Source: Gluconobacter wancherniae NBRC 103581
GTDB lineage: Bacteria; Pseudomonadota; Alphaproteobacteria; Acetobacterales; Acetobacteraceae
DNA length: 64,000 nucleotides
Assembly (NCBI RefSeq): GCF_007988885.1
Contig: NZ_BJUZ01000002.1
Coordinates: 248,001 to 312,000, forward strand
Reading direction: 5' to 3'
A program made the position numbers and the translations under genes. The notes beneath the pieces are model-generated. The model saw only the letters and a list, made by a program, of their open reading frames with translations. It made no database searches and was not told the DNA's origin. Positions 1 through 64,000 of the stretch are shown piece by piece (position 1 is the stretch's first letter; each line of letters starts with the position of its first letter).

Positions 1-74
1 AGTGCCGGGATGGTGGCTTTGATGATGGCGACCGTCTCTGGCGTCAGCGCACCGCTGGAAGATGGGGAAGACAT
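1..74 (-). CDS. hmp: Flavohemoglobin / nitric oxide dioxygenase Hmp, N-terminus only
   Basis: Only the first 24 codons lie in the window; the gene runs off the left edge on the minus strand. The translated start contains ALTPETVAIIKATIPAL, which matches the beginning of the globin domain of flavohemoglobins. Hmp oxidises nitric oxide to nitrate using heme, FAD and NAD(P)H in the cytoplasm. The ATG at 74 is preferred over the in-frame ATG at 86 because GAGG lies six bases upstream of it. The gene is divergent from nsrR and its start abuts an NsrR-type operator, so NO-dependent derepression is very likely. The identification rests on a short stretch plus this context. Confidence 0.75.
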   Translation of the reverse strand, partial: MSSPSSSGALTPETVAIIKATIPA

Positions 75-86
75 ACAGAACCTCAT

Positions 87-109
87 AAGATGTATATTAA
101 ATACACCTT
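87..109. promoter_or_regulatory. NsrR operator between hmp and nsrR
   Basis: This 23-bp imperfect palindrome has half-sites AAGATGTATAT and AAATACACCTT around a central T, with 9 of 11 positions symmetric. It matches the published NsrR consensus of the GATGTATTT-n-AAATACATC type. It sits between the divergent hmp and nsrR start codons, so one site probably controls both genes. Confidence 0.85.
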
Positions 110-152
110 ATTAAACGTGACACGTTTCTGTCAATCTGGCAGAGACTCGCTT

Positions 153-605
153 ATGCGCCTGACTGTTCACACGGATTATGCACTGAGAACGCTGATTTTC
201 CTCGGAACTCAGCCGCAAACACGCGTCTCCATCCGCGACATCGCACAGGCTTACGGCATTTCGGAAAATCATCTGGTCAAGGTGGTGCACCGGCTGGGGC
301 AGGGTGGTTTCATCCACACGATGCGTGGGCGCGGTGGTGGCATTCTGCTTGCAAGGGACGCAAAGGACATCTGTATCGGCGAAGTGGTCCGATATACCGA
401 AGATGACATGGCGCTCGTGGATTGTGATGGAAAAAACGCCAATGGAAGGCCCTGTGCGCTCCGGCCCGCCTGCGTTCTGCGTGGAGCACTGCGCGAGGCG
501 CTGGGTGCATTTTTGGCTGTGCTAGACCGCTATACGCTTGCGGATCTGCTGACTGGCCAGGAAGCTCAGCTCTTCGGGCTGCTGCCTTCGGGCGAGCTTA
601 AATAG
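153..605 (+). CDS. nsrR: NsrR, nitric-oxide-sensing Rrf2-family repressor
   Basis: A 150-residue Rrf2-family regulator that represses NO-detoxification genes and is inactivated when NO attacks its iron-sulfur cluster. The N-terminal winged helix begins MRLTVHTDYALRTL and carries the recognition segment ISENHLVKVVHRL. Three cluster-ligand cysteines are present at residues 91, 101 and 107 (CDG...PCALRPAC), the NsrR spacing. The ATG at 153 is chosen over an upstream in-frame ATG at 90 because the family starts at MRLT and position 90 lies inside the operator. The gene faces away from hmp and is probably autorepressed through the site at 87-109. Confidence 0.92.
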   Translation: MRLTVHTDYALRTLIFLGTQPQTRVSIRDIAQAYGISENHLVKVVHRLGQGGFIHTMRGRGGGILLARDAKDICIGEVVRYTEDDMALVDCDGKNANGRPCALRPACVLRGALREALGAFLAVLDRYTLADLLTGQEAQLFGLLPSGELK

Positions 606-610
606 TCTTC

Positions 611-656
611 AAAAAAAGCAACTCTCCGCCCCGGTGTCCCGAAGCGGAGAGTTTTG
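611..656. terminator. Bidirectional terminator between nsrR and dnaJ
   Basis: A perfect 10-bp stem (AACTCTCCGC at 620-629 with GCGGAGAGTT at 644-653) has T-rich flanks on both strands: TTTT at 652-655 for nsrR and the A-run at 611-617 for the oppositely oriented dnaJ. Confidence 0.85.
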
Positions 657-662
657 CTGTCC

Positions 663-1802
663 TTAGCGGCCTTCGAAAAAGTCGCGGACCTTGGAAAAGA
701 AACCGGCGCTTTCGGGGCTGGCTTTTGCATGGTCGCCGCCTGCCTCCTGCTCAAACTCCTCAAGAAGTTCGCGCTGGCGTTTCGTCAGGTGGTGCGGTGT
801 TTCCACGGATACCTGAATGTACATATCGCCACGAGCAGACGAGCGGAGCACGGAAAAGCCCTTGCTGCGCAGACGGAACTGCTCGCCAGTCTGTGTTCCC
901 GCAGGAATACGAACCTTCGTCCGGCCTCCGTCAATAACGGGAACTTCCACTTCCGTACCCAGTGCAGCCTGCGTCATGCGAAGCGGCACGCGGCAATAGA
1001 CGTTTGCCCCGTCGCGCTGGAAAATCTGATGTGTCTGAACCGAGACATGCACATACAGATCGCCCGGCTGTACGCCTTCGCCACCAGCTTCACCCTTGCC
1101 TGAAAGGCGGATGCGGGTCCCGTCCTCGACACCAGCGGGGATATCGATGTCGATCGTTTCGGTTTTGGCCTGCGTGCCTGCGCCATGACAGACTTTGCAG
1201 GGATTGCTGATGGTCTTGCCTGAACCATTACAGGTAGGGCAGGGGCGCTCGACGAGGAAAAAGCCCTGCTGCGCGCGGACCTTGCCTGCGCCATGGCAGG
1301 TAGGGCACGTCGAACTGCCAGCATTCGGGTCCGCCGAGCCGCTTCCGTGGCAGGATTCGCACTTGACGCGGGTCCGCACTTCAACAGGCTTGGAAACGCC
1401 GGAAAACGCTTCTGTCAGGCTGATCTCGACCTGCACCTGAACATCTGCGCCGCTACGACGTCCACCGCCACGGCGGCCACCCATCATGTCGCCGAACATC
1501 TGGTCAAAGATGTCGCCCAGTCCGCCGCCACCGAAACCGCCAAACCCGCCGCCCATGCCACCGGGTCCGCCGCCTTCGAAGGCATCGTGACCATACTGGT
1601 CATAGGCCGCGCGCTTCTGATCATCCTTCAGGATGTCATAGGCTTCGTTGATTTCCTTGAATTTGTGCTCGGCAGCATCATCACCAGGGTTGCGGTCCGG
1701 ATGAAACCGCATTGCCTGTTTGCGATAAGCCTTCTTGAGGTCATCCGCAGATGCTGTGCGGGTAACCTCCAGAATTTCGTAATAGTCGATTTTCGTAGCC
1801 AT
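663..1802 (-). CDS. dnaJ: Chaperone DnaJ (Hsp40)
   Basis: A 379-residue type I DnaJ, the cochaperone that delivers unfolded clients to DnaK and stimulates its ATPase. Visible in order are the J domain with the HPD motif (residues 1-70), a Gly/Phe-rich linker (about 75-105), four CxxCxGxG zinc-binding repeats (about 145-215) and the C-terminal substrate-binding domain. Length is normal for the family. AAGGA lies six bases upstream of the ATG. It is the second gene of a dnaK-dnaJ pair. The 119-nt spacer contains GC-rich inverted repeats but no T-run, so co-transcription from the heat-shock promoter upstream of dnaK is likely. Confidence 0.98.
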
Positions 1803-1921
1803 GGACGGTCCTTATCGCGAGGGCCGGAAACAAGAACGGCGCCCACCCCCTTGCGGGAACGGGCGCCCGTAGAGAAACAGTCCGGGCGGGCCTTTATGGC
1901 CTACCCGGAATAGTCGCCCGA

Positions 1922-3832
1922 TCAGTGCTTGCCGTGGTTGTCGTCGACGTCTTCGAAGTCGGCGTCCACAACGTTCTCGTCCTTGGGCGTTTCACCAGCC
2001 GCAGCGCCTTCTGCGCCCGGCTGACCTTCGCCGGCCTGATACATGGCCTGACCGACCTTCATGGCAACCTGCGTCAGGTGCTCGCTTGCAGTCTTGAGCG
2101 TCTCTGCATTGTCGCCAGCCAGAGCTTCGCGTGCTGCCGCAATCGCTGCTTCGGCTTCAGACTTCTCAGCCGCCGGAACCTTGTCGCCACCTTCGGTAAG
2201 GGACTTCTCGGTCTGGTGGATCATGCTCTCGGTGCTGTTGCGCAGTTCGACTAGCTCACGCTTTGCCTTGTCAGCAGATGCGTTTGCTTCGGCTTCCTTG
2301 ACCATGCGGTCGATGTCGCCGTCGGACAGGCCACCGGAAGCCTGGATCTTGATCTGCTGTTCCTTGTTCGTTGCCTTGTCCTTGGCGGACACGCTGACGA
2401 TACCGTTCGCATCGATATCAAACGTGACTTCGATCTGCGGAACGCCGCGCGGAGCCGGAGCAATGCCCTGAAGATCGAAGTTGCCAAGCAGCTTGTTGTC
2501 CGCTGCCATCTCACGCTCGCCCTGGAAGACCTTGATGGTCACGGCGTTCTGGTTGTCTTCAGCTGTGGAGAAGGTCTGGCTCTTCTTCGTCGGGATCGTC
2601 GTGTTGCGATCGATCAGACGGGTGAACACGCCACCCAGCGTCTCGATGCCCAGCGACAGTGGTGTCACGTCGAGGAGCAGGACGTCCTTGACATCACCCT
2701 TCAGGACAGCGCCCTGAACAGCTGCACCGATTGCCACGACTTCGTCGGGGTTCACGTTGCGGGCAGGGTCCTTGCCGAAGAACTCCTTAACGATCTCGAT
2801 GACCTTCGGCATACGCGTCATGCCGCCAACGAGGATGACTTCGTCGATCTCGCTTGTGGAAACCGAAGCGTCCTTGATGGCTGCACGGCACGGGCCGAGC
2901 GTACGCTGGATCAGGTCTTCGACAAGGCTCTCAAGCTTTGCGCGGCTCAGCTTGACAACGAGATGCTTCGGACCGGAAGCGTCGGCCGTGATGAACGGCA
3001 GGTTGATTTCGGTTTCCTTGGAGGAGGAAAGCTCGATCTTTGCCTTTTCAGCGGCTTCCTTCAGGCGCTGCAGGGCAAGCTTGTCGCCACGCAGGTCAAT
3101 GCCCTGGTCCTTCTTGAACTCGTCAGCAAGGAAAGCGATGATGCGGTTGTCGAAATCTTCGCCACCCAGGAACGTATCACCGTTCGTGGATTTCACTTCG
3201 ATCACGCCGTCGGAAATTTCCAGAACGGAAACGTCGAACGTGCCGCCACCAAGATCGTAAACTGCAACAGTGCCGGAATCGCGCTTGCCAAGGCCATAGG
3301 CCAGAGCCGCTGCGGTTGGCTCGTTGATGATGCGCAGAACTTCGAGGCCAGCAATACGACCTGCGTCGCGCGTTGCCTGACGCTGGGCATCGTTGAAGTA
3401 TGCAGGAACAGTGATGACGGCCTGCGTCACCTTCTCGCCGAGATAATCCTCAGCGGTTTCCTTCATCTTGCCCAGAACGAACGCGGAAATCTGCGAAGGA
3501 GCGTAGTTCTCGCCGCGAGCGCGAACCCATGCATCACCGTTATCGCCCTGTACGATCTCGTACGGGACCATGCCCTTGTCCTTGGCAACAGTCGGGTCGT
3601 CGTAACGACGGCCGATCAGGCGCTTGACGGCATAAAGTGTGTTGGTCGGGTTCGTAACGGCCTGACGCTTGGCTGCCTGTCCTACAAGACGCTCACCGCC
3701 CTCGGTGAATGCAACCATGGACGGCGTCGTGCGGGCGCCTTCGCTGTTCTCGATGACCCGTGTCTCGTCACCTTCGCGCACTGCAACGCACGAATTGGTT
3801 GTACCGAGATCAATACCGATGACTTTGCTCAT
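1922..3832 (-). CDS. dnaK: Molecular chaperone DnaK (Hsp70)
   Basis: A 636-residue Hsp70. The ATPase domain opens with [13 protein letters not shown] and contains the phosphate-binding [12 protein letters not shown] segment; the substrate-binding domain and helical lid follow, and the acidic tail ends with [10 protein letters not shown], as in other alphaproteobacterial DnaK proteins. It refolds stress-damaged proteins with DnaJ (next gene) and GrpE (48747-49376 in this window). AGGA is well placed before the ATG. A sigma-32-type promoter lies upstream at 3933-3962. Nothing in the sequence is unusual. Confidence 0.99.
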
Positions 3833-3932
3833 ATATCAGTCCTATTCAGCGGCCCGTTCCGGCCCTGTCAGGCACCGGAGCGAACCCTCGTGATATCTGG
3901 CGGACCCATCACAGGCCCGTGTTCCGATAGAA

Positions 3933-3962
3933 GATTTAGGCAAGCCTGAGATGTGTTTCAAG
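3933..3962 (-). promoter_or_regulatory. Candidate RpoH (sigma-32) heat-shock promoter for dnaK
   Basis: Read on the minus strand, CTTGAA (3962-3957) is followed by CCTAAATC (3940-3933). This fits the alphaproteobacterial heat-shock consensus CTTG-N(17-18)-CyTATnT with one mismatch in the -10. It lies about 100 bases upstream of the dnaK ATG. The assignment is by inspection only. Confidence 0.6.
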
Positions 3963-4043
3963 GCTGTATGTCCCATCTTTTTCAGAACGTTGCATTACAT
4001 TTTACGCTTTTCACACCTTCTTCACAGGGGAGGTGCTCGGGTT

Positions 4044-5213
4044 ATGGCTTCCGCTTTGGAGCCGAATGGTCCAGTCTGGCACTTAACCATGCCAGTGTAT
4101 CGCCAGCTCCTTCCTGCCGTTCTCGCATTCTCGCTTCTGTCCCTCTCTGGCTGTGGGCCGATCGGTCCGTCACGCCTGCAGAATGACCAGCTGGAATATT
4201 CCCGTGCTCTGGGCGATGTTCAAAAGCACGAGATGCTTCTGAACATCGTACGTCTGCGCTACGCAGATCCCCCGACTTTCCTGGACACGACACAGGTGAT
4301 TGCGGGCTACAGCGTTTCCAAGAGTGTTAGCGGCGGTTTTTACGCATATCCCGCCACTGCTGTCGGAAATTATCTGTTTGGCAGCGGGAGCATGTCCATC
4401 GGCGAAAGTCCGACCTTCACATACCAGCCGGTAACAGGTCAGCAATACGCCGAGAATATTATTCGTCCGATCTCGCCTACCGTCATCATGCCCCTGAGCC
4501 TCGGTGGTCTCCCGATCGATACACTCCTGCGCCTGACTGCTCAGTCCATTGATGGGCTCTCCAATGTTCGCGGGTTGGGTGCCGGGCCGTTTGGTGGCGG
4601 CTCAGTGCGATTCTACCTTTTATTGCATGATCTGCGTCAGCTTCAGATTGCAGGCGCGATGACGGTTCGTATCACCACAGATGCGCCGCCTCCCGTCGAT
4701 GGTGATGGGGCGCACAAGCACGACGATCCCAAGCAGTCGACGACGGAGCACGCTTATCTGGTGCTTTCATCCACGTCAGACAGCAATCTTTTAAATATTC
4801 AGGCAGAAGTGCGCCGACTGTTGCACCTTGATGCGCAGTCGACTGAAGCGGAGATCGTTTACGGTCCATACCCCAAGCGTCCGGGGCAGATCGCCATCCT
4901 GACGCGCTCAATGCTGGCCATGCTGTCGCAGCTTGCATACGAGGTTGAAGTTCCCGAAGAAGATATCAAAAGCGGTCGTACGCCGCCTACGATTGGGCAG
5001 GTGGGTATCGAGAACAGGCCGGAAGTCGTAATTCATTCCGGTAAAGAGGCGCCTGAATCACGTTACGATGCCGTACAGTATAATAACCGCTGGTTCTGGA
5101 TAGATGACCGGGATTTCCAGAGCAAACTGGGATTTACGATGGTTCAGGTGCTGAGCGCATTAGCCGCGACCAGTCATGCCACGGGAGCTGTCGTGACTAT
5201 CCCTGCCGGGTAA
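4044..5213 (+). CDS. Predicted outer-membrane lipoprotein of unknown function
   Basis: I do not recognise a family. The protein has a lipoprotein signal, a hydrophobic stretch followed by the lipobox LSGC, so it should be lipidated and exported. The mature part (about 350 residues) contains serine/glycine/tyrosine-rich segments and no further membrane helices. The start is uncertain: ATG 4044 has GGAGG ten bases upstream and gives 389 residues with a long N-region, whereas ATG 4089 gives a textbook 22-residue lipoprotein signal (374 residues) but has no visible ribosome site. It stands between dnaK (divergent) and sldBA, with an AT-leaning promoter-like spacer before sldB, so it is probably its own transcription unit. 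Confidence 0.7.
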   Translation: MASALEPNGPVWHLTMPVYRQLLPAVLAFSLLSLSGCGPIGPSRLQNDQLEYSRALGDVQKHEMLLNIVRLRYADPPTFLDTTQVIAGYSVSKSVSGGFYAYPATAVGNYLFGSGSMSIGESPTFTYQPVTGQQYAENIIRPISPTVIMPLSLGGLPIDTLLRLTAQSIDGLSNVRGLGAGPFGGGSVRFYLLLHDLRQLQIAGAMTVRITTDAPPPVDGDGAHKHDDPKQSTTEHAYLVLSSTSDSNLLNIQAEVRRLLHLDAQSTEAEIVYGPYPKRPGQIAILTRSMLAMLSQLAYEVEVPEEDIKSGRTPPTIGQVGIENRPEVVIHSGKEAPESRYDAVQYNNRWFWIDDRDFQSKLGFTMVQVLSALAATSHATGAVVTIPAG

Positions 5214-5333
5214 TGGAAGTATAGGTTTTCGTATTTCTATAATTTGAAGCTCTATGTAACTACACGATATTGTCACCAGTTCGCGTCAAAAAGACGATGG
5301 TCCTCGTGAATTGATGGATTTACGGTCCACGAG
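5214..5333 (+). promoter_or_regulatory. Candidate promoter and operator region of sldBA
   Basis: A perfect -10 hexamer TATAAT (5238-5243) has a weak -35 TGGAAG (5214-5219) 18 bases upstream. Downstream an inverted repeat CTCGTG (5303-5308) / CACGAG (5328-5333) with a 19-base spacer could bind a dimeric regulator. AGGAG at 5342-5346 is the sldB ribosome site. No regulator gene lies beside sldBA in this window. Confidence 0.4.
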
Positions 5334-5354
5334 ACTGATTCAGGAGACAATATC

Positions 5355-5738
5355 ATGTCGAACAATTTTGGCAGCAGAAAACCTGCTGAATGGCTGACAT
5401 TGGCGCTCGCCATTGTCATCATTCTGCTGGGTCTACCCATGGTCATCATGGGTGCACAGCTCGCCATGCTGGGCGGCTCTGACTACTACGTCATTTGTGG
5501 AATAGTCGTTGTTGCGGCAGGTGTGCTGATTCTCATGAGCCGTCTGCTCGGAGCGTTCCTTTATCTTGCGGCTCTCGCTGGTACGTGGCTCTGGGCATTT
5601 TACGAGGTTGGCGTAGACCCGGTTGGTCTTCTGCCCCGCGTATTCGGGCCAACAATTCTTGGTATTCTTGTTGTCTGCGCCATTCCGGTACTGCGCCGTA
5701 TGGAAGCGCGTCGTACGACCGTCGGAGGAGCGATCTGA
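5355..5738 (+). CDS. sldB: SldB, membrane subunit of PQQ-dependent polyol (sorbitol/glycerol) dehydrogenase
   Basis: A 127-residue hydrophobic protein with four predicted transmembrane helices (about residues 13-33, 44-62, 65-83 and 95-112) and a basic C-terminus. In Gluconobacter the roughly 126-residue SldB precedes SldA and is needed for an active, membrane-bound polyol dehydrogenase. It resembles the N-terminal membrane domain that is fused to the catalytic domain in membrane-bound glucose dehydrogenase. It probably anchors SldA and passes electrons to ubiquinone. AGGAG lies eight bases before the ATG. Its stop overlaps the sldA start (TGATG at 5736-5740), indicating translational coupling. 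Confidence 0.95.
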   Translation: MSNNFGSRKPAEWLTLALAIVIILLGLPMVIMGAQLAMLGGSDYYVICGIVVVAAGVLILMSRLLGAFLYLAALAGTWLWAFYEVGVDPVGLLPRVFGPTILGILVVCAIPVLRRMEARRTTVGGAI

Positions 5739-7948
5739 TGCGCAGGTCTTATCTTTTCGCTACAGTTGCCAGCCTGACGCTGGCCTGTACGCCGCTTCTC
5801 GCCCATGCTCAGTTTGCCAAGCCTGATGAGCCTACGGCCGCTGTGCCGGGCCCGGGTAATGCCCACGAGCCAACAGCAGAAACCCCGGTTGAGAAGGGCT
5901 TTTTCGCGCCACCTTCCCCGTTTGCTCCTCAGAAAGCGGGTGTGAACGCCGCTAATCTTCCGGACAATCCTGCAATTGATCCTGCTGAAGTGCCTCAGAT
6001 GGCACCGCAGGAAAGCGCAGATCCGGCACGTGGAGACTGGGTGGCCTATGGCCGCGACGACCACCAGACCCGCTATTCGCCGCTGGACCAAATCACTCCT
6101 GAAAATGCCAGCCAGCTGAAACAGGCTTTCGTTTACCATACCGGCAGCTACCCGCGTGCTGGGCAGGCAAATAAATGGGCTGCCGAGACAACGCCAATCA
6201 AGGTTGGTGATGGCCTCTACATGTGTTCAGCCATGAACGACATGATGAAGCTCGACCCTACCAACGGGCACGAAATCTGGCGCTATAACGCAGGCGTGAA
6301 ATATCACTCCATTCCTTACACGGCAGCGTGCAAGGGCGTCGTTTATTACACATCATCCACCATTCCCGAGGGGCAGCCCTGCCATCATCGTATTCTCGAG
6401 TCTACGCTCGATATGCGGCTGATCGCGGTGGATGCAGACACGGGCAAGGCTTGCTCGACGTTTGGCTTCAACGGTCAGATCAATCTGATGCAGGGTATGG
6501 GCGAGTCCGTTCCGGGTTTCGTATCCATGACCACACCGCCTCCGATCGTGAATGGCGTGATCGTCGTCAATCATGAAGTGCTCGACGGTCAGCGTCGCTG
6601 GGCACCATCTGGTGTGATCCGTGGCTACGATGCCGAGTCTGGAAAATTCGTCTGGGCCTGGGACGTCAACAACCCCGACAATCATAATCAGCCTGAACCC
6701 GGCAAGCACTACAGCCGTGGTACGCCCAATTCCTGGGCTGCGATGACGGGTGATAATGCCCTGGGCCTCGTTTACGTCCCGACCGGAAATTCCGCTTCGG
6801 ACTATTACAGCGCCCTGCGTAGCCCTGCCGAAAACGCAGTATCTTCTGCCGTTGTGGCGATTGACGTCAAAACCGGTTCCCCACGTTGGGTATTCCAGAC
6901 CGTTCATAAGGATGTCTGGGACTACGATATCGGTTCTCAGGCCACGCTGATGGATATGCCTGGTCCGAACGGCGATACGGTTCCTGCGCTGATCATGCCG
7001 ACCAAGCGCGGCCAGACCTTCGTTCTGGATCGTCGTACCGGCAAGCCCATCTTGCCAGTCGAGGAACGTCCGGCCCCGTCGCCGGGTATGGTCGCCGGTG
7101 ACCCACGGTCGCCCACTCAGCCCTGGTCTGTTGGAATGCCGGAGCTTCGTGTGCCCGACCTCAAGGAGTCGGACATGTGGGGAATGTCTCCGATTGACCA
7201 GCTCTTCTGCCGCCTGAAATTCCGTCGTGCGAACTATGTGGGTGAATTCACGCCACCGAGCATCGACAAGCCGTGGATCGAGTATCCAGGCTATAACGGT
7301 GGCAGTGACTGGGGCTCGATGTCCTACGACCCCAAGAGCGGCATCCTGATTGCGAACTGGAACGTCACGCCGATGTACGACCAGCTCGTCGATCGCAAGA
7401 AAGCTGACAAGCTTGGCCTCCTGCCGGTTGATTCGCCCAACTTCAATCCGAAGGGCGGCGGCGCAGAAGGCAATGGCGCAATGTCTGAAACTCCGTATGG
7501 CATCGTCGTGACGCCATTCTGGGATCAGTACACAGGCATGATGTGCAACAAGCCGCCTTACGGCATGATCACCGCCATCGACATGAAGCACGGCCAGAAA
7601 GTACTGTGGCAGCATCCGCTGGGCACGGCCCGTGCGAATGGTCCATGGGGCCTGCCGACCTTCCTGCCATGGACAATTGGTACGCCGAATAACGGTGGTT
7701 CAGTGGTCACGGGTGGTGGTCTTGTGTTCATTGCTGCTGCAACGGACAACCAGATCCGTGCAATCGATGAGCATACCGGCAAGGTGGTCTGGAGTGCGGT
7801 CCTGCCAGGTGGCGGACAGGCCAACCCAATGACCTATGAGGCCAATGGTCGTCAGTACGTTGCGATCATGGCAGGCGGTCATCACTTCATGATGACGCCG
7901 GTTTCCGATCAGCTGGTCGTTTACGCCCTGCCTGAAAAGAAAGGCTGA
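5738..7948 (+). CDS. sldA: SldA, catalytic subunit of PQQ-dependent polyol dehydrogenase
   Basis: A 736-residue periplasmic quinoprotein. A cleavable signal peptide (about residues 1-24, ending AHA before QF) precedes the PQQ beta-propeller, which has repeated tryptophan-rich blade motifs such as GDWVAYGRDDHQTRYS and WDYDIGSQATL. In Gluconobacter this enzyme oxidises D-sorbitol to L-sorbose, glycerol to dihydroxyacetone, D-arabitol to D-xylulose and gluconate to 5-ketogluconate, feeding electrons to ubiquinone. The homology to G. oxydans SldA is evident over the whole length, with most divergence in the linker after the signal peptide. The ATG at 5738 overlaps the sldB stop; the longer in-frame reading from 5495 is an artefact running through sldB. 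Confidence 0.96.
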   Translation: MRRSYLFATVASLTLACTPLLAHAQFAKPDEPTAAVPGPGNAHEPTAETPVEKGFFAPPSPFAPQKAGVNAANLPDNPAIDPAEVPQMAPQESADPARGDWVAYGRDDHQTRYSPLDQITPENASQLKQAFVYHTGSYPRAGQANKWAAETTPIKVGDGLYMCSAMNDMMKLDPTNGHEIWRYNAGVKYHSIPYTAACKGVVYYTSSTIPEGQPCHHRILESTLDMRLIAVDADTGKACSTFGFNGQINLMQGMGESVPGFVSMTTPPPIVNGVIVVNHEVLDGQRRWAPSGVIRGYDAESGKFVWAWDVNNPDNHNQPEPGKHYSRGTPNSWAAMTGDNALGLVYVPTGNSASDYYSALRSPAENAVSSAVVAIDVKTGSPRWVFQTVHKDVWDYDIGSQATLMDMPGPNGDTVPALIMPTKRGQTFVLDRRTGKPILPVEERPAPSPGMVAGDPRSPTQPWSVGMPELRVPDLKESDMWGMSPIDQLFCRLKFRRANYVGEFTPPSIDKPWIEYPGYNGGSDWGSMSYDPKSGILIANWNVTPMYDQLVDRKKADKLGLLPVDSPNFNPKGGGAEGNGAMSETPYGIVVTPFWDQYTGMMCNKPPYGMITAIDMKHGQKVLWQHPLGTARANGPWGLPTFLPWTIGTPNNGGSVVTGGGLVFIAAATDNQIRAIDEHTGKVVWSAVLPGGGQANPMTYEANGRQYVAIMAGGHHFMMTPVSDQLVVYALPEKKG

Positions 7949-7956
7949 GACTTCCT

Positions 7957-8037
7957 GACGGACGGTTAATCCCCGTCCGTCACCGTCTGTCGTCAGAATT
8001 GGGCTCCTGTGCTAGCAATAGTCAGGAGCCTTTTTTT
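7957..8037 (+). terminator. Two hairpins ending the sldBA transcript
   Basis: The first hairpin has a 9-bp stem (GACGGACGG 7957-7965 with CCGTCCGTC 7973-7981). The second has an 8-bp stem (GGCTCCTG 8002-8009 with CAGGAGCC 8023-8030) followed by seven T residues, a classical rho-independent terminator. Confidence 0.88.
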
Positions 8038-8183
8038 GGGCAGATTTTCGCGGTTTCCCGATGAGTGATCGTGTTCGGTTGTGCAATGACCGGGCCGTCT
8101 TCAGATCAGGATGCGGGCTTCTTTCCGTTGCGAAGGTTTCGTCCGCTTGGAATGATCACTCTCAGTACGGCCTGCCCATCTCC

Positions 8184-9368
8184 ATGACCGCCCGAACTCC
8201 CGTTATCCTTCAGGTTCTTCCTGCTCTCACTATGGGTGGGCTGGAGCGCGGCGCCATTGAAATTGCCGATGCCATCGTGCAGGGCGGCGGAGAGGCGCTC
8301 GTGGCATCCCGTCAGGGCCCTTTGCTGGTTCATCTGCGGCATGCTGGCGCGAAACACCTCGCGCTGGATCTTAAGTCCAAATCACCCTTCGCCATTCGCC
8401 GCCGCGCCCGTGATCTTCAGCGGATCATCCGTGAGAATGGCGTTGATCTCGTGCATGCGCGCTCGCGTGCTCCGGCGTGGGTGGCCTGGCTGGCCTGCCG
8501 GAGGGAAGGGGTGCCTCTGGTCACGACCTGGCATGGCGTGCACGGAGCACGTTGGTGGGGGAAAAAGCGCTATAATTCAGTGCTGGCGCGTGGTGCGCGG
8601 GTGATCGCAATCTCCCGGTTCATCAGCAAGCGACTGACGGAAGAATATGGCGTGGGGCCGGATCGCCTGCGGACAATTCCGCGCGGCGCTGATCCATCGA
8701 TCTTCGATCCTGCACAGGTTTCCGGCGAACGGATTCTGGCACTTCTCGAACAGTGGAATGTCCCTGATGGCGTCAGAATAATTCTCATGCCTGCACGCCT
8801 GACGCCGTGGAAGGGGCAACGTGTCTTGGTCGCAGCGCTGGCACATTTGCAAAAGATGGATATTGCGCCCTGGGTTTGTGTCCTTGCAGGGCCTGCGAAG
8901 GATCAAAAGTTCGCAAAAGCGCTTCTGGAGCAGGCCGAGGCGCTCGGGGTTTCAGAAAATCTGCGTTTTGCAGGGACCTGCACCGATATGCCTGCTGCGT
9001 GCTCGCTGGCCTCTGTCGTGGTGGCGCCGTCGCTTCGGCCTGAGCCGTTTGGGCGTGTGTTGGTCGAGGCGCAGATGATGGGCTGTCCGGTTATCGGAAG
9101 TGCCCAGGGCGCAATGATGGAAACGGTACTGCCAAACGAAACCGGCCTTGTCGTTGCACCGGGTGATCCGGTGGCGCTCGCAGATGCTCTCGCTGCGGTG
9201 CTGAATTTGGATCAGGAGGCGCTTGATTATCTGGCGGAGAACGCACGTGCTCATGTATTGCGCCATTACACGACACGCCTGATGCAGTCCGCGACGCTCG
9301 GGGTATATGACGAACTTCTGGGCACGCAGATGCGCGCAATTTTTGATGGAAATACGCATGAGCACTGA
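8184..9368 (+). CDS. Glycosyltransferase family 4 (GT-B fold)
   Basis: A 394-residue GT4 enzyme that should transfer a sugar from a nucleotide-sugar donor onto a cell-surface glycan. The N-terminal acceptor domain contains LPALTMGGLERGAIEIADA, a glycine-rich loop. The C-terminal donor domain contains the family signature EPFGRVLVEAQ (E-x7-E). ATG 8184 (MTARTPVILQ) is chosen because the extension to 8061 resembles nothing in the family. Its end overlaps the start of a small basic-protein gene by 11 bases. Acceptor and donor cannot be told; similar enzymes act in lipopolysaccharide core assembly. Confidence 0.87.
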   Translation: MTARTPVILQVLPALTMGGLERGAIEIADAIVQGGGEALVASRQGPLLVHLRHAGAKHLALDLKSKSPFAIRRRARDLQRIIRENGVDLVHARSRAPAWVAWLACRREGVPLVTTWHGVHGARWWGKKRYNSVLARGARVIAISRFISKRLTEEYGVGPDRLRTIPRGADPSIFDPAQVSGERILALLEQWNVPDGVRIILMPARLTPWKGQRVLVAALAHLQKMDIAPWVCVLAGPAKDQKFAKALLEQAEALGVSENLRFAGTCTDMPAACSLASVVVAPSLRPEPFGRVLVEAQMMGCPVIGSAQGAMMETVLPNETGLVVAPGDPVALADALAAVLNLDQEALDYLAENARAHVLRHYTTRLMQSATLGVYDELLGTQMRAIFDGNTHEH

Positions 9369-9534
9369 TAAGGAGTCAGGGTCGAAGCCCCTGCACGTCA
9401 CTGAGAAAGCACAGGCCGCGCAGAGTAAGCGTCAGGAACTGGAGGCAAAAGCCCTGCGTGCGAACCTCCTTCGCCGCAAGCAGCAGCAGCGTGCGCGCCC
9501 TGTAGAAGCGCCAGCATCTTCCAACGACGCCTAA
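9358..9534 (+). CDS. Small basic, probably helical protein of unknown function
   Basis: A 58-residue soluble protein beginning MSTDKESGSK, rich in Lys, Arg, Gln and Ala, with a central segment (about residues 15-48) of heptad-like Leu/Ala spacing suggesting one long helix. No family is recognised. Its ATG lies inside the last codons of the upstream glycosyltransferase (11-base overlap), consistent with translational coupling. The coding signal rests on this arrangement and plausible composition only. Confidence 0.6.
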   Translation: MSTDKESGSKPLHVTEKAQAAQSKRQELEAKALRANLLRRKQQQRARPVEAPASSNDA

Positions 9535-9550
9535 GGCAGGTCTACGGCGT

Positions 9551-10459
9551 ATGAAACAGCGGTTCTCCGTTCCCACGGTTCAGGAATTTGCCCTGATTGG
9601 TGTAACCGCACTCTGGGGCGGCACATTTCTCGTACTGCACGAAGCAATGCGCTTTGCAGGGCCGTTGTTTTTCGTGGGGATGCGCTTCCTGTTCGCGGGC
9701 GCCTTCGTAGCGCTGCTGGCGGGGAAACGGATGTTTGGCTTCACACGCCGTGAGATCTGGGCAGGAACGTTGATCGGCGTCGTTCTGTCCACAGGATACG
9801 CGCTGCAAAGTGCTGGCCTGCAATATATCAGCAGTAGTCGCTCCGCCTTTATCACCGCGTTTTACGTCCCGGTTGTACCTATCTTTCAGTGGCTGATTTT
9901 TCGTCGTGCGCCGCATTTGATGAGCTGGATAGGAATTGGTCTGGCGTTTGCGGGGCTGGTCCTGCTCGCCGGGCCAGCCGCCGGTCATCTGACGCTTGGA
10001 CACGGGGAATTCCTGACGGTTCTCGCCACTCTGGCCATTGCTCTGGAAATTATTTTCATCAGCATGTTCGCGAAGGGTGTGGACAGCAGACGCATTACCG
10101 TCGTGCAGCTTGTTTCCGGCGGTCTCATGGCTTTGTGCGTGATGCCTGTCGCGGGTGAGGGGGTTCCGGGCTTCTCATGGGTGTGGATTGTCTGTGCGCT
10201 TGTGCTGGGCGGTCTGAGCGCGCTCGTGCAACTGGTTATGAACTGGGCACAGAAATCAGTCTCCGCGACGAAAGCGACTCTGATTTATGCTGGGGAGCCT
10301 GTCTGGGGTGGGATTGTCGGGCGACTGGCAGGAGACGCCTTGCCACCGACCACTCTTCTGGGGGCTGCATTTATTATTGCGGGTGTCGTTGCCAGTGAAA
10401 TGCGCCCTACATGGCGCCGTAAAGCCTCATCCGCAGACAGAATCGGGCAGACTGATTAA
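9551..10459 (+). CDS. EamA/DMT-family inner-membrane transporter
   Basis: A 302-residue protein with about ten transmembrane helices in two EamA repeats (roughly residues 8-140 and 150-285). Motifs include LWGGTFLVLHEA near the N-terminus and the second-repeat segment LIYAGEPVWGGIVG, both typical of drug/metabolite transporters of the RhaT/RarD type. The substrate cannot be told; amino-acid or metabolite efflux is common in the family. It follows the small basic-protein gene by 16 bases and may belong to the same transcript. Confidence 0.88.
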   Translation: MKQRFSVPTVQEFALIGVTALWGGTFLVLHEAMRFAGPLFFVGMRFLFAGAFVALLAGKRMFGFTRREIWAGTLIGVVLSTGYALQSAGLQYISSSRSAFITAFYVPVVPIFQWLIFRRAPHLMSWIGIGLAFAGLVLLAGPAAGHLTLGHGEFLTVLATLAIALEIIFISMFAKGVDSRRITVVQLVSGGLMALCVMPVAGEGVPGFSWVWIVCALVLGGLSALVQLVMNWAQKSVSATKATLIYAGEPVWGGIVGRLAGDALPPTTLLGAAFIIAGVVASEMRPTWRRKASSADRIGQTD

Positions 10460-10529
10460 CATTGAAACATTGCGTGAGTGGCGGCCTGTCGGTAGAGCAG
10501 GACGACCTTAAAGCGCAGGAGTTCCCCCC

Positions 10530-11081
10530 ATGTCGATCATGCCTGACACCTGGATTCGTCAGATGGCCCGAGAGAAGGGAATGATCGAACCGTTTGTGGA
10601 GGCCCAGAAGCGAGAGGGCGTCATTTCCTACGGTCTGTCTTCCTATGGTTATGACGCACGCGTTGCGGAGGACTTTAAGATCTTCACGGACGTCGACAGC
10701 GCAATTGTGGACCCCAAGAACTTCGCTGCGAACAGTTTTGTTACCCGCACTGGTGACATCACCATTCCGCCAAACAGCTTCGCTCTTGCGCACACGGTTG
10801 AGTATTTCCGCATCCCGCGTGACACGCTCGTGGTCTGCCTTGGCAAGTCCACCTATGCGCGCTGTGGCATTATCGTGAATGTGACCCCGCTTGAGCCGGA
10901 ATGGGAAGGGCAGGTCACAATCGAGATCAGCAACACAACGCCGCTTCCTGCGCGTATTTATGCAAATGAGGGCATCTGCCAGTTCCTGTTCTTCCAGGGC
11001 GCGAGCCCTTGTGAAGTCAGCTACGCTGATCGTGCCGGAAAATACATGCGCCAGTCTGGCGTAACGACCCCGCGTCTCTGA
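10530..11081 (+). CDS. dcd: dCTP deaminase
   Basis: A 183-residue trimeric enzyme converting dCTP to dUTP and ammonia, which supplies dUMP for thymidylate synthesis. The conserved [10 protein letters not shown] segment (about residues 105-114) and the TIEISN strand containing the catalytic glutamate are present. Length is typical of the 183-185 residue alphaproteobacterial form. AGGAG precedes the ATG at 10530; an in-frame ATG three codons later is an alternative. murA follows after 11 bases, so the two are probably co-transcribed. Confidence 0.96.
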
Positions 11082-11092
11082 GGATTGCCACC

Positions 11093-12349
11093 ATGGACCG
11101 TTTCATTATCCGCGGCGGCCGCCGTCTGACCGGAGAAATCGAGATCGGGGGCGCAAAGAACTCCGGCCTCAAACTTATGGTCGCCGGTTTGCTGACGTCA
11201 GAGCGGCTTGTCCTGTCCAATGTTCCTGGCATTGCAGATATCACAACCATGCGAGACCTGATTACGGGTCTCGGGCCTTCAGTTGAGGATGTCGGGCCGC
11301 GGACGCTTTCCATCGGAGGCGAAATCGCGTCCGTTGAGGCGCCATACGACATTGTCTCCAAGATGCGTGCTTCGATCCTTGTTCTGGGCCCGCTGCTCGC
11401 GCGTGCCCGCGAAGCCAAGGTCTCGCTTCCCGGAGGCTGTGCGATCGGCACACGCCCGGTCGACATGCATCTCAAGGGTCTGGAAACACTTGGCGCCGAG
11501 ATCACGCTCGAAAACGGTTATATCAATGCCCGGGCCCCGAATGGCCTGACGGGTGAGCGCATTATCCTGCCGTTTGCCAGTGTCGGCGCGACTGAGAATC
11601 TGCTGATGGCGTCGACCCTTGCCAAGGGTCGCACCGAGATCGTCAATGCTGCGCGTGAGCCAGAAATTGGCGATCTCGTAAATTGCCTTAACGCCATGGG
11701 CGCACGCATTTCGGGTTCCGGAACGGGGACACTCGTCATTGACGGCGTAGAGGCTCTGCATGGTGCCGAATATGCTGTGATGCCAGACCGGATCGAGTGC
11801 GGCACATACGCGTGCGCAGCCGGTATCACCGGTGGTGATCTTCTTCTGCTGGGCGGTCGTGCCGACGATCTGGGGTCCGTTATCCGTACACTTGAGGAAA
11901 CGGGTGTCGAGGTTCAGGAGGAAGCGCGCGGCCTGCGTGTGCGTCGTCGCGGACCGCTGCGCGGCGTGGATATCATGACAGAGCCTTATCCTGGTTTCCC
12001 CACGGATATGCAGGCCCAGTTCATGGCCATGTTGTCCGTTGCTGAAGGCGCATCCCTGATTACCGAGACGATTTTCGAAAACCGCTTCATGCATGTTCCA
12101 GAACTGAACCGCATGGGTGCGAACATCAATCCGCATGGCCGCTCGGCGATCATCCGGGGTGTGTCCAAGCTGTCTGGTGCCCGTGTTATGGCAACTGATC
12201 TGCGCGCTTCCTTCTCGCTTATCCTTGCTGGACTGGCCGCGGAAGGAGAGACGGAACTCAGTCGCATTTACCACCTCGACCGCGGGTATGAAGGCGTGGA
12301 CCGCAAACTTGCCGCCTGCGGGGCAGACATTGCACGCGTCTCGGATTGA
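11093..12349 (+). CDS. murA: UDP-N-acetylglucosamine 1-carboxyvinyltransferase MurA
   Basis: A 418-residue cytoplasmic enzyme catalysing the first committed step of peptidoglycan synthesis, transfer of enolpyruvyl from PEP to UDP-GlcNAc. The GGAKNSGLK substrate-binding segment is at residues 19-27, and the catalytic loop [12 protein letters not shown] carries Cys116, the residue alkylated by fosfomycin. Length is standard. The gene follows dcd by 11 bases and is ended by a good hairpin terminator. Confidence 0.98.
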
Positions 12350-12374
12350 TAGCGATTTCCACAGTATTTCTTAC

Positions 12375-12404
12375 AAAGGCCGGTGGAATTCCATCGGCCT
12401 TTTT
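12375..12404 (+). terminator. Rho-independent terminator of murA
   Basis: AAAGGCCGGTGG (12375-12386) pairs with CCATCGGCCTTT across a four-base AATT loop, with one G-T wobble, followed by further T residues. Confidence 0.85.
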
Positions 12405-12693
12405 AGTATTTTTGATGATGGGATTTATATTAAATACACTAAAATACAAAAATTAGCATATCTATATTGTTAAAATAACTAATTTATTAGTTCTGTAAAA
12501 ATTTACAAATTAATTATAAAACTATTGAAATAATATTTTATTTTTAAAATTAAAAAACATAAATAAAATTTTTAAATTTTTCTAGAATTATTTTTGTTTT
12601 AAACATATTGTCACAATTATTTCTTATGGATAATGTTAATTTTCAATATAATTAGCGTAATTATATCTTTTTATAGGAAATTTTCGGAATATC
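12405..12693 (+). other. Strongly AT-rich non-coding spacer upstream of the desaturase
   Basis: About 290 bases between the murA terminator and the desaturase ATG hold no plausible gene. By eye well over three-quarters of the bases are A or T, in sharp contrast to the GC-rich surroundings, with long A and T runs and many TATAAT-like and TTGTCA-like words, so a single promoter cannot be assigned. An NsrR-like site lies at its left end (12420-12442). The composition suggests either foreign DNA or a bent, nucleoid-protein-bound promoter region. AGGAAA at about 12676 is the likely ribosome site. Confidence 0.7.
12420..12442. promoter_or_regulatory. Possible second NsrR-like site
   Basis: GATTTATATTAAATACAC within this segment differs at one base from GATGTATATTAAATACAC in the operator at 87-109. 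The right outer arm does not match and the site lies about 250 bases upstream of the desaturase, so it is tentative. Confidence 0.35.
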
Positions 12694-13725
12694 ATGACAC
12701 AGCGTGCGGCACATGAACTGGCAGCTTCAGGTTGTTCTGATGATCCAATCAACTCGATAAGAAAGTATCAGGGCTCCCAGTTCGGTCGCAGCCTCTTTCA
12801 GGTTCTGTCGACCATCGGGCTGCTGCTGGGGAGCTACGTCCTGATCTATGCAGGCCTGATGCATGGATGGTGGATTTCGCTGGCTATAACGCCGTTTGCT
12901 GCAGGTCTATCCATCCGCACGTTTATCCTCCAGCACGACTGCGGACATGGGTCCCTTTTCAAAGCCTCATGGGCCAATGATTTTGTCGGGCGTCTGTGCT
13001 CCCTGCTCACCTTGACACCTTATGATCACTGGAAAAAGCATCACCGCCTGCACCATGGGTCATGGAACAATATGGACACGCGCGGGCGGCTTTCTGATAT
13101 GTATTCAGACTGCATTACGGTTTCTGAATACCAGAAGATGACTCCGATCAAGAAGTACCTTTACCGGGCCAGCAAAAATCCTGCCCTTACAGTATTTTTA
13201 ATGCCTCCCATCATCTTCTTTATTGTTTATCGCATTGCCTTCGATACGCCCCGACACTGGGTGAAAGAACGTCTTGGCGTTTATCTGACCAACCTTATCC
13301 TGCTTTTAGGATATGGTGCACTTGTCTGGTTGATGGGTTTGAAGTTTGTCGCCATCGTAAGCTTTATGGTGATCTATCCAGCGGCCGTAACCGGAGTTTG
13401 GCTGTTTCTGGTGCAGCACAAGTTCGAGGGTGTCCAGTGGGCAAAGAAGCCACAATGGAACGCCTTCGATGCCGTTCTGACGGGTTGTTCGTTTCTGCGG
13501 CTACCGGGGATCATGCGTTGGTTTACAGGTGATATTGGTGTCCATCATGTTCATCATGCCGCTCCGGGCATTCCAAACTATCGCCTTCTGGCCTGTCATG
13601 ATGCACATGTCGTATTCCAGAACGTAAAGATTCTCACCTGGCGTGATGGCATACGGGAAGCACGCAGTAACGTGTTGTGGGACGAAGAGACCCAGACAAT
13701 GGTGGATCTCTACTCCGTCCGATAA
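12694..13725 (+). CDS. Membrane fatty-acid desaturase
   Basis: A 343-residue integral membrane di-iron desaturase. The three histidine boxes are present: HDCGH (about residue 80), HHRLHH (about residue 113) and HHVHH (about residue 284), with hydrophobic helices between them. The overall form resembles delta-12/omega-6 acyl-lipid desaturases, which use O2 and reduced ferredoxin or cytochrome b5-like donors to introduce double bonds into membrane lipids; the regiospecificity is inferred only loosely. It stands alone, preceded by the AT-rich spacer and facing the nucleoside permease gene. Internal composition is less GC-rich than its neighbours, which together with the spacer may indicate horizontal acquisition. 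Confidence 0.88.
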   Translation: MTQRAAHELAASGCSDDPINSIRKYQGSQFGRSLFQVLSTIGLLLGSYVLIYAGLMHGWWISLAITPFAAGLSIRTFILQHDCGHGSLFKASWANDFVGRLCSLLTLTPYDHWKKHHRLHHGSWNNMDTRGRLSDMYSDCITVSEYQKMTPIKKYLYRASKNPALTVFLMPPIIFFIVYRIAFDTPRHWVKERLGVYLTNLILLLGYGALVWLMGLKFVAIVSFMVIYPAAVTGVWLFLVQHKFEGVQWAKKPQWNAFDAVLTGCSFLRLPGIMRWFTGDIGVHHVHHAAPGIPNYRLLACHDAHVVFQNVKILTWRDGIREARSNVLWDEETQTMVDLYSVR

Positions 13726-13814
13726 AATGACGTCGGGGCTGTCCGGTCCAGCCACGATATTGATTTGAACAGGCGACTGGCTCTTTGAGATCCTGTCGTA
13801 TTTTCTGTTTATGC

Positions 13815-14879
13815 TTAGGGAGTCTGGACGCTGTATTTCGGCCAGTGATCCATAATTTCGTGAATGATCCGTGCTCCAACACGATAGCCATTTTCCATCG
13901 CCGGAGCTTCGGCAGGCATGTGGCCGTTGATGGACTGCTCTGCTGTCATGCCCTGAGGCTGCTGGGTGTAATTGGATGCGGTGCGTAGAATAAGGACGCG
14001 GGTGTCGTCGATGCGTCCTGCATGGCCCAGGCGCATAAGGGATTCCATCATTCCGGAATCTTCCATTTCGCTGGCTGTGAACTGTCCTTCACCATGGGTC
14101 ACCAGTTTTACCCAGTTGCGTGCAAACTGCGTTGGCATCCGTCCATGCCAAAAGACGTCTGAGGCCAGTTCGTCTCCCTTGAGAACGACAGGCTTTCTGG
14201 TCGCAGCGGGGATATCTCGCCAGATTTGTCTCTCATGTGCCAGTTCTGGGGGATCGACCAGTGGCAGTTTATCCGTCATCGAATACGCCCATGCTACCAG
14301 TGACGGGTTGAGCGTGAAGAGCAGGGTGGGCTCCCCGGGTGTTACGGGACCTGCAGGGACAGGGCGATCTGGCGCATTCGCTCCCGTGAGAAATTTTCCA
14401 TAAGGCCAGTCTTTTGGCATTTCCCGAAGATCGAGTTCCTTCATAACACTGCCCACAACGTGGGTGATCCACGCGGCCGACCCCTCAGGCGCAACGGTAG
14501 GATCAAAGCCTGCGCAACCATCAATCAGCCAGTATGCTTTGCTGAGGTCGAAACGTGGGTCGAGACCAAGTGCCATTACGGATGCTGCTGCTGGACCGGT
14601 CGTCATTCCCGTCATGACGACAAGCAGATGATGTCCGCGATCAGTGTAGATGTCATGGACGCCCAGAGGGAACGGGAGCTTCTCGGTCAGATGCTCATGC
14701 TCGACCCAGGGCTGCAATTCACCTGCCTTGTCTCCGGTATCAGCGCCGTTCTCATACGTCGTCAGTACGACGGCCTGAATTTTCCAAGGTTCATCATGTG
14801 CTTGAGCACGGATGGAGAAGGCTGTGCCAACGCAGGCGGCAGCAGCCATAAGGAGTGTCTTCCATTGTGCCCGAATCAT
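13815..14879 (-). CDS. Purine nucleoside permease (NUP family)
   Basis: A 354-residue protein of the NUP family (PF06516), named after a fungal nucleoside permease but related to nucleoside-phosphorylase-like folds. A signal peptide (about residues 1-27, ending RAQAHD) indicates export. Conserved segments are GLDPRFDLSKAYWLIDGCAG, WITHVVGSVMKELD and RTASNYTQQP. Bacterial members are soluble periplasmic proteins, so transport as such is unproven. It is monocistronic and converges with the desaturase gene. Confidence 0.87.
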   Translation of the reverse strand: MIRAQWKTLLMAAAACVGTAFSIRAQAHDEPWKIQAVVLTTYENGADTGDKAGELQPWVEHEHLTEKLPFPLGVHDIYTDRGHHLLVVMTGMTTGPAAASVMALGLDPRFDLSKAYWLIDGCAGFDPTVAPEGSAAWITHVVGSVMKELDLREMPKDWPYGKFLTGANAPDRPVPAGPVTPGEPTLLFTLNPSLVAWAYSMTDKLPLVDPPELAHERQIWRDIPAATRKPVVLKGDELASDVFWHGRMPTQFARNWVKLVTHGEGQFTASEMEDSGMMESLMRLGHAGRIDDTRVLILRTASNYTQQPQGMTAEQSINGHMPAEAPAMENGYRVGARIIHEIMDHWPKYSVQTP

Positions 14880-14973
14880 GGAGCCTTCCTGCTTAGTGCT
14901 CCGGGCACGATATGGATTTGGCCCGTTGCTACTTTGAAATGAGGGCCAATCTATGGATGGGGATAGAAAAGCG

Positions 14974-15528
14974 TCAAGCCGCCACAGTGGCTCCCAGGCG
15001 CTCCATCAGGCCCGGGACATCCTCCACGACATCAAACAGAGCGCGGGCTGACGGGTCTGCAAATCCCTGAGCAATGGAATCTTCCAGTGTTCGTACGAGG
15101 GATGCTGCCCATCCCCCGATATTGACGATGTAAATCGGTGCACGATGGAGCCCAAGCTGCTTCCATGTCAGGATTTCCATCAATTCGTCAAAGGTGCCCA
15201 GACCGCCGGGGATGATGGCAAAGGCGTCCGAGAGTTCGAACATCCGCGCCTTGCGCGTGTGCATGTCTGGGGTGACTTCCAGAGTTGTCACACCCGTATG
15301 CATAACTTCGCGCGCATGGAGGAATTCGGGAATGACACCGATGACTTCGCCGCCAGCCTTTAGGGCTGCGTCTGCAACCGTTCCCATAAGGCCAACATGG
15401 CCGCCACCATAGATCAGCGTAATCCCATTCTGCGCCAGCGCCGTACCGACTGTTCGGGCGCCGATTTCATAGACAGGAGAGTTGCCAAAGCGTGAACCGC
15501 AGAAAACAGCGCAGGAACGGATGGTCAT
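14974..15528 (-). CDS. LOG-family protein (TIGR00730)
   Basis: A 184-residue Rossmann-like protein with both LOG signatures: YGGGHVGLMG (about residues 40-49) and PGGLGTFDELMEILTWKQLG (about residues 106-125). Family members hydrolyse cytokinin riboside 5'-monophosphates or other nucleoside monophosphates to free base and ribose phosphate. In bacteria the role is probably nucleotide salvage rather than hormone synthesis. It starts 27 bases after the end of the upstream transporter gene on the same strand, so the two may be co-transcribed. Confidence 0.92.
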   Translation of the reverse strand: MTIRSCAVFCGSRFGNSPVYEIGARTVGTALAQNGITLIYGGGHVGLMGTVADAALKAGGEVIGVIPEFLHAREVMHTGVTTLEVTPDMHTRKARMFELSDAFAIIPGGLGTFDELMEILTWKQLGLHRAPIYIVNIGGWAASLVRTLEDSIAQGFADPSARALFDVVEDVPGLMERLGATVAA

Positions 15529-15555
15529 GAAGGCTCCATGAAGTAACAGGTGGTG

Positions 15556-16749
15556 TCAGGCAGTGCGGCGTCCCAGTGAGCGGCTGATCAGAATGCCAGC
15601 AAGACAGCATACGGCAGTCGTACCGAACATCGTCCGGTAGCCAGCAAATTCGATGACCTGACCAAGAAACAACCCGGAGCACGCTATGGCAAGGTCAATA
15701 AAGATGGAATAGGCGCCCAGTGCAGCCCCGCGGTTCTGTGGACCCGCACGATTGACCGCCAATACGCCTAGAGCCGGGAAAAGGAGCGAGAACCCGGCCC
15801 CCGTCAGCGCAGCACCTACAAGGGCAGCATCAGGATTTTCGAAAAAAGCCAGTGTTGCAAGGCCGAGAGTCTCAACGAACAGCGAGACGATGGCCACGAA
15901 TACGCCACCACGTTTGGCAATCTGCGAGGCAAAAAAGAAGCGGATAAATACAAAGACCACACCAAAAATAGCGAGTGCCTTGGCGGCTCCTTCCCAGTGC
16001 AAGACGGAATAATAGAGCGCCAAAAATGACGAGATTGCGCCAAATCCGATCGAGCCCGCAGCAAGGGCGCACCCATGGGGCAGCACCAGCCGCAAAGCCC
16101 TGGAGAAGGCAACGGGCTTTTCAGTCGAGGGAAGCGGTAGAACGCCTTTGTAGAAACCGATCAGCGCAAGCCCGAAGAGAGGCAGTGCAACTGACAGGAG
16201 GCCCACCGAAACAAGGCCGCCAAAAGGTGCTCCCAGTTGAGCCAGCTCTGCCCCGATCGGCGCTCCCATCGCGATACCACCATACGAGCAGATTCCATTC
16301 CACGATATCGCAATGGCCGTGTTCTCGGCGCCTGCCCTGCGGATATTCCATACGATCACGCCTGTTGCAGCCCAGCTTTCAGCCCAGCCAAGCATCAGCC
16401 TGCTGCCCAGAAGGATCGTTAGAGACAGTAATGGTGTGGCTGCAAATGGGCCACACAGTGCCATCAGGATTCCTGAGACAACGCACGTTGCCAGTCCCCC
16501 CACGACCACTGGCTTGGGGCCGATACGGTCTACCAGACGCCCTGCGGAGGGGCGGGCGGCGAATGTCGCGAAATACTGGAGCGAGAATGCAATGCCCGCG
16601 ACCGTCGTACTGTAGCCGAGTGTTTTGTGTACGAAGATCGTCAATACGGCATTCGGAAGGCCGATTACGATGTAAACCAGTAGATTGAACAAGACGACGG
16701 CAAGAACCCGCTTCGTCGGTGATTGCACCGGCGTTTCTACCGCTGTCAT
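15556..16749 (-). CDS. MFS transporter of the YhhS/YfcJ type
   Basis: A 397-residue major facilitator with twelve predicted helices. Its N-terminal half closely resembles E. coli YhhS, including SLQYFATFAARPSAGR, DRIGPKPVV and ISWNGICSYGGIAMGAP. YhhS-type proteins are proton-driven exporters linked to sugar or glyphosate efflux in some reports; the substrate here is unknown. ATG 16749 is chosen because GAGAGG lies just upstream; the in-frame ATG at 16815 adds a hydrophilic, cysteine-rich extension not expected for the family. The LOG gene follows on the same strand. Confidence 0.9.
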   Translation of the reverse strand: MTAVETPVQSPTKRVLAVVLFNLLVYIVIGLPNAVLTIFVHKTLGYSTTVAGIAFSLQYFATFAARPSAGRLVDRIGPKPVVVGGLATCVVSGILMALCGPFAATPLLSLTILLGSRLMLGWAESWAATGVIVWNIRRAGAENTAIAISWNGICSYGGIAMGAPIGAELAQLGAPFGGLVSVGLLSVALPLFGLALIGFYKGVLPLPSTEKPVAFSRALRLVLPHGCALAAGSIGFGAISSFLALYYSVLHWEGAAKALAIFGVVFVFIRFFFASQIAKRGGVFVAIVSLFVETLGLATLAFFENPDAALVGAALTGAGFSLLFPALGVLAVNRAGPQNRGAALGAYSIFIDLAIACSGLFLGQVIEFAGYRTMFGTTAVCCLAGILISRSLGRRTA

Positions 16750-16844
16750 GCTGGCCTCTCTCTTTTCTTCATCTGGTGGACATCTGGCGGCAACGCATAG
16801 GCCAGCAGACGCCATTCGTCACGGGTTAGGGAACCACTCTAGTC

Positions 16845-16881
16845 CAAAAAACACGAAACGACCCCCGCAGGAGCCGTTTCG
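16845..16881 (-). terminator. Terminator of the DUF2501 gene
   Basis: On the minus strand a 7-bp stem (CGAAACG / CGTTTCG, 16881-16875 with 16860-16854) with a 14-base loop is followed by TGTTTTTT, a rho-independent terminator. Confidence 0.75.
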
Positions 16882-16909
16882 GATATCAGGTCTGCGTGTG
16901 GCGCAAGGC

Positions 16910-17398
16910 TCACATCATGCGCTGAAGCTGGCTCTCGACAGTGGAGCAGACGCGCTGACGGATCGGCTGTGCGAGCGTGGACAGCGAAAACTGCTGCTGG
17001 TTTGCTGTCTGGTTGCTGACGGCCTGAAGGATACCCTGCTGACCGGCGCTATATGCCGGGCTGCCCGAGACACCAGCTTTCTGCGTGACGGCACTGACAA
17101 GACCCGACGCCCCTGTGTCGGATGTCAGATTGTTTTGCAAACAATAGCTCAGCACGCCCGCAAGGTTGCTTGAGGACGTAGAGGAAAGATTTGGAACACC
17201 AAGCGCACCTACGAGGCCGCCGCTCATCTGCGATGCCATCGTCTGGGTGGCTGTAGTAGCGGCCGTTACAGCGGCTGTTTGTGTTTCGGCGGCCTGTCCT
17301 GCGGCGGTGGAGCCTGCATTGCAGCCAGCAAGGCCAAGAGAGGCGGTGATCAGGCCAGCGGAAAGAACAGCAGGAATAGAACGGTGAAAGCGGTTCAT
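16910..17398 (-). CDS. DUF2501-family lipoprotein (YjjA-like)
   Basis: A 162-residue secreted protein with a lipoprotein signal ending in the lipobox LAGC (Cys at about 26). The mature region is Ala/Ser/Thr/Gln-rich and contains the family pattern of two conserved cysteines (VLSYCLQNNL and RQRVCSTVESQL) that probably form a disulfide. DUF2501 proteins are small periplasmic proteins of unknown function found in many Proteobacteria. It appears monocistronic, with its own terminator. Confidence 0.83.
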   Translation of the reverse strand: MNRFHRSIPAVLSAGLITASLGLAGCNAGSTAAGQAAETQTAAVTAATTATQTMASQMSGGLVGALGVPNLSSTSSSNLAGVLSYCLQNNLTSDTGASGLVSAVTQKAGVSGSPAYSAGQQGILQAVSNQTANQQQFSLSTLAQPIRQRVCSTVESQLQRMM

Positions 17399-17475
17399 GA
17401 AAAGCTCCGGAGAATGTCGCTCGATAGGCTACAAACGCCCGAACGCCGGAAAGTGACCCAAAAACCTTCGTTTTT

Positions 17476-18579
17476 TCATTCTGGCATAACGGTTTGGGTA
17501 TCAGGAAAGAGGCTCATCTGGCTGTTTGCCGGGCTTTCCGACGTCGCCTGTCCGGAAAATCCGGAGAGTGTCAGCCCCAGGAGGCGAACCCCCGGATTCA
17601 GGGGAAACAGCGGCTGGAGCAACGCACGGCTTGCTTCTGCCAATGCTTTTTGTGAAGGGATAGGGAAGGAGAGTGTGCGTGCACGCGTGATCTGGCGAAA
17701 ATCGGAATACTTGACTTTAAGCGTGACGGTTCGGGCCTGCAGGGAGCGTGCTGTGCTTTGCCCCCAGAGTTTGGCGGCGATAATGGCCAGGGCATCCAGT
17801 GCGTCTGCTTCGTCGCGCAGATCTTTTAGGTACGTTTGTTCCGTACCAAGGGATTTGCGTTCCCTGTCCACCACGACGGGGCGCTCATCAATTCCGCGGG
17901 AAATACCATAGTAAAAGCCTGCAGCTTTCCCGAAGTGCCGGGTAAGGGTTGGCAGATCGAATGCGCGAAGGTCCGCGCCCGTCTGAATCCCGAGTGCGTG
18001 CATTTTCTTTGCGGTGGCGGGGCCAATGCCATGAAAGCGGTCAACCTGAAGTGACGCGGCAAATTCCGGCCCCATGGCTGGGGTAATGACGAACATACCA
18101 TCGGGTTTGCGATAGTCGGACGCCAGTTTGGCCAGAAACCGGTTATAGGAAACGCCCGCCGATGCCGTCAGCCCAGTTTCACTATGGATGTCAGCGCGAA
18201 TGCGCTCGGCAATGAGTGTCGCTGATCCATAGGCCCCCAGATAATCTGTCAGATCGAGATAGGCCTCATCAAGTGAAAGGGGCTGTATCAGGGGCGTATA
18301 ACGGGCAAAAATCGCCTGAATCTGGGCCGAAACGCTGCGATAGACATCAAAGCGTGCGGGGACGAAAAGGAGTTCAGGGCAAAGCCGCTTTGCCGTAACT
18401 GAAGGCATTGCCGAGCGCACGCCAAACCGCCGGGCTTCATAGCTTGCTGCCGCCACAACGCCGCGTGCTTCCCCTCGCCCGACCGCGAGGGGGCGCCCAC
18501 GCAGGCTTGCGTCGTCGCGCTGCTCGACAGACGCGTAGAATGCGTCCATGTCGATATGAACGATACGGCGGATATGCAT
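17476..18579 (-). CDS. dinB: DNA polymerase IV (Y-family)
   Basis: A 367-residue translesion polymerase. The catalytic motifs VHIDMDAFYASVEQ (near the N-terminus) and SLDEAYLDLT (about residue 100) carry the metal-binding acidic residues; the thumb helix-hairpin-helix segment FHGIGPATAKKMHALGI and the C-terminal little-finger domain follow. The ATG at 18579 (MHIRRIVHIDMDAF) is preferred over 18609. The gene is divergent from the NUDIX gene with only 50 bases between starts. I see no clear LexA box in that spacer. Confidence 0.95.
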   Translation of the reverse strand: MHIRRIVHIDMDAFYASVEQRDDASLRGRPLAVGRGEARGVVAAASYEARRFGVRSAMPSVTAKRLCPELLFVPARFDVYRSVSAQIQAIFARYTPLIQPLSLDEAYLDLTDYLGAYGSATLIAERIRADIHSETGLTASAGVSYNRFLAKLASDYRKPDGMFVITPAMGPEFAASLQVDRFHGIGPATAKKMHALGIQTGADLRAFDLPTLTRHFGKAAGFYYGISRGIDERPVVVDRERKSLGTEQTYLKDLRDEADALDALAIIAAKLWGQSTARSLQARTVTLKVKYSDFRQITRARTLSFPIPSQKALAEASRALLQPLFPLNPGVRLLGLTLSGFSGQATSESPANSQMSLFPDTQTVMPE

Positions 18580-18629
18580 CCTGGAAGTTTCGCCGATCCG
18601 ACAGAACAAAACAAGATCGGAGGCAGGCT

Positions 18630-19196
18630 ATGAGCATCGAAGAAGAACGTAGAAAAGCCGGTTTCAAAACCCTTTCGACACGCATCGCCTACAGCAATCC
18701 CTGGACTGCGGTCCGTGAAGACATCATCGAGCGTCCTGATGGCAAGGAAGGCTTGTATGGTGTTGTGGAACGTGGGGAGTTCGTCGTGATCCTGCCGCTC
18801 CACACGGATGGTCAAGTGACCATGATCCAGCAGTTTCGCTATCCGGTAGGGGAGCGTCTGTGGGAACTGCCGATGGGAATGTGGGAAACACGGGAAAATG
18901 TGGACCCCATTGAGCTTGCTCTGGGTGAACTGCGTGAGGAGACCGGCCTTACCGCGGGAGAGATGGTCCACGCAGGGACCATGTATCAGGGCGCAGGATA
19001 TTCAAACCAGAAAGGGCATGTCTTTCTGGCCCGAAACCTTACGCGGGGCGAGGCCGAACGGGAGGAAAGCGAGGCAGACATGACTGCACATGACGTGCCT
19101 CTTGCGGAATTTGAACGCATGATCGTGTCGGGCGAGATGAAATGTATGGTCTCGCTGGCGGCTTTTGCCCTGATCCGTGCAAAGGGCCTGATCTGA
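18630..19196 (+). CDS. NUDIX hydrolase, probably ADP-ribose pyrophosphatase-like
   Basis: A 188-residue NUDIX protein. The Nudix box is readable as GMWETRENVDPIELALGELR followed by EETGL (about residues 90-115), giving the G-x5-E-x7-RE-x2-EE pattern. The upstream WELPMG segment is typical of ADP-sugar pyrophosphatases, which cleave ADP-ribose to AMP and ribose 5-phosphate. GAGG lies before the ATG at 18630. It is divergent from dinB. Confidence 0.9.
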   Translation: MSIEEERRKAGFKTLSTRIAYSNPWTAVREDIIERPDGKEGLYGVVERGEFVVILPLHTDGQVTMIQQFRYPVGERLWELPMGMWETRENVDPIELALGELREETGLTAGEMVHAGTMYQGAGYSNQKGHVFLARNLTRGEAEREESEADMTAHDVPLAEFERMIVSGEMKCMVSLAAFALIRAKGLI

Positions 19197-19200
19197 GGTT

Positions 19201-19578
19201 TTAGTGTTCTTCGATCAGTTGCTTACAGCGTTGATAGGAGAGGCGGTCCCGGAACAGGAAAAGAAGGTAGTAGTCCAGAGCCTTGTTCCGGGTTTTTGTC
19301 GTGCGCGCGTAAAACGGATAGACGTCCAAAGGGCCTTTCAGGCCCGCCGGTGCGGCATCATTGGGCAAGATGCACTGCACCCGAAAGAGCGGCATGTAGA
19401 TTGCCTCGTCTCCCGGATTGCGCCGCACGTGCCACAGATGGCGCCTGAATTTCCGCAGGCGGTCCGGAATGATGAAAACCATCGATTTCTCGATGAAACC
19501 TTCCGGAAATTCCAACGGGCGATAATACCGCATGTCTTCCGGCATATTGCAGAAGAAGGGGTGGTCCTGAACGATCAT
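19201..19578 (-). CDS. Hypothetical protein, 125 residues
   Basis: I do not recognise this protein. It is rich in aromatic and basic residues (for example FRRHLWHVRRN) and has no signal peptide or membrane helix. Its ATG overlaps the stop of the upstream reading frame (ATGA at 19578-19575), suggesting translational coupling in a two-gene unit. It converges with the NUDIX gene, with four bases between their stops. The overlap and sensible protein composition favour a real gene over the oppositely oriented reading frame of similar length. Confidence 0.5.
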   Translation of the reverse strand: MIVQDHPFFCNMPEDMRYYRPLEFPEGFIEKSMVFIIPDRLRKFRRHLWHVRRNPGDEAIYMPLFRVQCILPNDAAPAGLKGPLDVYPFYARTTKTRNKALDYYLLFLFRDRLSYQRCKQLIEEH

Positions 19579-19838
19579 TCCGGAAATCTGAAACTTTTTA
19601 CCGCTTGAGAATAGCCGTCTGGGCTATGCTGCATAAATTCGCGCAGCATTTTCGATGATGGACAGCCAGACAGGCGAACTCTGTCTTCAAAGTCATTCAA
19701 TATTTCTCTCGATGGCCAATGTGATCTGCGCACACCTGACAAGGATTTCCTGCATATCACATAAAAGTCCAAGATTGACGATTGATAAAAATATTGAATG
19801 TTTTCATCGGAGAAGTGCCGGAAAAGCGCATCTTGCAA
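19575..19838 (-). CDS. Hypothetical protein, 87 residues, TTG start
   Basis: The frame opens with TTG (19838) and no in-frame ATG lies near the beginning. The protein starts with aromatic and acidic residues (FRHFSDENIQYFYQ) and has no recognised domain. It is coupled by a 4-base overlap to the 125-residue gene downstream. The upstream half of this region is more AT-rich than the surroundings. It could be the 5' remnant of a gene broken by a frameshift with its partner, or an independent small gene. Confidence 0.35.
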   Translation of the reverse strand: MQDALFRHFSDENIQYFYQSSILDFYVICRKSLSGVRRSHWPSREILNDFEDRVRLSGCPSSKMLREFMQHSPDGYSQAVKSFRFPE

Positions 19839-19872
19839 AGGCCTTTCCGGTCAGCGTTCCAGTGTGCAAATT

Positions 19873-20667
19873 TTAGTCTGAACTACGGGGCGTGGAACCA
19901 AGAATATCTGCTGCTGCCTGCCGGAGAATACCCACGATCCGCTTCATTTCACCTGCATCGCACCCGCGGCGGGAGAGGAGAGCTCTTTTGAGTGCACGGC
20001 GAGCCTCGTGAAATTCGTTGCCCAATGTGGGGTCGAGATCGTCAACGCCTGCCAGTGCATCGCGCACTTCGGCCATCCGGGCACCAATGCGGGTCAGCAT
20101 ATCGAGAATACGCTCAGCTTCTTCCCGGTTTGCTTCAAAATGTGCGGTTCCAGCTTCGGTCAGCGCGTAAAGCTTGCGGTTTCCGTCCTGCGAGACAGAG
20201 GCAAGGCTGGCATCTTCAAGGTATGTCAGGGCAGGATAAATCATGCCGGGGCTTGGTTTATAGAAACCGCCTGAACGCTCTTCGAGCCTGCGGATCAGTT
20301 CATAACCATGGGCAGGTTGCTCATGAAGCAGAGCTTCGATGATGAGCTGTAATTCATCTGAACTGAGCTTGCGGCCACGGGCGAAACCTTCATCTCCAAA
20401 ATTGCCCCGACCGCCGAAGCCACGTCCTCCAAATCCGCGTCCACCGCCGAAACGGCCCCCACGTCCCAAGCCGCCTCGGCCATGACCGCGCATCCCGGAA
20501 GGTTCACGACCCCCTTCGAAATCCCTGCCATCACGGAAAGATGTATCGTCCGAACCCTGCGCATGAGCGCGTTGACGTCCGTGATGGAAGTGACCGTCTT
20601 TATGGAGGCGGCTGCCCAGGGCGTGGAGGAAAGAGTGCTTATGGCGACTTTTGTGATGTGAAAACAT
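19873..20667 (-). CDS. PadR-family regulator with His- and RGG-rich N-terminus (YqjI-like)
   Basis: A 264-residue regulator. The winged-helix PadR core (about residues 100-180) contains HGYELIRRLEERSGGFYKPS and PGMIYPALTYLED and closely follows E. coli YqjI, a nickel-responsive repressor. Ahead of it lie a histidine-rich stretch (residues 3-36, about ten His) and then a glycine/arginine segment with repeated GGRGFGG units (about residues 58-95). In YqjI the His/Cys-rich N-terminus binds metal; here there is histidine but no cysteine. The ATG at 20667 follows a plausible ribosome site. A cluster of palindromes immediately upstream (20683-20717) is the probable self-operator, shared with the divergent VTT gene. 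Confidence 0.85.
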   Translation of the reverse strand: MFSHHKSRHKHSFLHALGSRLHKDGHFHHGRQRAHAQGSDDTSFRDGRDFEGGREPSGMRGHGRGGLGRGGRFGGGRGFGGRGFGGRGNFGDEGFARGRKLSSDELQLIIEALLHEQPAHGYELIRRLEERSGGFYKPSPGMIYPALTYLEDASLASVSQDGNRKLYALTEAGTAHFEANREEAERILDMLTRIGARMAEVRDALAGVDDLDPTLGNEFHEARRALKRALLSRRGCDAGEMKRIVGILRQAAADILGSTPRSSD

Positions 20668-20682
20668 TTCTTTGTCCTTTTT

Positions 20683-20717
20683 GATATATCTAACGATATA
20701 GTATCTTAAGATATATC
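20683..20717. promoter_or_regulatory. Palindromic operator of the PadR regulator
   Basis: The 35-bp block begins and ends with GATATATC and contains the perfect 12-bp palindrome TATCTTAAGATA (20702-20713), overlapping AGATATATCT (20709-20718). ATATC/GATAT elements of this kind are typical PadR binding sites. It lies 16 bases upstream of the regulator's ATG and about 70 bases upstream of the divergent VTT gene. Confidence 0.65.
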
Positions 20718-20786
20718 TGCAAGATGATTCGCAGTCTTTTTTGTGTGGCCATAGCCTGAGGCCCGTCATGCTGGTATCGGGGCAGG

Positions 20787-21515
20787 ATGGCTGATCCAAT
20801 GACGCCTCCACTCCGACCCGTTCCCAATCCCGCTGAGCGCCGTCCGCTCTGGCGTATGCTTCCGTGGCGTTCCACCCTGATCATCGGAGCACTTCTGGTC
20901 GGTGTCTCGCTGCTCCAGCGGCTCCCTGTGGTGCATCATCTCCTGCAGAGCGCGCCGCACTGGCATGAAACCCCGTGCGCGCCTCTCTGGTTCATGCTGC
21001 TCGCCATTCCATACTGTGCGTTCGGCCTCCCCAGACAGGCGCTTTGCATTGCGGCCGGACTGGGGTTTGGGCTCTGGGAGGGGCTTTTGTTCTCGTCCTT
21101 GGCCTACGGTGCAGGCGCTTTGCTCATTTATGGCTGGGTGCGCCTTCTGGCTCCCGCGCGTTTTCGGGCGCGACAGAAAACGCAGCTCGAAAGCAGGTTC
21201 GCGTCCCTCTCCCGGACCTTGAACCAAACGCCGCTCCGGGCAGTTCTGACATTGCGTTTGATGCCAGTGGGTTCGGCATTGCTGGTCTCGATGGCGGCGG
21301 GCCTATTTGAGTTGCCCCCCGTATCATTTGTGGCCGCAACCCTGCTGGGGGGGCTTCCGCAGAACATGGTGTTTGTGCTGATAGGGTCAGGAACACGGAT
21401 CGGTCACGCAATGCAACTTGGACTTGCCGGGATTCTCTTCGTGGGTTCCGGTGCTCTGGGTGCCATGCTGCTGCGGCGGAACCGGGATATTGATCCGGTG
21501 GAAAGCAAGGCCTGA
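20787..21515 (+). CDS. VTT-domain membrane protein (TVP38/TMEM64, DedA-related)
   Basis: A 242-residue inner-membrane protein with five or six predicted helices. The central VTT domain contains AGLGFGLWEGLLFSSLAYG, the glycine-rich helix pair typical of the SNARE-associated/TVP38 family, followed by LRLMPVGSALLVSMAAGL. Family members are implicated in lipid scrambling or polyprenyl-phosphate handling, but the role here is unknown. It is divergent from the PadR regulator and may be controlled by it. Confidence 0.85.
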   Translation: MADPMTPPLRPVPNPAERRPLWRMLPWRSTLIIGALLVGVSLLQRLPVVHHLLQSAPHWHETPCAPLWFMLLAIPYCAFGLPRQALCIAAGLGFGLWEGLLFSSLAYGAGALLIYGWVRLLAPARFRARQKTQLESRFASLSRTLNQTPLRAVLTLRLMPVGSALLVSMAAGLFELPPVSFVAATLLGGLPQNMVFVLIGSGTRIGHAMQLGLAGILFVGSGALGAMLLRRNRDIDPVESKA

Positions 21516-21576
21516 GGCTTCGCTTTTCCAGCGGATTTCTTCTGCGATACGATTTCAAGACAACGGACTGGAACTG

Positions 21577-22866
21577 ATGGCCAGAAAAGAGCGGGTTTTC
21601 GATCGCGGAACACCCATACCGTCGTGGTTTCCAATTGTGCTGGGAATTCTGACGGCTGTCGGTCCGGTCTCGACGGACATCTATCTCCCGGCTCTTCCGG
21701 AGATGGAGAGGCAATTGCATGCGCCTGCGGGCTCCGGTGGCGCAACTATGGCTGCGTGGGTCATCGGGCTCGCTATAGGACAGATTACGATCGGCCCCAT
21801 ATCGGACCGCTTCGGCAGGCGTCTCCCTCTGATGATCGGCATGATCGGCTACACAATTGGTGCGCTGGGCTGCACGGTCGCAACAAGCATGTGGGAAATG
21901 TGCGCCTTCCGGGTCTTCGCTGCCATTATGGCTTCGGCAGGGCTCGTTGTTCCGAATGCATGTATCCGTGATCTCACGGAAGGCGACGAATCCTCACGCC
22001 TGATGTCCAGGCTGATTGTCATTCAGGGCGCGGTCCCCATTCTGGCGCCGATGCTGGGTGGTCTGGCCCTAAAATTCGTCACCTGGAGGGACATTTTCCT
22101 CGCAACAACGCTTTATGGCGGTGTCTGCGTTATCTTCTTGACGATCCTGTTCCCCGAGACACTGCCAAAAGCAGGCCGTCAGGATCTGCGGCTGATGCCC
22201 ATCGTTTATCGCTACATCCGCATCAGCACGGATCGAAGCTTTTTCACCAATGGCCTGATCTGTGCGCTTCAGGGGTTCGTGACCTTCACATACCTCACTG
22301 CAGCGCCCATGCTGTTCGAAGACATCTTTGGCATGTCTCCATTTCATTACGGAATGCTTTTTGGTGTGTTTGCGGTGTGCATGATTGGCGCATCACAAAT
22401 CAACGGCATGCTTGTGGGGCGTGTGAGCAATGGAAAAATGCTTTTCGGCGCCCTGACAGTCAGTGTTGCAGGTGCAGTCGCCCTGCTGGCAGTGACGATT
22501 TATGCGTCCTTGAATCCGGACGCCTCGGGGCACATGCGAATGGGCTTCATGTGGCCCATCATCATTCTGATGATCATTACCATGGCCCCCAACGGCATCA
22601 TCGGCCCCAATGCGATCGTGGGCGCATTGTCCAATCAGGCTGAAACTGCAGGTTCGGCGTCTGCGTTGGTAGGGACGTTCCAGTACGTCATGGGCGCTCT
22701 TGCCAGCGCAATGTTTGCCTTCCTGCCCACCGGAACTGCAGTGCCCATGGCAGTCATGTTCCTCTTACCCTTGGTTGGAATGATGATCGCTGGGTTACTG
22801 AGACCCAAGCTGCCCTCCTCGGCGGAGGCAGCTGATCTGCTTCTTGCTGGAGAAAACCACAGATGA
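21577..22866 (+). CDS. Bcr/CflA-family multidrug efflux MFS transporter
   Basis: A 429-residue, twelve-helix proton antiporter. The first helix has the signature VSTDIYLPALPEME, the loop after helix 2 has SDRFGRR, and helices 4-5 carry FRVFAAIMASAG, all as in Bcr/CflA drug exporters (bicyclomycin, chloramphenicol). ATG 21577 is chosen because the extension back to 21418 lies inside the upstream gene in another frame. Its stop overlaps the start of the receiver-domain gene (ATGA at 22863-22866), so the two are translationally coupled. Confidence 0.92.
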   Translation: MARKERVFDRGTPIPSWFPIVLGILTAVGPVSTDIYLPALPEMERQLHAPAGSGGATMAAWVIGLAIGQITIGPISDRFGRRLPLMIGMIGYTIGALGCTVATSMWEMCAFRVFAAIMASAGLVVPNACIRDLTEGDESSRLMSRLIVIQGAVPILAPMLGGLALKFVTWRDIFLATTLYGGVCVIFLTILFPETLPKAGRQDLRLMPIVYRYIRISTDRSFFTNGLICALQGFVTFTYLTAAPMLFEDIFGMSPFHYGMLFGVFAVCMIGASQINGMLVGRVSNGKMLFGALTVSVAGAVALLAVTIYASLNPDASGHMRMGFMWPIIILMIITMAPNGIIGPNAIVGALSNQAETAGSASALVGTFQYVMGALASAMFAFLPTGTAVPMAVMFLLPLVGMMIAGLLRPKLPSSAEAADLLLAGENHR

Positions 22867-23228
22867 ACGTGCTTCTGGTCGAGGATGACGATTCTATCGC
22901 TCTGGTGGTGGAGGCCGTTCTGAAAAAAGAAGGGCATGTGGTGGTTCGTGTTGGGGATGCGGAAGCTGGACTCGCAACGGCAACCGAGAGCATCCCCGAC
23001 ATGCTGATCGCGGATCTGACGCTACCGGGAGACATGGACGGTCTGGCTATGGCAAAGCTGCTTTGCGCGCGCTGTCCGGCCCTGCCGGTTGTTCTGATGT
23101 CTGGCGCATTTGACGAAGACAGCATGAAGCCTCCCGGACTGGAAAAAGCTGCCCTTCTGCCAAAACCGTTCCGACGCGCGGCGTTGCTCGAAGCCCTTGA
23201 GAGGGCGCGTGATGTGATACAGGGTTGA
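22863..23228 (+). CDS. Single-domain response regulator (receiver only)
   Basis: A 121-residue CheY-like protein consisting only of a receiver domain. The acidic pocket VEDDD is at residues 6-10, the phosphoacceptor Asp lies in MLIADLTLPG (about residue 51), and the conserved Lys is in LLPKPFR. There is no output domain, so it probably acts in a phosphorelay or by protein contact. It overlaps the efflux pump gene by four bases. No histidine kinase gene is adjacent. Confidence 0.9.
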   Translation: MNVLLVEDDDSIALVVEAVLKKEGHVVVRVGDAEAGLATATESIPDMLIADLTLPGDMDGLAMAKLLCARCPALPVVLMSGAFDEDSMKPPGLEKAALLPKPFRRAALLEALERARDVIQG

Positions 23229-23293
23229 GCAACAGGCCAAGAGTCCCCTAGATGGCCCGCTGTTTTGCTACACCCGATGAAAGCACTGCCAAA

Positions 23294-23833
23294 ATGTCGT
23301 TTCAGGAACCTCAGCTGCTAGACCTCAAATCCTACATTCGCGAGGTTCCGGACTTCCCGAAGCCAGGCATTCTTTTTTACGATATCTCGACCCTGATCCG
23401 CTCCGCAGATGCATGGCAGGTTGCGACCGGGCGCCTCGCACGCATCATTTCAGCGTGGCAGCCTGATGTGCTCGCGGGTATCGAAAGCCGTGGCTTCCTG
23501 ACAGCCGCTCCACTGGCAATGCGTCTTGGTTGTGGCTTCACCATGCTGCGCAAGCCGGGCAAGCTGCCGGGCAAGACGATTTCTCTCAAATACGGTCTGG
23601 AATACGGTGAAGACGAGCTTCACATTCAGGAAGATGCCATCAAACCCGGCCAGCGCGTTGTGGTTCTGGATGACCTTCTGGCAACCGGTGGTACGCTCTC
23701 CGCTTCGGTGCAGCTCCTGCGTCAGGTCGGGGCAGATGTGGTCGGCGCATCCGTACTGATCGAGCTTGCAGATCTCAAGGGACGTGAGAAACTGGATGTT
23801 CCGTTGAACGCTCTCATCACTTACGATGAATAA
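23294..23833 (+). CDS. apt: Adenine phosphoribosyltransferase
   Basis: A 179-residue salvage enzyme forming AMP from adenine and PRPP. The adenine-binding N-terminal segment [15 protein letters not shown] and the PRPP motif [13 protein letters not shown] (about residues 125-137) are intact. ATG 23294 ([18 protein letters not shown]) gives the normal family length; the in-frame start at 23252 would add 14 unusual residues. Confidence 0.96.
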
Positions 23834-23851
23834 TCACAAGGAAGTCTCCTG

Positions 23852-24667
23852 ATGTCCGGCATTTCCGCTTTCTGGCAGAGCCGCTACCGCACTGATGCCC
23901 CTGCGGATATGCCGGACAATGAAACCCTCAGGCTTCTTCTTTCGCATCACAGCGTCCGGGCATATCTGCCAGACCCGCTGCCTCCCGGTGCGCTGGAAAT
24001 CGGTATTGCGGCGGCATCGTCCGTCGCAACGTCCAGCAATCTGCAAAGCTGGTCTGTCGTCGCTGTTGAAGACGCTGAAACCCGCAAAAAAATCGCGGCA
24101 CTGTGCGGTAATCAGAAGCATGTCCAGACGGCTCCGCTTTTTTTGGCGTGGGTCGTCGATCTTGGACGTCTGGAGCGTATTGCCGATCGTTCAGGTTTCG
24201 GTCACGAGGCGCTCGAATATCAGGAGGCTTTCCTGATGTCGTCGCTCGATACAGGGATCGCCGCGCAGAACGCTGTCACGGCCTTTGAGTCTCTGGGGCT
24301 GGGAACAGTCTATATCGGTGGCCTCCGCAACCATCCGGACGACGTTGCCGAACTTCTGGGCCTGCCCCCAAAAACCGTTGCTGTAGTCGGCCTTTGTGTT
24401 GGCTACCCGGACCCCGAACACCAGACCGGCATCAAGCCACGCCTCCCGCAGGACGTCGTGCTGCATCACGAGCGCTACGAAACCGCACGGGAAGCCGAGG
24501 CGATTGGCAGCTATGATCAGCGCGCCGATGCTTACCAGCAGGAGCAGGGGCTCCCGTCGCGCGCATGGTCTGATACGGTTGCCGAGCGCGTAGCACGCGT
24601 GAAGGGCCTTGGCGGCAGACACGTTATTCATGACGTGCTCAACCGCCTCGGTTTTCTTCTGAAATAG
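23852..24667 (+). CDS. NADPH-dependent nitroreductase-family oxidoreductase (NfsA/NfrA-like)
   Basis: A 271-residue FMN flavoprotein. The N-terminal FMN-binding segment LSHHSVRAYLPDPLPPGALE, the AASSVATSSNLQSWSVVAVED stretch (shown here in part) and the later GLGTVYIGGLRNHPDDVAELLGLP region match the NfsA/NfrA branch of the nitroreductase family. Such enzymes reduce nitroaromatics, quinones or flavins with NAD(P)H. It follows apt by 18 bases and may be co-transcribed with it. The physiological substrate is unknown. Confidence 0.9.
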   Translation: MSGISAFWQSRYRTDAPADMPDNETLRLLLSHHSVRAYLPDPLPPGALEIGIAAASSVATSSNLQSWSVVAVEDAETRKKIAALCGNQKHVQTAPLFLAWVVDLGRLERIADRSGFGHEALEYQEAFLMSSLDTGIAAQNAVTAFESLGLGTVYIGGLRNHPDDVAELLGLPPKTVAVVGLCVGYPDPEHQTGIKPRLPQDVVLHHERYETAREAEAIGSYDQRADAYQQEQGLPSRAWSDTVAERVARVKGLGGRHVIHDVLNRLGFLLK

Positions 24668-24728
24668 TGATTTAAGGCGGCCGGTTTCTTTTCTTTTATC
24701 GCTCTCGTGATCTTCAGGAGCTTTCGAT

Positions 24729-27215
24729 CTGACCGCCTTTTCTGCTTCCAGCCTCCCTGTCGCGACTATTCTTCCAGAACTTTTGAAAACTCTGGAAGAA
24801 AGACCAAACGCCGTACTCGTCGCTCCCCCGGGAGCAGGCAAGACGACCCTCACGCCACTTGCGCTTCTGGATGCCCCATGGCTGGGCGCACAGCGTATTG
24901 TTCTTGTGGAACCACGACGTGTTGCTGTCAGAGGTGCGGCATCGCGTATGGCGTCTACGCTTGGCGAAGCACCCGGAGGTATCGTCGGTTTTCGGACGCG
25001 AACGGAATCCGCCATTTCCGCGCGAACCCGCATTGAAGTTGTGACAGAAGGCCTGCTTCTGCGACGCCTTCTTTCTGACCCTCTGCTTGAAGGTGTGGGC
25101 GCGGTTCTATTCGACGAAGTGCATGAGCGGTCTCTCGATCTCGACGCATCACTTGCTTTCTGTCTGGATCTACAGCGTGAATTACGGCCGGATCTACGCA
25201 TTCTGGCCATGTCCGCAACGCCGGATGGCCGGGCTTTTACGGAACTGATGAACGCGCCGCTGATCGAGAGTGAGGGGCGCGAATATCCGATTGATGTGCG
25301 CCATACGCGCGACGTTCCGCATCTGCGTGATCTTCCGGAAGCATGTGCACGGGCTATCCGGCAGGCACTGGCCGAGGATGACGGCGATATTCTCGCGTTT
25401 TTACCCGGCGTCGGGGAAATCCGGCGCACACAGGCTCTCCTTGAAGGCACGGTTCTGGTGCTGCCCTTGCATGGTGAGCAGGCGAGTGAGGATCAGGATC
25501 GCGCACTTGCGCCCTCAGAACAGCGTCGCGTAGTCCTTGCGACGTCCATCGCCGAAACCTCCGTAACCGTGTCCGGCGTTCGGATTGTGGTGGATGGTGG
25601 CTTGCGTCGTGTTCCACGGCTTGATCCCAGTACCGGCCTGAGCAGACTGGAGACCCTGAAAGTTTCCCGCGCCACAGCAACGCAGCGTGCCGGGCGCGCC
25701 GGGCGCCAGTCCCCCGGTATTGCGATCCGCCTGTGGTCCGAAACGACACAGCGTTCGCTTCGCCCGCAGGACGCCCCGGAAATGCTGGTCGCGGATCTGA
25801 CGGATTTCGCACTGGTAACGGCGGCATGGCAGGAAGCCATGGGCACATCACCCGACGCCTTACCCCTGCTGGACACGCCGCCGCCTGGTGTTCTGGCAGG
25901 TGGACGCGAATTGCTGCGGGAACTTGGTGCGCTGGATGATGGCGGCCGCATTACGGCTCTGGGGCGCCAGATGGCATCGCTGGGCGCACATCCGCGCCTT
26001 GCCGCAATGCTCTGTGCTGCGCGAACGGTGCCAGAACGCATTACGGCAGCATGCCTGGCAGCACTTCTGGAAGAACGTGACCCGCTGCGCCCAAGGCCGA
26101 ACGCGCCTAAAAGTCCGGCGCCCGGCGCTGACATCAGGACGCGCCTCGCTTTGTATGAACGTGAAGACCCGCGTGCCGATCGTGCCTGCATGTTTCGAAT
26201 GAAGCAGTCCGCCCATCGCTTTCTGCGTCGTCTGGGAGTGCGGGATTTTTCGCTGTCTCCGAATCCGGATCATGCAGCAGCACTTCTGGCTGCCGGGTTT
26301 CCGGATCGAGTGGCGCAGGCTGCTGGTGATATCGGGCGTTTTCGCCTCTCTGGTGGGGGCAGTGCAAGGGTGCCCACCACAGACCCGCTGGCGCGTGAAA
26401 AGCTGCTGGCAGGCGCGGCGTTTCACACAAGAACCTCCACCGAGATCACTCTGGCCGCCCCACTGGATGCCGAGGACCTGCCACAGTCCCTTCTGGATCG
26501 AACCCGTGAGCAGGTGGAAACAACCTTAGACGGCACGTCTGGCAGAATTATTGCCAGACGCAGGCTCCGGCTTGGAATGCTGACTCTGCGTGACCGCAAT
26601 ACGCAGGTGACGCCTGAAGAGGCACAACTTCTGCTGCTCGCCCAGATATCGGCAGATCTGGGACAAAATCTCACCTGGTCCGATGCGAGCCGACAGTTTC
26701 AGGCCCGCGTGGCTCATGCCCGCGCAACCTACGCGCCCCATCTGCCCGATATGTCCGATGTTGCACTATCCGAGGACCTTGGATGGCTGGAGCCCTATCT
26801 TGCAGGCTGTGACCGTCTTTCGCAGGTGAAAGCGCTGGACTTGCTGTCCATTCTCAGAGGGCGCCTTGAGTACGCGGATCTGAGTGCGCTCGATCGCAAG
26901 CTTCCCTCAAGGCTGGCCCTCAAAGCCAGTACGCACGACATCGACTATACAAGTGCTGTCCCGACAGTGTCGGCGCGCGCTCAGGCTTTTTACGGCACGG
27001 CGCAGATACCTGTTCTGGCGGATGGCCAGTTGAAACTGCAATGCGCCCTGCTGTCTCCGGCAGGGCGCCCGCAGGCGATTACGGCAGATCTGGCGGGCTT
27101 CTGGAAGGGAAGCTGGGCGGATATGCGGCGCGATATGCGCGGGCGTTATCCCCGTCATGACTGGCCGGAAGACCCGACCACCGCAGAACCCTCAAAACCC
27201 CGACCCCGTCATTGA
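24729..27215 (+). CDS. hrpB: ATP-dependent RNA helicase HrpB (DEAH family)
   Basis: A roughly 828-residue helicase. Motif I APPGAGKTT, motif II FDEVHERSLDLDASL, motif III MSATPD and motif VI QRAGRAGRQ are all present, followed by the HrpB-specific C-terminal region. The start is unusual. From TTG 24783 the protein (810 aa) would lack the conserved N-terminal segment LPVATILPELLKTLEERPNA, most of which is encoded in frame upstream. The only upstream start-like codon before the stop at 24708 is CTG 24729, which has AGGAG eight bases before it. I therefore annotate CTG 24729, with TTG 24783 as the alternative. HrpB's role in bacteria is poorly defined. Confidence 0.9.
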   Translation: MTAFSASSLPVATILPELLKTLEERPNAVLVAPPGAGKTTLTPLALLDAPWLGAQRIVLVEPRRVAVRGAASRMASTLGEAPGGIVGFRTRTESAISARTRIEVVTEGLLLRRLLSDPLLEGVGAVLFDEVHERSLDLDASLAFCLDLQRELRPDLRILAMSATPDGRAFTELMNAPLIESEGREYPIDVRHTRDVPHLRDLPEACARAIRQALAEDDGDILAFLPGVGEIRRTQALLEGTVLVLPLHGEQASEDQDRALAPSEQRRVVLATSIAETSVTVSGVRIVVDGGLRRVPRLDPSTGLSRLETLKVSRATATQRAGRAGRQSPGIAIRLWSETTQRSLRPQDAPEMLVADLTDFALVTAAWQEAMGTSPDALPLLDTPPPGVLAGGRELLRELGALDDGGRITALGRQMASLGAHPRLAAMLCAARTVPERITAACLAALLEERDPLRPRPNAPKSPAPGADIRTRLALYEREDPRADRACMFRMKQSAHRFLRRLGVRDFSLSPNPDHAAALLAAGFPDRVAQAAGDIGRFRLSGGGSARVPTTDPLAREKLLAGAAFHTRTSTEITLAAPLDAEDLPQSLLDRTREQVETTLDGTSGRIIARRRLRLGMLTLRDRNTQVTPEEAQLLLLAQISADLGQNLTWSDASRQFQARVAHARATYAPHLPDMSDVALSEDLGWLEPYLAGCDRLSQVKALDLLSILRGRLEYADLSALDRKLPSRLALKASTHDIDYTSAVPTVSARAQAFYGTAQIPVLADGQLKLQCALLSPAGRPQAITADLAGFWKGSWADMRRDMRGRYPRHDWPEDPTTAEPSKPRPRH

Positions 27216-27236
27216 GGGAGCCGGGGCAGTGGATCG

Positions 27237-27662
27237 TCAGAGGGCGTTGCGGCCTGACTTTCCGAAGTTCAGTGCGTAACGTCCCGGACCACTGACGGCC
27301 AGTGCAAGCAGGCCGCCTGCAATACTGATGTTCTTATAGAAATGGATCATCATGTCGTAGCGAAGCATTCCGGACATCGTCCAGAAATTATGCCCGATCA
27401 GGCCGGTAGCGATCGTGTAAAGGGCAAGGATGATTGCCAGTGGTGCCACAAACACACCGGCCACGAGTGCTAAGCCAATCCCGAGCTCAACAAGAATGGC
27501 GATGGCTGCCGAGAGCGCTGGTAATGGTGCGTGCGTTTGCGTCATGTAGGCGACCGCTCCCGAAAAGTCGGAAAGCTTACCCCAGCCCATGATCAAGAAG
27601 AGCAGCGCAAGAAGAAGGCGGGCGACAAGAAGGGCGGCATCGCGTGGGAGAGTGTTTTTCAT
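27237..27662 (-). CDS. DoxX-family membrane protein
   Basis: A 141-residue protein with four predicted transmembrane helices. The first helix segment LLLALLFLIMGWGKLSDFSG and the later VELGIGLALVAG match the DoxX/SURF4-like family (PF07681). Some members associate with thiol-redox or superoxide defence complexes; the function here is unknown. It converges with hrpB (21 bases between stops). The 250-base spacer upstream, shared with the Deg protease gene, is noticeably AT-rich near 27740 and probably contains the promoters of both. Confidence 0.85.
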   Translation of the reverse strand: MKNTLPRDAALLVARLLLALLFLIMGWGKLSDFSGAVAYMTQTHAPLPALSAAIAILVELGIGLALVAGVFVAPLAIILALYTIATGLIGHNFWTMSGMLRYDMMIHFYKNISIAGGLLALAVSGPGRYALNFGKSGRNAL

Positions 27663-27913
27663 TGTGGTTTCCTTTCATGATCAGGGGGCGGAGAAGTCCG
27701 TCCCGTTGTTCTGTGTCTGTAAGGAAAACCTACTGGCTTTTTATAATTGATTATATGGAAATGAAAGAAAGGAAATGTTTCCAAAAATTGATCTATGAAT
27801 TTACATGAATCCAAGGAGGGCGAGGCAAAAATTCCTTGCTCCCTGTTATCTTAGGAACTGCCGTAAATCTGTGTTAGCACCTGACATATGACGATGTTCG
27901 TGAACTGTTTCAT

Positions 27914-29173
27914 ATGAGCCGCTCCTTTCAGGCTGCCGCCGTAGGGGCGGGAACGGCCACCGTCGTGACGGTGGGGCTGATGTTTGCCATGCGCGGCTAT
28001 CTGGTCCGCACGCAGACGCCGCCAACCCCCGCTCAGGAACAGCCTTCCAAGTCACCTACGTCGTCGCATTCTTTTCTGTTTCCGCATTTTCCAGCCATCA
28101 TCGCGGACCATATTCCGGCGGGCGAAAAAACCAATGGACATGGCATTCCCGTGCAGCCGCCGGTCCCGCCTGCAGCACCTGCATTGCCGCCGATTCTGGT
28201 GCAGTCCGGTCCGTTGAGTTTTTCGCCTCTGGTCCGCAACGTTATCCCGGCTGTCGTGAATATTGCGATTACACAGAACAGCCCGGACGGTCACGATCAC
28301 ATGCCGCCCCAGATCAAGGGGACGCCGCTTGAAAAACGCTATCACGACCGGATGAAGCGCAAGCAGGAGGAAATGGTCGGGGCAGGCTCCGGCTTTATCG
28401 TCGATGCGTCCGGCATTATCGTAACCAATCGCCACGTTGTTGGCGGTGCCGACAAGGTGGTGGTTTCCTTGTCAAACGGGCACGAAATGCCCGCCCGTCT
28501 GCTGGGCGCAGATCCGTTGACCGATATTGCCGTCATCAAAGTCGATAGTCCGGACCCTCTCCCTTATGTGGCTTGGGGCGATAGCCGACAGACGGAAATC
28601 GGCGACTGGATTCTGGTGGCAGGCAATCCATTCGGATTTGGATCTTCAGTCACCGCAGGGATCGTGTCTGCTGTCGGGCGTGATCTGGGTATTGGCTCTC
28701 TGGATGATTTCATCCAGCTTGATGCGCCCATCAATCCGGGAAATTCCGGTGGTCCTGCCTTCAACATGCGTGGGCAGGTCGTCGCGGTGAATGCGGCTAT
28801 CGTCACGCCAGCGGGCGGCTCCGTAGGTATTGGCTTCGGGATTCCATCGGAAATCGTGGCCCCGATCGTTGCCGAGATCGAGGCAACAGGCCACGCCGAG
28901 CATGGCTGGCTTGGGATCACGCTGGATGATGGTGAGACGCAGGTGGGTATCGATAGCGTCGATACGGGTGGCCCCGGACAAAAAGGCGGTCTGAGACGCG
29001 GTGATATTGTGAAGCAGGTGGATGGTGTGCCCGTCGGGAGCGCGCGTATGCTCCTGCGAAGCATTGCCGCGGCGCGTCCCGATACAATCCTCACCTTCAC
29101 GGTTCTGCGCAACAAGCTGATCCAGACGCTGCCTGTGCATGTTGGTCACCGCCCGCTGGAGAGTGACGACTGA
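27914..29173 (+). CDS. Deg/HtrA-family periplasmic serine protease with one PDZ domain
   Basis: A 419-residue trypsin-like protease. An N-terminal hydrophobic segment (about residues 8-27) acts as signal or anchor, followed by a Pro-rich linker. The catalytic triad is visible: His in TNRHVVGG (about 175), Asp in PLTDIAVIKV (about 205) and Ser in NPGNSGGP (about 279). A single PDZ domain (about 325-405) follows, as in DegS-type proteins. It presumably monitors or degrades misfolded envelope proteins. A two-component pair follows after 97 bases, a common arrangement for envelope stress. No strong ribosome site is seen before ATG 27914. Confidence 0.9.
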   Translation: MSRSFQAAAVGAGTATVVTVGLMFAMRGYLVRTQTPPTPAQEQPSKSPTSSHSFLFPHFPAIIADHIPAGEKTNGHGIPVQPPVPPAAPALPPILVQSGPLSFSPLVRNVIPAVVNIAITQNSPDGHDHMPPQIKGTPLEKRYHDRMKRKQEEMVGAGSGFIVDASGIIVTNRHVVGGADKVVVSLSNGHEMPARLLGADPLTDIAVIKVDSPDPLPYVAWGDSRQTEIGDWILVAGNPFGFGSSVTAGIVSAVGRDLGIGSLDDFIQLDAPINPGNSGGPAFNMRGQVVAVNAAIVTPAGGSVGIGFGIPSEIVAPIVAEIEATGHAEHGWLGITLDDGETQVGIDSVDTGGPGQKGGLRRGDIVKQVDGVPVGSARMLLRSIAAARPDTILTFTVLRNKLIQTLPVHVGHRPLESDD

Positions 29174-29270
29174 AGCGGAATTTGTGGTATGTTTTGACGG
29201 TAGCGCCGGTGTCGCTATTGTGGGTGGCAACGCAATGTCCAGGCGCTGGTCTGAAGGAAGATAGAGAACA

Positions 29271-29951
29271 ATGCGTATCCTGCTCGTTGAGGATGATCTC
29301 ACTGTTCGCGCGTTCGTGCTCAAAGGTCTTCGTGAGGCCGGGCATGTCGTTGACGAAGCTGATAACGGCAAGGACGGTCTGTTCCTGGCCGTCAGTGAAA
29401 AATACGATATTGTCATTCTGGACCGCATGTTGCCGGGCGGTATTGATGGGCTGAGAATTCTCGAAACCCTTCGCGGGCAGCAGAACCCCACCCCGGTCCT
29501 TATTCTTTCTGCGCTTGCAGATGTGGACGAACGCGTTGCGGGCCTAAAGGCTGGCGGCGACGATTATATGACGAAGCCTTTTGCTTTCTCGGAGCTTCTG
29601 GCCCGCGTCGAAGCGCTTGGACGTCGTGGCAGGGCAGAAGCTGCACCACAGACGCGTCTGTCTGTTGCTGATCTGGAGATGGATCTGCTGTCGCGTACGG
29701 TCAAACGCGGCAACGAGAAAATTGATCTTCAGCCCCGAGAATTCCGTCTGCTCGAATTTCTGCTTCGCCACGCGGGGCAGGTCGTAACACGCACAATGCT
29801 TCTGGAGCGCGTGTGGGATTATCATTTTGATCCGCAGACGAATGTGATTGACGTGCACGTCTCGCGTCTGCGCCAGAAAGTAGACAAGCCGTTCGACACG
29901 CATCTGATCCACACCATCCGCAACGCTGGCTATATCCTGCGCGCGGACTGA
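29271..29951 (+). CDS. OmpR-family response regulator
   Basis: A 226-residue regulator. The receiver domain has VEDD near the N-terminus, the phosphoacceptor Asp in IVILDRMLPGG (about residue 51) and the conserved Lys in MTKPF. The C-terminal winged helix ends DVHVSRLRQKVDKPF...TIRNAGYILRAD, typical of the OmpR/PhoB group. Its cognate kinase gene begins nine bases downstream with GTG. The pair lies between a Deg protease and small exported-protein genes, suggesting an envelope role, but no specific signal can be named. Confidence 0.94.
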   Translation: MRILLVEDDLTVRAFVLKGLREAGHVVDEADNGKDGLFLAVSEKYDIVILDRMLPGGIDGLRILETLRGQQNPTPVLILSALADVDERVAGLKAGGDDYMTKPFAFSELLARVEALGRRGRAEAAPQTRLSVADLEMDLLSRTVKRGNEKIDLQPREFRLLEFLLRHAGQVVTRTMLLERVWDYHFDPQTNVIDVHVSRLRQKVDKPFDTHLIHTIRNAGYILRAD

Positions 29952-29959
29952 TTTTCCCG

Positions 29960-31369
29960 GTGAGAAAAATACGCGCCTTGATCCGCCTTCGGAAGCGCGT
30001 GCGCTGGCCGATCCGTTCTGCTGGCGTTAATTTCTCGCTGGCGTATGGGCTGGTTTTCGTCCTGTCGGCGGGGCTGTTCCTCTCCTTCATCTGGTGGAAC
30101 ACGACGGGACAGCTGGACCGTCGCGTCGAAGCCTCGGTGGAAGTCGATGCACAGGATCTACGCCAGCGCTGGGCCGCAGGTGGCCTTCCTGCGCTGGCCA
30201 TGGCGGTGCAGGACCGGCTTGATCAGAATGTGGAAGATGACGAGCTTTACCTCGTCGTAGGTCCTGATGGGCGGCGCTATGCCGGAAACCTTCCCGGCTG
30301 GCCCGCGCTCATCAGCAGTTTTAATCAATTTTACGAACTTTCCATCAGGCGAGACGGCTTCCGAACACAGGCCAAGCTGCACGCATATGCGCTGCCGAAT
30401 AATTTCAGGTTGATCGTCGGCCGGGACGTGCACGGCCGTGACCTTGTCCGCCATGTTCTGACAGACACGCTCATCTGGGCGTGGATCATGATTACGATGC
30501 TGGCTGCTGGTGGTGGCCTCGTGGTGCGTCGCATTTTCCGGCAGGTCGTCCGCTCGATTGCCAGAACCACTGCGGCAGTCGCCAATGGCGATCTCAGTCG
30601 CCGTATGAGCCTCACGGGTAGCGAAACAGACCTCGTTGCCCAGACCGTCAACACAATGCTCGAGCGTATCAACCGACTGATGGATGGCGTGCGCCAGGTA
30701 TCAAACGCCATCGCTCACGATCTGAGAACACCAATTGCGCGCGCTCGGACGCGGCTTGAAGATGCCAGCGCACATGCCGAGTCCGAGGAAGAACTTCGTG
30801 CAGCGATTGATCGTGCCGTTGAAGATCTTGATCATGTGACATCCATTTTTGAGGCGCTGCTTCGGATCGCACAGCTTGAGGCAGGGGCAAGACGGGCTGC
30901 GTTTACTGCGCTGGATCTGGCCCCGCTTCTGGATGGGTTGTGCGAACTTTATGAGGCATCAGCCGAGGAGGCAGGCCTTGGGCTCGTTGCCGAGATTGCT
31001 CCGCTGGCGCCGGTCAACGGTGATCCGCATTTGCTCCAGCAGGCCATTGCGAATCTGATGGATAATGCAATCAAGTTCTCTCCTCAGGGCACAGACATTA
31101 CCCTTTCCGCCAGATTGCAGCAGGGGCATGTGGCGATTACGGTCTCTGATCAGGGGCCAGGAATGAACGAGGCCGATCTGGCGCGTGCGTCCGAGCGGTT
31201 TTTCCGCGCGGAGGAAGCGCGCAATACGCCCGGCTCCGGGCTGGGACTTTCCCTGGTTCAGGCTGTTGCGAGCCTGCATGGCGGCACGTTTGTATTGAGC
31301 TCCGGCTCTCCGGGGCTGCGCGCGACCCTGCTTCTTCCCGTTCTCGCATCATCGACCCAAAAGGGATGA
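29960..31369 (+). CDS. Sensor histidine kinase paired with the OmpR-type regulator
   Basis: A 469-residue inner-membrane kinase starting with GTG. Two transmembrane helices (about residues 25-48 and 167-190) flank a periplasmic sensor of about 115 residues. A HAMP domain follows, then the dimerisation helix with the phosphoacceptor in AIAHDLRTPIARARTRLE (about residue 253), and the ATPase domain with the N box QQAIANLMDNAIKFS, VSDQGPGM and TPGSGLGLSLV. All catalytic motifs are intact. The gene follows its regulator by eight bases. Confidence 0.94.
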   Translation: MRKIRALIRLRKRVRWPIRSAGVNFSLAYGLVFVLSAGLFLSFIWWNTTGQLDRRVEASVEVDAQDLRQRWAAGGLPALAMAVQDRLDQNVEDDELYLVVGPDGRRYAGNLPGWPALISSFNQFYELSIRRDGFRTQAKLHAYALPNNFRLIVGRDVHGRDLVRHVLTDTLIWAWIMITMLAAGGGLVVRRIFRQVVRSIARTTAAVANGDLSRRMSLTGSETDLVAQTVNTMLERINRLMDGVRQVSNAIAHDLRTPIARARTRLEDASAHAESEEELRAAIDRAVEDLDHVTSIFEALLRIAQLEAGARRAAFTALDLAPLLDGLCELYEASAEEAGLGLVAEIAPLAPVNGDPHLLQQAIANLMDNAIKFSPQGTDITLSARLQQGHVAITVSDQGPGMNEADLARASERFFRAEEARNTPGSGLGLSLVQAVASLHGGTFVLSSGSPGLRATLLLPVLASSTQKG

Positions 31370-31442
31370 CATAAGTTTCATGTCCCACTCACAGAAGGGG
31401 CAGGTGCCTTGTGCTATTTCAGCGGCCATGCACCAGTTTCCG

Positions 31443-31787
31443 ATGAAGTCCTCCGCCCGTGCGGTGTCCCTGTCGGTGTTGTCCCTGAGCTTTTGCCTGG
31501 GGGCAGCTCCGGAAATGGCGATTGATCATGTTCCGTCCGCGAAAGCGGATGGAAGCATTTCGGTGACGTCTGACAGCCGCGAATACTGCCTTCGCCTGTC
31601 GCGAAATGTGCAGGAGCGGATGCAGACCCCGCATGGCATTCCTGTCAGTGCGATGGATGATGCACGTCACCTCCATGATACAGGCACAGCGCTGTGCAAC
31701 GGCCAGCATGTGCGTGCAGGGATCGAGAGGCTTCGTCGTGCGTTGGTATTGCTGAACACCAGTCAGGAACGCCAGGTACATTTATGA
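31443..31787 (+). CDS. Small exported protein of unknown function
   Basis: About 114 residues from ATG 31443, which starts a plausible signal peptide (KSSARAVSLSVLSLSFCLGA). Other in-frame starts exist at 31380 and 31428. The mature part contains two cysteines (EYCLRL and ALCNGQ) that could form a disulfide, and a C-terminal helix-like segment. No family is recognised. Its stop overlaps the start of the SIMPL-domain gene by four bases (ATGA), so the pair is translationally coupled. Confidence 0.65.
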   Translation: MKSSARAVSLSVLSLSFCLGAAPEMAIDHVPSAKADGSISVTSDSREYCLRLSRNVQERMQTPHGIPVSAMDDARHLHDTGTALCNGQHVRAGIERLRRALVLLNTSQERQVHL

Positions 31788-32482
31788 AGCGTCTTTTTCT
31801 TCTCTGCTCCGCCGTCTTCTCTGCTGCCGCGCTGGCAGGGTCTGCCCATGCTGCCGATGCTGGGCCGGATAGCGGGACGAAACTGGAATTTACAACCGAA
31901 GGCCGGGCCCAGGGCGTACCTACACTCCTGACGATCCGACTGTTTGGTCATGCATCCAATGCTAACCCCGCGCAGGCACAGCAGATTCTGAATAGACAGA
32001 TCGCTACGGCTATCAAGGCGGCGTCCGGTCAGGATGGTATCGAAGTTCGGGCAGGTTCTTACGGTATTTCGCAGGAATTTCCCGAGCATGGCACGGTGCA
32101 CTGGAACGCGCGTCAGGACCTTACGCTTAGCGGAACGGACTCCGTTCGTCTGCTCGCAATTGCCGGAACCTTGCAGGAGCAGGGCCTGGCAATGGAAGGT
32201 CTGGACTGGTCCCTTGATCCGCAGACCCGCGATCACCTGATGCAGGATGCCCGCAAGCAGGCGCTGGAAAAAGTGCGTAAGGATGCTCAGGCTGATGCTG
32301 AAGCTCTGGGCTTACGATTTGTAGGCCTTACGAATGTGCGCGTTTCAACAACGGAACCCGGCCCAAGGCCTATGATGCTCATGGCGGCGCGCATGGCTTC
32401 GGCACCGACGCCTCCTCAGAGTTCGCCCGAGGAGCAGACCCTGCGCGTGACCGTATCGGTGCAGGCGAAACTGGCTCCCTGA
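31784..32482 (+). CDS. SIMPL-domain (DUF541) periplasmic protein
   Basis: A 232-residue exported protein. A signal peptide (about residues 1-23, ending AHAAD) precedes a DUF541/SIMPL-type domain, recognisable from the helix segment ARKQALEKVRKDAQADAEALGL and the closing beta strands LRVTVSVQAKL. Family members include E. coli YggE, linked to oxidative-stress tolerance; the mechanism is unknown. It is coupled to the small exported protein upstream and is followed one base later by the DCC-family gene, so the three form an operon. Confidence 0.82.
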   Translation: MKRLFLLCSAVFSAAALAGSAHAADAGPDSGTKLEFTTEGRAQGVPTLLTIRLFGHASNANPAQAQQILNRQIATAIKAASGQDGIEVRAGSYGISQEFPEHGTVHWNARQDLTLSGTDSVRLLAIAGTLQEQGLAMEGLDWSLDPQTRDHLMQDARKQALEKVRKDAQADAEALGLRFVGLTNVRVSTTEPGPRPMMLMAARMASAPTPPQSSPEEQTLRVTVSVQAKLAP

Positions 32483-32483
32483 C

Positions 32484-32846
32484 ATGCGTTCTGTGAACCC
32501 CGTCGTTACGGTTTATCATGACGGCGGATGTCCACTATGCAGACGCGAAATTGCACTTATGCGCAAGCTTGATAGGCGGAAAGCCATCCGCTTCGTGGAT
32601 GTCACGAGCGGGAGCGCCTGCCCACTGGACCGCAAAACGCTCTTGGCGCGTTTTCACGCTGAAGAAGACGGGCGGCTATATTCTGGCGCAGCTGCATTTG
32701 CCACGATGTGGCGTGCGATCCCACTGTTAAGGCCAATAGGTTTAGCCGCGCGCAATCCCGTTTTCCTGCGGATTCTGGAGACGCTTTATACGGTGTTTCT
32801 CCGTTTCCGTCCGGCGCTTCAGAAACTGACCAGACGTTTTTCCTGA
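32484..32846 (+). CDS. DCC-family (DUF393) thiol-disulfide oxidoreductase-like protein
   Basis: A 120-residue protein with the defining motif YHDGGCPLCRREIALMRK (residues 10-27), a CxxC pair in the position of a thioredoxin-like active site, and a downstream FVDVTSG segment. DCC proteins are proposed redox enzymes of unknown substrate. There is no signal peptide, so it should be cytoplasmic. It is the last gene of the operon beginning with the small exported protein and converges with the esterase gene at 32851. Confidence 0.9.
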   Translation: MRSVNPVVTVYHDGGCPLCRREIALMRKLDRRKAIRFVDVTSGSACPLDRKTLLARFHAEEDGRLYSGAAAFATMWRAIPLLRPIGLAARNPVFLRILETLYTVFLRFRPALQKLTRRFS

Positions 32847-32850
32847 AGCA

Positions 32851-33459
32851 TCAGGGGAAGAGGTTCTGCTTCAGGAAATCTCTTCCAAGATTGGTGCCAT
32901 TCAGGGACACGGTATGTCCCGTGTTCTCCTCAAGGACCAGCTCTGCCGCAAAGCCCATATCCCTCAGCAGCGCATGTGCCCGAATGCTTTCTTCAACGGG
33001 TATAACATTGTCTTCCCTGCCATGTATCAGCAATACGGGTGTATCGCAGCACGGATCATACGGGGCTGGCGTGGCCAGTCTTCCTGAATAGGCCAGCACC
33101 GCGCCAACCGGCCAGCGTCCACGTGCCACAGCATCCAGAGCCATGATGCTACCTTGAGAAAAGCCTGCAAATGCGACGTTTTGCAGCCTGCCAGTCATGC
33201 CATGCAGGTCAATGATGGCGCTTATTGTCTGGTCGAACGATTTGCGTGCGGCTTTCACGCGTGCACCACGGTTTTTGGGTGTCACGTCTTTCACGCTGAA
33301 CCACTGATGCCCAATTGGTCCCAGATCGAAGATGTCTGGAGCATCCGGTGTGGCGAAAGTGGTGTTGGGCAATGCTGATTTCCAGCGCTCTGAAAGTGGG
33401 GTCATTTCAAGGCCATGACCACCGACACCATGTAGAAGAATGACAAGTTTTTTTGACAT
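32851..33459 (-). CDS. Alpha/beta hydrolase, carboxylesterase/phospholipase family
   Basis: A 202-residue esterase of the YpfH/acyl-protein-thioesterase type. The catalytic Ser is in GFSQGS (about residue 97), the Asp in IHGREDNVIP (about 152) and the His in NTGHTVS (about 184); HGVGGHG near the N-terminus forms the oxyanion hole. No signal peptide is seen. It begins 18 bases after the glutathionyl-hydroquinone reductase gene and is the last gene of the YceI-cytochrome b561 operon. The substrate is unknown. Confidence 0.9.
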   Translation of the reverse strand: MSKKLVILLHGVGGHGLEMTPLSERWKSALPNTTFATPDAPDIFDLGPIGHQWFSVKDVTPKNRGARVKAARKSFDQTISAIIDLHGMTGRLQNVAFAGFSQGSIMALDAVARGRWPVGAVLAYSGRLATPAPYDPCCDTPVLLIHGREDNVIPVEESIRAHALLRDMGFAAELVLEENTGHTVSLNGTNLGRDFLKQNLFP

Positions 33460-33477
33460 CCTGACGCCTCCCCAGGC

Positions 33478-34473
33478 TTAGCGTAAGGGTTGTGAGCGTA
33501 GTCTCAGGATGTCTTTTGGGTCCAGATCCGGAAGATCGGGGCCAAGCGGAACAATACCATTGGGATTAAGGGCCTTGATGGAATAATAGCCCTGTTTGAT
33601 ATGCTCGACACTGACTGTTTCGCGTATTCCGGGGATATGAAGCACGCGATGCAGGTATGCGTTTAGGGCAGGATAATCCAGCAGACGCCGAAGATTGCAT
33701 TTAAAAAGCCCATGATAAGCCGCATCAAAACGTACCAGTGTAACGAAGAGGCGGATATCGGCTTCCGTGAACGTATCTCCCAGCAGCCATGGACCGCCTG
33801 CACCCAGTCTGGTTTGCAATGCATCAAGCGTTGAAAAAACGTCCAGAAACGCTTCCTCATACGCTGGTTGTGTGGTGGCAAATCCGGTGCGGTACACGCC
33901 GTTGTTCAGGTTCGGGTAGATCCAGTCATTCAGCGCGTCGATTTTATCGCGCAGGGCAGGTGGGTAGAGATCTATGCTTTCATCAGCCAGCTCCCCGAAA
34001 CCTGAGTTGAAAATACGCAGGATGTCGGAGGATTCGTTATTGACGATCGTGCCGAGCTTCCGGTCCCACAATACTGGAACGGTCGCCCGGCCAGTATAAC
34101 GTGGATCTGCACGGGTATAGAGTTCGTGCATGTACGTTGCACCGTTTATGGTGTCTTGCGTAGCGCCCGGATAGCCGCCGAATTTCCATCCCTCCTCGGT
34201 CAGGACAGGATTGACGATCGAGACGGAAACAATGTGTTCAAGCTTCTTTAGCTTTCGGGCGATCAGGGCCCGACAGGCCCAGGGGCAAATCAGCGCAGCG
34301 TACAGGTGGTAACGCCCTGCTTCTGCTGTGAAGTCGCCCTCGACATCGGAGGTGGATGAAGTTGGAGGTGTGATCAGGCTTCGGAAACCCGAAATCTGGC
34401 GCACGAAGCCACCTTTTTCATCCTTGGCCTGAACTGGCTGCCAGTTTTCTGACCATTTTCCGTCGACAAGCAT
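33478..34473 (-). CDS. Glutathionyl-hydroquinone reductase (YqjG/ECM4-type GST)
   Basis: A 331-residue xi-class glutathione transferase that reduces glutathionyl-(hydro)quinones to hydroquinones with glutathione. The catalytic cysteine lies in ICPWACRALIARKLK (about residue 62), the family's CPWA motif. The C-terminal all-helical domain contains PNLNNGVYRTGFATTQPAYEE, characteristic of YqjG/ECM4 proteins. Length matches the 320-330 residue norm. It follows the second YceI gene by 21 bases in an operon that also encodes cytochrome b561, consistent with quinone metabolism. Confidence 0.95.
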   Translation of the reverse strand: MLVDGKWSENWQPVQAKDEKGGFVRQISGFRSLITPPTSSTSDVEGDFTAEAGRYHLYAALICPWACRALIARKLKKLEHIVSVSIVNPVLTEEGWKFGGYPGATQDTINGATYMHELYTRADPRYTGRATVPVLWDRKLGTIVNNESSDILRIFNSGFGELADESIDLYPPALRDKIDALNDWIYPNLNNGVYRTGFATTQPAYEEAFLDVFSTLDALQTRLGAGGPWLLGDTFTEADIRLFVTLVRFDAAYHGLFKCNLRRLLDYPALNAYLHRVLHIPGIRETVSVEHIKQGYYSIKALNPNGIVPLGPDLPDLDPKDILRLRSQPLR

Positions 34474-34494
34474 GATCTATCCCTGCCGCAAGCT

Positions 34495-35082
34495 TTACTG
34501 GTGCGCAGTGAGGTCGAAATCGACCCCGACTTCAAGCGCAACCCATTGCCCGCTGACCCACGGCCCTTGCCCAACTCCAAAGTTGGTGCGAACGAGCTGC
34601 ACATGGCCTGTTGCGTGTGCATCCTGCCCCTGCACGGCAAGTGTGAATGGCAGCGTCAGTGGTTTCGTGACATTGCGGATCGTCAGTTTGCCTTGGGCTT
34701 CGTAATGTCCCGCGCTGATCAGTCGAATGGATGAGCTTTCGAATGTTGCTGTCGGAAAGGTGGACGTACTGAACCAGTCTTTTCCGGGGAGCGCACCATC
34801 GCGCTGTGCATCACCCGTAGCCGCGCTGGCCATGTCGATGGAGATCTGGATGTGGCCTGTCTCGGGGTGTTGCGGATCGAGAGAAATCGTTCCGCCGAAT
34901 TTTCCAAAATGGCCTTTGAATGGCGTGCCAGTCTGGGTCCCGCTGAAACCCAGCGTGCTTTTTGTTCCGTCCAGAGTCCAGTCTGCGGCGCGTGCCGAGT
35001 GACCTGAAAAAAGCAGTCCGATGGAAAGGGCGCTGACCGTCAGGGCATTGCGAAAGGTGAAGGTGGTGTGTGTCATGGTCAT
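34495..35082 (-). CDS. YceI-family periplasmic lipocalin-like protein (second copy)
   Basis: A 195-residue exported protein with a signal peptide (about residues 1-32, ending ARAADWTLD). YceI proteins form a lipocalin-like beta-barrel that binds a polyisoprenoid such as ubiquinone. The typical segments STLGFSGTQTGTPFKGHFGKF and FESSSIRLISAGHYEAQGKL (each given only in part of the full domain) are present. Its start overlaps the end of the cytochrome b561 gene by four bases, showing coupling. A second YceI gene lies upstream of the cytochrome. Confidence 0.9.
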   Translation of the reverse strand: MTMTHTTFTFRNALTVSALSIGLLFSGHSARAADWTLDGTKSTLGFSGTQTGTPFKGHFGKFGGTISLDPQHPETGHIQISIDMASAATGDAQRDGALPGKDWFSTSTFPTATFESSSIRLISAGHYEAQGKLTIRNVTKPLTLPFTLAVQGQDAHATGHVQLVRTNFGVGQGPWVSGQWVALEVGVDFDLTAHQ

Positions 35083-35702
35083 GCTTTCCGAACGGAAGGT
35101 GAGTGCGGGGTTTTGCTGAAGCGGGGGAGAAAGATCATGCGCCCTGCGACGCCGTCATGGAGGACGAAGCGGTGGCGCAGGACGGCTCCGATATGCGCCG
35201 CAAGGAGCGCAATCATCAGCCAGGCACCGTATTTGTGCAGCGCCGTCAGAATGCCTTCAGCAACATCCTTGTGGTCCATGTTTGGTAACACGGGCAGATC
35301 CGGCCACGGAATTTCCCCGAACAGAACCGTCGGGATCGAAAAGGCGGAAGCGGATACCACGCCCCAGCCGAGCAAGGGCAACCCGAGCATCAGTGCGTAG
35401 AGAGCGATATGCCCTGCATGTGCTGTCTTGCGCTCAATGCGTGGCATTGTTGCAGGCAAGGCAGGTGCAGCATGCGTCAGGCGCCAGATAAGCCGCAGGA
35501 TAACTGCAAAAAGGACAGTGATGCCGATGGATTTGTGCAGCTGGAAAAGTTGGAACATGCGCTGGGGTGGAAGGCCGCCATGTTTCATGATCAGGCCAAT
35601 ACCCAGCAGGGCGAGGATACCAAGTGCCACGATCCAGTGCAGGATCATGGCGACTGTGGTGTAGCGGCCGGCATTGCCGACCGCAGACGGCAATGCCGGC
35701 AT
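35079..35702 (-). CDS. Cytochrome b561
   Basis: A 207-residue inner-membrane diheme cytochrome with four transmembrane helices. Likely heme ligands are His in ILHWIVALG (helix 1), in LHKSIGITVL (helix 2), in HAGHIALYALM (helix 3) and in LLAAHIGAVLRHRF (helix 4). Such proteins pass electrons between ubiquinol and periplasmic acceptors such as superoxide. It is sandwiched between two YceI genes: it starts four bases after the first and overlaps the second by four bases. Confidence 0.93.
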   Translation of the reverse strand: MPALPSAVGNAGRYTTVAMILHWIVALGILALLGIGLIMKHGGLPPQRMFQLFQLHKSIGITVLFAVILRLIWRLTHAAPALPATMPRIERKTAHAGHIALYALMLGLPLLGWGVVSASAFSIPTVLFGEIPWPDLPVLPNMDHKDVAEGILTALHKYGAWLMIALLAAHIGAVLRHRFVLHDGVAGRMIFLPRFSKTPHSPSVRKA

Positions 35703-35706
35703 TGGA

Positions 35707-36315
35707 TCAACCCTGCTTTTCGAAAGCGCCAGCGATCGTCAGTGTGACGTCATCGCCAACCATTGGAACATAGGTCTTCACGCCGAACTCGGAACGCTTG
35801 ATCTTACCCGTGGCGCGGAAACCGACTGTATAGGCCTTGTCGAGAGGATTGATGCCCGCGTTGATATACGTGACATGCAGGGTGACTGGCTTGGTCACGC
35901 CGTGGAGCGTGAAATCACCGGTGACCGTTGCCTTGTTTGCGCCAGCCGGAACAACCTTGGTGGAGACAAATGTCGCTTCCGGGAACTTGGTGGCGTCGAA
36001 CCAGTCAGCGCCCTTGAGTTCGCCTGTCAGCTTGTCGCTGGTCGTCTGTACGCTTGCAACGGGAACATGAATGCTCAGGCTGGAATCCGCAGGATGTGCA
36101 GGGTCGAGTGTCAGCGTACCGGTAACGCCTGAGAACAAGCCATTATAGTCCGTGAAGCCGAAATGCAGCAGCGAAAAGCCGATCTGCGTGTGGGATGTCT
36201 CGACGTTGTATGTGCCAGCCTGCACATCGCGAGGTGCTGTTGCTGCGGAGGCAGTGGAAAGCGATGCGACGAGGCCGAGAGCTGCGAGCGACGTGCCGAG
36301 GAACTTGCTGTTCAT
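35707..36315 (-). CDS. YceI-family periplasmic lipocalin-like protein (first copy)
   Basis: A 202-residue exported protein with a signal peptide (about residues 1-24, ending ASAATA). The mature part is a YceI domain, recognisable from YNVETSHTQIGFSLLHFGFT and from GDFTLHGVTKPVTLHVTY. It probably carries ubiquinone or a related isoprenoid in the periplasm. It is the first gene of the YceI-b561-YceI-reductase-esterase operon. A GTTCCG/CGGAAC hairpin (36342-36359) lies in its leader. Confidence 0.93.
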   Translation of the reverse strand: MNSKFLGTSLAALGLVASLSTASAATAPRDVQAGTYNVETSHTQIGFSLLHFGFTDYNGLFSGVTGTLTLDPAHPADSSLSIHVPVASVQTTSDKLTGELKGADWFDATKFPEATFVSTKVVPAGANKATVTGDFTLHGVTKPVTLHVTYINAGINPLDKAYTVGFRATGKIKRSEFGVKTYVPMVGDDVTLTIAGAFEKQG

Positions 36316-36453
36316 GTGTCTTATCCCGTTCAGTGGGGGCCGTTCCGGAGGAGCGGAACCCCGTTTGTCTGGGAAGAAGATGTGCTCATTCCTGAAGTTT
36401 GATAATCAGCTTTTTTGGAAATTTATATCACACTGCTGGTGTGAGATTGGATG

Positions 36454-37191
36454 TCATTCTTTCCACCCGAGGATAATTGCAGGATTTAGGTTTCCGAAAG
36501 AGATGATACGGAAAACCCTGTGCATGAAAGGCTTTTGGACCGTAACAATACAGCCATTCTGCTGAAGAATTTTCCTGTATTCGGCAGGGTGCCGTATATC
36601 TTCAATCAGGATTTTTCCGCCGGGCTTCAGGACGCGGATAATTTCAAGAAGTGCCCGTTTTCTCTGATCGGCTTTGGCGATGTTGTGGATTGCAAGCGCC
36701 GAGATCACGATGTCCATCGACGCCCCTGCAAAGGGAAGCTCGCGCATGTCTGCCGTCCGGAACGATACACGGTCGCTTACGCCTTCCTTGAGCGCATTGT
36801 CCTGTGCTGCCTGAGGGGAGTTGCCACTGAGATCGGATGTCTGCCAGATATCGATGCCGGTTACCTGCCCCTCCGGCAGGCGATGCGCCGCGCCAATCGC
36901 CAGCAGACCGCGCCCGCAGCCAATGTCCAGAACGTGTTCGTCTCCACGCCACACCAGCTTTCCCAGAAGTTTTTCGCGCTCTGGGACTTTTCGAAAACTG
37001 CTCCAGATCATGGCAAGGGTGCCAAAGGTCATGAAAGCAGCAGGCCATTCCATCCAATTGATGCGAAGCGGCATGGAATCCACAAAACTCAGGCCGTAAA
37101 CCAGCCACAACAGCAGCGAAACAACCGTCATGTTGCGCACGACATCTGGTGCGTCGAGGCCATAGGGAAAGAGCTTTTTCATAGGGCGCAT
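36454..37191 (-). CDS. Class I SAM-dependent methyltransferase with N-terminal membrane helices
   Basis: A 245-residue methyltransferase. Two hydrophobic segments (about residues 20-38 and 48-64) precede the catalytic domain, which holds motif I VLDIGCGRGLLAIGAA (about residue 87), the acidic motif II GIDIW and the post-motif segment LKPGGKILIEDIR. It is therefore probably anchored to the inner membrane and may act on a lipid or quinone-like substrate; this last point is inference. It sits upstream of the YceI operon on the same strand with a 138-base gap. Confidence 0.85.
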   Translation of the reverse strand: MRPMKKLFPYGLDAPDVVRNMTVVSLLLWLVYGLSFVDSMPLRINWMEWPAAFMTFGTLAMIWSSFRKVPEREKLLGKLVWRGDEHVLDIGCGRGLLAIGAAHRLPEGQVTGIDIWQTSDLSGNSPQAAQDNALKEGVSDRVSFRTADMRELPFAGASMDIVISALAIHNIAKADQRKRALLEIIRVLKPGGKILIEDIRHPAEYRKILQQNGCIVTVQKPFMHRVFRIISFGNLNPAIILGWKE

Positions 37192-37298
37192 GTTCCAGTG
37201 GGATGAAAAACCAGCCTCGTCCCTGACAGTTGGAGCAGCTTATGCCGCGGCTGTCTTCATGCAAATCATCCCTGTGTGTCTGCGATGTGATTCGCCCG

Positions 37299-40200
37299 TC
37301 AGGATACGGCCATGAGGCGCAGATCTCCCGCCACGGCGGCTGTATTTATGCTCACCAGGCGCTCTTTCATCAGCCATTCCGGGCGTACGCTGTCTAGAGT
37401 GTGGATCGGAACAATTCGCCCCTCACGTGCCGTCAGTGTGGACGCAGCCTGCTGTGCGAGCGGAGAGTCGGCTTCCATCAGCATGGTCGAACATTCCGGC
37501 AGCGCACCCGGATCAACGCGCTGGACCCAGTCTTTCAGTCCTGCCGAAAGACGCGACATCCATTCCACAGCATGGTCCGGTCCTAGAACCAGCGCAACGT
37601 TCCCCGTGCCCAATGCCATACCCACAGCTCTCAGAATCGCGGGCCAGCTATCTCCGGCGCACAGGACTGGCCCACCGGGTACAAGACTGTAGGTTTCTGT
37701 CTCGCCGGATGGAGCAGGCAGCGTCATCGTCAGCCCGACCATACCGTGCGAGATGTCCTGCCTTATGCGTCTGGCAGAAACCGCGTCCCGGCTTTCGAGA
37801 AAGGTCACAAGGCTTCGGGCCGCATGAGGGATCATGCTGGCTGTCGTAGCGCCTTTGGGTACGTGCCAGGGATTGACCTGCGCGCTCATGCGTCTCAGCG
37901 CAAAAGGACCGCCCATCTTGGGACCCGTACCTGACAGGCCATGCCCTCCGACGGGACGGGAGCCTGCCACGGCCCCCAGAAGTCCTCGGTTGACGTAAAT
38001 ATTTCCCGCAGTGCTACGCGCTACCGCACGGTCGATGGTGGAAGACAAACGGGATTGGATGCCGAAAGCCAGCCCATATCCCGTGGCGTTCACCGCATCA
38101 ATCACCCCGTCGAGTTCGCTGCGGGCATAGCGGCGGATATGTAGGACCGGACCAAAAACTTCGTTGCTGATATCTGCAACGCGCCCGATTTCAATCAGGG
38201 TGGGAGCTACAAAATGCCCATGGCGGCAGGTTTCTCCCGGTTCAAGGCTCCATATCGGCCGACCTGCCCGCCGCATGCGATCAATATGGTCCTCGATTTC
38301 AGCCTGAGCCTCCGAGGAAATAACCGGTCCTATATCCGTTAGAAGACGCGCAGGATTGCCGATCGAGAGTTCGCGCATGGCACCGCGCAGCCTCTCCAGA
38401 AACGCGTCCGCACAGTCTTCCTGAACGAGTAGGATGCGGAGCGCTGCACAGTTCTGCCCGGAACTGTCGAACGCTGAGGAAATGATGTCGCGTATGGCCT
38501 GTTCGGGCAGGGCGGAACTGTCCACGAGCATCGCATTTTGCGCGCTCGTCTGCGTGATGAGTTGAACGGGCAGGCCGGTTCGTCCTACCCGCCCGAAAAG
38601 GCGGCGGGAGAGGTCTTTTGCGGCGGCTGTGGCGCCGGTGAACATGACTGCGTCCACACGCATGTCTTCCACAAGTGCGGTGCCCAGAGCTGCATCGCCG
38701 GGCAACATGTGCAGCGCTTCGGGAGGGACGCCCGCATCATGCAGGATCTGCGTCGCGCGGGCTGCGATCATAGGGGTTTGTTCGGCTGGTTTGGCAATGA
38801 CGGCATTGCCTGCAGCCAGCGCGGAAGCAACCTGCCCCGTAAAGACGGAAAGCGGCGCGTTCCATGGGCTCAGACACGCCACAATCCCCAATGGCGCCAC
38901 CTGCACGCGATGATCACGCCCTCGCAGACGCTCTGCATCATATCGCAGCAGATCGACCGCTTCCCGCAGCTCACGAACAGCGCTGGAGAGCGTTTTGCCT
39001 GCCTCACGGATCAAAAGAGCCAGAAGCTCAAAGCTTGCGGCTTCCATAAGGTCTGCAGTGCGATCCAGAACCCGGGTCCGCTGTTCGGGCGATTGCAGGG
39101 ACCACGCCGTCAGGCCCTGTTCAGCAGAAAGCAGTGCTGCGGTGAGTGTCTCGCCATCTGCTTCCACAACTTCCGCAACACGATCATTGCGCTCCGCGGG
39201 GTTGTAGAGAATGCGCGGACGTCTTGTTGGGGCAGGCGCGTCCGGCGTTATTGGTTCCAGTCGATAGACGGGGCCAGCACGATCAATGGACGTTTCAAAT
39301 GACCGCAGGGTTTGCTCGTCCGTAATGTCAAAGCCTGCTGAGTTCCGATGTCCTGGTTCAAACAGGTCTGAAGGAGCGCGAATGGATGGATTTGCACATT
39401 CGGATGCAGGGATTGCCCGCGCGGCCCTTACTGGATCGACAATCAGTGCTTCGACCGATACGGCCTGAGACGCAACCTGATTGATGAAAGAAGAGCTAGC
39501 ACCATTTTCAACAAACCGGCGAAGAAGATAGCCAAGTAGTGTTTCGTAGGTGCCAACCGGCACATACACCCGGCAGGGTACGTCGAGGCCTGATGGACTC
39601 AGAACTTCCCGAGACAGTGTTTCCGCCATGCCATGCAGGCATTGGAATTCGTAGCGGCCAGCCTGAAAGGGGCCTGCGATTGTGTGGATATGTGCGATCG
39701 TCTGGGCGTTGTGCGTCGCGAACTGGGGATAGATTTCTGCTGGTGCGCTCAGCATGCGGCGGGCGCAGGCGAGATAGCTCAGATCCGTATGGCATTTGCG
39801 CGTAAAAACCGGGAAATCCAGCCCCTCCACCTGTGCACGCCGGATCTCGCGGTTCCAGTAGGCGCCCTTGACGAGCCTGACCATAATCCGCCGGTGCGTA
39901 CGAGCGCCGATATCGATCAGGATATTCAGGAGTTCCGGTGCGCAGCGATTATAGGCCTGAAGTGCGAAGCCCAGACCATTCCAACCCTCCAGTTCCGGCA
40001 ACGTGCATAGCGCCTCGAACACGTCGAGCGCGATATCCAGACGTTCGCTTTCTTCCGCATCGATCATGAGACCGATATCCAAATGCCGTGCGCGGATGGC
40101 CAGCCTCTGAAGGACAGGCAGGAGTTCGTCCATGATGCGCGCGCGTTTCGTGCGGCTGAAACGTGGATGCAGTCCCGAAAGCTTCAGGGACAGGCTGGGG

Positions 40201-40964
40201 CGCTCATGGATCGTTCCCGAAACACCGGCATGTTGCCCAAGTGCCTCAAGCGCCTGTTCACATCGCTCCAGAAAAGCTGAGGCATCCGTGGCCGTAAGGG
40301 CAGACTCTCCAAGCATGTCATAGGAAAAAGTAAATCCGCGTGCTGCCTGTTCCCGACTGGCCTTCAGGGCTGCGTGAATGTTTTCTCCGGGAACGAACTG
40401 GCTGCCCATTATGCGAATGGTGCGGTCCATCGCACGCCGGATCATGGGTGCGCTTGTCAGTGATGTCAGGCTCCGGAGACTGAAGCCCTTTGAAGCCGTC
40501 AGGCGCCCTGCCAGAGACATGCCTTTGGCAGCCGCATTGACCAGTAGTGATTTGTCGCGCCCGATGTTGCGTGCCCAGTCTCCTTTCCCGACCTGATCTC
40601 GGATCAGGGCATCCTGCGTGGCTGTGTCGGGAATACGTAGCAGGGCTTCAGCCAGTCGTAGCAGAGACTGACCTTCCGCAGAGCCGAGGGGAAATGCCTG
40701 CATCAGGCTCTCCAGCGCTCCGGGATCACGCTCGCGCATCTGAAGAGAAAGCCTGCGCGCGAGATCCGATACCTGCAGCGCCTGTTCGCCATCGGGTGTT
40801 GCGTCTGCCATCAGCGCTGCAACGCATTCCGCCTCCGGCCTGCAACGCGCTGCGGACAGAGCATCCCGCAGGGCTGAAGGCACCGGGCGTGAAAGCAGAA
40901 ACTCGGAAAACACGTCGAGTGAGCGCGGTAGCGGCTTCGTCGTCGGGTGGGGCATGTTGTCCAT
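37299..40964 (-). CDS. putA: Bifunctional proline dehydrogenase / P5C dehydrogenase PutA, altered aldehyde dehydrogenase motifs
   Basis: A 1221-residue PutA that should oxidise proline to glutamate: the FAD-dependent PRODH barrel first, then the NAD-dependent aldehyde dehydrogenase. PRODH motifs are intact (RLVKGAYWNREI, RKCHTDLSYLACARRML, YEFQCLHGM, YLLRRFVENGAS). There is no ribbon-helix-helix DNA-binding domain at the N-terminus, so it should not regulate its own gene. In the dehydrogenase half, NAD-binding segments are normal (SPWNAPLSVFTGQ, AKPAEQTP), but the usual ETGGQNA reads QTSAQNA (Gln805) and GQRC reads GQNC, with Cys839 retained. The C-terminal extra domain is present. It is divergent from the TPR glycosyltransferase gene. 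ATG 40955 is an alternative start. Confidence 0.95.
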   Translation of the reverse strand: MDNMPHPTTKPLPRSLDVFSEFLLSRPVPSALRDALSAARCRPEAECVAALMADATPDGEQALQVSDLARRLSLQMRERDPGALESLMQAFPLGSAEGQSLLRLAEALLRIPDTATQDALIRDQVGKGDWARNIGRDKSLLVNAAAKGMSLAGRLTASKGFSLRSLTSLTSAPMIRRAMDRTIRIMGSQFVPGENIHAALKASREQAARGFTFSYDMLGESALTATDASAFLERCEQALEALGQHAGVSGTIHERPSLSLKLSGLHPRFSRTKRARIMDELLPVLQRLAIRARHLDIGLMIDAEESERLDIALDVFEALCTLPELEGWNGLGFALQAYNRCAPELLNILIDIGARTHRRIMVRLVKGAYWNREIRRAQVEGLDFPVFTRKCHTDLSYLACARRMLSAPAEIYPQFATHNAQTIAHIHTIAGPFQAGRYEFQCLHGMAETLSREVLSPSGLDVPCRVYVPVGTYETLLGYLLRRFVENGASSSFINQVASQAVSVEALIVDPVRAARAIPASECANPSIRAPSDLFEPGHRNSAGFDITDEQTLRSFETSIDRAGPVYRLEPITPDAPAPTRRPRILYNPAERNDRVAEVVEADGETLTAALLSAEQGLTAWSLQSPEQRTRVLDRTADLMEAASFELLALLIREAGKTLSSAVRELREAVDLLRYDAERLRGRDHRVQVAPLGIVACLSPWNAPLSVFTGQVASALAAGNAVIAKPAEQTPMIAARATQILHDAGVPPEALHMLPGDAALGTALVEDMRVDAVMFTGATAAAKDLSRRLFGRVGRTGLPVQLITQTSAQNAMLVDSSALPEQAIRDIISSAFDSSGQNCAALRILLVQEDCADAFLERLRGAMRELSIGNPARLLTDIGPVISSEAQAEIEDHIDRMRRAGRPIWSLEPGETCRHGHFVAPTLIEIGRVADISNEVFGPVLHIRRYARSELDGVIDAVNATGYGLAFGIQSRLSSTIDRAVARSTAGNIYVNRGLLGAVAGSRPVGGHGLSGTGPKMGGPFALRRMSAQVNPWHVPKGATTASMIPHAARSLVTFLESRDAVSARRIRQDISHGMVGLTMTLPAPSGETETYSLVPGGPVLCAGDSWPAILRAVGMALGTGNVALVLGPDHAVEWMSRLSAGLKDWVQRVDPGALPECSTMLMEADSPLAQQAASTLTAREGRIVPIHTLDSVRPEWLMKERLVSINTAAVAGDLRLMAVS

Positions 40965-41054
40965 CCAGTCCAGGCGAACAAAGCCTGTGGCGGCTTCGTA
41001 ACTATGGGCGGTCTATCAATTTGGTGAGGGAAGTGAAGGGGTAAAAAGCCTTTT

Positions 41055-41089
41055 CTGCCTTTAGAGTTTCCTTAAGGAAGCTCAGGCAG
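41055..41089. promoter_or_regulatory. Long imperfect palindrome between putA and the TPR glycosyltransferase gene
   Basis: TTCCTTAAGGAA (41068-41079) is a perfect 12-bp palindrome. It extends outward through GAG/CTC and CTGCCT/AGGCAG to a 35-base structure with small bulges. It lies 22 bases upstream of ATG 41112, so it may be an operator or a leader hairpin. No T-run follows. Confidence 0.5.
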
Positions 41090-41111
41090 TGTGGCGTGGA
41101 AAGGATACCCC

Positions 41112-42860
41112 ATGCCCCATAGCCAGCTCGAAACGTCTCTTGAGCAGACCGCCTGCGCCGCTTCAGGGAGGAGAGAGGAACTCGAGAATGCGGAGTTGCT
41201 GTTTGGCAGCGGATTGCTCGACGAGGCGCGGAATTCTGCGTTAGCGGCCATGGAAGAGTTCCCGCTTCCTGCGTCTCTGATGTTGGGGCGGATTGCGCTT
41301 CGGTCGCAGAATTTTGTGGAGGCTGACTACTATTTCCGCAGGGCGCTCGAATGTGAGAATGCAGCCACAACACGCCTTTTCCTCGTTGCGGCATTGACGG
41401 GCGCGCGGCGCCCGCAAGAGGCGCTTTCGGAACTGTGTGTTGCTATTCGGGAACTGCCCGAAACTGCCCGAATGATGTTTCAGGTTGGCGGTCTGTATGA
41501 AGCTCTGGAACAATTCGAGGATGCCGAGGCTTTTTACGAGCGAAGCCTGAAAAAGCAGCCCGCTCCACGCGTGCAGCATCGTCTGGGAACGGTACTGCTG
41601 ATGCAAAACCGTGTGGCAGACTCCATTGCCGTGTTTGAAAGCTTATGCAGAGCCGAGCCCGGGAACATCGATTATCGCATCGATCTGGGCACTGCATATG
41701 CGCGATCCGGCAATTTTGAAAATGCATTATCCTGTGCGCTGGAGGCAATTCGTGCGCGGCCTGAGGATGTTATGGCACTCAATAACGCGGGTTATGCGTT
41801 GCAGTGCCTTAACCGGAGCCAGGAGGCACTCCAGTTCTATGACCGGGCTGTGGTGGTTGACCCGGATTATGCGCCCGCCCGTTTTGGTAGAGCAGTGGCT
41901 CTTCTCAAAAATGGCGCCTTCGCAACAGGCTGGGCAGAGTATGACTGGCGATGGCTCCACGGTCAGAGCATGCGAACAGACCTCAAGGTTCCATTCTGGC
42001 ATGGAGAGGATCTTACCGGCAAAACGATTCTTCTGCACTCGGAGCAGGGGTTTGGCGATACGCTCCAGTTCATTCGCCTTGCTCAGGATGTGGCAAGGCT
42101 TGGTGTCCGTGTATTGGCACACGTGCCCCCGGCTCTCGTCAGGCTGATGGAGAATGTTGAAGGGCTGGCTGGCGTATATGCGGCATGGGACGGAAGTGTT
42201 CCCATTGATTATCACTGTCCGTTGCTCAGTGTTCCTGCACGAATTGGCTTGATTCCCGCTAATTTTCCAGCCGCGCCATATCTGTCCGTTTGCCCGGAAA
42301 TGCAGAAGGAATCTGGGGAAAAGCTCCGGCACACAGTGGCGGGGAAGGGAGATAAGCCAGATCTGATCGTAGGGCTGGTCTGGGCAGGCGACCCGCGCCC
42401 GCATGATAAGGCCGCTGCACACACTGATGGCCGTAGGAGTATGACGCTGGCGGATTTCGCACCGCTGGCCCGCGTTGAAGGCGTGCGTTTCGTCAGTTTC
42501 CAATTCGGGGTTGCCCGCGAACAGATTTCTACAGCACCCTTTCCCATTACGGACGCAATGGATGGCGTAACCGATTTTCTGGATACCGCTGCCTTGTTGT
42601 CCGGCATCGACCTTCTGATCAGTGTTGATACATCGATTGTGCACCTGGCTGGAGGGCTCGGTGTGCCGGTGTGGGTGCTATCGCGTGCAGATGGGTGCTG
42701 GCGCTGGGGGGAGAACGTCAGTACGACCCCGTGGTATCCTCAGACCCGTATCATCCGTCAGGAAAAAGCCCATGACTGGGCGCCAGTCATAGCGGAAGCT
42801 GCGGGTCTTTTGGGGCAGGTGGTAGACATCTATCGGACGACTCTGGCTGGGGTCGCGTGA
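41112..42860 (+). CDS. TPR-repeat protein with C-terminal glycosyltransferase-like domain
   Basis: A 582-residue protein. About seven tetratricopeptide repeats occupy residues 15-275 (for example AEAFYERSLKKQPAPRVQHRLG and the Asn-rich repeat ALNNAGYALQCLNRSQEALQFYDRAV, given in part). The C-terminal domain contains KTILLHSEQGFGDTLQFIRL and the sugar-nucleotide-site-like LLISVDTSIVHLAGGLG, as in GT41/GT9-related proteins encoded beside flagellar or surface-glycan genes. The ATG at 41112 has AAGGA eight bases upstream. It probably glycosylates proteins or glycans in the cytoplasm. Confidence 0.85.
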   Translation: MPHSQLETSLEQTACAASGRREELENAELLFGSGLLDEARNSALAAMEEFPLPASLMLGRIALRSQNFVEADYYFRRALECENAATTRLFLVAALTGARRPQEALSELCVAIRELPETARMMFQVGGLYEALEQFEDAEAFYERSLKKQPAPRVQHRLGTVLLMQNRVADSIAVFESLCRAEPGNIDYRIDLGTAYARSGNFENALSCALEAIRARPEDVMALNNAGYALQCLNRSQEALQFYDRAVVVDPDYAPARFGRAVALLKNGAFATGWAEYDWRWLHGQSMRTDLKVPFWHGEDLTGKTILLHSEQGFGDTLQFIRLAQDVARLGVRVLAHVPPALVRLMENVEGLAGVYAAWDGSVPIDYHCPLLSVPARIGLIPANFPAAPYLSVCPEMQKESGEKLRHTVAGKGDKPDLIVGLVWAGDPRPHDKAAAHTDGRRSMTLADFAPLARVEGVRFVSFQFGVAREQISTAPFPITDAMDGVTDFLDTAALLSGIDLLISVDTSIVHLAGGLGVPVWVLSRADGCWRWGENVSTTPWYPQTRIIRQEKAHDWAPVIAEAAGLLGQVVDIYRTTLAGVA

Positions 42861-42863
42861 AAA

Positions 42864-43745
42864 TCAGGCCACCATCATCTCTGCAATTGTCCGGGCAATT
42901 TCTGCGATGATCGCATTCCCCGCATTTGCGGAGAGGGGGCTTCCAGTCAGATAGATCGAAAGGGCGAATGGCGTCTTTTCGGGAGGCATAATGAAAGCGA
43001 TGTCGTTGATCGTTCCACGACTTCCCGTTCCAGTCTTGTCTCCGACTCTCCAACTCTTGGGAACACCAGCCCTGATCCGGGCATCGCCAGTCTGATTGGC
43101 AACCATCCATTCCAGCAGTGTCCGGCGCGATGCAGAGGAAAGCGCATCGCCGCTAAGAAGTTGTGTGAGATTGCGGCTCATAGCTTCGGGAGTTGTGGTG
43201 TCTCTTGGATCACCAGGAAGGGCTTCGTTGAGTGCTGGCTCCCAGCGATCCAGTCTGGTCACCGTGTCGCCGATACTGCGCGCAAAAGCTGTCACCATAG
43301 CTGGGCCACCCAGCACCCGAAGAAGCGCATTGGCGGCCGTGTTGTCGCTGTAGCTGACGGCTGCACTGCACATATCCCCCAGTGTCAGATCAGCCGTTCC
43401 AATGTGTGGCTGAGTGATGGGCGAATAGTGCATGAGATCCTGAGGGCGGATCAGGATCTTTCGACTCAGGCTCTCCCGTCCTCTGTCGACCCGTGCCAGA
43501 ACGGCTGCGGACAACAGCGCCTTGCAGGTGCTGCACATCGGGAAGCGTTCCCCACCGCGATACGTGACAGCAGGTCTCGTTGTTCCTGAAAGATACGCAC
43601 AGACGCCCAGCCTTCCCCCGCTTTTGCGTTCGATCCATGCCAGCTTGCGATGAACATCATCTTCGGCAGCTCTGAGCGTGGTTGGGAGAGAGGACAGCAG
43701 AATTCCCGCCGTTAACAGACGTCGTGTCATGTAAGGACGAGGCAT
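42864..43745 (-). CDS. Class A beta-lactamase
   Basis: A 293-residue secreted serine beta-lactamase with a signal peptide (about residues 6-27, ending LRAAED). The class A motifs are all present: S-x-x-K as STCK, SDN as YSDNTAANALL, the omega-loop Glu in RWEPALNEALPGDPRDTTTP, and KTG as GDKTGTGSRG. A cysteine directly precedes the active Ser (MCSTCK), the position that in some carbapenemases pairs with Cys238, but position 238 here is Gly, so that disulfide is absent. It converges with the TPR gene. No dedicated regulator is nearby. Confidence 0.95.
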   Translation of the reverse strand: MPRPYMTRRLLTAGILLSSLPTTLRAAEDDVHRKLAWIERKSGGRLGVCAYLSGTTRPAVTYRGGERFPMCSTCKALLSAAVLARVDRGRESLSRKILIRPQDLMHYSPITQPHIGTADLTLGDMCSAAVSYSDNTAANALLRVLGGPAMVTAFARSIGDTVTRLDRWEPALNEALPGDPRDTTTPEAMSRNLTQLLSGDALSSASRRTLLEWMVANQTGDARIRAGVPKSWRVGDKTGTGSRGTINDIAFIMPPEKTPFALSIYLTGSPLSANAGNAIIAEIARTIAEMMVA

Positions 43746-43881
43746 GTTTTTATTCTTTTCACGAAAAGATCCGCGGGTGTTCTTATGTCTGCCCGCAGAG
43801 TGCTGTCGTTTGCAACAGATGTGAAAAGGTCATGCATGGGTGGTGGCTGGCCCAGGATTTGGATACGGGCCCTGAAAACAG

Positions 43882-43909
43882 AAAAACCGGGCCATCAAGC
43901 CCGGTTTTT
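43882..43909. terminator. Terminator after infC
   Basis: An 11-bp stem AAAAACCGGGC (43882-43892) / GCCCGGTTTTT (43899-43909) with a six-base loop has T-runs on either strand. It ends the thrS-infC transcript, which runs on the minus strand. Confidence 0.88.
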
Positions 43910-43936
43910 CTGCTGGTATCTCAGAACTGACAGGTT

Positions 43937-44476
43937 TTAGCGCGGGGCCAGAACCATGATCATCTGGCGGTTCTCAAGACGGGGCATCTGCTCCACCTTC
44001 GCCTGCTCTTCCATCTCAAGCCGGATGCGTTCAAGCATCTTGATGCCAAGCTCCTGATGAGCCATTTCGCGGCCCTTGAAGCGCAGGGAAACCTTGACCT
44101 TGTCGCCGTCCTTCAGGAAGGACTGCATAGCCTTGAACTTCGTCTGGTAGTCATTTTCATTGGTGCTTGGACGCACCTTGACTTCCTTGATTTCGACGAC
44201 CTTCTGCTTCTTGCGAGCTTCGTTCTTCTTCTTCTGCTGCTCGTACTTGAACTTGCCGTAATCAAGAATCTTGACAACAGGCGGTTCGGCCGTGGGGCTG
44301 ATTTCAAGCAGGTCGAGACCTACCGAGAATGCACGTGCCAGAGCATCGCGTGTCGTCATGACACCGATCATCTCACCATCAGCGTCGATCAGACGTACCT
44401 GCGGTACACGGATATCCTCGTTGACGCGCGGTCCTTCGCGGGTCGGCGCGGCTTGTTGCATCGGCGGTCTAGCTAT
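43937..44476 (-). CDS. infC: Translation initiation factor IF-3, apparent AUA start
   Basis: A 179-residue IF-3 if started at ATA 44476 (174 from ATG 44461). IF-3 binds the 30S subunit, rejects non-cognate start codons and prevents premature subunit joining. The N-domain begins [20 protein letters not shown], the linker is rich in Lys ([15 protein letters not shown]), and the C-domain contains [23 protein letters not shown] (44487-44483) lies six bases before the ATA codon but 21 before the ATG, so ATA is the better start. Rare start codons (AUU in E. coli) allow IF-3 to repress its own synthesis. thrS precedes it on the same strand. Confidence 0.95.
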
Positions 44477-44542
44477 GGTCGGCTCCTGTCGTCAGTTTCG
44501 TCGGAAAACCAGCTCACCAGGCACCACATCCAACCTGCCAGA

Positions 44543-44595
44543 GCAGGACGGGACATGTGCGGAAGCCAATTCCGTTTTTCTGCACATAGTCCTGC
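44543..44595 (-). promoter_or_regulatory. Long hairpin in the thrS-infC intercistronic region
   Basis: GCAGGAC-A-type arms pair over 13 bp (GCAGGAC/GTCCTGC and ATGTGC/GCACAT) with a one- versus five-base internal bulge. An inner GGAA/TTCC stem extends it. With no trailing T-run on the minus strand it looks like a processing or regulatory structure rather than a terminator. Confidence 0.5.
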
Positions 44596-44622
44596 CCATG
44601 CTCTGGTGCAAGGGGATTACGA

Positions 44623-46560
44623 TCAAACCTGACGTGCGCGGGCGATATCAGGCGCCATAGCTTCGTTTGACAGTGTTTTTGTGGCGTCTTCGAGTGAAAG
44701 TACTTCCTGAGTCGCGCCCCCTAGACGACGCATGGCGACTTGTCTCAACTCCGCTTCGCGACGTCCCACCACCAGAATGACAGGAACACGCGCGAGGCTG
44801 TGTTCGCGGATCTTGGCATTGATCTTTTCGTTGCGAATGTCCGTCTCAACCTGAAGCCCGGCAGCCTTGAGAGCCTGCGTGACTTCGAGGGCGTATTCGG
44901 CGGCATCCGTCACGATGCTGGTAACCACAACCTGCGTCGGGGCCAGCCAGAGGGGGAACTTGCCCGCAAACTGTTCGATCAGAATGCCGATGAAACGTTC
45001 GAAACTACCCAGAATGGCGCGATGCAACATGACTGGACGATGGCGCTGGCTGTCCTCGCCGATATACGACGCGTCCAGACGTTCTGGCAGAACATAATCC
45101 ACCTGAAGGGTTCCACACTGCCAGTCACGACCGATGGCGTCTGTCAGAACGAATTCCAGTTTGGGGCCGTAGAAGGCGCCTTCGCCGGGATTGTATTCAT
45201 ATGAGACGCCTGCCATTGCGCAGGCCTTCTTAAGCGAACCTTCCGCACGGTCCCAGACCTCATCGGAGCCTGCGCGTGCTTCCGGTCGATCGGAGAACTT
45301 GACCCGGAATTTATCGAACCCAAGATCGGCATAGACCTCTGCCAGCATCGACACAAACTTCGCGGTTTCATCCGCGATCTGATCGTCCGTGCAGAAAATA
45401 TGCGCGTCATCCTGCGTGAAGCCTCGAACGCGCATGATGCCATGCAGTGAGCCCGAGGGCTCGTAGCGATGACAGGCGCCAAATTCGGCCATGCGTAGTG
45501 GAAGTTCGCGATAGGAGCGCAGGCCATGCCGGAAGATCTGCACGTGGCACGGGCAGTTCATCGGCTTGAGCGCGAGTGTCTTATCCTCGTCTTCTACAGT
45601 CGCGATGAACATGTGCTCGCGATATTTGTCCCAGTGGCCCGAGGCTTCCCACAAGGCGCGGTCAACAAGTTGCGGCGTGCGGACTTCCTGATAGTCGTTC
45701 CGCTCCTGGGCGCGGCGCATGTAATCCTGCAGAACCGTGTACAGGCGCCAGCCTTTGGAGTGCCAGAAAATTTGGCCGACCGCCTCTTCCTGAATGTGGA
45801 AGAGATCCATCTCGCGGCCGATACGGCGATGATCGCGCTTCTCGGCTTCCTCAAGGCGCAGGAGATGGGCGTCCAGCTCCTTCTTGTCGCGCCATGCGGT
45901 GCCATAGATGCGGGTCAGCATGGGGTTGCGGTGATCTCCGCGCCAGTATGCACCAGCGACACGCATCAGTTTGAAGGCCGTTCCAACGTCCGCTGTGCCG
46001 CGTAGATGCGGGCCGCGGCACAGGTCGAGCCATTCGCCCTGGCGGTAAATCGAGATCTGCTCGGTTTCCGGAAGGTCGCGGATCAGTTCGGCTTTGAAAT
46101 TCTCGCCACGCTCTTCGAAAAAAGCAATGGCATCGTCGCGGTCCCAGACTTCGCGCACGAAAGGCGCATTGGCCGCAACGATCTCGCGCATCTTTTCTTC
46201 GATGGCTGGAAAGTCTTCCGGAGTGAACGGCTTTTCACGGGAGAAATCGTAATAAAAACCGTCTTTGATGCTTGGCCCGATCGTGACCTGCGTCTCTGGC
46301 CACAGAGCCTGCACGGCCTCTGCCAGAACGTGCGCTGCGTCATGACGAATCATCTCGAGCGAATCTTCGTCCTTGCGCGTGACGAATTTTACGCCTGCAT
46401 CAGCGGCAATTTCAGTCCCTAGATCGACCAGCTTGCCGTCCACTTCCATGGCGAGGGCGGCTTTTGCCAGCCCCGGGCCAATCGAGGCTGCGATGGTCGT
46501 GCCCGTCACAGCCCCGTCGAACGTGCGGACGCTACCGTCGGGTAAGGTGATGGCGGGCAT
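44623..46560 (-). CDS. thrS: Threonyl-tRNA synthetase
   Basis: A 645-residue class II synthetase charging tRNA-Thr. In order: the TGS domain (residues 1-60), the editing domain with the [11 protein letters not shown] zinc-like motif (about 73-83), the catalytic core with [10 protein letters not shown] (zinc Cys) and [25 protein letters not shown] (given only in part of the core), and the anticodon-binding domain ending in [18 protein letters not shown]. Length is standard. AGGAG is 12 bases upstream of the ATG. A tight hairpin (46586-46605) lies just upstream in the leader. infC follows, the usual order in many bacteria. Confidence 0.98.
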
Positions 46561-46585
46561 GGAGATCGCTCCTCTGCGAGTGGCT

Positions 46586-46605
46586 TCCGTCAGACCTCTG
46601 ACGGA
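46586..46605 (-). promoter_or_regulatory. Hairpin in the thrS leader
   Basis: TCCGTCAGA (46586-46594) and TCTGACGGA (46597-46605) form a perfect 9-bp stem with a two-base loop, 25 bases upstream of the thrS ATG. In the minus-strand RNA the tip reads AGGU, which includes the GGU anticodon of one tRNA-Thr. It could be a leader control element or the end of an upstream transcript. Confidence 0.4.
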
Positions 46606-46686
46606 GAAATGGAACGCGTAAATGCCCTCAAGCGTGCTCGACCTGCAAGTGCCAGCAACACAAAAGAGCGTATCGTTACGCTGTTT

Positions 46687-47760
46687 TCAGGCTTGATCGG
46701 GCGTCTGGATGACAAGTGCCGCAATATTCTGGGCGTTTGGTTGTCGCCCTTCACGCCAGCCAGCATCCATGAAATGAATGATCGGCCAGATGCCATAATA
46801 CGCATCCCGCACGACGTCCGCGTTGCTGTAAGCATAAAAAAGCGGATCAAACAGAACGTATTCGTGCTGTCGTCCCTCATGGCGTGTGCGATGCGCCAGA
46901 AAGCCCGCAGCGACCGTAACGGGTGGTCGGGGCACCATATTTGTTCCAAGCAGCAATGCCGGGTCGATACCAAGCTCCGTGAGGCGATGGTCAATCATCG
47001 GGGCGTAGATATCGGGTGTGTCTCGATACGAGCGCAGGAAATCTTCATAGCTCGCCAGGAAATAATAGCGAAGGTGATAGCTTTCCTTGCTGCTGCCAGC
47101 CTCCGGGGAGGCTGGCAGCCCTGAAAATGCATCTGGAAGATGGGCCAGCTTCTGACGCGCGAAACTGCGGATATCTTCGTAATCTGGTCTGTTATGCAGG
47201 TGGATATAGACAAAAGGCGTCCGAACGCAGCGATCGGCATGGACGGTTCCGGGTGCATGCAGGCCACGATCGAGGCTTACGATCGTGTTTGCGCGGAAAA
47301 GGGCACGCGGCACAGATTGCGGGCGGTAATATCCAGGAGCCTCAGGAACATTCAGCAGGAGCCTGTCCGTTATGAGGGTCGCTTCTTCATTCTCGAGGGT
47401 TGCAAACTGCGCCAGAATTTCTGCTGGATTGACCGAAAGACGGTCCAGGCACAGGGCAAGAAGCTCGTCACAATCCATGGGTAAAGAAAAATCGCAGAGA
47501 TTTTGCTTATCCCAGCCGCGGATCAGATCTGCCATGATCTCACCCTTGCGCAGAAAATCGCTGTGCTCCGTATATTCGCGAACAACCTGAACACCTTTTT
47601 TTTCATAGGCTTTCAGGATTTTCAGGACGTGTCTGTCTGTTGAGCCGTTGTCGATGACTGTCAGGTTGGTGAGACCGAAAATGGCCCCGTGCCAGAGAAT
47701 CCAAGGTTCAAGGAGCGTGGCTTCGTTTTTCTGCATCGTCACGCAACGGACCACGGTCAT
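46687..47760 (-). CDS. Glycosyltransferase family 2-like protein
   Basis: A 357-residue protein with a GT-A-like N-terminal domain: QKNEATLLEPWILWHGAIFG, then VIDNGSTD and the DCDELLAL segment that supplies a DxD-like motif. This matches the Glyco_tranf_2_4 group. The acceptor is unknown; surface glycan synthesis is likely. Its start overlaps the end of the upstream heptosyltransferase-like gene by four bases (ATGA at 47760-47757), so the two are translationally coupled. Confidence 0.85.
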   Translation of the reverse strand: MTVVRCVTMQKNEATLLEPWILWHGAIFGLTNLTVIDNGSTDRHVLKILKAYEKKGVQVVREYTEHSDFLRKGEIMADLIRGWDKQNLCDFSLPMDCDELLALCLDRLSVNPAEILAQFATLENEEATLITDRLLLNVPEAPGYYRPQSVPRALFRANTIVSLDRGLHAPGTVHADRCVRTPFVYIHLHNRPDYEDIRSFARQKLAHLPDAFSGLPASPEAGSSKESYHLRYYFLASYEDFLRSYRDTPDIYAPMIDHRLTELGIDPALLLGTNMVPRPPVTVAAGFLAHRTRHEGRQHEYVLFDPLFYAYSNADVVRDAYYGIWPIIHFMDAGWREGRQPNAQNIAALVIQTPDQA

Positions 47761-48662
47761 GCTGGCAGCAGAGCCTCCACGCGCGACGCTGGCAGAAGCG
47801 CCAGATCAGCGACAATCAGCGAATTCGTCTTTTGAGGAGAAATGGTTAGCGGCGCCGTGAGGCGTGGGTCGCTGTCACCAGAAAAAAGCGTCAGGCAAGG
47901 GGTATCCATCGCCGCAGCAAGGTGCATCGGGCCGGTATCATTGCCAATCACAATCTCCGCATGCCCCAGGACCCCGGCGAGGTCGGGGAGGGATGTTTTG
48001 CCTGTGAGGTCTATGCTGCCTCGGCAGGCGGCGTGAATATCCTGACCAAGTGGGATGTCCGTGTCTCCACCGACGATGACGGGTGTGATTCCGCGGTCTG
48101 CCAATGCTGATGCAATGTCTGCAAAACGGGAGACAGGCCAGCGCTTGCGGGGGCGGTGAGGTGCGGCGCCCGGGACGAGAACCGCATACCGGCCGTTGAT
48201 ATGAGGGCCACGCGTTTTGAGCCACGCTGGCACTTCACGGGCAATCGGTGTGATGCCCGCGCTGCGAAGCTGGTCATCCAGCCTTGCCAAAGTGTGCATG
48301 TCGTTGCGTGAAGGGTTCGCGTGGGGGTGGCTGCAGCCTTTGGAAATTCCGCACCATGATCCTGCGTCAGAAAGCTTGAAATAGCTTTTTGAGCGCCCCG
48401 ATGTCTGAAGGTCGAACACCTGATCGAAGCCGCGAAGATTGCGCGAAAGCCGCAGAAGACCGAGAGGATTGCGGAGCGAAGGGCGCTCATCCGTCACGAC
48501 ATTATCGAACCACGGAGTTTCCTGAGCGAAAGCCACAAAAGGCGCTGTCGTGAGGAGTGTGATGGACGCATGGGGGTTCGCTGCGCGAATGGAGGCGAAC
48601 GCGCCGAAAGCCTGAACGAAGTCGCCCAGTGCGCCGAGCTTGATGACGAGGATGCGGGTCAT
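47757..48662 (-). CDS. Glycosyltransferase family 9 (heptosyltransferase-like)
   Basis: A 301-residue GT9 protein with an ADP-heptose:LPS heptosyltransferase-type fold. The N-terminal ILVIKLGALGDFVQAF segment and the C-terminal donor site IVIGNDTGPMHLAAAM are characteristic, as is VPGAAPHRPRKRWPVSRFADIA in the middle. It probably adds heptose or a related sugar to the lipopolysaccharide core. It is coupled to the GT2-like gene downstream and follows grpE after an 84-base spacer with a strong hairpin. Confidence 0.9.
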   Translation of the reverse strand: MTRILVIKLGALGDFVQAFGAFASIRAANPHASITLLTTAPFVAFAQETPWFDNVVTDERPSLRNPLGLLRLSRNLRGFDQVFDLQTSGRSKSYFKLSDAGSWCGISKGCSHPHANPSRNDMHTLARLDDQLRSAGITPIAREVPAWLKTRGPHINGRYAVLVPGAAPHRPRKRWPVSRFADIASALADRGITPVIVGGDTDIPLGQDIHAACRGSIDLTGKTSLPDLAGVLGHAEIVIGNDTGPMHLAAAMDTPCLTLFSGDSDPRLTAPLTISPQKTNSLIVADLALLPASRVEALLPA

Positions 48663-48687
48663 GATACCCGCTTTCTAACAGGGTCCA

Positions 48688-48724
48688 CCGAAACGCCAAC
48701 CGTCAAAGAGGGTTGGTGATTCGG
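48688..48724 (-). promoter_or_regulatory. Intercistronic hairpin between grpE and the GT9 gene
   Basis: CCGAA-AC-GCCAACC (48688-48701) pairs with GGTTGGT-GA-TTCGG (48711-48724) around a nine-base loop, with one two-by-two internal loop. A second stem, AACGGCCT/AGGCCGT, spans the grpE stop codon. Neither has a T-run, so these may be processing or rho-dependent sites. Confidence 0.45.
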
Positions 48725-48746
48725 CATGACCCCGCGACGGCCTCTA

Positions 48747-49376
48747 TCAGGCCGTTGTATCAAGGCCAGCAGAAGCCTTGCTGGCAGAAGCGTCGGGCGC
48801 GCCCTTGGCGACAACGACCATGGCAGGCTTCAGCAGGCGGTCCTTGAGTTTCCATGCTGGCGTCCATGCCTGCATGACATGACCAGGAGTGTGCTGGTCA
48901 GAAGGCTGCTCGGCCATCGCCTGATGCAGGTTTGCATCGAAAGGCTTGCCGGTCGGGTCTTCGCAGGTGATGCCGTGGCGTTCGAGAATGCCAAGGAAGG
49001 AGCGTTCCGTGCCCTGAAGACCTTCACGCAGCTTGGTGATGAGTGTGTCTTCGGAATCCGTATGCGCAGGAAGAGACGCGATTCCGCGCTGCAGGTTTTC
49101 TGCTGCTTCCACCACGTCGCGTGCGAATTTCTGCACCGAATACTGGCGGGCATCTTCCACTTCGCGCTTGGCGCGTGTGCGGATGTTCTGGTTTTCCGCT
49201 TCTGAGCGAACCCAGCGATCCTTGACCTCGGCCAGTTCCTCTTCGAGGGCGGCGATACGGGCCTCAGGCGTGGTTTCTTCGAGAGTATCGTTGGACGTTT
49301 CGTTCATGCCGGGAGTCTCGACGCCCGCGTGAGGCGCGTCGTAGGGCGTTTCCGGCGTGGTGTTCTGGTCTGTCAT
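48747..49376 (-). CDS. grpE: Nucleotide exchange factor GrpE
   Basis: A 209-residue cochaperone that promotes ADP release from DnaK. A charged N-terminal region (about residues 1-40) leads into the long dimerising coiled coil (EARIAALEEELAEVKDRWVR to about residue 95), and the C-terminal beta domain carries the conserved FDANLHQAMAEQPS and AWTPAWKLKDRLLKPAMVVVAK (in part). ATG 49376 is chosen because AAAAGG lies seven bases upstream; in-frame ATG codons at 49406 and 49466 overlap the promoter region. A sigma-32-like promoter is at 49431-49458. It is divergent from chvI. Confidence 0.96.
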   Translation of the reverse strand: MTDQNTTPETPYDAPHAGVETPGMNETSNDTLEETTPEARIAALEEELAEVKDRWVRSEAENQNIRTRAKREVEDARQYSVQKFARDVVEAAENLQRGIASLPAHTDSEDTLITKLREGLQGTERSFLGILERHGITCEDPTGKPFDANLHQAMAEQPSDQHTPGHVMQAWTPAWKLKDRLLKPAMVVVAKGAPDASASKASAGLDTTA

Positions 49377-49430
49377 GTCACGACCTTTTTCTATGGGGCG
49401 GGCCATCGTGCGGCCCCGCACTTCTTCACG

Positions 49431-49458
49431 ACATAGCGACGATTGTGACGAAGACAAG
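49431..49458 (-). promoter_or_regulatory. Candidate RpoH (sigma-32) promoter for grpE
   Basis: On the minus strand CTTG (49458-49455) is followed after 17 bases by GCTATGT (49437-49431), matching CTTG-N(17-18)-CyTATnT except for one base. It lies about 55 bases upstream of the grpE ATG, the same architecture seen before dnaK. Confidence 0.6.
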
Positions 49459-49527
49459 GGTTGCATGTGTGTACGATGTCATTGAAATGCCCATTTTCCG
49501 CCACGGTGCGTGTTACGTTATAGAGAT

Positions 49528-50331
49528 ATGACGCACCAGATTTCAGAAGACGGACCCCTTATGGAGACGCCCCGCACCCCTTACGTGCCGCCTGCAACGC
49601 AGGCGCCAGCCGCACCGGCTCCTGCTGCAGCGCCGATTATCGCGCTGGTGGATGACGACCGGAACATTCTTGCTTCCGTCCAGATGACGCTCGAATCCGA
49701 AGGCTTCGTCGTTCACACCTATACGGATGGAGAAAGCGCGCTTCAGGGAATCACCACACGGCCGGTCAGTCTGGCAGTGCTTGACGTAAAAATGCCACGC
49801 ATGGACGGCATGGAGCTGCTCCAGCGCCTTCGGGCACGCTCGACCCTGCCGGTGATTTTCCTGACTTCCAAGGACGAGGAACTTGATCAGCTCATGGGGT
49901 TGCGTCTCGGCGCGGATGACTACATCACCAAGCCATTCTCCCAGCGTCTGCTGATCGAGCGTATCCGTGCATTGCTGCGTCGACAGGATGCAAGCCGCGC
50001 AGAGGCGACGGGTGCTGTGGCGCTTGGTTCGGCAATCGTCCGAGGCAAGCTTTCACTCGACGAGACACGCCATCAGTGCCTGTGGGACGGTCGCGATATT
50101 GCGTTGACCGTCACGGAATTCCTGTTGGTCAAGGCGCTGGCCCTGCGTCCGGGAATGGTGAAATCGCGCGATCAGCTCATTGATACGGCGTATGGCGACA
50201 ATATTTATGTCGATGATCGCACGATCGACAGCCACATCAAGCGCGTCCGCAAGAAATTCCGTCAGATTGATGACAGCTTCAACCAGATCGAGACGCTGTA
50301 TGGAATCGGTTACCGCTACAAGGATGAGTAA
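49528..50331 (+). CDS. chvI: ChvI, two-component response regulator
   Basis: A 267-residue OmpR-family regulator. After a Pro/Ala-rich N-terminal tail the receiver domain reads [23 protein letters not shown] (part), with the phosphoacceptor Asp in [13 protein letters not shown] and Lys in YITKPF. The winged helix ends [16 protein letters not shown]...[11 protein letters not shown], the ChvI signature. In alphaproteobacteria ChvI/ChvG control envelope and acid responses. It is followed by chvG and the PTS-related genes, the arrangement typical of the class. An internal ATG at 49561 is an alternative start. Confidence 0.93.
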
Positions 50332-50377
50332 TCAGGGGTGAGATGTTTCGTCTGCGCCCGTAGAGGTATTGCCACGC

Positions 50378-52234
50378 ATGGCTGATCGCCCGCCTTCTCC
50401 GGTGCCCGCATTGCATGTTTCGCCTGAAGAGGCGCGTCAGCATCGCCATATACGGCGCCGAGCCGGGTTCCTGCGGCTTTGGCTGGCGCCTCTGCTGCGT
50501 GCCATTCAGAGGCGTGGTCAGCGCTTTCCAAAAGCGTCCGTGGCATTCTCCCGGGAGCGCCTGCTCTCACCATTGCTGATCCGAATCCTGTTGCTGAATG
50601 CGCTCCCTCTCGCGCTTCTTGCGGTGACGCTGCTGTTTCTGAACCAGTTTCAGAACAGTCTTCTCGAAACGGACGTCAATACGCTCCGTGAGCAGGCACA
50701 TATCTATGCGGGCGCACTTGGGCAGTCTGCCGTGCGCGAGGCGCCAAAAACGGCAGGGCATTCTCTGCCGGGCGATGATCTGATGCTGGATACGGCTCTG
50801 GCCCGGCGCCTGCTGATGAGCCTGACGGAGCCAAGTCCGAACGCCCATGCCCGCCTCTTCGATCCTGACGGAAAGCTTGTCGCCGATAGCCGGGGCCTTC
50901 CTCACCACGTTCATGGCGCGTCGGACGTGCAGGCTGTCGCACCCAACGATCCGATTGATGCAGACGGGGCGTGGCACCCCCCGCGTAACAACGTGTTGGA
51001 GACGTTCTACGACTGGTTGCTCTCGTTGCTGCCTCTGGCGTCGAGCGGCGATATATCTACTCTGGATACGCCAGTTTCCGATGCTGATGGCCCTAATGAT
51101 GCCCAGCCCCTGAAAGCACAGTCCGAGCTTCCCCCGTTCATTCGGCGAACTGCGGACAGGCAATTGGTCATTACGGTCGTGGAGCCCGTCATTCACGATG
51201 GACAGACGGTTGGAGAAATCCAGCTGACGCGTCATGCTCCTGAAGTGGACCGCTCGCTGTTTGCCGTGCGGTCATCCATTTTGTCGTTGGTGCTGGTCGC
51301 GTTGTCCGTGACGGTTCTGCTGTCATGGTATCTTTCGCTCACGATTGCGCGCCCATTGCTGACCCTCGCACGGGCGTCACACGACATGAGTGCGTCTGAT
51401 AGCGGGCGGACGGATCTCGTGCCGGAGCGTTTGCTGGCCAGACGCGATGAAATCGGCGGCCTTGCACGTGCGCTTCGTGGGAGTGCGCTCGCTCTGTGGG
51501 CACGCATGGATGATATCGAGCGTTTTGCCGCAGATGTCAGTCACGAGATTAAAAACCCGCTTTCCTCGATCCGCTCAGCTATCGAAACTTTGCCGCGGAT
51601 TGAGAACATCGAACGCAGGGACCGGCTCCTGGGGATTATCGGGAGCGATGTGAGGCGGCTGGATCGTCTTATCAGCGATATTTCCGATGCAAGCCGCATT
51701 GATGCGGAGCTGTCACGTGCGCGGCCGGAGCCTGTGGCTGTGGTTGCTCTGCTTTCGATCCTTGCTGAAATGCATCAGACCACACGCAAGCCCGAAGATC
51801 CCATTCTGCGCATGGATGTACGCGAACAGACTCCTCCGCTCCGTGCTCTGGCTGTTGAGGACCGGCTTGTTCAGGTGCTACGAAATCTGATCGGCAACGC
51901 CGTGTCGTTCTCTCCTGAAAAGGGTGTGATTGCGCTGCATGCGAGTGCCCGAGAGGTTGCGGGGAGCGGGCCGGGAACGGGAAGTGTTGTCGAAATCACG
52001 ATTAGCGATCAGGGGCCGGGCATTCCGCCCGGCAAACTAGAGAGCATTTTCGACCGTTTTTATTCAGAGCGGCCGCACACTGAGAATTTCGGGCAGCACT
52101 CGGGGCTGGGTCTTGCCATCAGCAGGCAGATTATCAGCGCACTTCGTGGGAATTTGTTTGCCGAAAACATCATGGATGCTTCTGGCGTGATCAAAGGTGC
52201 CTGTTTTGTTGTTCGCCTGCCGCGCGCGCCCTGA
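50378..52234 (+). CDS. chvG: ChvG, sensor histidine kinase
   Basis: A 618-residue inner-membrane kinase. Two transmembrane helices (about residues 70-90 and 300-325) bound a large periplasmic sensor; a HAMP domain follows. The phosphoacceptor is in ADVSHEIKNPLSSIRSAIETL (about residue 388), and the ATPase domain holds VLRNLIGNAVSFSPE, ISDQGPGIPPG and HSGLGLAISRQI. It phosphorylates ChvI. ATG 50378 is chosen with GAGG eleven bases upstream; TTG 50369 is less likely. Confidence 0.92.
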   Translation: MADRPPSPVPALHVSPEEARQHRHIRRRAGFLRLWLAPLLRAIQRRGQRFPKASVAFSRERLLSPLLIRILLLNALPLALLAVTLLFLNQFQNSLLETDVNTLREQAHIYAGALGQSAVREAPKTAGHSLPGDDLMLDTALARRLLMSLTEPSPNAHARLFDPDGKLVADSRGLPHHVHGASDVQAVAPNDPIDADGAWHPPRNNVLETFYDWLLSLLPLASSGDISTLDTPVSDADGPNDAQPLKAQSELPPFIRRTADRQLVITVVEPVIHDGQTVGEIQLTRHAPEVDRSLFAVRSSILSLVLVALSVTVLLSWYLSLTIARPLLTLARASHDMSASDSGRTDLVPERLLARRDEIGGLARALRGSALALWARMDDIERFAADVSHEIKNPLSSIRSAIETLPRIENIERRDRLLGIIGSDVRRLDRLISDISDASRIDAELSRARPEPVAVVALLSILAEMHQTTRKPEDPILRMDVREQTPPLRALAVEDRLVQVLRNLIGNAVSFSPEKGVIALHASAREVAGSGPGTGSVVEITISDQGPGIPPGKLESIFDRFYSERPHTENFGQHSGLGLAISRQIISALRGNLFAENIMDASGVIKGACFVVRLPRAP

Positions 52235-52404
52235 ACGAAGATCTACGCCTGTTCCGTGCTCTACGCCCCGGCTTTGAAACGATCTGACAACTAGGGTGTC
52301 CTGCGGTGGGGGCGTATTTTCAAGAAAAAGAAGCGTCGAGACAAAGGGGATTGCGAGCACCAGAACGGCAAGTGGTCTTATGGTCATGGCGCTTTCTCCC
52401 TTCT

Positions 52405-52767
52405 TCAGGCGTGTGGTGTGGTGACGGATGCAATGCGGGTCTGCTGCGCTTCCTGCTTCACGCGGGCCAACCTCCGAAGTTTCGCCAGATCATGGCGTGC
52501 GTTTGCTTCGCTGTCTTCCTGGCATTCCGTGAAAGCCGTCGAAAATGCATCGCTGTTCTGGGTAAGGCTGCTGCAGACAGATTCTGCGGCTTTCTGCACG
52601 CGCTGCTTGGCTTCATTCCAATCCGTGTCACGGGTGAGGTCCAGGCCGTCAAGTTTAACGGTGCTGCTCAGCGTGTTTGGAAAAGGGGTGATGCTCGCCC
52701 GGGCATTGTTTAAGGGAACGGCGAATACGGCAAGTAGCGCTGCGGAAAGAATTGAAAGACGGATCAT
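52405..52767 (-). CDS. UrcA-family small exported protein
   Basis: A 120-residue protein with a signal peptide (about residues 1-24, ending ARASIT). The mature part resembles the UrcA family: STVKLDGLDLTRDTDWNEAK, helical repeats with AAESVC, and a later TAFTEC cysteine that may pair with it. Function is unknown; the family is found mainly in Alphaproteobacteria. It converges with chvG. A short reading frame with a good ribosome site follows 17 bases downstream (see findings). Confidence 0.65.
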   Translation of the reverse strand: MIRLSILSAALLAVFAVPLNNARASITPFPNTLSSTVKLDGLDLTRDTDWNEAKQRVQKAAESVCSSLTQNSDAFSTAFTECQEDSEANARHDLAKLRRLARVKQEAQQTRIASVTTPHA

Positions 52768-52930
52768 GGCACGAAAACTCCTGCGGAAAACTGACGCTCA
52801 TGGCGTCCAAATTTCTCTATGCAGGTCTCGTGCCAAACCTTATTGAGCGCCAAAAAATATTCAGAAAATTCGCCATGAAGCTAAAATAATCTCCATTTTG
52901 GCTTTCTAGAGCATTTAATGGTCAATTTTT

Positions 52931-53338
52931 TCAAAATGGATGTGGGGAAGCAATCAGACTCAGGGCGATACGTTGATCGGGATGAGGAAATTTCTGCACG
53001 ATACGGAGCGTCAGAGCTGGATGTGCGGGAGCGAGCGCTTCGTGAAGCGTGTTCTGGCACTGTGCAAAATCGTCGCCACTGCGGAGCATTGCCGCAATAT
53101 GGCGTGTGTGTTGCAGTGTAAGGCTGTGATCCGCGAGGGCAGTGGTCAGCGCCTGCAATGCGACCCTGCATTCGTCACTAAGGCGCTGGGGGCGGTCCCC
53201 GACTGGCCCCATGCCGTTGAAATCTATGCAGGTCACTTCGTCACCGTGGACGGTGACGTTTTCGTTCGTGGAGAAAGTGCCCAATGGTTCAGGTTCCCGG
53301 TCCGCCTTGCGGGCGTCATAACCCTGCTGTCGGAGCAC
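52931..53338 (-). CDS. RidA/YjgF-family-like protein
   Basis: A 135-residue frame from GTG 53338. The C-terminal 90 residues resemble the RidA fold: [20 protein letters not shown], an [11 protein letters not shown] helix and closing strand RIALSLIAS. RidA proteins deaminate reactive enamines or act in related chorismate-mutase-like trimers, but the catalytic Arg region is not clear here. GC-rich third positions support coding in this frame over the opposite strand. The 5' end overlaps the start of hprK on the other strand; TTG 53284 is an alternative that would reduce the overlap. Confidence 0.45.
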
Positions 53339-53763
53339 TGCAATCCATCCATGCGTCGTGTGTTGCGCTCGACGGCTTTGCGATTCTGTTCACCGGGCCT
53401 TCCGGTGCGGGGAAATCAGACCTTGCTCTGCGCATGATTGATGCGGGATTCGTGCTGCTCGCAGATGACCGGGTTGAGCTTGATCACGCATTCGCTACCG
53501 CTCCTGAAAATCTTCGCGGGCTGCTTGAGGTCCGGGGTGTTGGTATTCTGCGTCTGCCGTTTGTGGAACGGGCAGAAATTCTGCTCCATGTCGGACTCGG
53601 TGCTTCTGATAGCAGGCTCCCCGAGTCCCGCCGTGATCCTCTGACGGGTGCTGTAAGTCTGAGGCTGGAGGCATCGCATCCGGCGGCTGTAGCCCGGATA
53701 AGGGCAGCGTTTCTTGCGTGTCGGGGTGTTTACGGATGGCATGCCGGGGTCGGCGATAGCTGA
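53284..53763 (+). CDS. hprK: HPr kinase/phosphorylase, short alphaproteobacterial form
   Basis: A 159-residue protein consisting only of the catalytic domain; the N-terminal domain of the Firmicute enzyme is missing, as is usual in Alphaproteobacteria. The Walker A motif [18 protein letters not shown] is at residues 35-52, followed by LLADDRVEL and the family signature [13 protein letters not shown]. It should phosphorylate HPr on Ser46 using ATP and probably reverse the reaction. RapZ, EIIA, HPr and EI genes follow in order, all overlapping or closely spaced. Confidence 0.92.
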
Positions 53764-53824
53764 CGTGACAGGCTTTGTATCGAAACTGTTTCTACAAGCC
53801 GAAAATAGGGCTAGAGTGTGGCAC

Positions 53825-54793
53825 ATGACGCCGGAGCATGTTTCCGAACCTGAAACGCCAGTAGGTTTTGGCCCCAGAAGGATCCTGATTGTCACCGGTC
53901 TGTCCGGTGCAGGAAAGTCGTCCATTCTGCGTGTGCTGGAGGATCTGGGATATGAGGTCGTGGATAATCCGCCCCTCAATCTTCTTGATGCGCTCGTAAC
54001 ACGATCCGGTGCCAAGCTTGCAATTGGTATTGATGTCCGCAGTCGTGGGTTTGCGGTGGGGAAGGTTCTGGAAGGGATTGTCAGGCTCAAAAGCCTTCCC
54101 GGAAATGAGGTACAGCTTGTCTATGCGACTGCGGAGCCCGAAATCCTGCTACGTCGCTTTACTGCCACGAGGCGCCGTCATCCGCTGGTAACCAGTGGAA
54201 CCGTTCTCCCGGGAATCGAAAAAGAAACCGAGCTTCTGGCGCCATTGAGAGCCCGGGCGGATCTGGTTGTTGATACATCGGACCTCCCATCCCCTGAGCT
54301 GCGCCATCTCATTGAAATGCGCTTTGGAGACGGGACCGAAGGGGGGCTGACGGTTGCCCTGATGTCTTTCGCCTATCCTGCGGGGCTTCCGCGTGAGGCC
54401 GACATGGTTTTCGACGCACGCTTCCTTCGCAATCCTCACTATGATCCCGAGTTGCAGCCCAAAACAGGTCTTGATCAGCCTGTTGTGGACTATGTAAAGG
54501 AAGATCCTTCCTATGCAGCGTTTTTCGCCCATATACAGGGGCTGTTAAACCTTGTGCTTCCTCGGTTTGTGGAAGAGGGAAAGAAATACGCAACGATTGC
54601 GGTCGGGTGTACGGGCGGCAGGCACCGTTCGGTGACGCTCGTTGAAGAACTGGCCCGCACGCTGCCGGTAACGGCGCCTGTAGGCCCCATAATGGTTTTG
54701 CATCGTGAACTAGCCCGCCAGGGCCTCTCGTCCTGGCGCTGGGCCGTGCCTCCCCTCACGAGAGTGGACGTACAGAACGAGGAACGCGGATGA
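53825..54793 (+). CDS. rapZ: RNase adapter protein RapZ (YvcJ family)
   Basis: A 322-residue P-loop protein. The Walker A motif is VTGLSGAGKSSILRVLEDLGYE (near residue 20; given in part), and VDNPPLNLL, DVRSRGF and the C-terminal VGCTGGRHRSVTLVEEL are all conserved. In E. coli RapZ controls glmS through a small RNA and RNase E; in other bacteria its partner is uncertain. ATG 53825 is chosen because the family begins just ahead of the P loop. Its stop overlaps the EIIA gene start by four bases. Confidence 0.95.
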   Translation: MTPEHVSEPETPVGFGPRRILIVTGLSGAGKSSILRVLEDLGYEVVDNPPLNLLDALVTRSGAKLAIGIDVRSRGFAVGKVLEGIVRLKSLPGNEVQLVYATAEPEILLRRFTATRRRHPLVTSGTVLPGIEKETELLAPLRARADLVVDTSDLPSPELRHLIEMRFGDGTEGGLTVALMSFAYPAGLPREADMVFDARFLRNPHYDPELQPKTGLDQPVVDYVKEDPSYAAFFAHIQGLLNLVLPRFVEEGKKYATIAVGCTGGRHRSVTLVEELARTLPVTAPVGPIMVLHRELARQGLSSWRWAVPPLTRVDVQNEERG

Positions 54794-55221
54794 TCGGGCT
54801 TCTGCTCGTTACACATGGACGCCTTGGTGAAGTGCTGCTGGAAACGATGATGCATGTTGTCGGCCCTCAGCAGCAGATTGGCGTTGTGGGTGTCAGTGAT
54901 ACGGATGATCCGGCGTTACTGAGGCCACAGGCGGATTCTATGGTGAACCACCTTGATACCGGCGATGGTGTTCTGGTCCTGACGGATATTTTCGGAAGCT
55001 CTCCTTCGAATCTGGCGCTTGCCCTGCGCGAGCCGGGCCGGGTCGAGGTTGTTTCCGGGGTGAATGTTCCGATGCTTGTAAAGATCGCCAAGACACGCGG
55101 TGACCTGGACCTCGCTGCATGCGTGGAAAAAGCAACCATGGCGGGGCGCAAGTATATCGCTGCTGCGTCGCAATTGCCTGCTCCGTGTCTACATGGTGGG
55201 CGGATTGCCTGCGCATCATGA
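54790..55221 (+). CDS. PTS EIIA component, mannose family
   Basis: A 143-residue EIIA-Man domain. The phosphorylatable His is in LLLVTHGRLGEVLLE (residue 9), and the DIFGSSPSNLALAL and SGVNVPMLVKIAK segments are conserved. It receives phosphate from HPr. No EIIB, EIIC or EIID gene is present in the window, so it probably serves as a regulatory sensor rather than for sugar uptake. It overlaps rapZ upstream and ptsH downstream by four bases each. Confidence 0.94.
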   Translation: MIGLLLVTHGRLGEVLLETMMHVVGPQQQIGVVGVSDTDDPALLRPQADSMVNHLDTGDGVLVLTDIFGSSPSNLALALREPGRVEVVSGVNVPMLVKIAKTRGDLDLAACVEKATMAGRKYIAAASQLPAPCLHGGRIACAS

Positions 55222-55502
55222 ATGACACCACTATTTCCCCGCGTGTTGTCACAATCGTCAATCATCTTGGGCTTCACGCCCGGCCAGCTGCCAGAATGGT
55301 GACGACGGCCGAGCAGTTTCAGGCTGAAGTGACAGTCTCACGTGGTGGAAACAGTGTCTCGGCGCTGTCGATCATGGGCTTGATGATGCTGGGTGCCGGG
55401 CATGGTGAGACCGTGACCCTCAGCGCGCATGGTCCTCAGGCGCAGGAAGCGCTGGATGCTCTGGCTGCCGTCATTGCAGACGGATTTGGCGAGCGTGACT
55501 GA
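55218..55502 (+). CDS. ptsH: Phosphocarrier protein HPr
   Basis: A 94-residue HPr. The active His is in NHLGLHARPAARMV (about residue 19), and the regulatory Ser corresponds to VSALSIMGLMML (about residue 51), allowing both EI-dependent His and HprK-dependent Ser phosphorylation. The ATG at 55218 overlaps the EIIA stop by four bases. The GTG start of ptsI lies within its last codons. Confidence 0.95.
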   Translation: MNDTTISPRVVTIVNHLGLHARPAARMVTTAEQFQAEVTVSRGGNSVSALSIMGLMMLGAGHGETVTLSAHGPQAQEALDALAAVIADGFGERD

Positions 55503-57369
55503 GGCATCTTCCAAGGCCACGAGCCGAACGCCCCGCAAAACTACATCCCGTAAAATCGCTCATTCGGTGCAGGTGCTGCACGGCAAGGCCATCACACAGG
55601 GGATAAGCCTCGGTCCGGCGGGGCGTGTGGAGGAATTACCTCTTCCCGAGATCACCCAGCGTCTCAGTGCAGTTGGACCCGACGCGGAACAGGCCCGGCT
55701 TGATGGCGCGATTACGCGCGCATTACGTCAGATTGAGAAAATGCGCGACCGTCTGAGCGGCCTTCCGGAAGAGGGGCGGGAGGAAGTAGCGAGTCTACTG
55801 ACGGTCTATGAGCGGATGCTGGGCCCGTCCCGCCTGATCCGTCAGGTGCGAGCGAAAATCGCGCAGGATGGCCTTTGTGCGGAAGCGGCTGTTGCGGAGG
55901 AAAGCGAGTCTCTTGCGCTTCAGGTTGCGCGGGCAGCGCAGGCAATGGCGGATCGGGGCGATGGCGCCCAGCCGGATTCTTCACTGAGGCTTGCAGGTGA
56001 GTTCGAGGAAATTGGCCGTCGTCTGCTGCGGAATCTGACAGGCATCTCCTATCGCGCTTTTTCAAGTCTGGCACCTGGATCGGTTCTGGTTGCCGAACAA
56101 CTGCGGCCTGCTGATGTCGCGATGATCGATCCGGCCAGAATTGCGGCTGTCGTGACGCAGGGCGGTGGTGGCGCTGATCATACGGCCATTCTGCTGCGTG
56201 CCCTGGATATTCCCTCAGTGCTTGCCGTACCGGATCTGATGGCAAGAGTGGGTGAGGGAGACATGCTCGTCGTGGACGGGCATTTGGGCACAATTACGCT
56301 CGCGCCAAATGAGGCTGAGCTGCGTCTTGCCCGTGAGGCAGCCCAGCGTGAGGCACAGGAAAAGCGCAGTTACGGTCGCCTGCGTCGCCTTCCGGCTCAG
56401 TTGCAGGGCGGCGAGGCAATAGAGCTTCATGCCAATCTGGAGCTACCGGCAGAACTGCCCATGCTTTTGCGTAATGGTGCGAAAGGAATTGGACTTCTTC
56501 GCAGTGAGTTCCTTTTCGGGGAGCGGGAAGACCTGCCGGATGAAGACGGTCAGGCCGCTGTTTACCGCTCTATCGTCGCAGGGATGGATGGTCATCCGGT
56601 AACGATCCGCGTGCTGGACTGGGGTGGCGAAAAAGGCCGTGCCTGCATGCGGCGCCTCGGTTTGTCAGACAGTATTACTGATGGAGACAACCCTGCGCTC
56701 GGCCTGCGCGGCCTGCGTCTGCTTCTTCGGGTGCCAGATGTTCTCGAGGCTCAGTTTTCTGCAATTCTGAGAGCTGCTGCTCCCTCTGCCGATGGAGCAA
56801 TCGGGCAGGTTCGGGTTCTACTGCCGATGGTCACGTCTGCTGATGAAATCGTGGCGGCACGGGAAATCTATGAGAAGGTCGCGCGCAGGCTCAAGCGCCG
56901 TGGCGAGCCGATGCCGGAGACACTTCCTCCTCTCGGTATCATGGTGGAGACACCAGCCGCGGCTTTGACGGCGGATTCGTTGGCTCAATACGCTGATTTC
57001 ATTGCGCTCGGCACCAACGATCTGACCATGTACACTCTGGCGGTGGATCGTGCAGACGCTGCCGTGGCGGACCGGTACAGCCCGTTGCACCCCGCGGTTC
57101 TGCGTTTGATCAGCATGACAGCCACCTCTGCTTTGCGGGCGCATCGTCCGATTTCAGTCTGTGGCGAAATGGCTTCTGATCCAAGGGTGGTCGCGTTGCT
57201 CATTGGGCTTGGGATTCGGTCATTTTCAATGAGTTCTGCAGCACTTCCGCGCGTGAAGCGTCTGGTTCGTACGCTCACGCTGGAAGATTGTGATCAATTG
57301 CGCAGGCAGGTGATGTTGGAAACCGATTCCGAGGTCATCCGGGATCTGATTCGTAACTTTGCAACCTGA
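55495..57369 (+). CDS. ptsI: PTS enzyme I (PEP:HPr phosphotransferase)
   Basis: A 624-residue enzyme I that takes phosphate from PEP and gives it to HPr. The active His is in TQGGGGADHTAILLRALDIPS (given in part), the PEP-binding motif includes GIGLLRSEFLF, and the active Cys region is ISVCGEMASDP. The GTG start at 55495 overlaps ptsH by eight bases; further upstream readings lie within ptsH. The N-terminus is slightly extended, with a basic Ser/Thr-rich tail, and has no GAF domain, so it is not the PtsP nitrogen-type enzyme. Confidence 0.95.
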   Translation: MTEASSKATSRTPRKTTSRKIAHSVQVLHGKAITQGISLGPAGRVEELPLPEITQRLSAVGPDAEQARLDGAITRALRQIEKMRDRLSGLPEEGREEVASLLTVYERMLGPSRLIRQVRAKIAQDGLCAEAAVAEESESLALQVARAAQAMADRGDGAQPDSSLRLAGEFEEIGRRLLRNLTGISYRAFSSLAPGSVLVAEQLRPADVAMIDPARIAAVVTQGGGGADHTAILLRALDIPSVLAVPDLMARVGEGDMLVVDGHLGTITLAPNEAELRLAREAAQREAQEKRSYGRLRRLPAQLQGGEAIELHANLELPAELPMLLRNGAKGIGLLRSEFLFGEREDLPDEDGQAAVYRSIVAGMDGHPVTIRVLDWGGEKGRACMRRLGLSDSITDGDNPALGLRGLRLLLRVPDVLEAQFSAILRAAAPSADGAIGQVRVLLPMVTSADEIVAAREIYEKVARRLKRRGEPMPETLPPLGIMVETPAAALTADSLAQYADFIALGTNDLTMYTLAVDRADAAVADRYSPLHPAVLRLISMTATSALRAHRPISVCGEMASDPRVVALLIGLGIRSFSMSSAALPRVKRLVRTLTLEDCDQLRRQVMLETDSEVIRDLIRNFAT

Positions 57370-57419
57370 TCCGATGAGACAGCTATCGTATTCGGGTGCT
57401 GTGATGCCATATTGAGATC

Positions 57420-57977
57420 ATGGTTTCTTTGGATTCTTCTGCAGCGCTGATTTCCTCCTCCGAAGCGCCGGTTTTCCCGGCGCCTGTTCTTGATCGTCTG
57501 GATCGCGCCGAAATCTGGTGCCGTGAGCACGGGCAACGCCTGACCGAGACACGTCGGCAGGTCCTTGGGTTGATCCTGTCTGACGTCAAACCATCCGGTG
57601 CCTATGATCTGCTGGCAAAACTCAGGGCGACGCACGCCAACGCTGCGCCGCCTACGGTTTATCGGGCGCTGGATTTCCTGCTAGAAACCGGTCTGATCCA
57701 TCGGATTGAGCGGCTGAGTGCATTTGTCGGGTGTACCCATGCCATTGATTGCGGGCATGGGTGCGATCATGCGCAATGGGGTGTTCACCGGGCACAGTTC
57801 CTGATCTGCAGAGGGTGTGGAAAAGCTCGGGAGTTGGAGCAGGATAGCGTTGCAGTTGTGCTCCTCGAAGCTGCCCGGGCCGTGGGGTTCCAGCCGGAAT
57901 CTGCGACAATCGAAATCGAGGGGCTGTGTGCCGTGTGCCAGCGCAAGGACAAGGCAGCCGATAGCGATCAGGCCTGA
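57420..57977 (+). CDS. zur: Zur, zinc-responsive Fur-family repressor
   Basis: A 185-residue Fur-family regulator. The winged helix contains RLTETRRQVLGLIL and PPTVYRALDFLLETGLIHRIE. The metal-binding region has CGHGCDHAQWGVHRAQFLIC and a structural site of CRGCG and CAVCQ pairs, and the GLCAVC ending is the Zur form rather than Fur. It probably represses zinc-uptake genes when zinc is ample. Two genes follow closely: a 153-residue unknown and an asparaginase. Confidence 0.88.
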   Translation: MVSLDSSAALISSSEAPVFPAPVLDRLDRAEIWCREHGQRLTETRRQVLGLILSDVKPSGAYDLLAKLRATHANAAPPTVYRALDFLLETGLIHRIERLSAFVGCTHAIDCGHGCDHAQWGVHRAQFLICRGCGKARELEQDSVAVVLLEAARAVGFQPESATIEIEGLCAVCQRKDKAADSDQA

Positions 57978-57982
57978 CGGTC

Positions 57983-58444
57983 TTGAGCGTGCGCCATCCC
58001 CGAAGGCCCGCTCTGCTTTTTCAGGATCTTCCCAAGCGGCCTGCGCCTGTGGTGCGTCGGGCGCATGTCAACAGAATTGCTGGCGACGTGCAGCCTGATC
58101 TGCTGGAGTGGACACCCCCGCAGACGCATCTTCCCGGTCCTGAGGTGGATCTTCAGCTTTTCTCGCCACTGAATTTTCGACCACCCTCGGGCGACGCATT
58201 TCTTTATCATCTGACAGACACTGCAAGCGCCACACGATATCTGAGCGAAGGTTTGCCCCTTCAGGATGATCTGGCGCTGCTGGATGCTATCGTGATGGTC
58301 AACGCCCTTTCGGAAAACCTCCCTGACAGAGATCTGACGGTTCTGCGTGTTCGGCGCAGGCTTGTCCGGCGCTGGCTGCGCAAAGGGACGGCCGAGGGGC
58401 ATGCATGTTATGTGCTGGTCCAGAATGCCAGCGATGGCACATGA
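57983..58444 (+). CDS. Unknown protein between zur and the asparaginase gene
   Basis: About 153 residues from TTG 57983 or 151 from GTG 57989. It is basic and Pro/Arg-rich with a hydrophobic centre (LQDDLALLDAIVMVNALSEN) and no signal peptide. No domain is recognised. It begins six bases after zur ends and stops 22 bases before the asparaginase start, so all three are probably one transcript. Confidence 0.6.
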   Translation: MSVRHPRRPALLFQDLPKRPAPVVRRAHVNRIAGDVQPDLLEWTPPQTHLPGPEVDLQLFSPLNFRPPSGDAFLYHLTDTASATRYLSEGLPLQDDLALLDAIVMVNALSENLPDRDLTVLRVRRRLVRRWLRKGTAEGHACYVLVQNASDGT

Positions 58445-58466
58445 CGAACAATACAGGAAAACAGCT

Positions 58467-59498
58467 ATGGCAGGGAACGGGGCAGCAGGACTTCTGGCGG
58501 AAGTAACGCGTGGTGGGCGTGTGGAATCCTGGCATCTGGGGCGCGCAGTGGTCGTGGATGCGGATGGCAGGATTGTCTGGTCCAGCGGAGACGTCGAAGA
58601 CGCTGTCTTTCCGCGTTCTACGGTCAAATCCCTTCTGGCAATCGAACTTGTCGAGAGCGGTGCTGCGGACCGTTTGAGGCTAGGGGATGATGCGTTGGCT
58701 CTGGCGTGTGCGTCTCATGGTGGAGAGGCGGCGCATGCGGCCGTTGCCGCGTCCATGCTGGCATCTGTAGGGCGGGACATGTCGTCTTTGGAATGTGGAG
58801 CGCACTGGCCCCTTTATGAGCCGGCTGCCCGGGCGTGGGCTGTTGCGGGACACGATGCCCCTTGCCCATTACACAACAATTGCTCCGGGAAACATGCGGG
58901 GCTCGTGTGTCTGGCTTGTGATCAGGGGGTCGATCCTGCGGGTTACATTGATCCCAGGCACGAAATCCAGCGCAGGGTCACTGACGTTCTGGAGGCGGTT
59001 ACAGGGGCGCATCATGGAGACGAAAACCGGGGCATAGATGGATGTTCCATGCCAACCTATGCGATCCCTTTGCGGGCACTGGCCCATGGATTTGCACGTT
59101 TTGGTACGGGAGCAGGTCTTTCGCAGGGCAGGGCGCATGCTGTCGCCCGGCTGAGAAAGGCCGTTGCCGCAGACCCGTTCATGGTTGCGGGTACGGGACG
59201 TTATGACACGAAGATCATGAACCATTTCGGTGAGCGCACGTTTATCAAGATGGGTGCCGAAGGTGTCATGGTGGCCAGCCTTCCTGAGGAAGGCCTCGGT
59301 ATCGCAGTGAAAACCAACGATGGCGCCAACCGCGCTGCTGAAGTGGCCATGTCTGCCCTTCTGCAGCGCTTTGGCGCAAAGAGCGTCCTGAAAACGGATG
59401 CAGACCGGGCTGTTCTGGCTGAGGCTTCAACGCAGATCATGCGGAACTGGCAGGGCAGAATCGTGGGTGAGCTTCGGTCAGCCATCGAAATAGACTGA
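58467..59498 (+). CDS. L-asparaginase II family protein (PF06089)
   Basis: A 343-residue member of the AnsA-like, thermolabile asparaginase family described in Rhizobium, unrelated to the E. coli type. Conserved segments are FPRSTVKSLLAIELVESGAA, LHNNCSGKHAGLVCLA, GIDGCSMPTYAIPL and TGRYDTKIMNHFG. It hydrolyses asparagine to aspartate and ammonia. ATG 58467 is chosen with AGGA eight bases upstream; ATG codons at 58425 and 58434 are alternatives. It ends the zur cluster. Confidence 0.9.
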   Translation: MAGNGAAGLLAEVTRGGRVESWHLGRAVVVDADGRIVWSSGDVEDAVFPRSTVKSLLAIELVESGAADRLRLGDDALALACASHGGEAAHAAVAASMLASVGRDMSSLECGAHWPLYEPAARAWAVAGHDAPCPLHNNCSGKHAGLVCLACDQGVDPAGYIDPRHEIQRRVTDVLEAVTGAHHGDENRGIDGCSMPTYAIPLRALAHGFARFGTGAGLSQGRAHAVARLRKAVAADPFMVAGTGRYDTKIMNHFGERTFIKMGAEGVMVASLPEEGLGIAVKTNDGANRAAEVAMSALLQRFGAKSVLKTDADRAVLAEASTQIMRNWQGRIVGELRSAIEID

Positions 59499-59521
59499 TT
59501 TCGTGATAAGATTAAATTATT

Positions 59522-59550
59522 GGACATTTTTTACGTAGGGGAAAATGTCC
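59522..59550. promoter_or_regulatory. Inverted repeat upstream of the sugar transporter gene
   Basis: GGACATTTT (59522-59530) and AAAATGTCC (59542-59550) form a perfect 9-bp inverted repeat with an 11-base spacer. It could be an operator for the transporter or the end of the asparaginase transcript; no T-run follows. Confidence 0.5.
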
Positions 59551-59576
59551 GCTTCACAAAGAGGTAACGCGACTCA

Positions 59577-61010
59577 ATGAGTGACCAGGTTGAGACCGGA
59601 CAAATGACATCGGACGTGGATGACGATGACAATGCGTCGTCGATTTTTGACGCCACGAAATTCAAGATCGTTGCCATCGGTGTCATTGCGGCACTGGCTG
59701 GCCTGATGTCTGGCCTTGATATTGGTGTGGTGGCGGGCGCGCTTGAACCGTTCGGTAGGCAGTTTCATGCTTCCACGATCGCTCTTGAATGGGTTGTCAG
59801 CTCCATGATGGCGGGTGCGGCTGTGGGGGCGGTCAGTGCAGGCTGGCTCTCGCATTCATTGGGCCGAAAGCGCTCTCTCATTCTGGGTGCCGCTGTTTTT
59901 GTGGGGGGAACGATCGGTTGTGCGTTGAGCTGGTCTGTTCCGTCGATGATCGTCTTCCGCGTTGTGATGGGGGTTGCGGTTGGTATCTCTGCATTTACTG
60001 CGCCGCTCTATCTTTCGGAGATAGCAAGTGAAGAGACTCGTGGTGCCATGGTCTCGACCTATCAGCTGATGGTGACGGTCGGAATTTTCGTAGCGTTTCT
60101 CTCTGACACGTATTTTTCCTACACCAACGACTGGCGCATGATGTTCGGGGTGGCGGGTATTCCGGCCATTCTGTTCCTGATCGGCGTTCTGTTTCTTCCG
60201 TATAGCCCGCGCTGGCTGATCATTCAGGGACGACATAAGGAGGCCCGGCAGGTGCTGTTGGATCTACGTGATGACCCGCTGGAAGCAGCGCAGGAAATCC
60301 GAGCAATCCGTGAGCAGCTCCAGACGAAGCAAAACGGTTTTGCGCTTTTCCGCACCAACTCGAATTTCCGTCGCTCTGTTGCTCTGGGTGTCATGCTTCA
60401 GGCCATGCAGCAGCTCGCGGGCATTAATATCGTGATGTATTACGCCCCCAAAATTCTTGAGGCGGCGCATTTTGATGCCCATTCCCAGATGTGGTGCACC
60501 GCTATCATCGGTCTGGTGAACATGCTGGCCACATTCGTCGCTGTGGGTCTGGTGGATCGCTGGGGCCGCAAGCCCATTCTCTATTCGGGCTTTACTATCA
60601 TGGCACTTGGCATGGCCTTCCTGGGTGTCCTGCTGAATAATGGGATGGAAACGCAGTCCTCCCAGATCATCGCTGTGTTCTTGCTTATGGTGTTCTGTGC
60701 TGGCTTTGCGATGTCTGCTGGCCCGCTGATGTGGGTGCTGTGTTCGGAAATTCAGCCTCTGGCAGGTCGTGATTTTGGTATTTCCATATCCACGCTGACA
60801 AACTGGGTGACCAACCTCGCGGTGGGTGTGAGCTTCCTTTCTCTTATGCAGATGCTGGGATCGGCGGGAACCTTCTGGCTTTTCGCGGCTCTTAATGCGC
60901 TCTTTCTGGTGCTAACGATCCTGTTTGTTCCTGAAACAAAAGGCATGTCGCTTGCGAAAATCGAGAAGCGCCTGATGAAAGGCACCAAGCTGCGACATCT
61001 GGGGCGGTAA
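59577..61010 (+). CDS. Sugar/proton symporter, MFS sugar-porter family
   Basis: A 477-residue twelve-helix transporter of the GalP/XylE/AraE type. Family signatures are GLDIGVVAG in helix 1, SHSLGRKRSL, LYLSEIASEETRG, YSPRWLIIQGR, MQQLAGINIVMYYAP, VDRWGRKP and PETKG near the C-terminus. It imports a sugar or polyol with protons across the inner membrane. The specific sugar is not evident. A strong terminator follows at 61042-61073. Confidence 0.93.
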   Translation: MSDQVETGQMTSDVDDDDNASSIFDATKFKIVAIGVIAALAGLMSGLDIGVVAGALEPFGRQFHASTIALEWVVSSMMAGAAVGAVSAGWLSHSLGRKRSLILGAAVFVGGTIGCALSWSVPSMIVFRVVMGVAVGISAFTAPLYLSEIASEETRGAMVSTYQLMVTVGIFVAFLSDTYFSYTNDWRMMFGVAGIPAILFLIGVLFLPYSPRWLIIQGRHKEARQVLLDLRDDPLEAAQEIRAIREQLQTKQNGFALFRTNSNFRRSVALGVMLQAMQQLAGINIVMYYAPKILEAAHFDAHSQMWCTAIIGLVNMLATFVAVGLVDRWGRKPILYSGFTIMALGMAFLGVLLNNGMETQSSQIIAVFLLMVFCAGFAMSAGPLMWVLCSEIQPLAGRDFGISISTLTNWVTNLAVGVSFLSLMQMLGSAGTFWLFAALNALFLVLTILFVPETKGMSLAKIEKRLMKGTKLRHLGR

Positions 61011-61041
61011 AATATTTCGTCGATTTCCGGATTTTTCGATG

Positions 61042-61073
61042 CGTCCGACCCTTTGGGTCGGACGTTTTGTTTT
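61042..61073 (+). terminator. Rho-independent terminator after the sugar transporter
   Basis: CGTCCGACCC (61042-61051) pairs with GGGTCGGACG (61055-61064) across a TTT loop, followed by TTTTGTTTT. A textbook terminator. Confidence 0.92.
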
Positions 61074-61099
61074 GTGCTGCAGAAACTGAGGATTTTGAC

Positions 61100-61519
61100 A
61101 TGGGCGAGTTCCGCACGACTTCCACGAGGGATGATAGTAGCGGATACGCCTTTGTCCTGCTCGTTTACGGGCTCTATATTGCGCGCTTCTTCACGGCGAT
61201 CACACTGCTAGTGGGTGTGATTGTGGCGTATGTCCTGCGTGGTTCGGCGTCCGGTCTTTTGCGTGCTCATCTGGATTGGCTGATAAGGCTTTTCTGGTGG
61301 GACGTTGGAATGCTGATGCTGTCTGGTGTTTTGTTTGGCGGCTGCTTTTTCATTGAGCCTCCGGGCAGCTCTGGCTGGGGGCAGCTGGTTTTTCTTGTCC
61401 CGATTGTCGTTTTTCTGATCTGGAACGTCGTCATGCTTATTTCGCTGGTCTTTGGCTTGCGGGAACTCATGCGGGATCGACCTCCGGTGGGCAGCCGCTT
61501 TGGCGGGGGAGGCTCCTGA
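61100..61519 (+). CDS. Small membrane protein, DUF4870-like (first of a tandem pair)
   Basis: A 139-residue protein with three or four transmembrane helices and a C-terminal Gly-rich tail. The motif LDWLIRLFWW between helices 2 and 3 corresponds to LDWQIRLFWY in the next gene and resembles the H-x3-QIRTFW element of DUF4870/Tic20-like proteins. GAGG lies before ATG 61100; the upstream start at 61067 falls in the terminator. It appears to be a paralogue of the protein encoded at 61650-62054. Confidence 0.75.
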   Translation: MGEFRTTSTRDDSSGYAFVLLVYGLYIARFFTAITLLVGVIVAYVLRGSASGLLRAHLDWLIRLFWWDVGMLMLSGVLFGGCFFIEPPGSSGWGQLVFLVPIVVFLIWNVVMLISLVFGLRELMRDRPPVGSRFGGGGS

Positions 61520-61649
61520 AAACTGGCGAAATGCGCCATTTGGCTCATTTGACGAGAATAGCTCTGAGTGTTTTTGCCTGAAAACAGGTGTTGGCACGAT
61601 GTTTGCATCAGAACTTTTGTTGATGCCATGCGCACCCAGGAGTTCAGGA

Positions 61650-62054
61650 ATGTACGCCACCTATACCCCCTACGAGCCTGCCAGGGCTGACGCCGGACGC
61701 GATCTCGTCCTGCTGATTTATGTGCTTTATGCCGTCGGATTTTTTACAGGAATTACGGCGTTTATCGGTGTGACGATTGCTCATATGTCTCGCCGTTCGG
61801 CAACAGGCCTCAAACGCGCGCAGTTGGACTGGCAGATCCGTCTTTTCTGGTATGGCGCTTTTGCCCTGGCCTTGATCGGAATGCTTCATCTGATGGTTGC
61901 AGGCCTTGGGGCCATTACAGGTGGTCTGGGGCTGGTGTTCATGGTCGTGCCGTGGGGCCTCACACTCAGCTGGGCCATCCTGACCATCTGGGCCATCGCT
62001 CGCGGTGTGCATGCAGCTCTTCTGGGGCGCTCCATCGCGTCCCGCCCGTTCTGA
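61650..62054 (+). CDS. Small membrane protein, DUF4870-like (second of a tandem pair)
   Basis: A 134-residue protein with three or four helices, sharing with its upstream neighbour the plan LVLLIYVLYAVGFFTGITAF, then LDWQIRLFWYG, then hydrophobic helices and a basic C-terminus. AGGAG is seven bases before ATG 61650. Function is unknown. The DUF4097 gene follows after 15 bases, so they probably form one operon. Confidence 0.8.
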   Translation: MYATYTPYEPARADAGRDLVLLIYVLYAVGFFTGITAFIGVTIAHMSRRSATGLKRAQLDWQIRLFWYGAFALALIGMLHLMVAGLGAITGGLGLVFMVVPWGLTLSWAILTIWAIARGVHAALLGRSIASRPF

Positions 62055-62069
62055 TCGAAAGGCCCTGAC

Positions 62070-62816
62070 ATGAACATTCGTAGAAATCTTGCCGTTGCGA
62101 CGCTTGGTGCACTGTTCTGCACATCCGCTTTGCCTGCTATGGCTGCGCCTCTCAGCATGAGCACGCTGTCTGATGATATTCGGTTGGACAGTCTTCCTGA
62201 AGGCGGGACCCTCAACACCGTCAGTGGCGATGTCCGTGTGCAGTCAGTTGGGGGGGCACTCTCTGCTAATCTTGCGAGTGGAGATTTTCAGGCAGGAAAA
62301 GTTGTTGGTGGGCTGAATGTTCATTCCGCCAGCGGCAACATCACCGTCGACACTGTCACGGGACCGGTGGATATCCGCAGTGCCAGCGGGGATGTGGATC
62401 TCCATAAGGTTGAAGGAACGGTCAATATTGAACTGGCCAGTGGAGATGTCGATCTTCCTTCCGTCACGTCTAATATGCACGTTCGGACTGCCAGTGGCGA
62501 TGTGAAGGCAGCATTGGTCGGCAGTGGCGGAACCTCCCGGAGTGTCGATATCCGCACAGCGTCAGGGAATGTCGTCCTGCATTTGCCGCATGATTTTGAC
62601 GGTAGGCTGGATCTTGGGCTGACAGAGACGGCCAGCACGGTTGGCAAATACCACATTACTCAGGATTTCGGCCTCAAGGTTGAGACCGGTGAGTGGGAGA
62701 CGCATGGTCTGGGGGAGAAGACGCGTCGCCTTTACGTCGTTGGAACCATTGGGTCTGGCCGGGATGTAGTGAAGGTTCATGTCGCGCACTCGAATATTAC
62801 GGTCACGCATGACTAG
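62070..62816 (+). CDS. DUF4097-type exported beta-repeat protein
   Basis: A 248-residue protein with a signal peptide (about residues 1-25, ending AMAAP). The mature part contains six or seven short repeats built around SGDV/SGNI (for example SASGNITVDTVTGPVDIRSA), which should fold as a beta-solenoid, as in DUF4097 proteins. There is no C-terminal sorting or anchor sequence. It is the last of the three-gene group with the two small membrane proteins. Confidence 0.85.
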   Translation: MNIRRNLAVATLGALFCTSALPAMAAPLSMSTLSDDIRLDSLPEGGTLNTVSGDVRVQSVGGALSANLASGDFQAGKVVGGLNVHSASGNITVDTVTGPVDIRSASGDVDLHKVEGTVNIELASGDVDLPSVTSNMHVRTASGDVKAALVGSGGTSRSVDIRTASGNVVLHLPHDFDGRLDLGLTETASTVGKYHITQDFGLKVETGEWETHGLGEKTRRLYVVGTIGSGRDVVKVHVAHSNITVTHD

Positions 62817-62965
62817 TACGAAGAATGCTGTCGTTGAGCTGTGACATCATCTGCCCGTGAGGGAGCTATATTTTCCGTTGTAGGGAGTATCAATTCCCAA
62901 TAACCCGGAAGTCAGTTCTATGAGGGGGGTCACGTCGACCACTTGCAGGAACAGGAGACGGACCA

Positions 62966-63259
62966 ATGGAAAAAACACTCTACGCCACGATGCGTGCTCT
63001 GCCGGGTCAGGAAGAGCACGTTGCCTCCCTGCTGAGCGCGTTGAGCAAGGACGTACGCGCTGAGCCTGGGAATGTACGCTTTGTCGTCTACAGGCTTGAA
63101 AGCGATCCGGCGTTTTTCCATGTGGAAGAAACCTACCGGGACCAGAAAGCTTTCGAAGCCCATATCGCGATGCCTCATGGACGCCGTTTCAACGACGCCA
63201 TCAAGACACTTGTCGAAGGCGGTGCCTCAACCGTTGTCTTTCTCACCGCCGTGAGCTGA
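62966..63259 (+). CDS. Antibiotic biosynthesis monooxygenase-family protein (YgiN-like)
   Basis: A 97-residue dimeric alpha/beta-barrel protein. The pattern TMRALPGQEEHVASLLSALS, then RFVVYRLESDPAFFHVEETY and DQKAFEAHIAMPHGR, is typical of the ABM domain of putative quinol monooxygenases such as YgiN. Cofactor-free oxidation of quinols or aldehydes has been described in the family. AGGAGACGGACCA precedes the ATG. Its 3' end overlaps the convergent pseudouridine synthase gene by about 30 bases. Confidence 0.88.
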   Translation: MEKTLYATMRALPGQEEHVASLLSALSKDVRAEPGNVRFVVYRLESDPAFFHVEETYRDQKAFEAHIAMPHGRRFNDAIKTLVEGGASTVVFLTAVS

Positions 63260-64000
63260 GGTCTTTCCGCGCCAGCCCAGGCGACGCAGTGTCTGGGCCA
63301 TGTGCGGTGCGGGGTTCGCCTCGGCGCTCAGTGTTTCCTCATCACTCAGCGTGACGTTCAGGCTATGCGCCAGAAGGTGAAGCCCGCGGGGATCGCGCTG
63401 GCCGTAGATCGGGTCTCCCAGGATTGGGGCTCCGATGCTGGCACAATGGATGCGCGCCTGATGTGTACGTCCGGTCAGGAGTTCCAGTTCAAGCCAGCAA
63501 AGACCATCCGCACGGCCCAGAACCCGCCAGCGGGTATGTGCGGGATCGCCTTTTTTCGCCGCGATCATCTTCCAGCCCTTTTTGTCGGACTGACGCATCA
63601 GGGACGTGGTAATTTCGCCGGAATCCTCGGTCAGGTTTCCTTTAACTACAGCCCAGTAGAGCTTGTTGACGCGACGCTCCTGAAAGGCTTTCTGGGCCTC
63701 CAGCAGGGCTGATTTCCGGCGTGCAATCAACAGGCAACCCGACGTATCCGCATCAAGACGGTGCGCAAGCCACGGGCCACCACGCGGGTGTGGCGTGAGG
63801 CGGCTTTCTGCTGAATCTTCTGTCTGGGGGCCGGGATGCACGGCAAGGCCTGCAGGCTTGTCCAAAATCAGGAAGCGCGGCGTTTCCAGCAGGATGGGAA
63901 GCTCTTTCCCCTCCTTGAAAATAGAATACGGAGTAGGGGAGGGGGGAGCCTCACGCCGCTTGTTGGCTGGCGGACGCGAAGGCAGTTCAGGCTTTTGCTT
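63227..64000 (-). CDS. RluA-family RNA pseudouridine synthase, 5' end beyond the window
   Basis: 258 codons of a pseudouridine synthase; the frame is open to the right edge, so the start is not in the window. The catalytic Asp is in AHRLDADTSGCLLIA, and the LDKPAGLAVHPG, RTHQARIHCASIG and LGDPIYG segments are intact. These enzymes convert specific uridines in rRNA or tRNA to pseudouridine. An in-frame TTG at 63865 would leave out the strand FLILDKP, so the true start is probably further upstream, as the reading continues through KQKPELPSRPP. Confidence 0.93.
   Translation of the reverse strand, partial: KQKPELPSRPPANKRREAPPSPTPYSIFKEGKELPILLETPRFLILDKPAGLAVHPGPQTEDSAESRLTPHPRGGPWLAHRLDADTSGCLLIARRKSALLEAQKAFQERRVNKLYWAVVKGNLTEDSGEITTSLMRQSDKKGWKMIAAKKGDPAHTRWRVLGRADGLCWLELELLTGRTHQARIHCASIGAPILGDPIYGQRDPRGLHLLAHSLNVTLSDEETLSAEANPAPHMAQTLRRLGWRGKTSAHGGEKDNG

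Follow-up and report, generated by a model that had tools for sequence, protein, structure and literature searches.

In the window (the whole 64,000-nucleotide stretch of DNA analysed) one gene, here named putA2, encodes a full-length PutA with an intact-looking proline dehydrogenase site and an altered aldehyde dehydrogenase site. We consider it fairly probable, from sequence comparison, that PutA2 is a conserved lineage of PutA pseudoenzymes kept beside an active-looking PutA, and that the window copy is an intermediate, its proline dehydrogenase (PRODH) probably live and its GSA dehydrogenase (GSALDH) probably dead.

A full-length type B PutA is encoded in the window

The gene and its domains are located as follows.

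37299..40964, minus strand: putA2, full-length type B PutA paralogue of 1221 aa (open frame, Pfam, tree, AlphaFold model)
39477..40370, minus strand: PRODH domain, aa 199-496 (Pfam PF01619, 301 bits, and residue table)
37887..39206, minus strand: aldehyde (GSA/P5C) dehydrogenase domain (ALDH), aa 587-1026, predicted to be GSA-inactive (Pfam PF00171, 316 bits, and residue table)
37302..37847, minus strand: C-terminal domain (CTD), aa 1040-1221 (in altered copies, conservation above that of PRODH)

The frame at 37299-40964 of the minus strand comprises 1221 codons with no internal stop. Pfam found Pro_dh followed by Aldedh, the expected order, and Pfam, the structural model and Foldseek together gave the type B architecture of PRODH, ALDH and CTD in a single chain. 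The ribbon-helix-helix DNA-binding family was not found in the protein by Pfam, in agreement with type B under the PutA type definitions in the available text of PMC5293562, which were used for class assignment. The AlphaFold model of aa 30-1221 had a pLDDT of 83.2 and a pTM of 0.85, and its best PDB matches by Foldseek were structures of Sinorhizobium meliloti PutA (SmPutA, type B; PDB 5kf6 and others), with TM 0.87-0.90 and an rmsd of about 5 A. Domain order, length and predicted fold are those of SmPutA, at about 44% identity, and residue 5 of one chain aligns with residue 5 of the other. The tree placed the window protein among the PutAs of acetic acid bacteria. Architecture, absence of the ribbon-helix-helix family and tree placement agree, and as judged from sequence the protein is a type B PutA by descent. 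A sigma-70 scan upstream of putA2 gave no hit; shuffled sequences also averaged 0.0, so none was expected.

The GSALDH site is altered and the PRODH site is canonical

The original prediction was that the motifs ETGGQNA and GQRC of the aldehyde dehydrogenase half are replaced by QTSAQNA and GQNC. Both replacements were confirmed in the intact 1221-codon frame, with Gln805 encoded by CAG (38552-38550) and Cys839 by TGT (38450-38448). The residues concerned, with roles taken from the available text of PMC12398946, are the following.

38550..38552, minus strand: Gln805 (CAG), replacing the general base Glu810 of SmPutA (alignment and residue table)
38445..38453, minus strand: Asn838-Cys839-Ala840, nucleophile retained, side-chain ligands of the GSA carboxylate (Arg843/Ser845) replaced (residue table)
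38856..38861, minus strand: Asn702 (oxyanion hole, retained) and Ala703 (replacing Phe708 of the aromatic box) (residue table)
37950..37952, minus strand: Val1005, replacing Phe1010 of the aromatic box (residue table)

A sequencing error is excluded, as is a frame error, which had been discounted from the start: the frame is open, neither motif contains a gap in the alignment with SmPutA, and the changes fall in several separate codons.

In SmPutA, Glu810 promotes hydrolysis of the acyl-enzyme, which is visible in the E810A crystal, and GSA is held by Phe708/Phe1010 and Arg843/Ser845 (PMC12398946, available part). SmPutA has these five residues and a working GSALDH (same source and part); the window protein lacks all five. 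At the SmPutA positions N707, F708, E810, R843, C844, S845 and F1010 the window protein reads N-A-Q-N-C-A-V; that is, two of seven catalytic or substrate residues (N and C) are retained, fewer than in a functional PutA, and by alignment the general base is gone, as are the aromatic-box pair and the two side chains that bind the carboxylate of the substrate. Next to the site G812S, G813A (numbers obtained by counting on from SmPutA numbering, not from the paper) and Ser to Ala in GST were also found. The expectation that the catalytic Cys and the NAD segments remain was borne out for Cys839 and most NAD positions checked, but not for the Ser of GST; Asn702 is retained as well.

Seventeen positions of the residue table bear SmPutA numbers named in the available text of PMC12398946. 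The PRODH half, described earlier as intact-looking, proved canonical at 18 of 18 positions, as in the canonical copies and in functional PutA. The FAD and NAD labels of other positions in the table are putative. Ten of the 18 PRODH positions are named in the part of PMC12398946 at hand, and the PRODH residues named there are identical in SmPutA and the window protein.

Alignment with PutAs of other genomes, proposed as a check, gave the pattern NFERCSF at the seven GSALDH positions in 78 of 80 loci, these being the best 80 by similarity in a scan of genome contigs and not a random sample. The two exceptions, L047 and L048, both come from the window gene's own lineage. Since residues for acyl-enzyme hydrolysis and GSA binding are missing from the site, stopping at P5C is the likeliest enzymology by sequence, as had been suggested; that suggestion did not reckon with a canonical PutA in the same cell, nor with a paralogous lineage that is altered further. 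The other suggestion, altered aldehyde chemistry, is compatible with the retained Cys, Asn and most NAD-site positions, but no observation favours it directly. Taken together, PRODH is predicted to be live and P5C dehydrogenase probably dead in the window protein.

A canonical PutA is present in the same genome

A second, canonical PutA was found outside the window at G000:C1:173135-176692 (L037). It shares the domains of the window protein and 49% identity over nearly its whole length; unlike it, L037 has all seven GSALDH residues, another contig position and another place in the tree, and CTDs of its type diverge fast. Because this copy is present, the pathway has not been lost from the genome. 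The P5C reductase family gave one match in the genome, a candidate. Neither L037 nor the loss of substrate-binding residues had been remarked on in the original prediction.

PutA2 is a separate lineage with altered active sites

PutA2 formed a clade with support of 100 (SH-aLRT only), at the base of which stood three copies with canonical residues. The lineage is canonical-looking in these three genomes and altered or broken in 21, including the window genome; 20 of the 21 also carry an active-looking PutA, the exception being G344, an 85% complete genome. The window copy is the first branch among the copies of its genus (support 100). Trees of PRODH, ALDH and CTD alone each kept it inside PutA2, and its PRODH is closer to canonical-looking PutA2 (identity 0.64-0.65) than to L037 (0.57). 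Gene conversion of its PRODH from the canonical copy is therefore rejected. Against the preferred reading, the g85 and genus copies, joined directly in the whole-chain tree, were not so joined in the CTD-only tree.

The ten other genus copies, which include near-identical ones (L011/L012, L032-L034), are altered in both active sites: conserved GSALDH residues are missing from the window copy and all ten, and conserved PRODH residues from the ten but not the window copy. K265R, Y473H, F708S and E810R are uniform in the ten, the oxyanion Asn is replaced in all of them, and C844 is retained in all. The six intact g85 copies all carry E810D and C844S (base Asp, nucleophile Ser), and one g9 copy likewise has a Ser nucleophile and an Asp base. 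All 17 altered copies in the residue table have a substituted general base and retain the Lys of AKPAE and the Glu of EVFGP; the Glu of AKPAE is Ala in four of the ten other genus copies, so the NAD site is incompletely kept. On these comparisons, two groups of acetic acid bacteria have lost catalytic residues of PutA2, each by its own substitutions.

The family sample comprised 397 genomes drawn from a larger group (best matches only). In an order sample of 299 genomes no new PutA2 lineage appeared among the matches listed, all from the same family. An Asaia PutA (L101) adjoins the canonical copy of g9 in the tree, and in G033 (g9) one TGA was flagged before the reading frame, the frame itself being open. 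PutA2 occurs with an active PutA of type A in 10 of 11 genomes and of type B in 1 of 15 (Fisher p 2e-5). This association is not pressed because the type B genomes cluster in the TPR-gene tree (25 of 26 genomes, G015 missing, with long-branch warnings) and may reflect one or two events.

Conservation of altered copies and the case for decay

Plain decay would mean that PutA2 became redundant after a second PutA took over, and that its open frames are functionless leftovers. The near-constant company of another active-looking PutA fits this, as does the absence of a PutA2 match from 15 of 26 genus genomes, with no putA2 remnant found in the five loci without putA2 that were checked; the gene is hence dispensable. 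The reading frame is disrupted in three of the nine g85 copies, at differing positions, which also speaks against the preferred reading, and the PRODH domain of altered copies is less conserved than their other domains. However, dN/dS was 0.024-0.140 in eight of nine altered pairs (the ninth was saturated), all between copies other than the window's, and 0.039-0.116 in nine canonical pairs from the same genomes; the pairs of each set share genomes. With dS below 1 the ranges were 0.024-0.073 (six altered pairs) and 0.039-0.116 (five canonical pairs). The comparable altered PutA2 copies, the window's excluded, are on this sequence measure under purifying selection. Moreover, frames are stop-free over at least 1216 codons in 11 of 11 genus copies despite identities to the window copy down to about 45%, and the replacements at K265, Y473, F708 and E810 are uniform, both of which speak against decay. 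For the window copy alone, with a dS of 2.4-2.7 to the copies compared, too high for dN/dS, the open 1221-codon frame is the sole counter-argument.

The distribution of conservation along the chain also argues against decay. CTD identity exceeded that of the N-terminal region plus PRODH in nine of nine altered pairs (in some by less than 0.01) and in one of nine canonical pairs. In four matched genomes of the genus, altered copies scored 0.545 in PRODH and 0.684 in CTD, against 0.819 and 0.556 for canonical copies; the four matched g85 genomes gave 0.664 and 0.850 against 0.926 and 0.652. The three canonical-looking PutA2 copies gave 0.783 and 0.639. Bootstrap intervals of the PRODH-CTD difference excluded 0 in all seven sets run. 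Conservation in the altered copies of matched genomes is flipped from PRODH to CTD, where it exceeds that of the active-looking enzyme. Three pairs count against the preferred reading: the pattern typical of canonical domains is missing from the canonical pair G007/G023, the altered pair G003/G022 shows no difference to speak of (0.836/0.838), and G003/G024 has a CTD that seems to have recombined, its dS being 0.146 where the other domains have 0.68-0.80. On balance decay is an unlikely account of the lineage.

The neighbourhood and the remaining alternatives

One neighbouring gene could be followed across loci.

41091..42860, plus strand: TPR gene, divergent, adjoining putA2 (locus comparison)

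It recurs at the three loci with canonical-looking PutA2 and at five of the ten other altered genus loci; no match was found at the other five. Other window genes (YceI, cytochrome b561, GST-like and methyltransferase) had no matches in the compared loci. Since comparison with six g85 loci gave no match for any flanking gene, synteny backs orthology only within the genus and the three canonical-looking loci. Inferring function from neighbours was unproductive, as the TPR gene was also found in five of five examined loci without putA2 and the other neighbours lacked matches.

A quite unlikely alternative is a re-purposed aldehyde enzyme, acting on a larger uncharged aldehyde or handing the acyl group to another acceptor. 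A larger uncharged substrate is conceivable where Cys839, Asn702 and most of the NAD site are kept and the aromatic walls and carboxylate ligands are lost; the nucleophile and the two NAD-site residues retained as given above, and a g85 ALDH domain conserved about as well as the canonical one (0.810 vs 0.799), would fit. This is opposed by the universal replacement of the general base, of the oxyanion Asn in the ten other genus copies and of the Cys in all six g85 copies, and the neighbours give no substrate hint. An ordinary bifunctional PutA that tolerates its replacements is very improbable: the predicted fold is that of PutA and the protein passes the NCBIfam cut-offs PRK11904 and TIGR01238 (not PRK11809) for a functional PutA/GSA dehydrogenase, but the label of working GSA dehydrogenase is contradicted by the residues, as five of the seven positions that serve catalysis or contact GSA have changed together, whereas 78 of the best 80 comparison loci have changed none of them.

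Discussion

Under the preferred reading of a conserved pseudoenzyme lineage, the window protein would oxidise proline to P5C with FAD and pass the electrons to quinone, and would be unable to oxidise GSA; it would let the P5C go, leaving it to the canonical PutA or to the candidate P5C reductase, which would turn it back into proline. The lineage would have been retained for a role of the ALDH-fold core and CTD other than proline catabolism, and its function is probably non-catalytic, with membrane association, scaffolding and regulation as candidates. The CTD of type B and C PutAs has been tied to P5C dehydrogenase activity and channelling, and functional switching with proline-induced lipid association was suggested for it by the authors (PMC5293562, available text). 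RcPutA, of type B, is monomeric according to the same text, and a partner role for PutA2 is therefore not favoured.

Inactive ALDH-fold proteins have precedents. Human ALDH16A1 is a pseudoenzyme that lacks the catalytic Cys. To our knowledge, ALDH16A1 and ALDH2 are not PutAs and have neither a PRODH domain nor a PutA CTD. The inactive ALDH2 subunit is another ALDH-fold pseudoenzyme, a variant listed among pseudoenzymes in the available part of PMC10211241. As proposed for PutA2, an inactive copy is kept beside an active one in the trypanosomatid AdoMetDC prozyme and deoxyhypusine synthase dead paralogues (PMC5201418, PMC3663545, PMC10211241, as far as their available text goes); there, heteromeric activation of the partner has been demonstrated, and those enzymes bear no relation to PutA. 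Searches of the open-licence PMC literature brought up no description of an inactive PutA paralogue and none of what PutA does in Gluconobacter. A bolder proposal, with a low chance of being right, is that PutA2 is a bacterial prozyme: a dead PutA of 1.2 kilo-residues that would bind the active PutA or the membrane through its conserved ALDH-fold core and CTD and tune proline oxidation. It would have arisen repeatedly, each time from an enzyme in which catalysis was lost and the CTD was already doing this second job, with the window copy half-way and its PRODH alive.

What the CTD of long PutAs may do beyond support of the ALDH half can be approached directly through PutA2, a lineage with members that are altered at both sites and yet have a CTD under tighter conservation than that of the active-looking PutA beside them. 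With copies canonical at both sites, copies with PRODH intact and GSALDH altered, and copies altered at both, the lineage forms an ordered series that may show how a large bifunctional enzyme turns into a conserved pseudoenzyme.

Catalytic residues of the window protein

37299-40964, minus strand: putA2, an open frame of 1221 codons

The original prediction held that the aldehyde dehydrogenase half (GSALDH) of this PutA has altered catalytic motifs and is free of frame errors. The gapless alignment to S. meliloti PutA (SmPutA) bore out the changes of ETGGQNA to QTSAQNA (Gln805, codon CAG at 38552-38550) and of GQRC to GQNC (Cys839) and, together with the 1221-codon open frame, the absence of a frame error at these motifs. 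According to an excerpt of PMC12398946 (2025), Glu810 of SmPutA aids hydrolysis of the acyl-enzyme, an intermediate revealed by the E810A crystal; Cys844 is the nucleophile, Asn707 and the backbone form the oxyanion hole, Phe708 and Phe1010 the aromatic box, with Arg843 and Ser845 as ligands of the GSA carboxylate. In the window protein Glu810 is replaced by Gln805, Phe708 by Ala703, Arg843 by Asn838, Ser845 by Ala840 and Phe1010 by Val1005, and Asn702 (Asn707 in SmPutA) is retained alongside Cys839. The nucleophile and the NAD site had been described as retained, which holds for Cys839 and for four of the five positions checked that we take to belong to the NAD site, but the GST motif has Ala in place of its Ser.

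The proline dehydrogenase half (PRODH) looked intact, as had been proposed, since it matched the canonical copies at 18 of the 18 positions checked, ten of which are named for SmPutA in the excerpt of PMC12398946. The same excerpt gives Lys265, Leu449, Tyr473, Tyr485, Arg488, Arg489 and Glu492 as PRODH site, Glu225 as gate, and Glu309 and Arg312 as tunnel residues. Comparison with other PutA proteins, suggested in the original prediction as a check, was performed by contig scan. The seven GSALDH positions were canonical in 78 of the best 80 PutA loci, which were picked by similarity to the query and are not a random sample; the exceptions, from Gluconobacter cerinus NBRC 3267 and Gluconobacter sp. 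Gdi (L047, L048), belong to PutA2, the separate lineage holding the window gene.

Pfam places two PutA N-terminal families ahead of Pro_dh and Aldedh. The Pro_dh score of 301 bits lies between those of two canonical copies (351 and 331) and those of four further altered copies (168-216). The NCBIfam scores for PRK11904 (1129.7) and TIGR01238 (551.3) exceeded the cut-offs (747 and 485.2), so automatic annotation may label the protein as a working bifunctional PutA; the PRK11809 score (1285.9) was under the cut-off of 1750. The AlphaFold model of residues 30-1221, obtained with a 34-row alignment (pLDDT 83.2, pTM 0.85), matched S. meliloti PutA from end to end at about 44% identity (TM 0.87-0.90, rmsd about 5 A). 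On this model, an intact fold is expected in spite of the altered active site. A sigma-70 promoter scan upstream of putA2 gave no hit, no different from the chance expectation (shuffles mean 0.0).

Other PutA copies

Of nine ALDH-family matches in the genome of the window (G000), two lie in frames of PutA length. One is the window gene; the other, G000:C1:173135-176692, bears the canonical PRODH motif as well as ETGGQNA, GQRC and WNFP. All 26 genomes of the genus contain an active-looking PutA, and 11 of them have PutA2 besides. The active-looking copies are of two non-orthologous types, one per genome (type A in 11 of 26, type B in 15 of 26), assigned by the tree for part of the copies and through motif and identity for the rest; PutA2 was found in 10 of the 11 type A genomes and in one of the 15 type B genomes. 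Another genome, G089, has two PutA copies (L188, L196), each on its own contig; in both the motif reads ETGGINA, and the other motif positions shown are canonical.

Altered or broken PutA2 occurs in 21 genomes: 11 of the genus (window counted), nine of g85 (three frame-broken) and one of g9, g85 and g9 being two other genera of acetic acid bacteria. An active-looking PutA is also present in 20 of these, the exception (G344) being 85% complete. Where PutA2 is canonical-looking, one further PutA match at E 1e-200 was found in G050 and none in G047 and G073.

Phylogeny and locus of PutA2

In a 53-row PutA tree (quick IQ-TREE, SH-aLRT only), 19 rows grouped together as PutA2 (support 100), with the canonical-residue copies of G073, G050 and G047 basal to two altered groups. 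In the g85 group (seven rows), all six intact copies carry Asp at position 810 and Ser at 844 (Glu and Cys in SmPutA), and the PRODH motif is altered; the g9 copy (G033), outside the tree, has an open frame with the same replacements at 810 and 844. The frame-broken L235, L236 and L237 (g85 genomes G325, G305 and G344) are interrupted at different places, and the portion past the break is nearer to a relative, L139, than the portion preceding it. The window copy is the first branch among the genus copies (support 100). The ten other genus rows, several of which are close relatives, all show the replacements E810R, F708S, K265R and Y473H; Asn707 is replaced by Ser or Cys and Arg489 by Gln or His, and Cys844 is retained in all ten. 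Because the window copy, with its intact-looking PRODH, sits inside the altered clade, the tree most simply suggests that PRODH was lost separately in the genus and in g85, and GSALDH would have been altered through different replacements. 

Separate PRODH, ALDH and C-terminal domain (CTD) trees each kept the window copy within PutA2, which rules out that its PRODH came from the canonical gene by copying. In the CTD tree, g85 copies lie beside G047 and genus copies beside G073, the two groups not being adjacent.

Three genes at 29271-32479, on one side of putA2, were matched in all ten other genus PutA2 loci, the opposite side (presumably infC-thrS, as named from the protein sequences) in six of ten, and a divergent TPR gene in five of ten. 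The TPR gene also adjoins the canonical-looking PutA2 of G050, G047 and G073, and these shared flanks indicate that the genus and G050/G047/G073 copies are orthologues at one ancestral locus. The flanks had no counterpart in the six g85 loci compared, so g85 orthology depends on the tree. Five genus genomes that lack PutA2 have the TPR gene close to a SIMPL-family gene and no putA remnant (best match anywhere in the loci E 0.05), indicating that PutA2 is dispensable in some lineages. Two further stretches of the window locus contain:

33478-37191, minus strand: GST-like, two YceI, cytochrome b561 and methyltransferase genes, between putA2 and the SIMPL-family gene; no match at the loci compared in other genomes
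42864-43745, minus strand: beta-lactamase-family gene (PF13354, 158 bits), flanked by the TPR and infC-like genes

Selection and domain conservation

Pairwise dN/dS was calculated with our own NG86 script for nine altered pairs and for canonical copies from the same nine genome pairs. Values were 0.024-0.140 for altered pairs (eight of nine, dS computable) versus 0.039-0.116 for canonical pairs, several pairs having dS >1 and the pairs being non-independent since they share genomes; with dS <1 they were 0.024-0.073 (n=6) versus 0.039-0.116 (n=5). For the window copy dS was 2.4-2.7, too high for a selection estimate on it alone, and plain decay is a possible explanation for this copy taken by itself.

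CTD identity exceeded N-terminal plus PRODH identity in nine of nine altered pairs, some by margins <0.01 and one pair likely recombined, and in one of nine canonical pairs (G007/G023). In L032/L033, CTD dS was 0.146, far under the 0.68-0.80 of the other domains, which suggests recombination in the CTD between these species. Matched-genome sets were then compared with a column bootstrap, excluding near-duplicate genomes and G011 (a genome with another type of active PutA). Four genus copies (window excluded) gave 0.545 for PRODH and 0.684 for CTD, versus 0.819 and 0.556 for canonical copies of the same genomes; four of the six intact g85 copies gave 0.664 and 0.850, versus 0.926 and 0.652. The canonical pattern was also seen in the three canonical-looking PutA2 (0.783 and 0.639). 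In all seven sets run, the 95% interval of the difference (CTD minus PRODH) excluded zero.

Possible role of PutA2

Pseudoenzymes and inactive paralogues in general are well known (excerpt of PMC10211241). Searches of open-licence PMC turned up no account of a PutA paralogue without catalytic activity, and the papers there that mention both Gluconobacter and PutA deal with other subjects, judged by titles.

The likeliest enzymology is that the window protein would oxidise proline and release P5C. G000 has one P5C reductase family match and a canonical PutA, so other enzymes can reduce or oxidise the P5C. Proline oxidation cannot be what maintains the lineage, because the ten other genus copies are conserved with altered PRODH residues. 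Against a maintained lineage stand the frame-broken copies in three of nine g85 genomes, interrupted at different places, and the absence of any PutA2 match from 15 of the 26 genus genomes.

The boldest version of a maintained role is that PutA2 might act as a partner, by analogy with the dead paralogues of trypanosomatids (excerpts of PMC5201418 and PMC3663545). However, the CTD of the active enzyme diverges fast and RcPutA is monomeric (excerpt of PMC5293562), both of which argue against partnership with the active PutA. The ten other genus copies have in common the ALDH-fold core, the CTD and some of the NAD site. For type B PutA, as termed in the excerpt of PMC5293562, the CTD is tied to P5CDH activity and channelling, and the authors suggest that it is also linked to proline-induced association with lipids and the accompanying functional switch. 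Our best guess is that PutA2 may have a non-catalytic role, exerted through the ALDH-fold core and the CTD.
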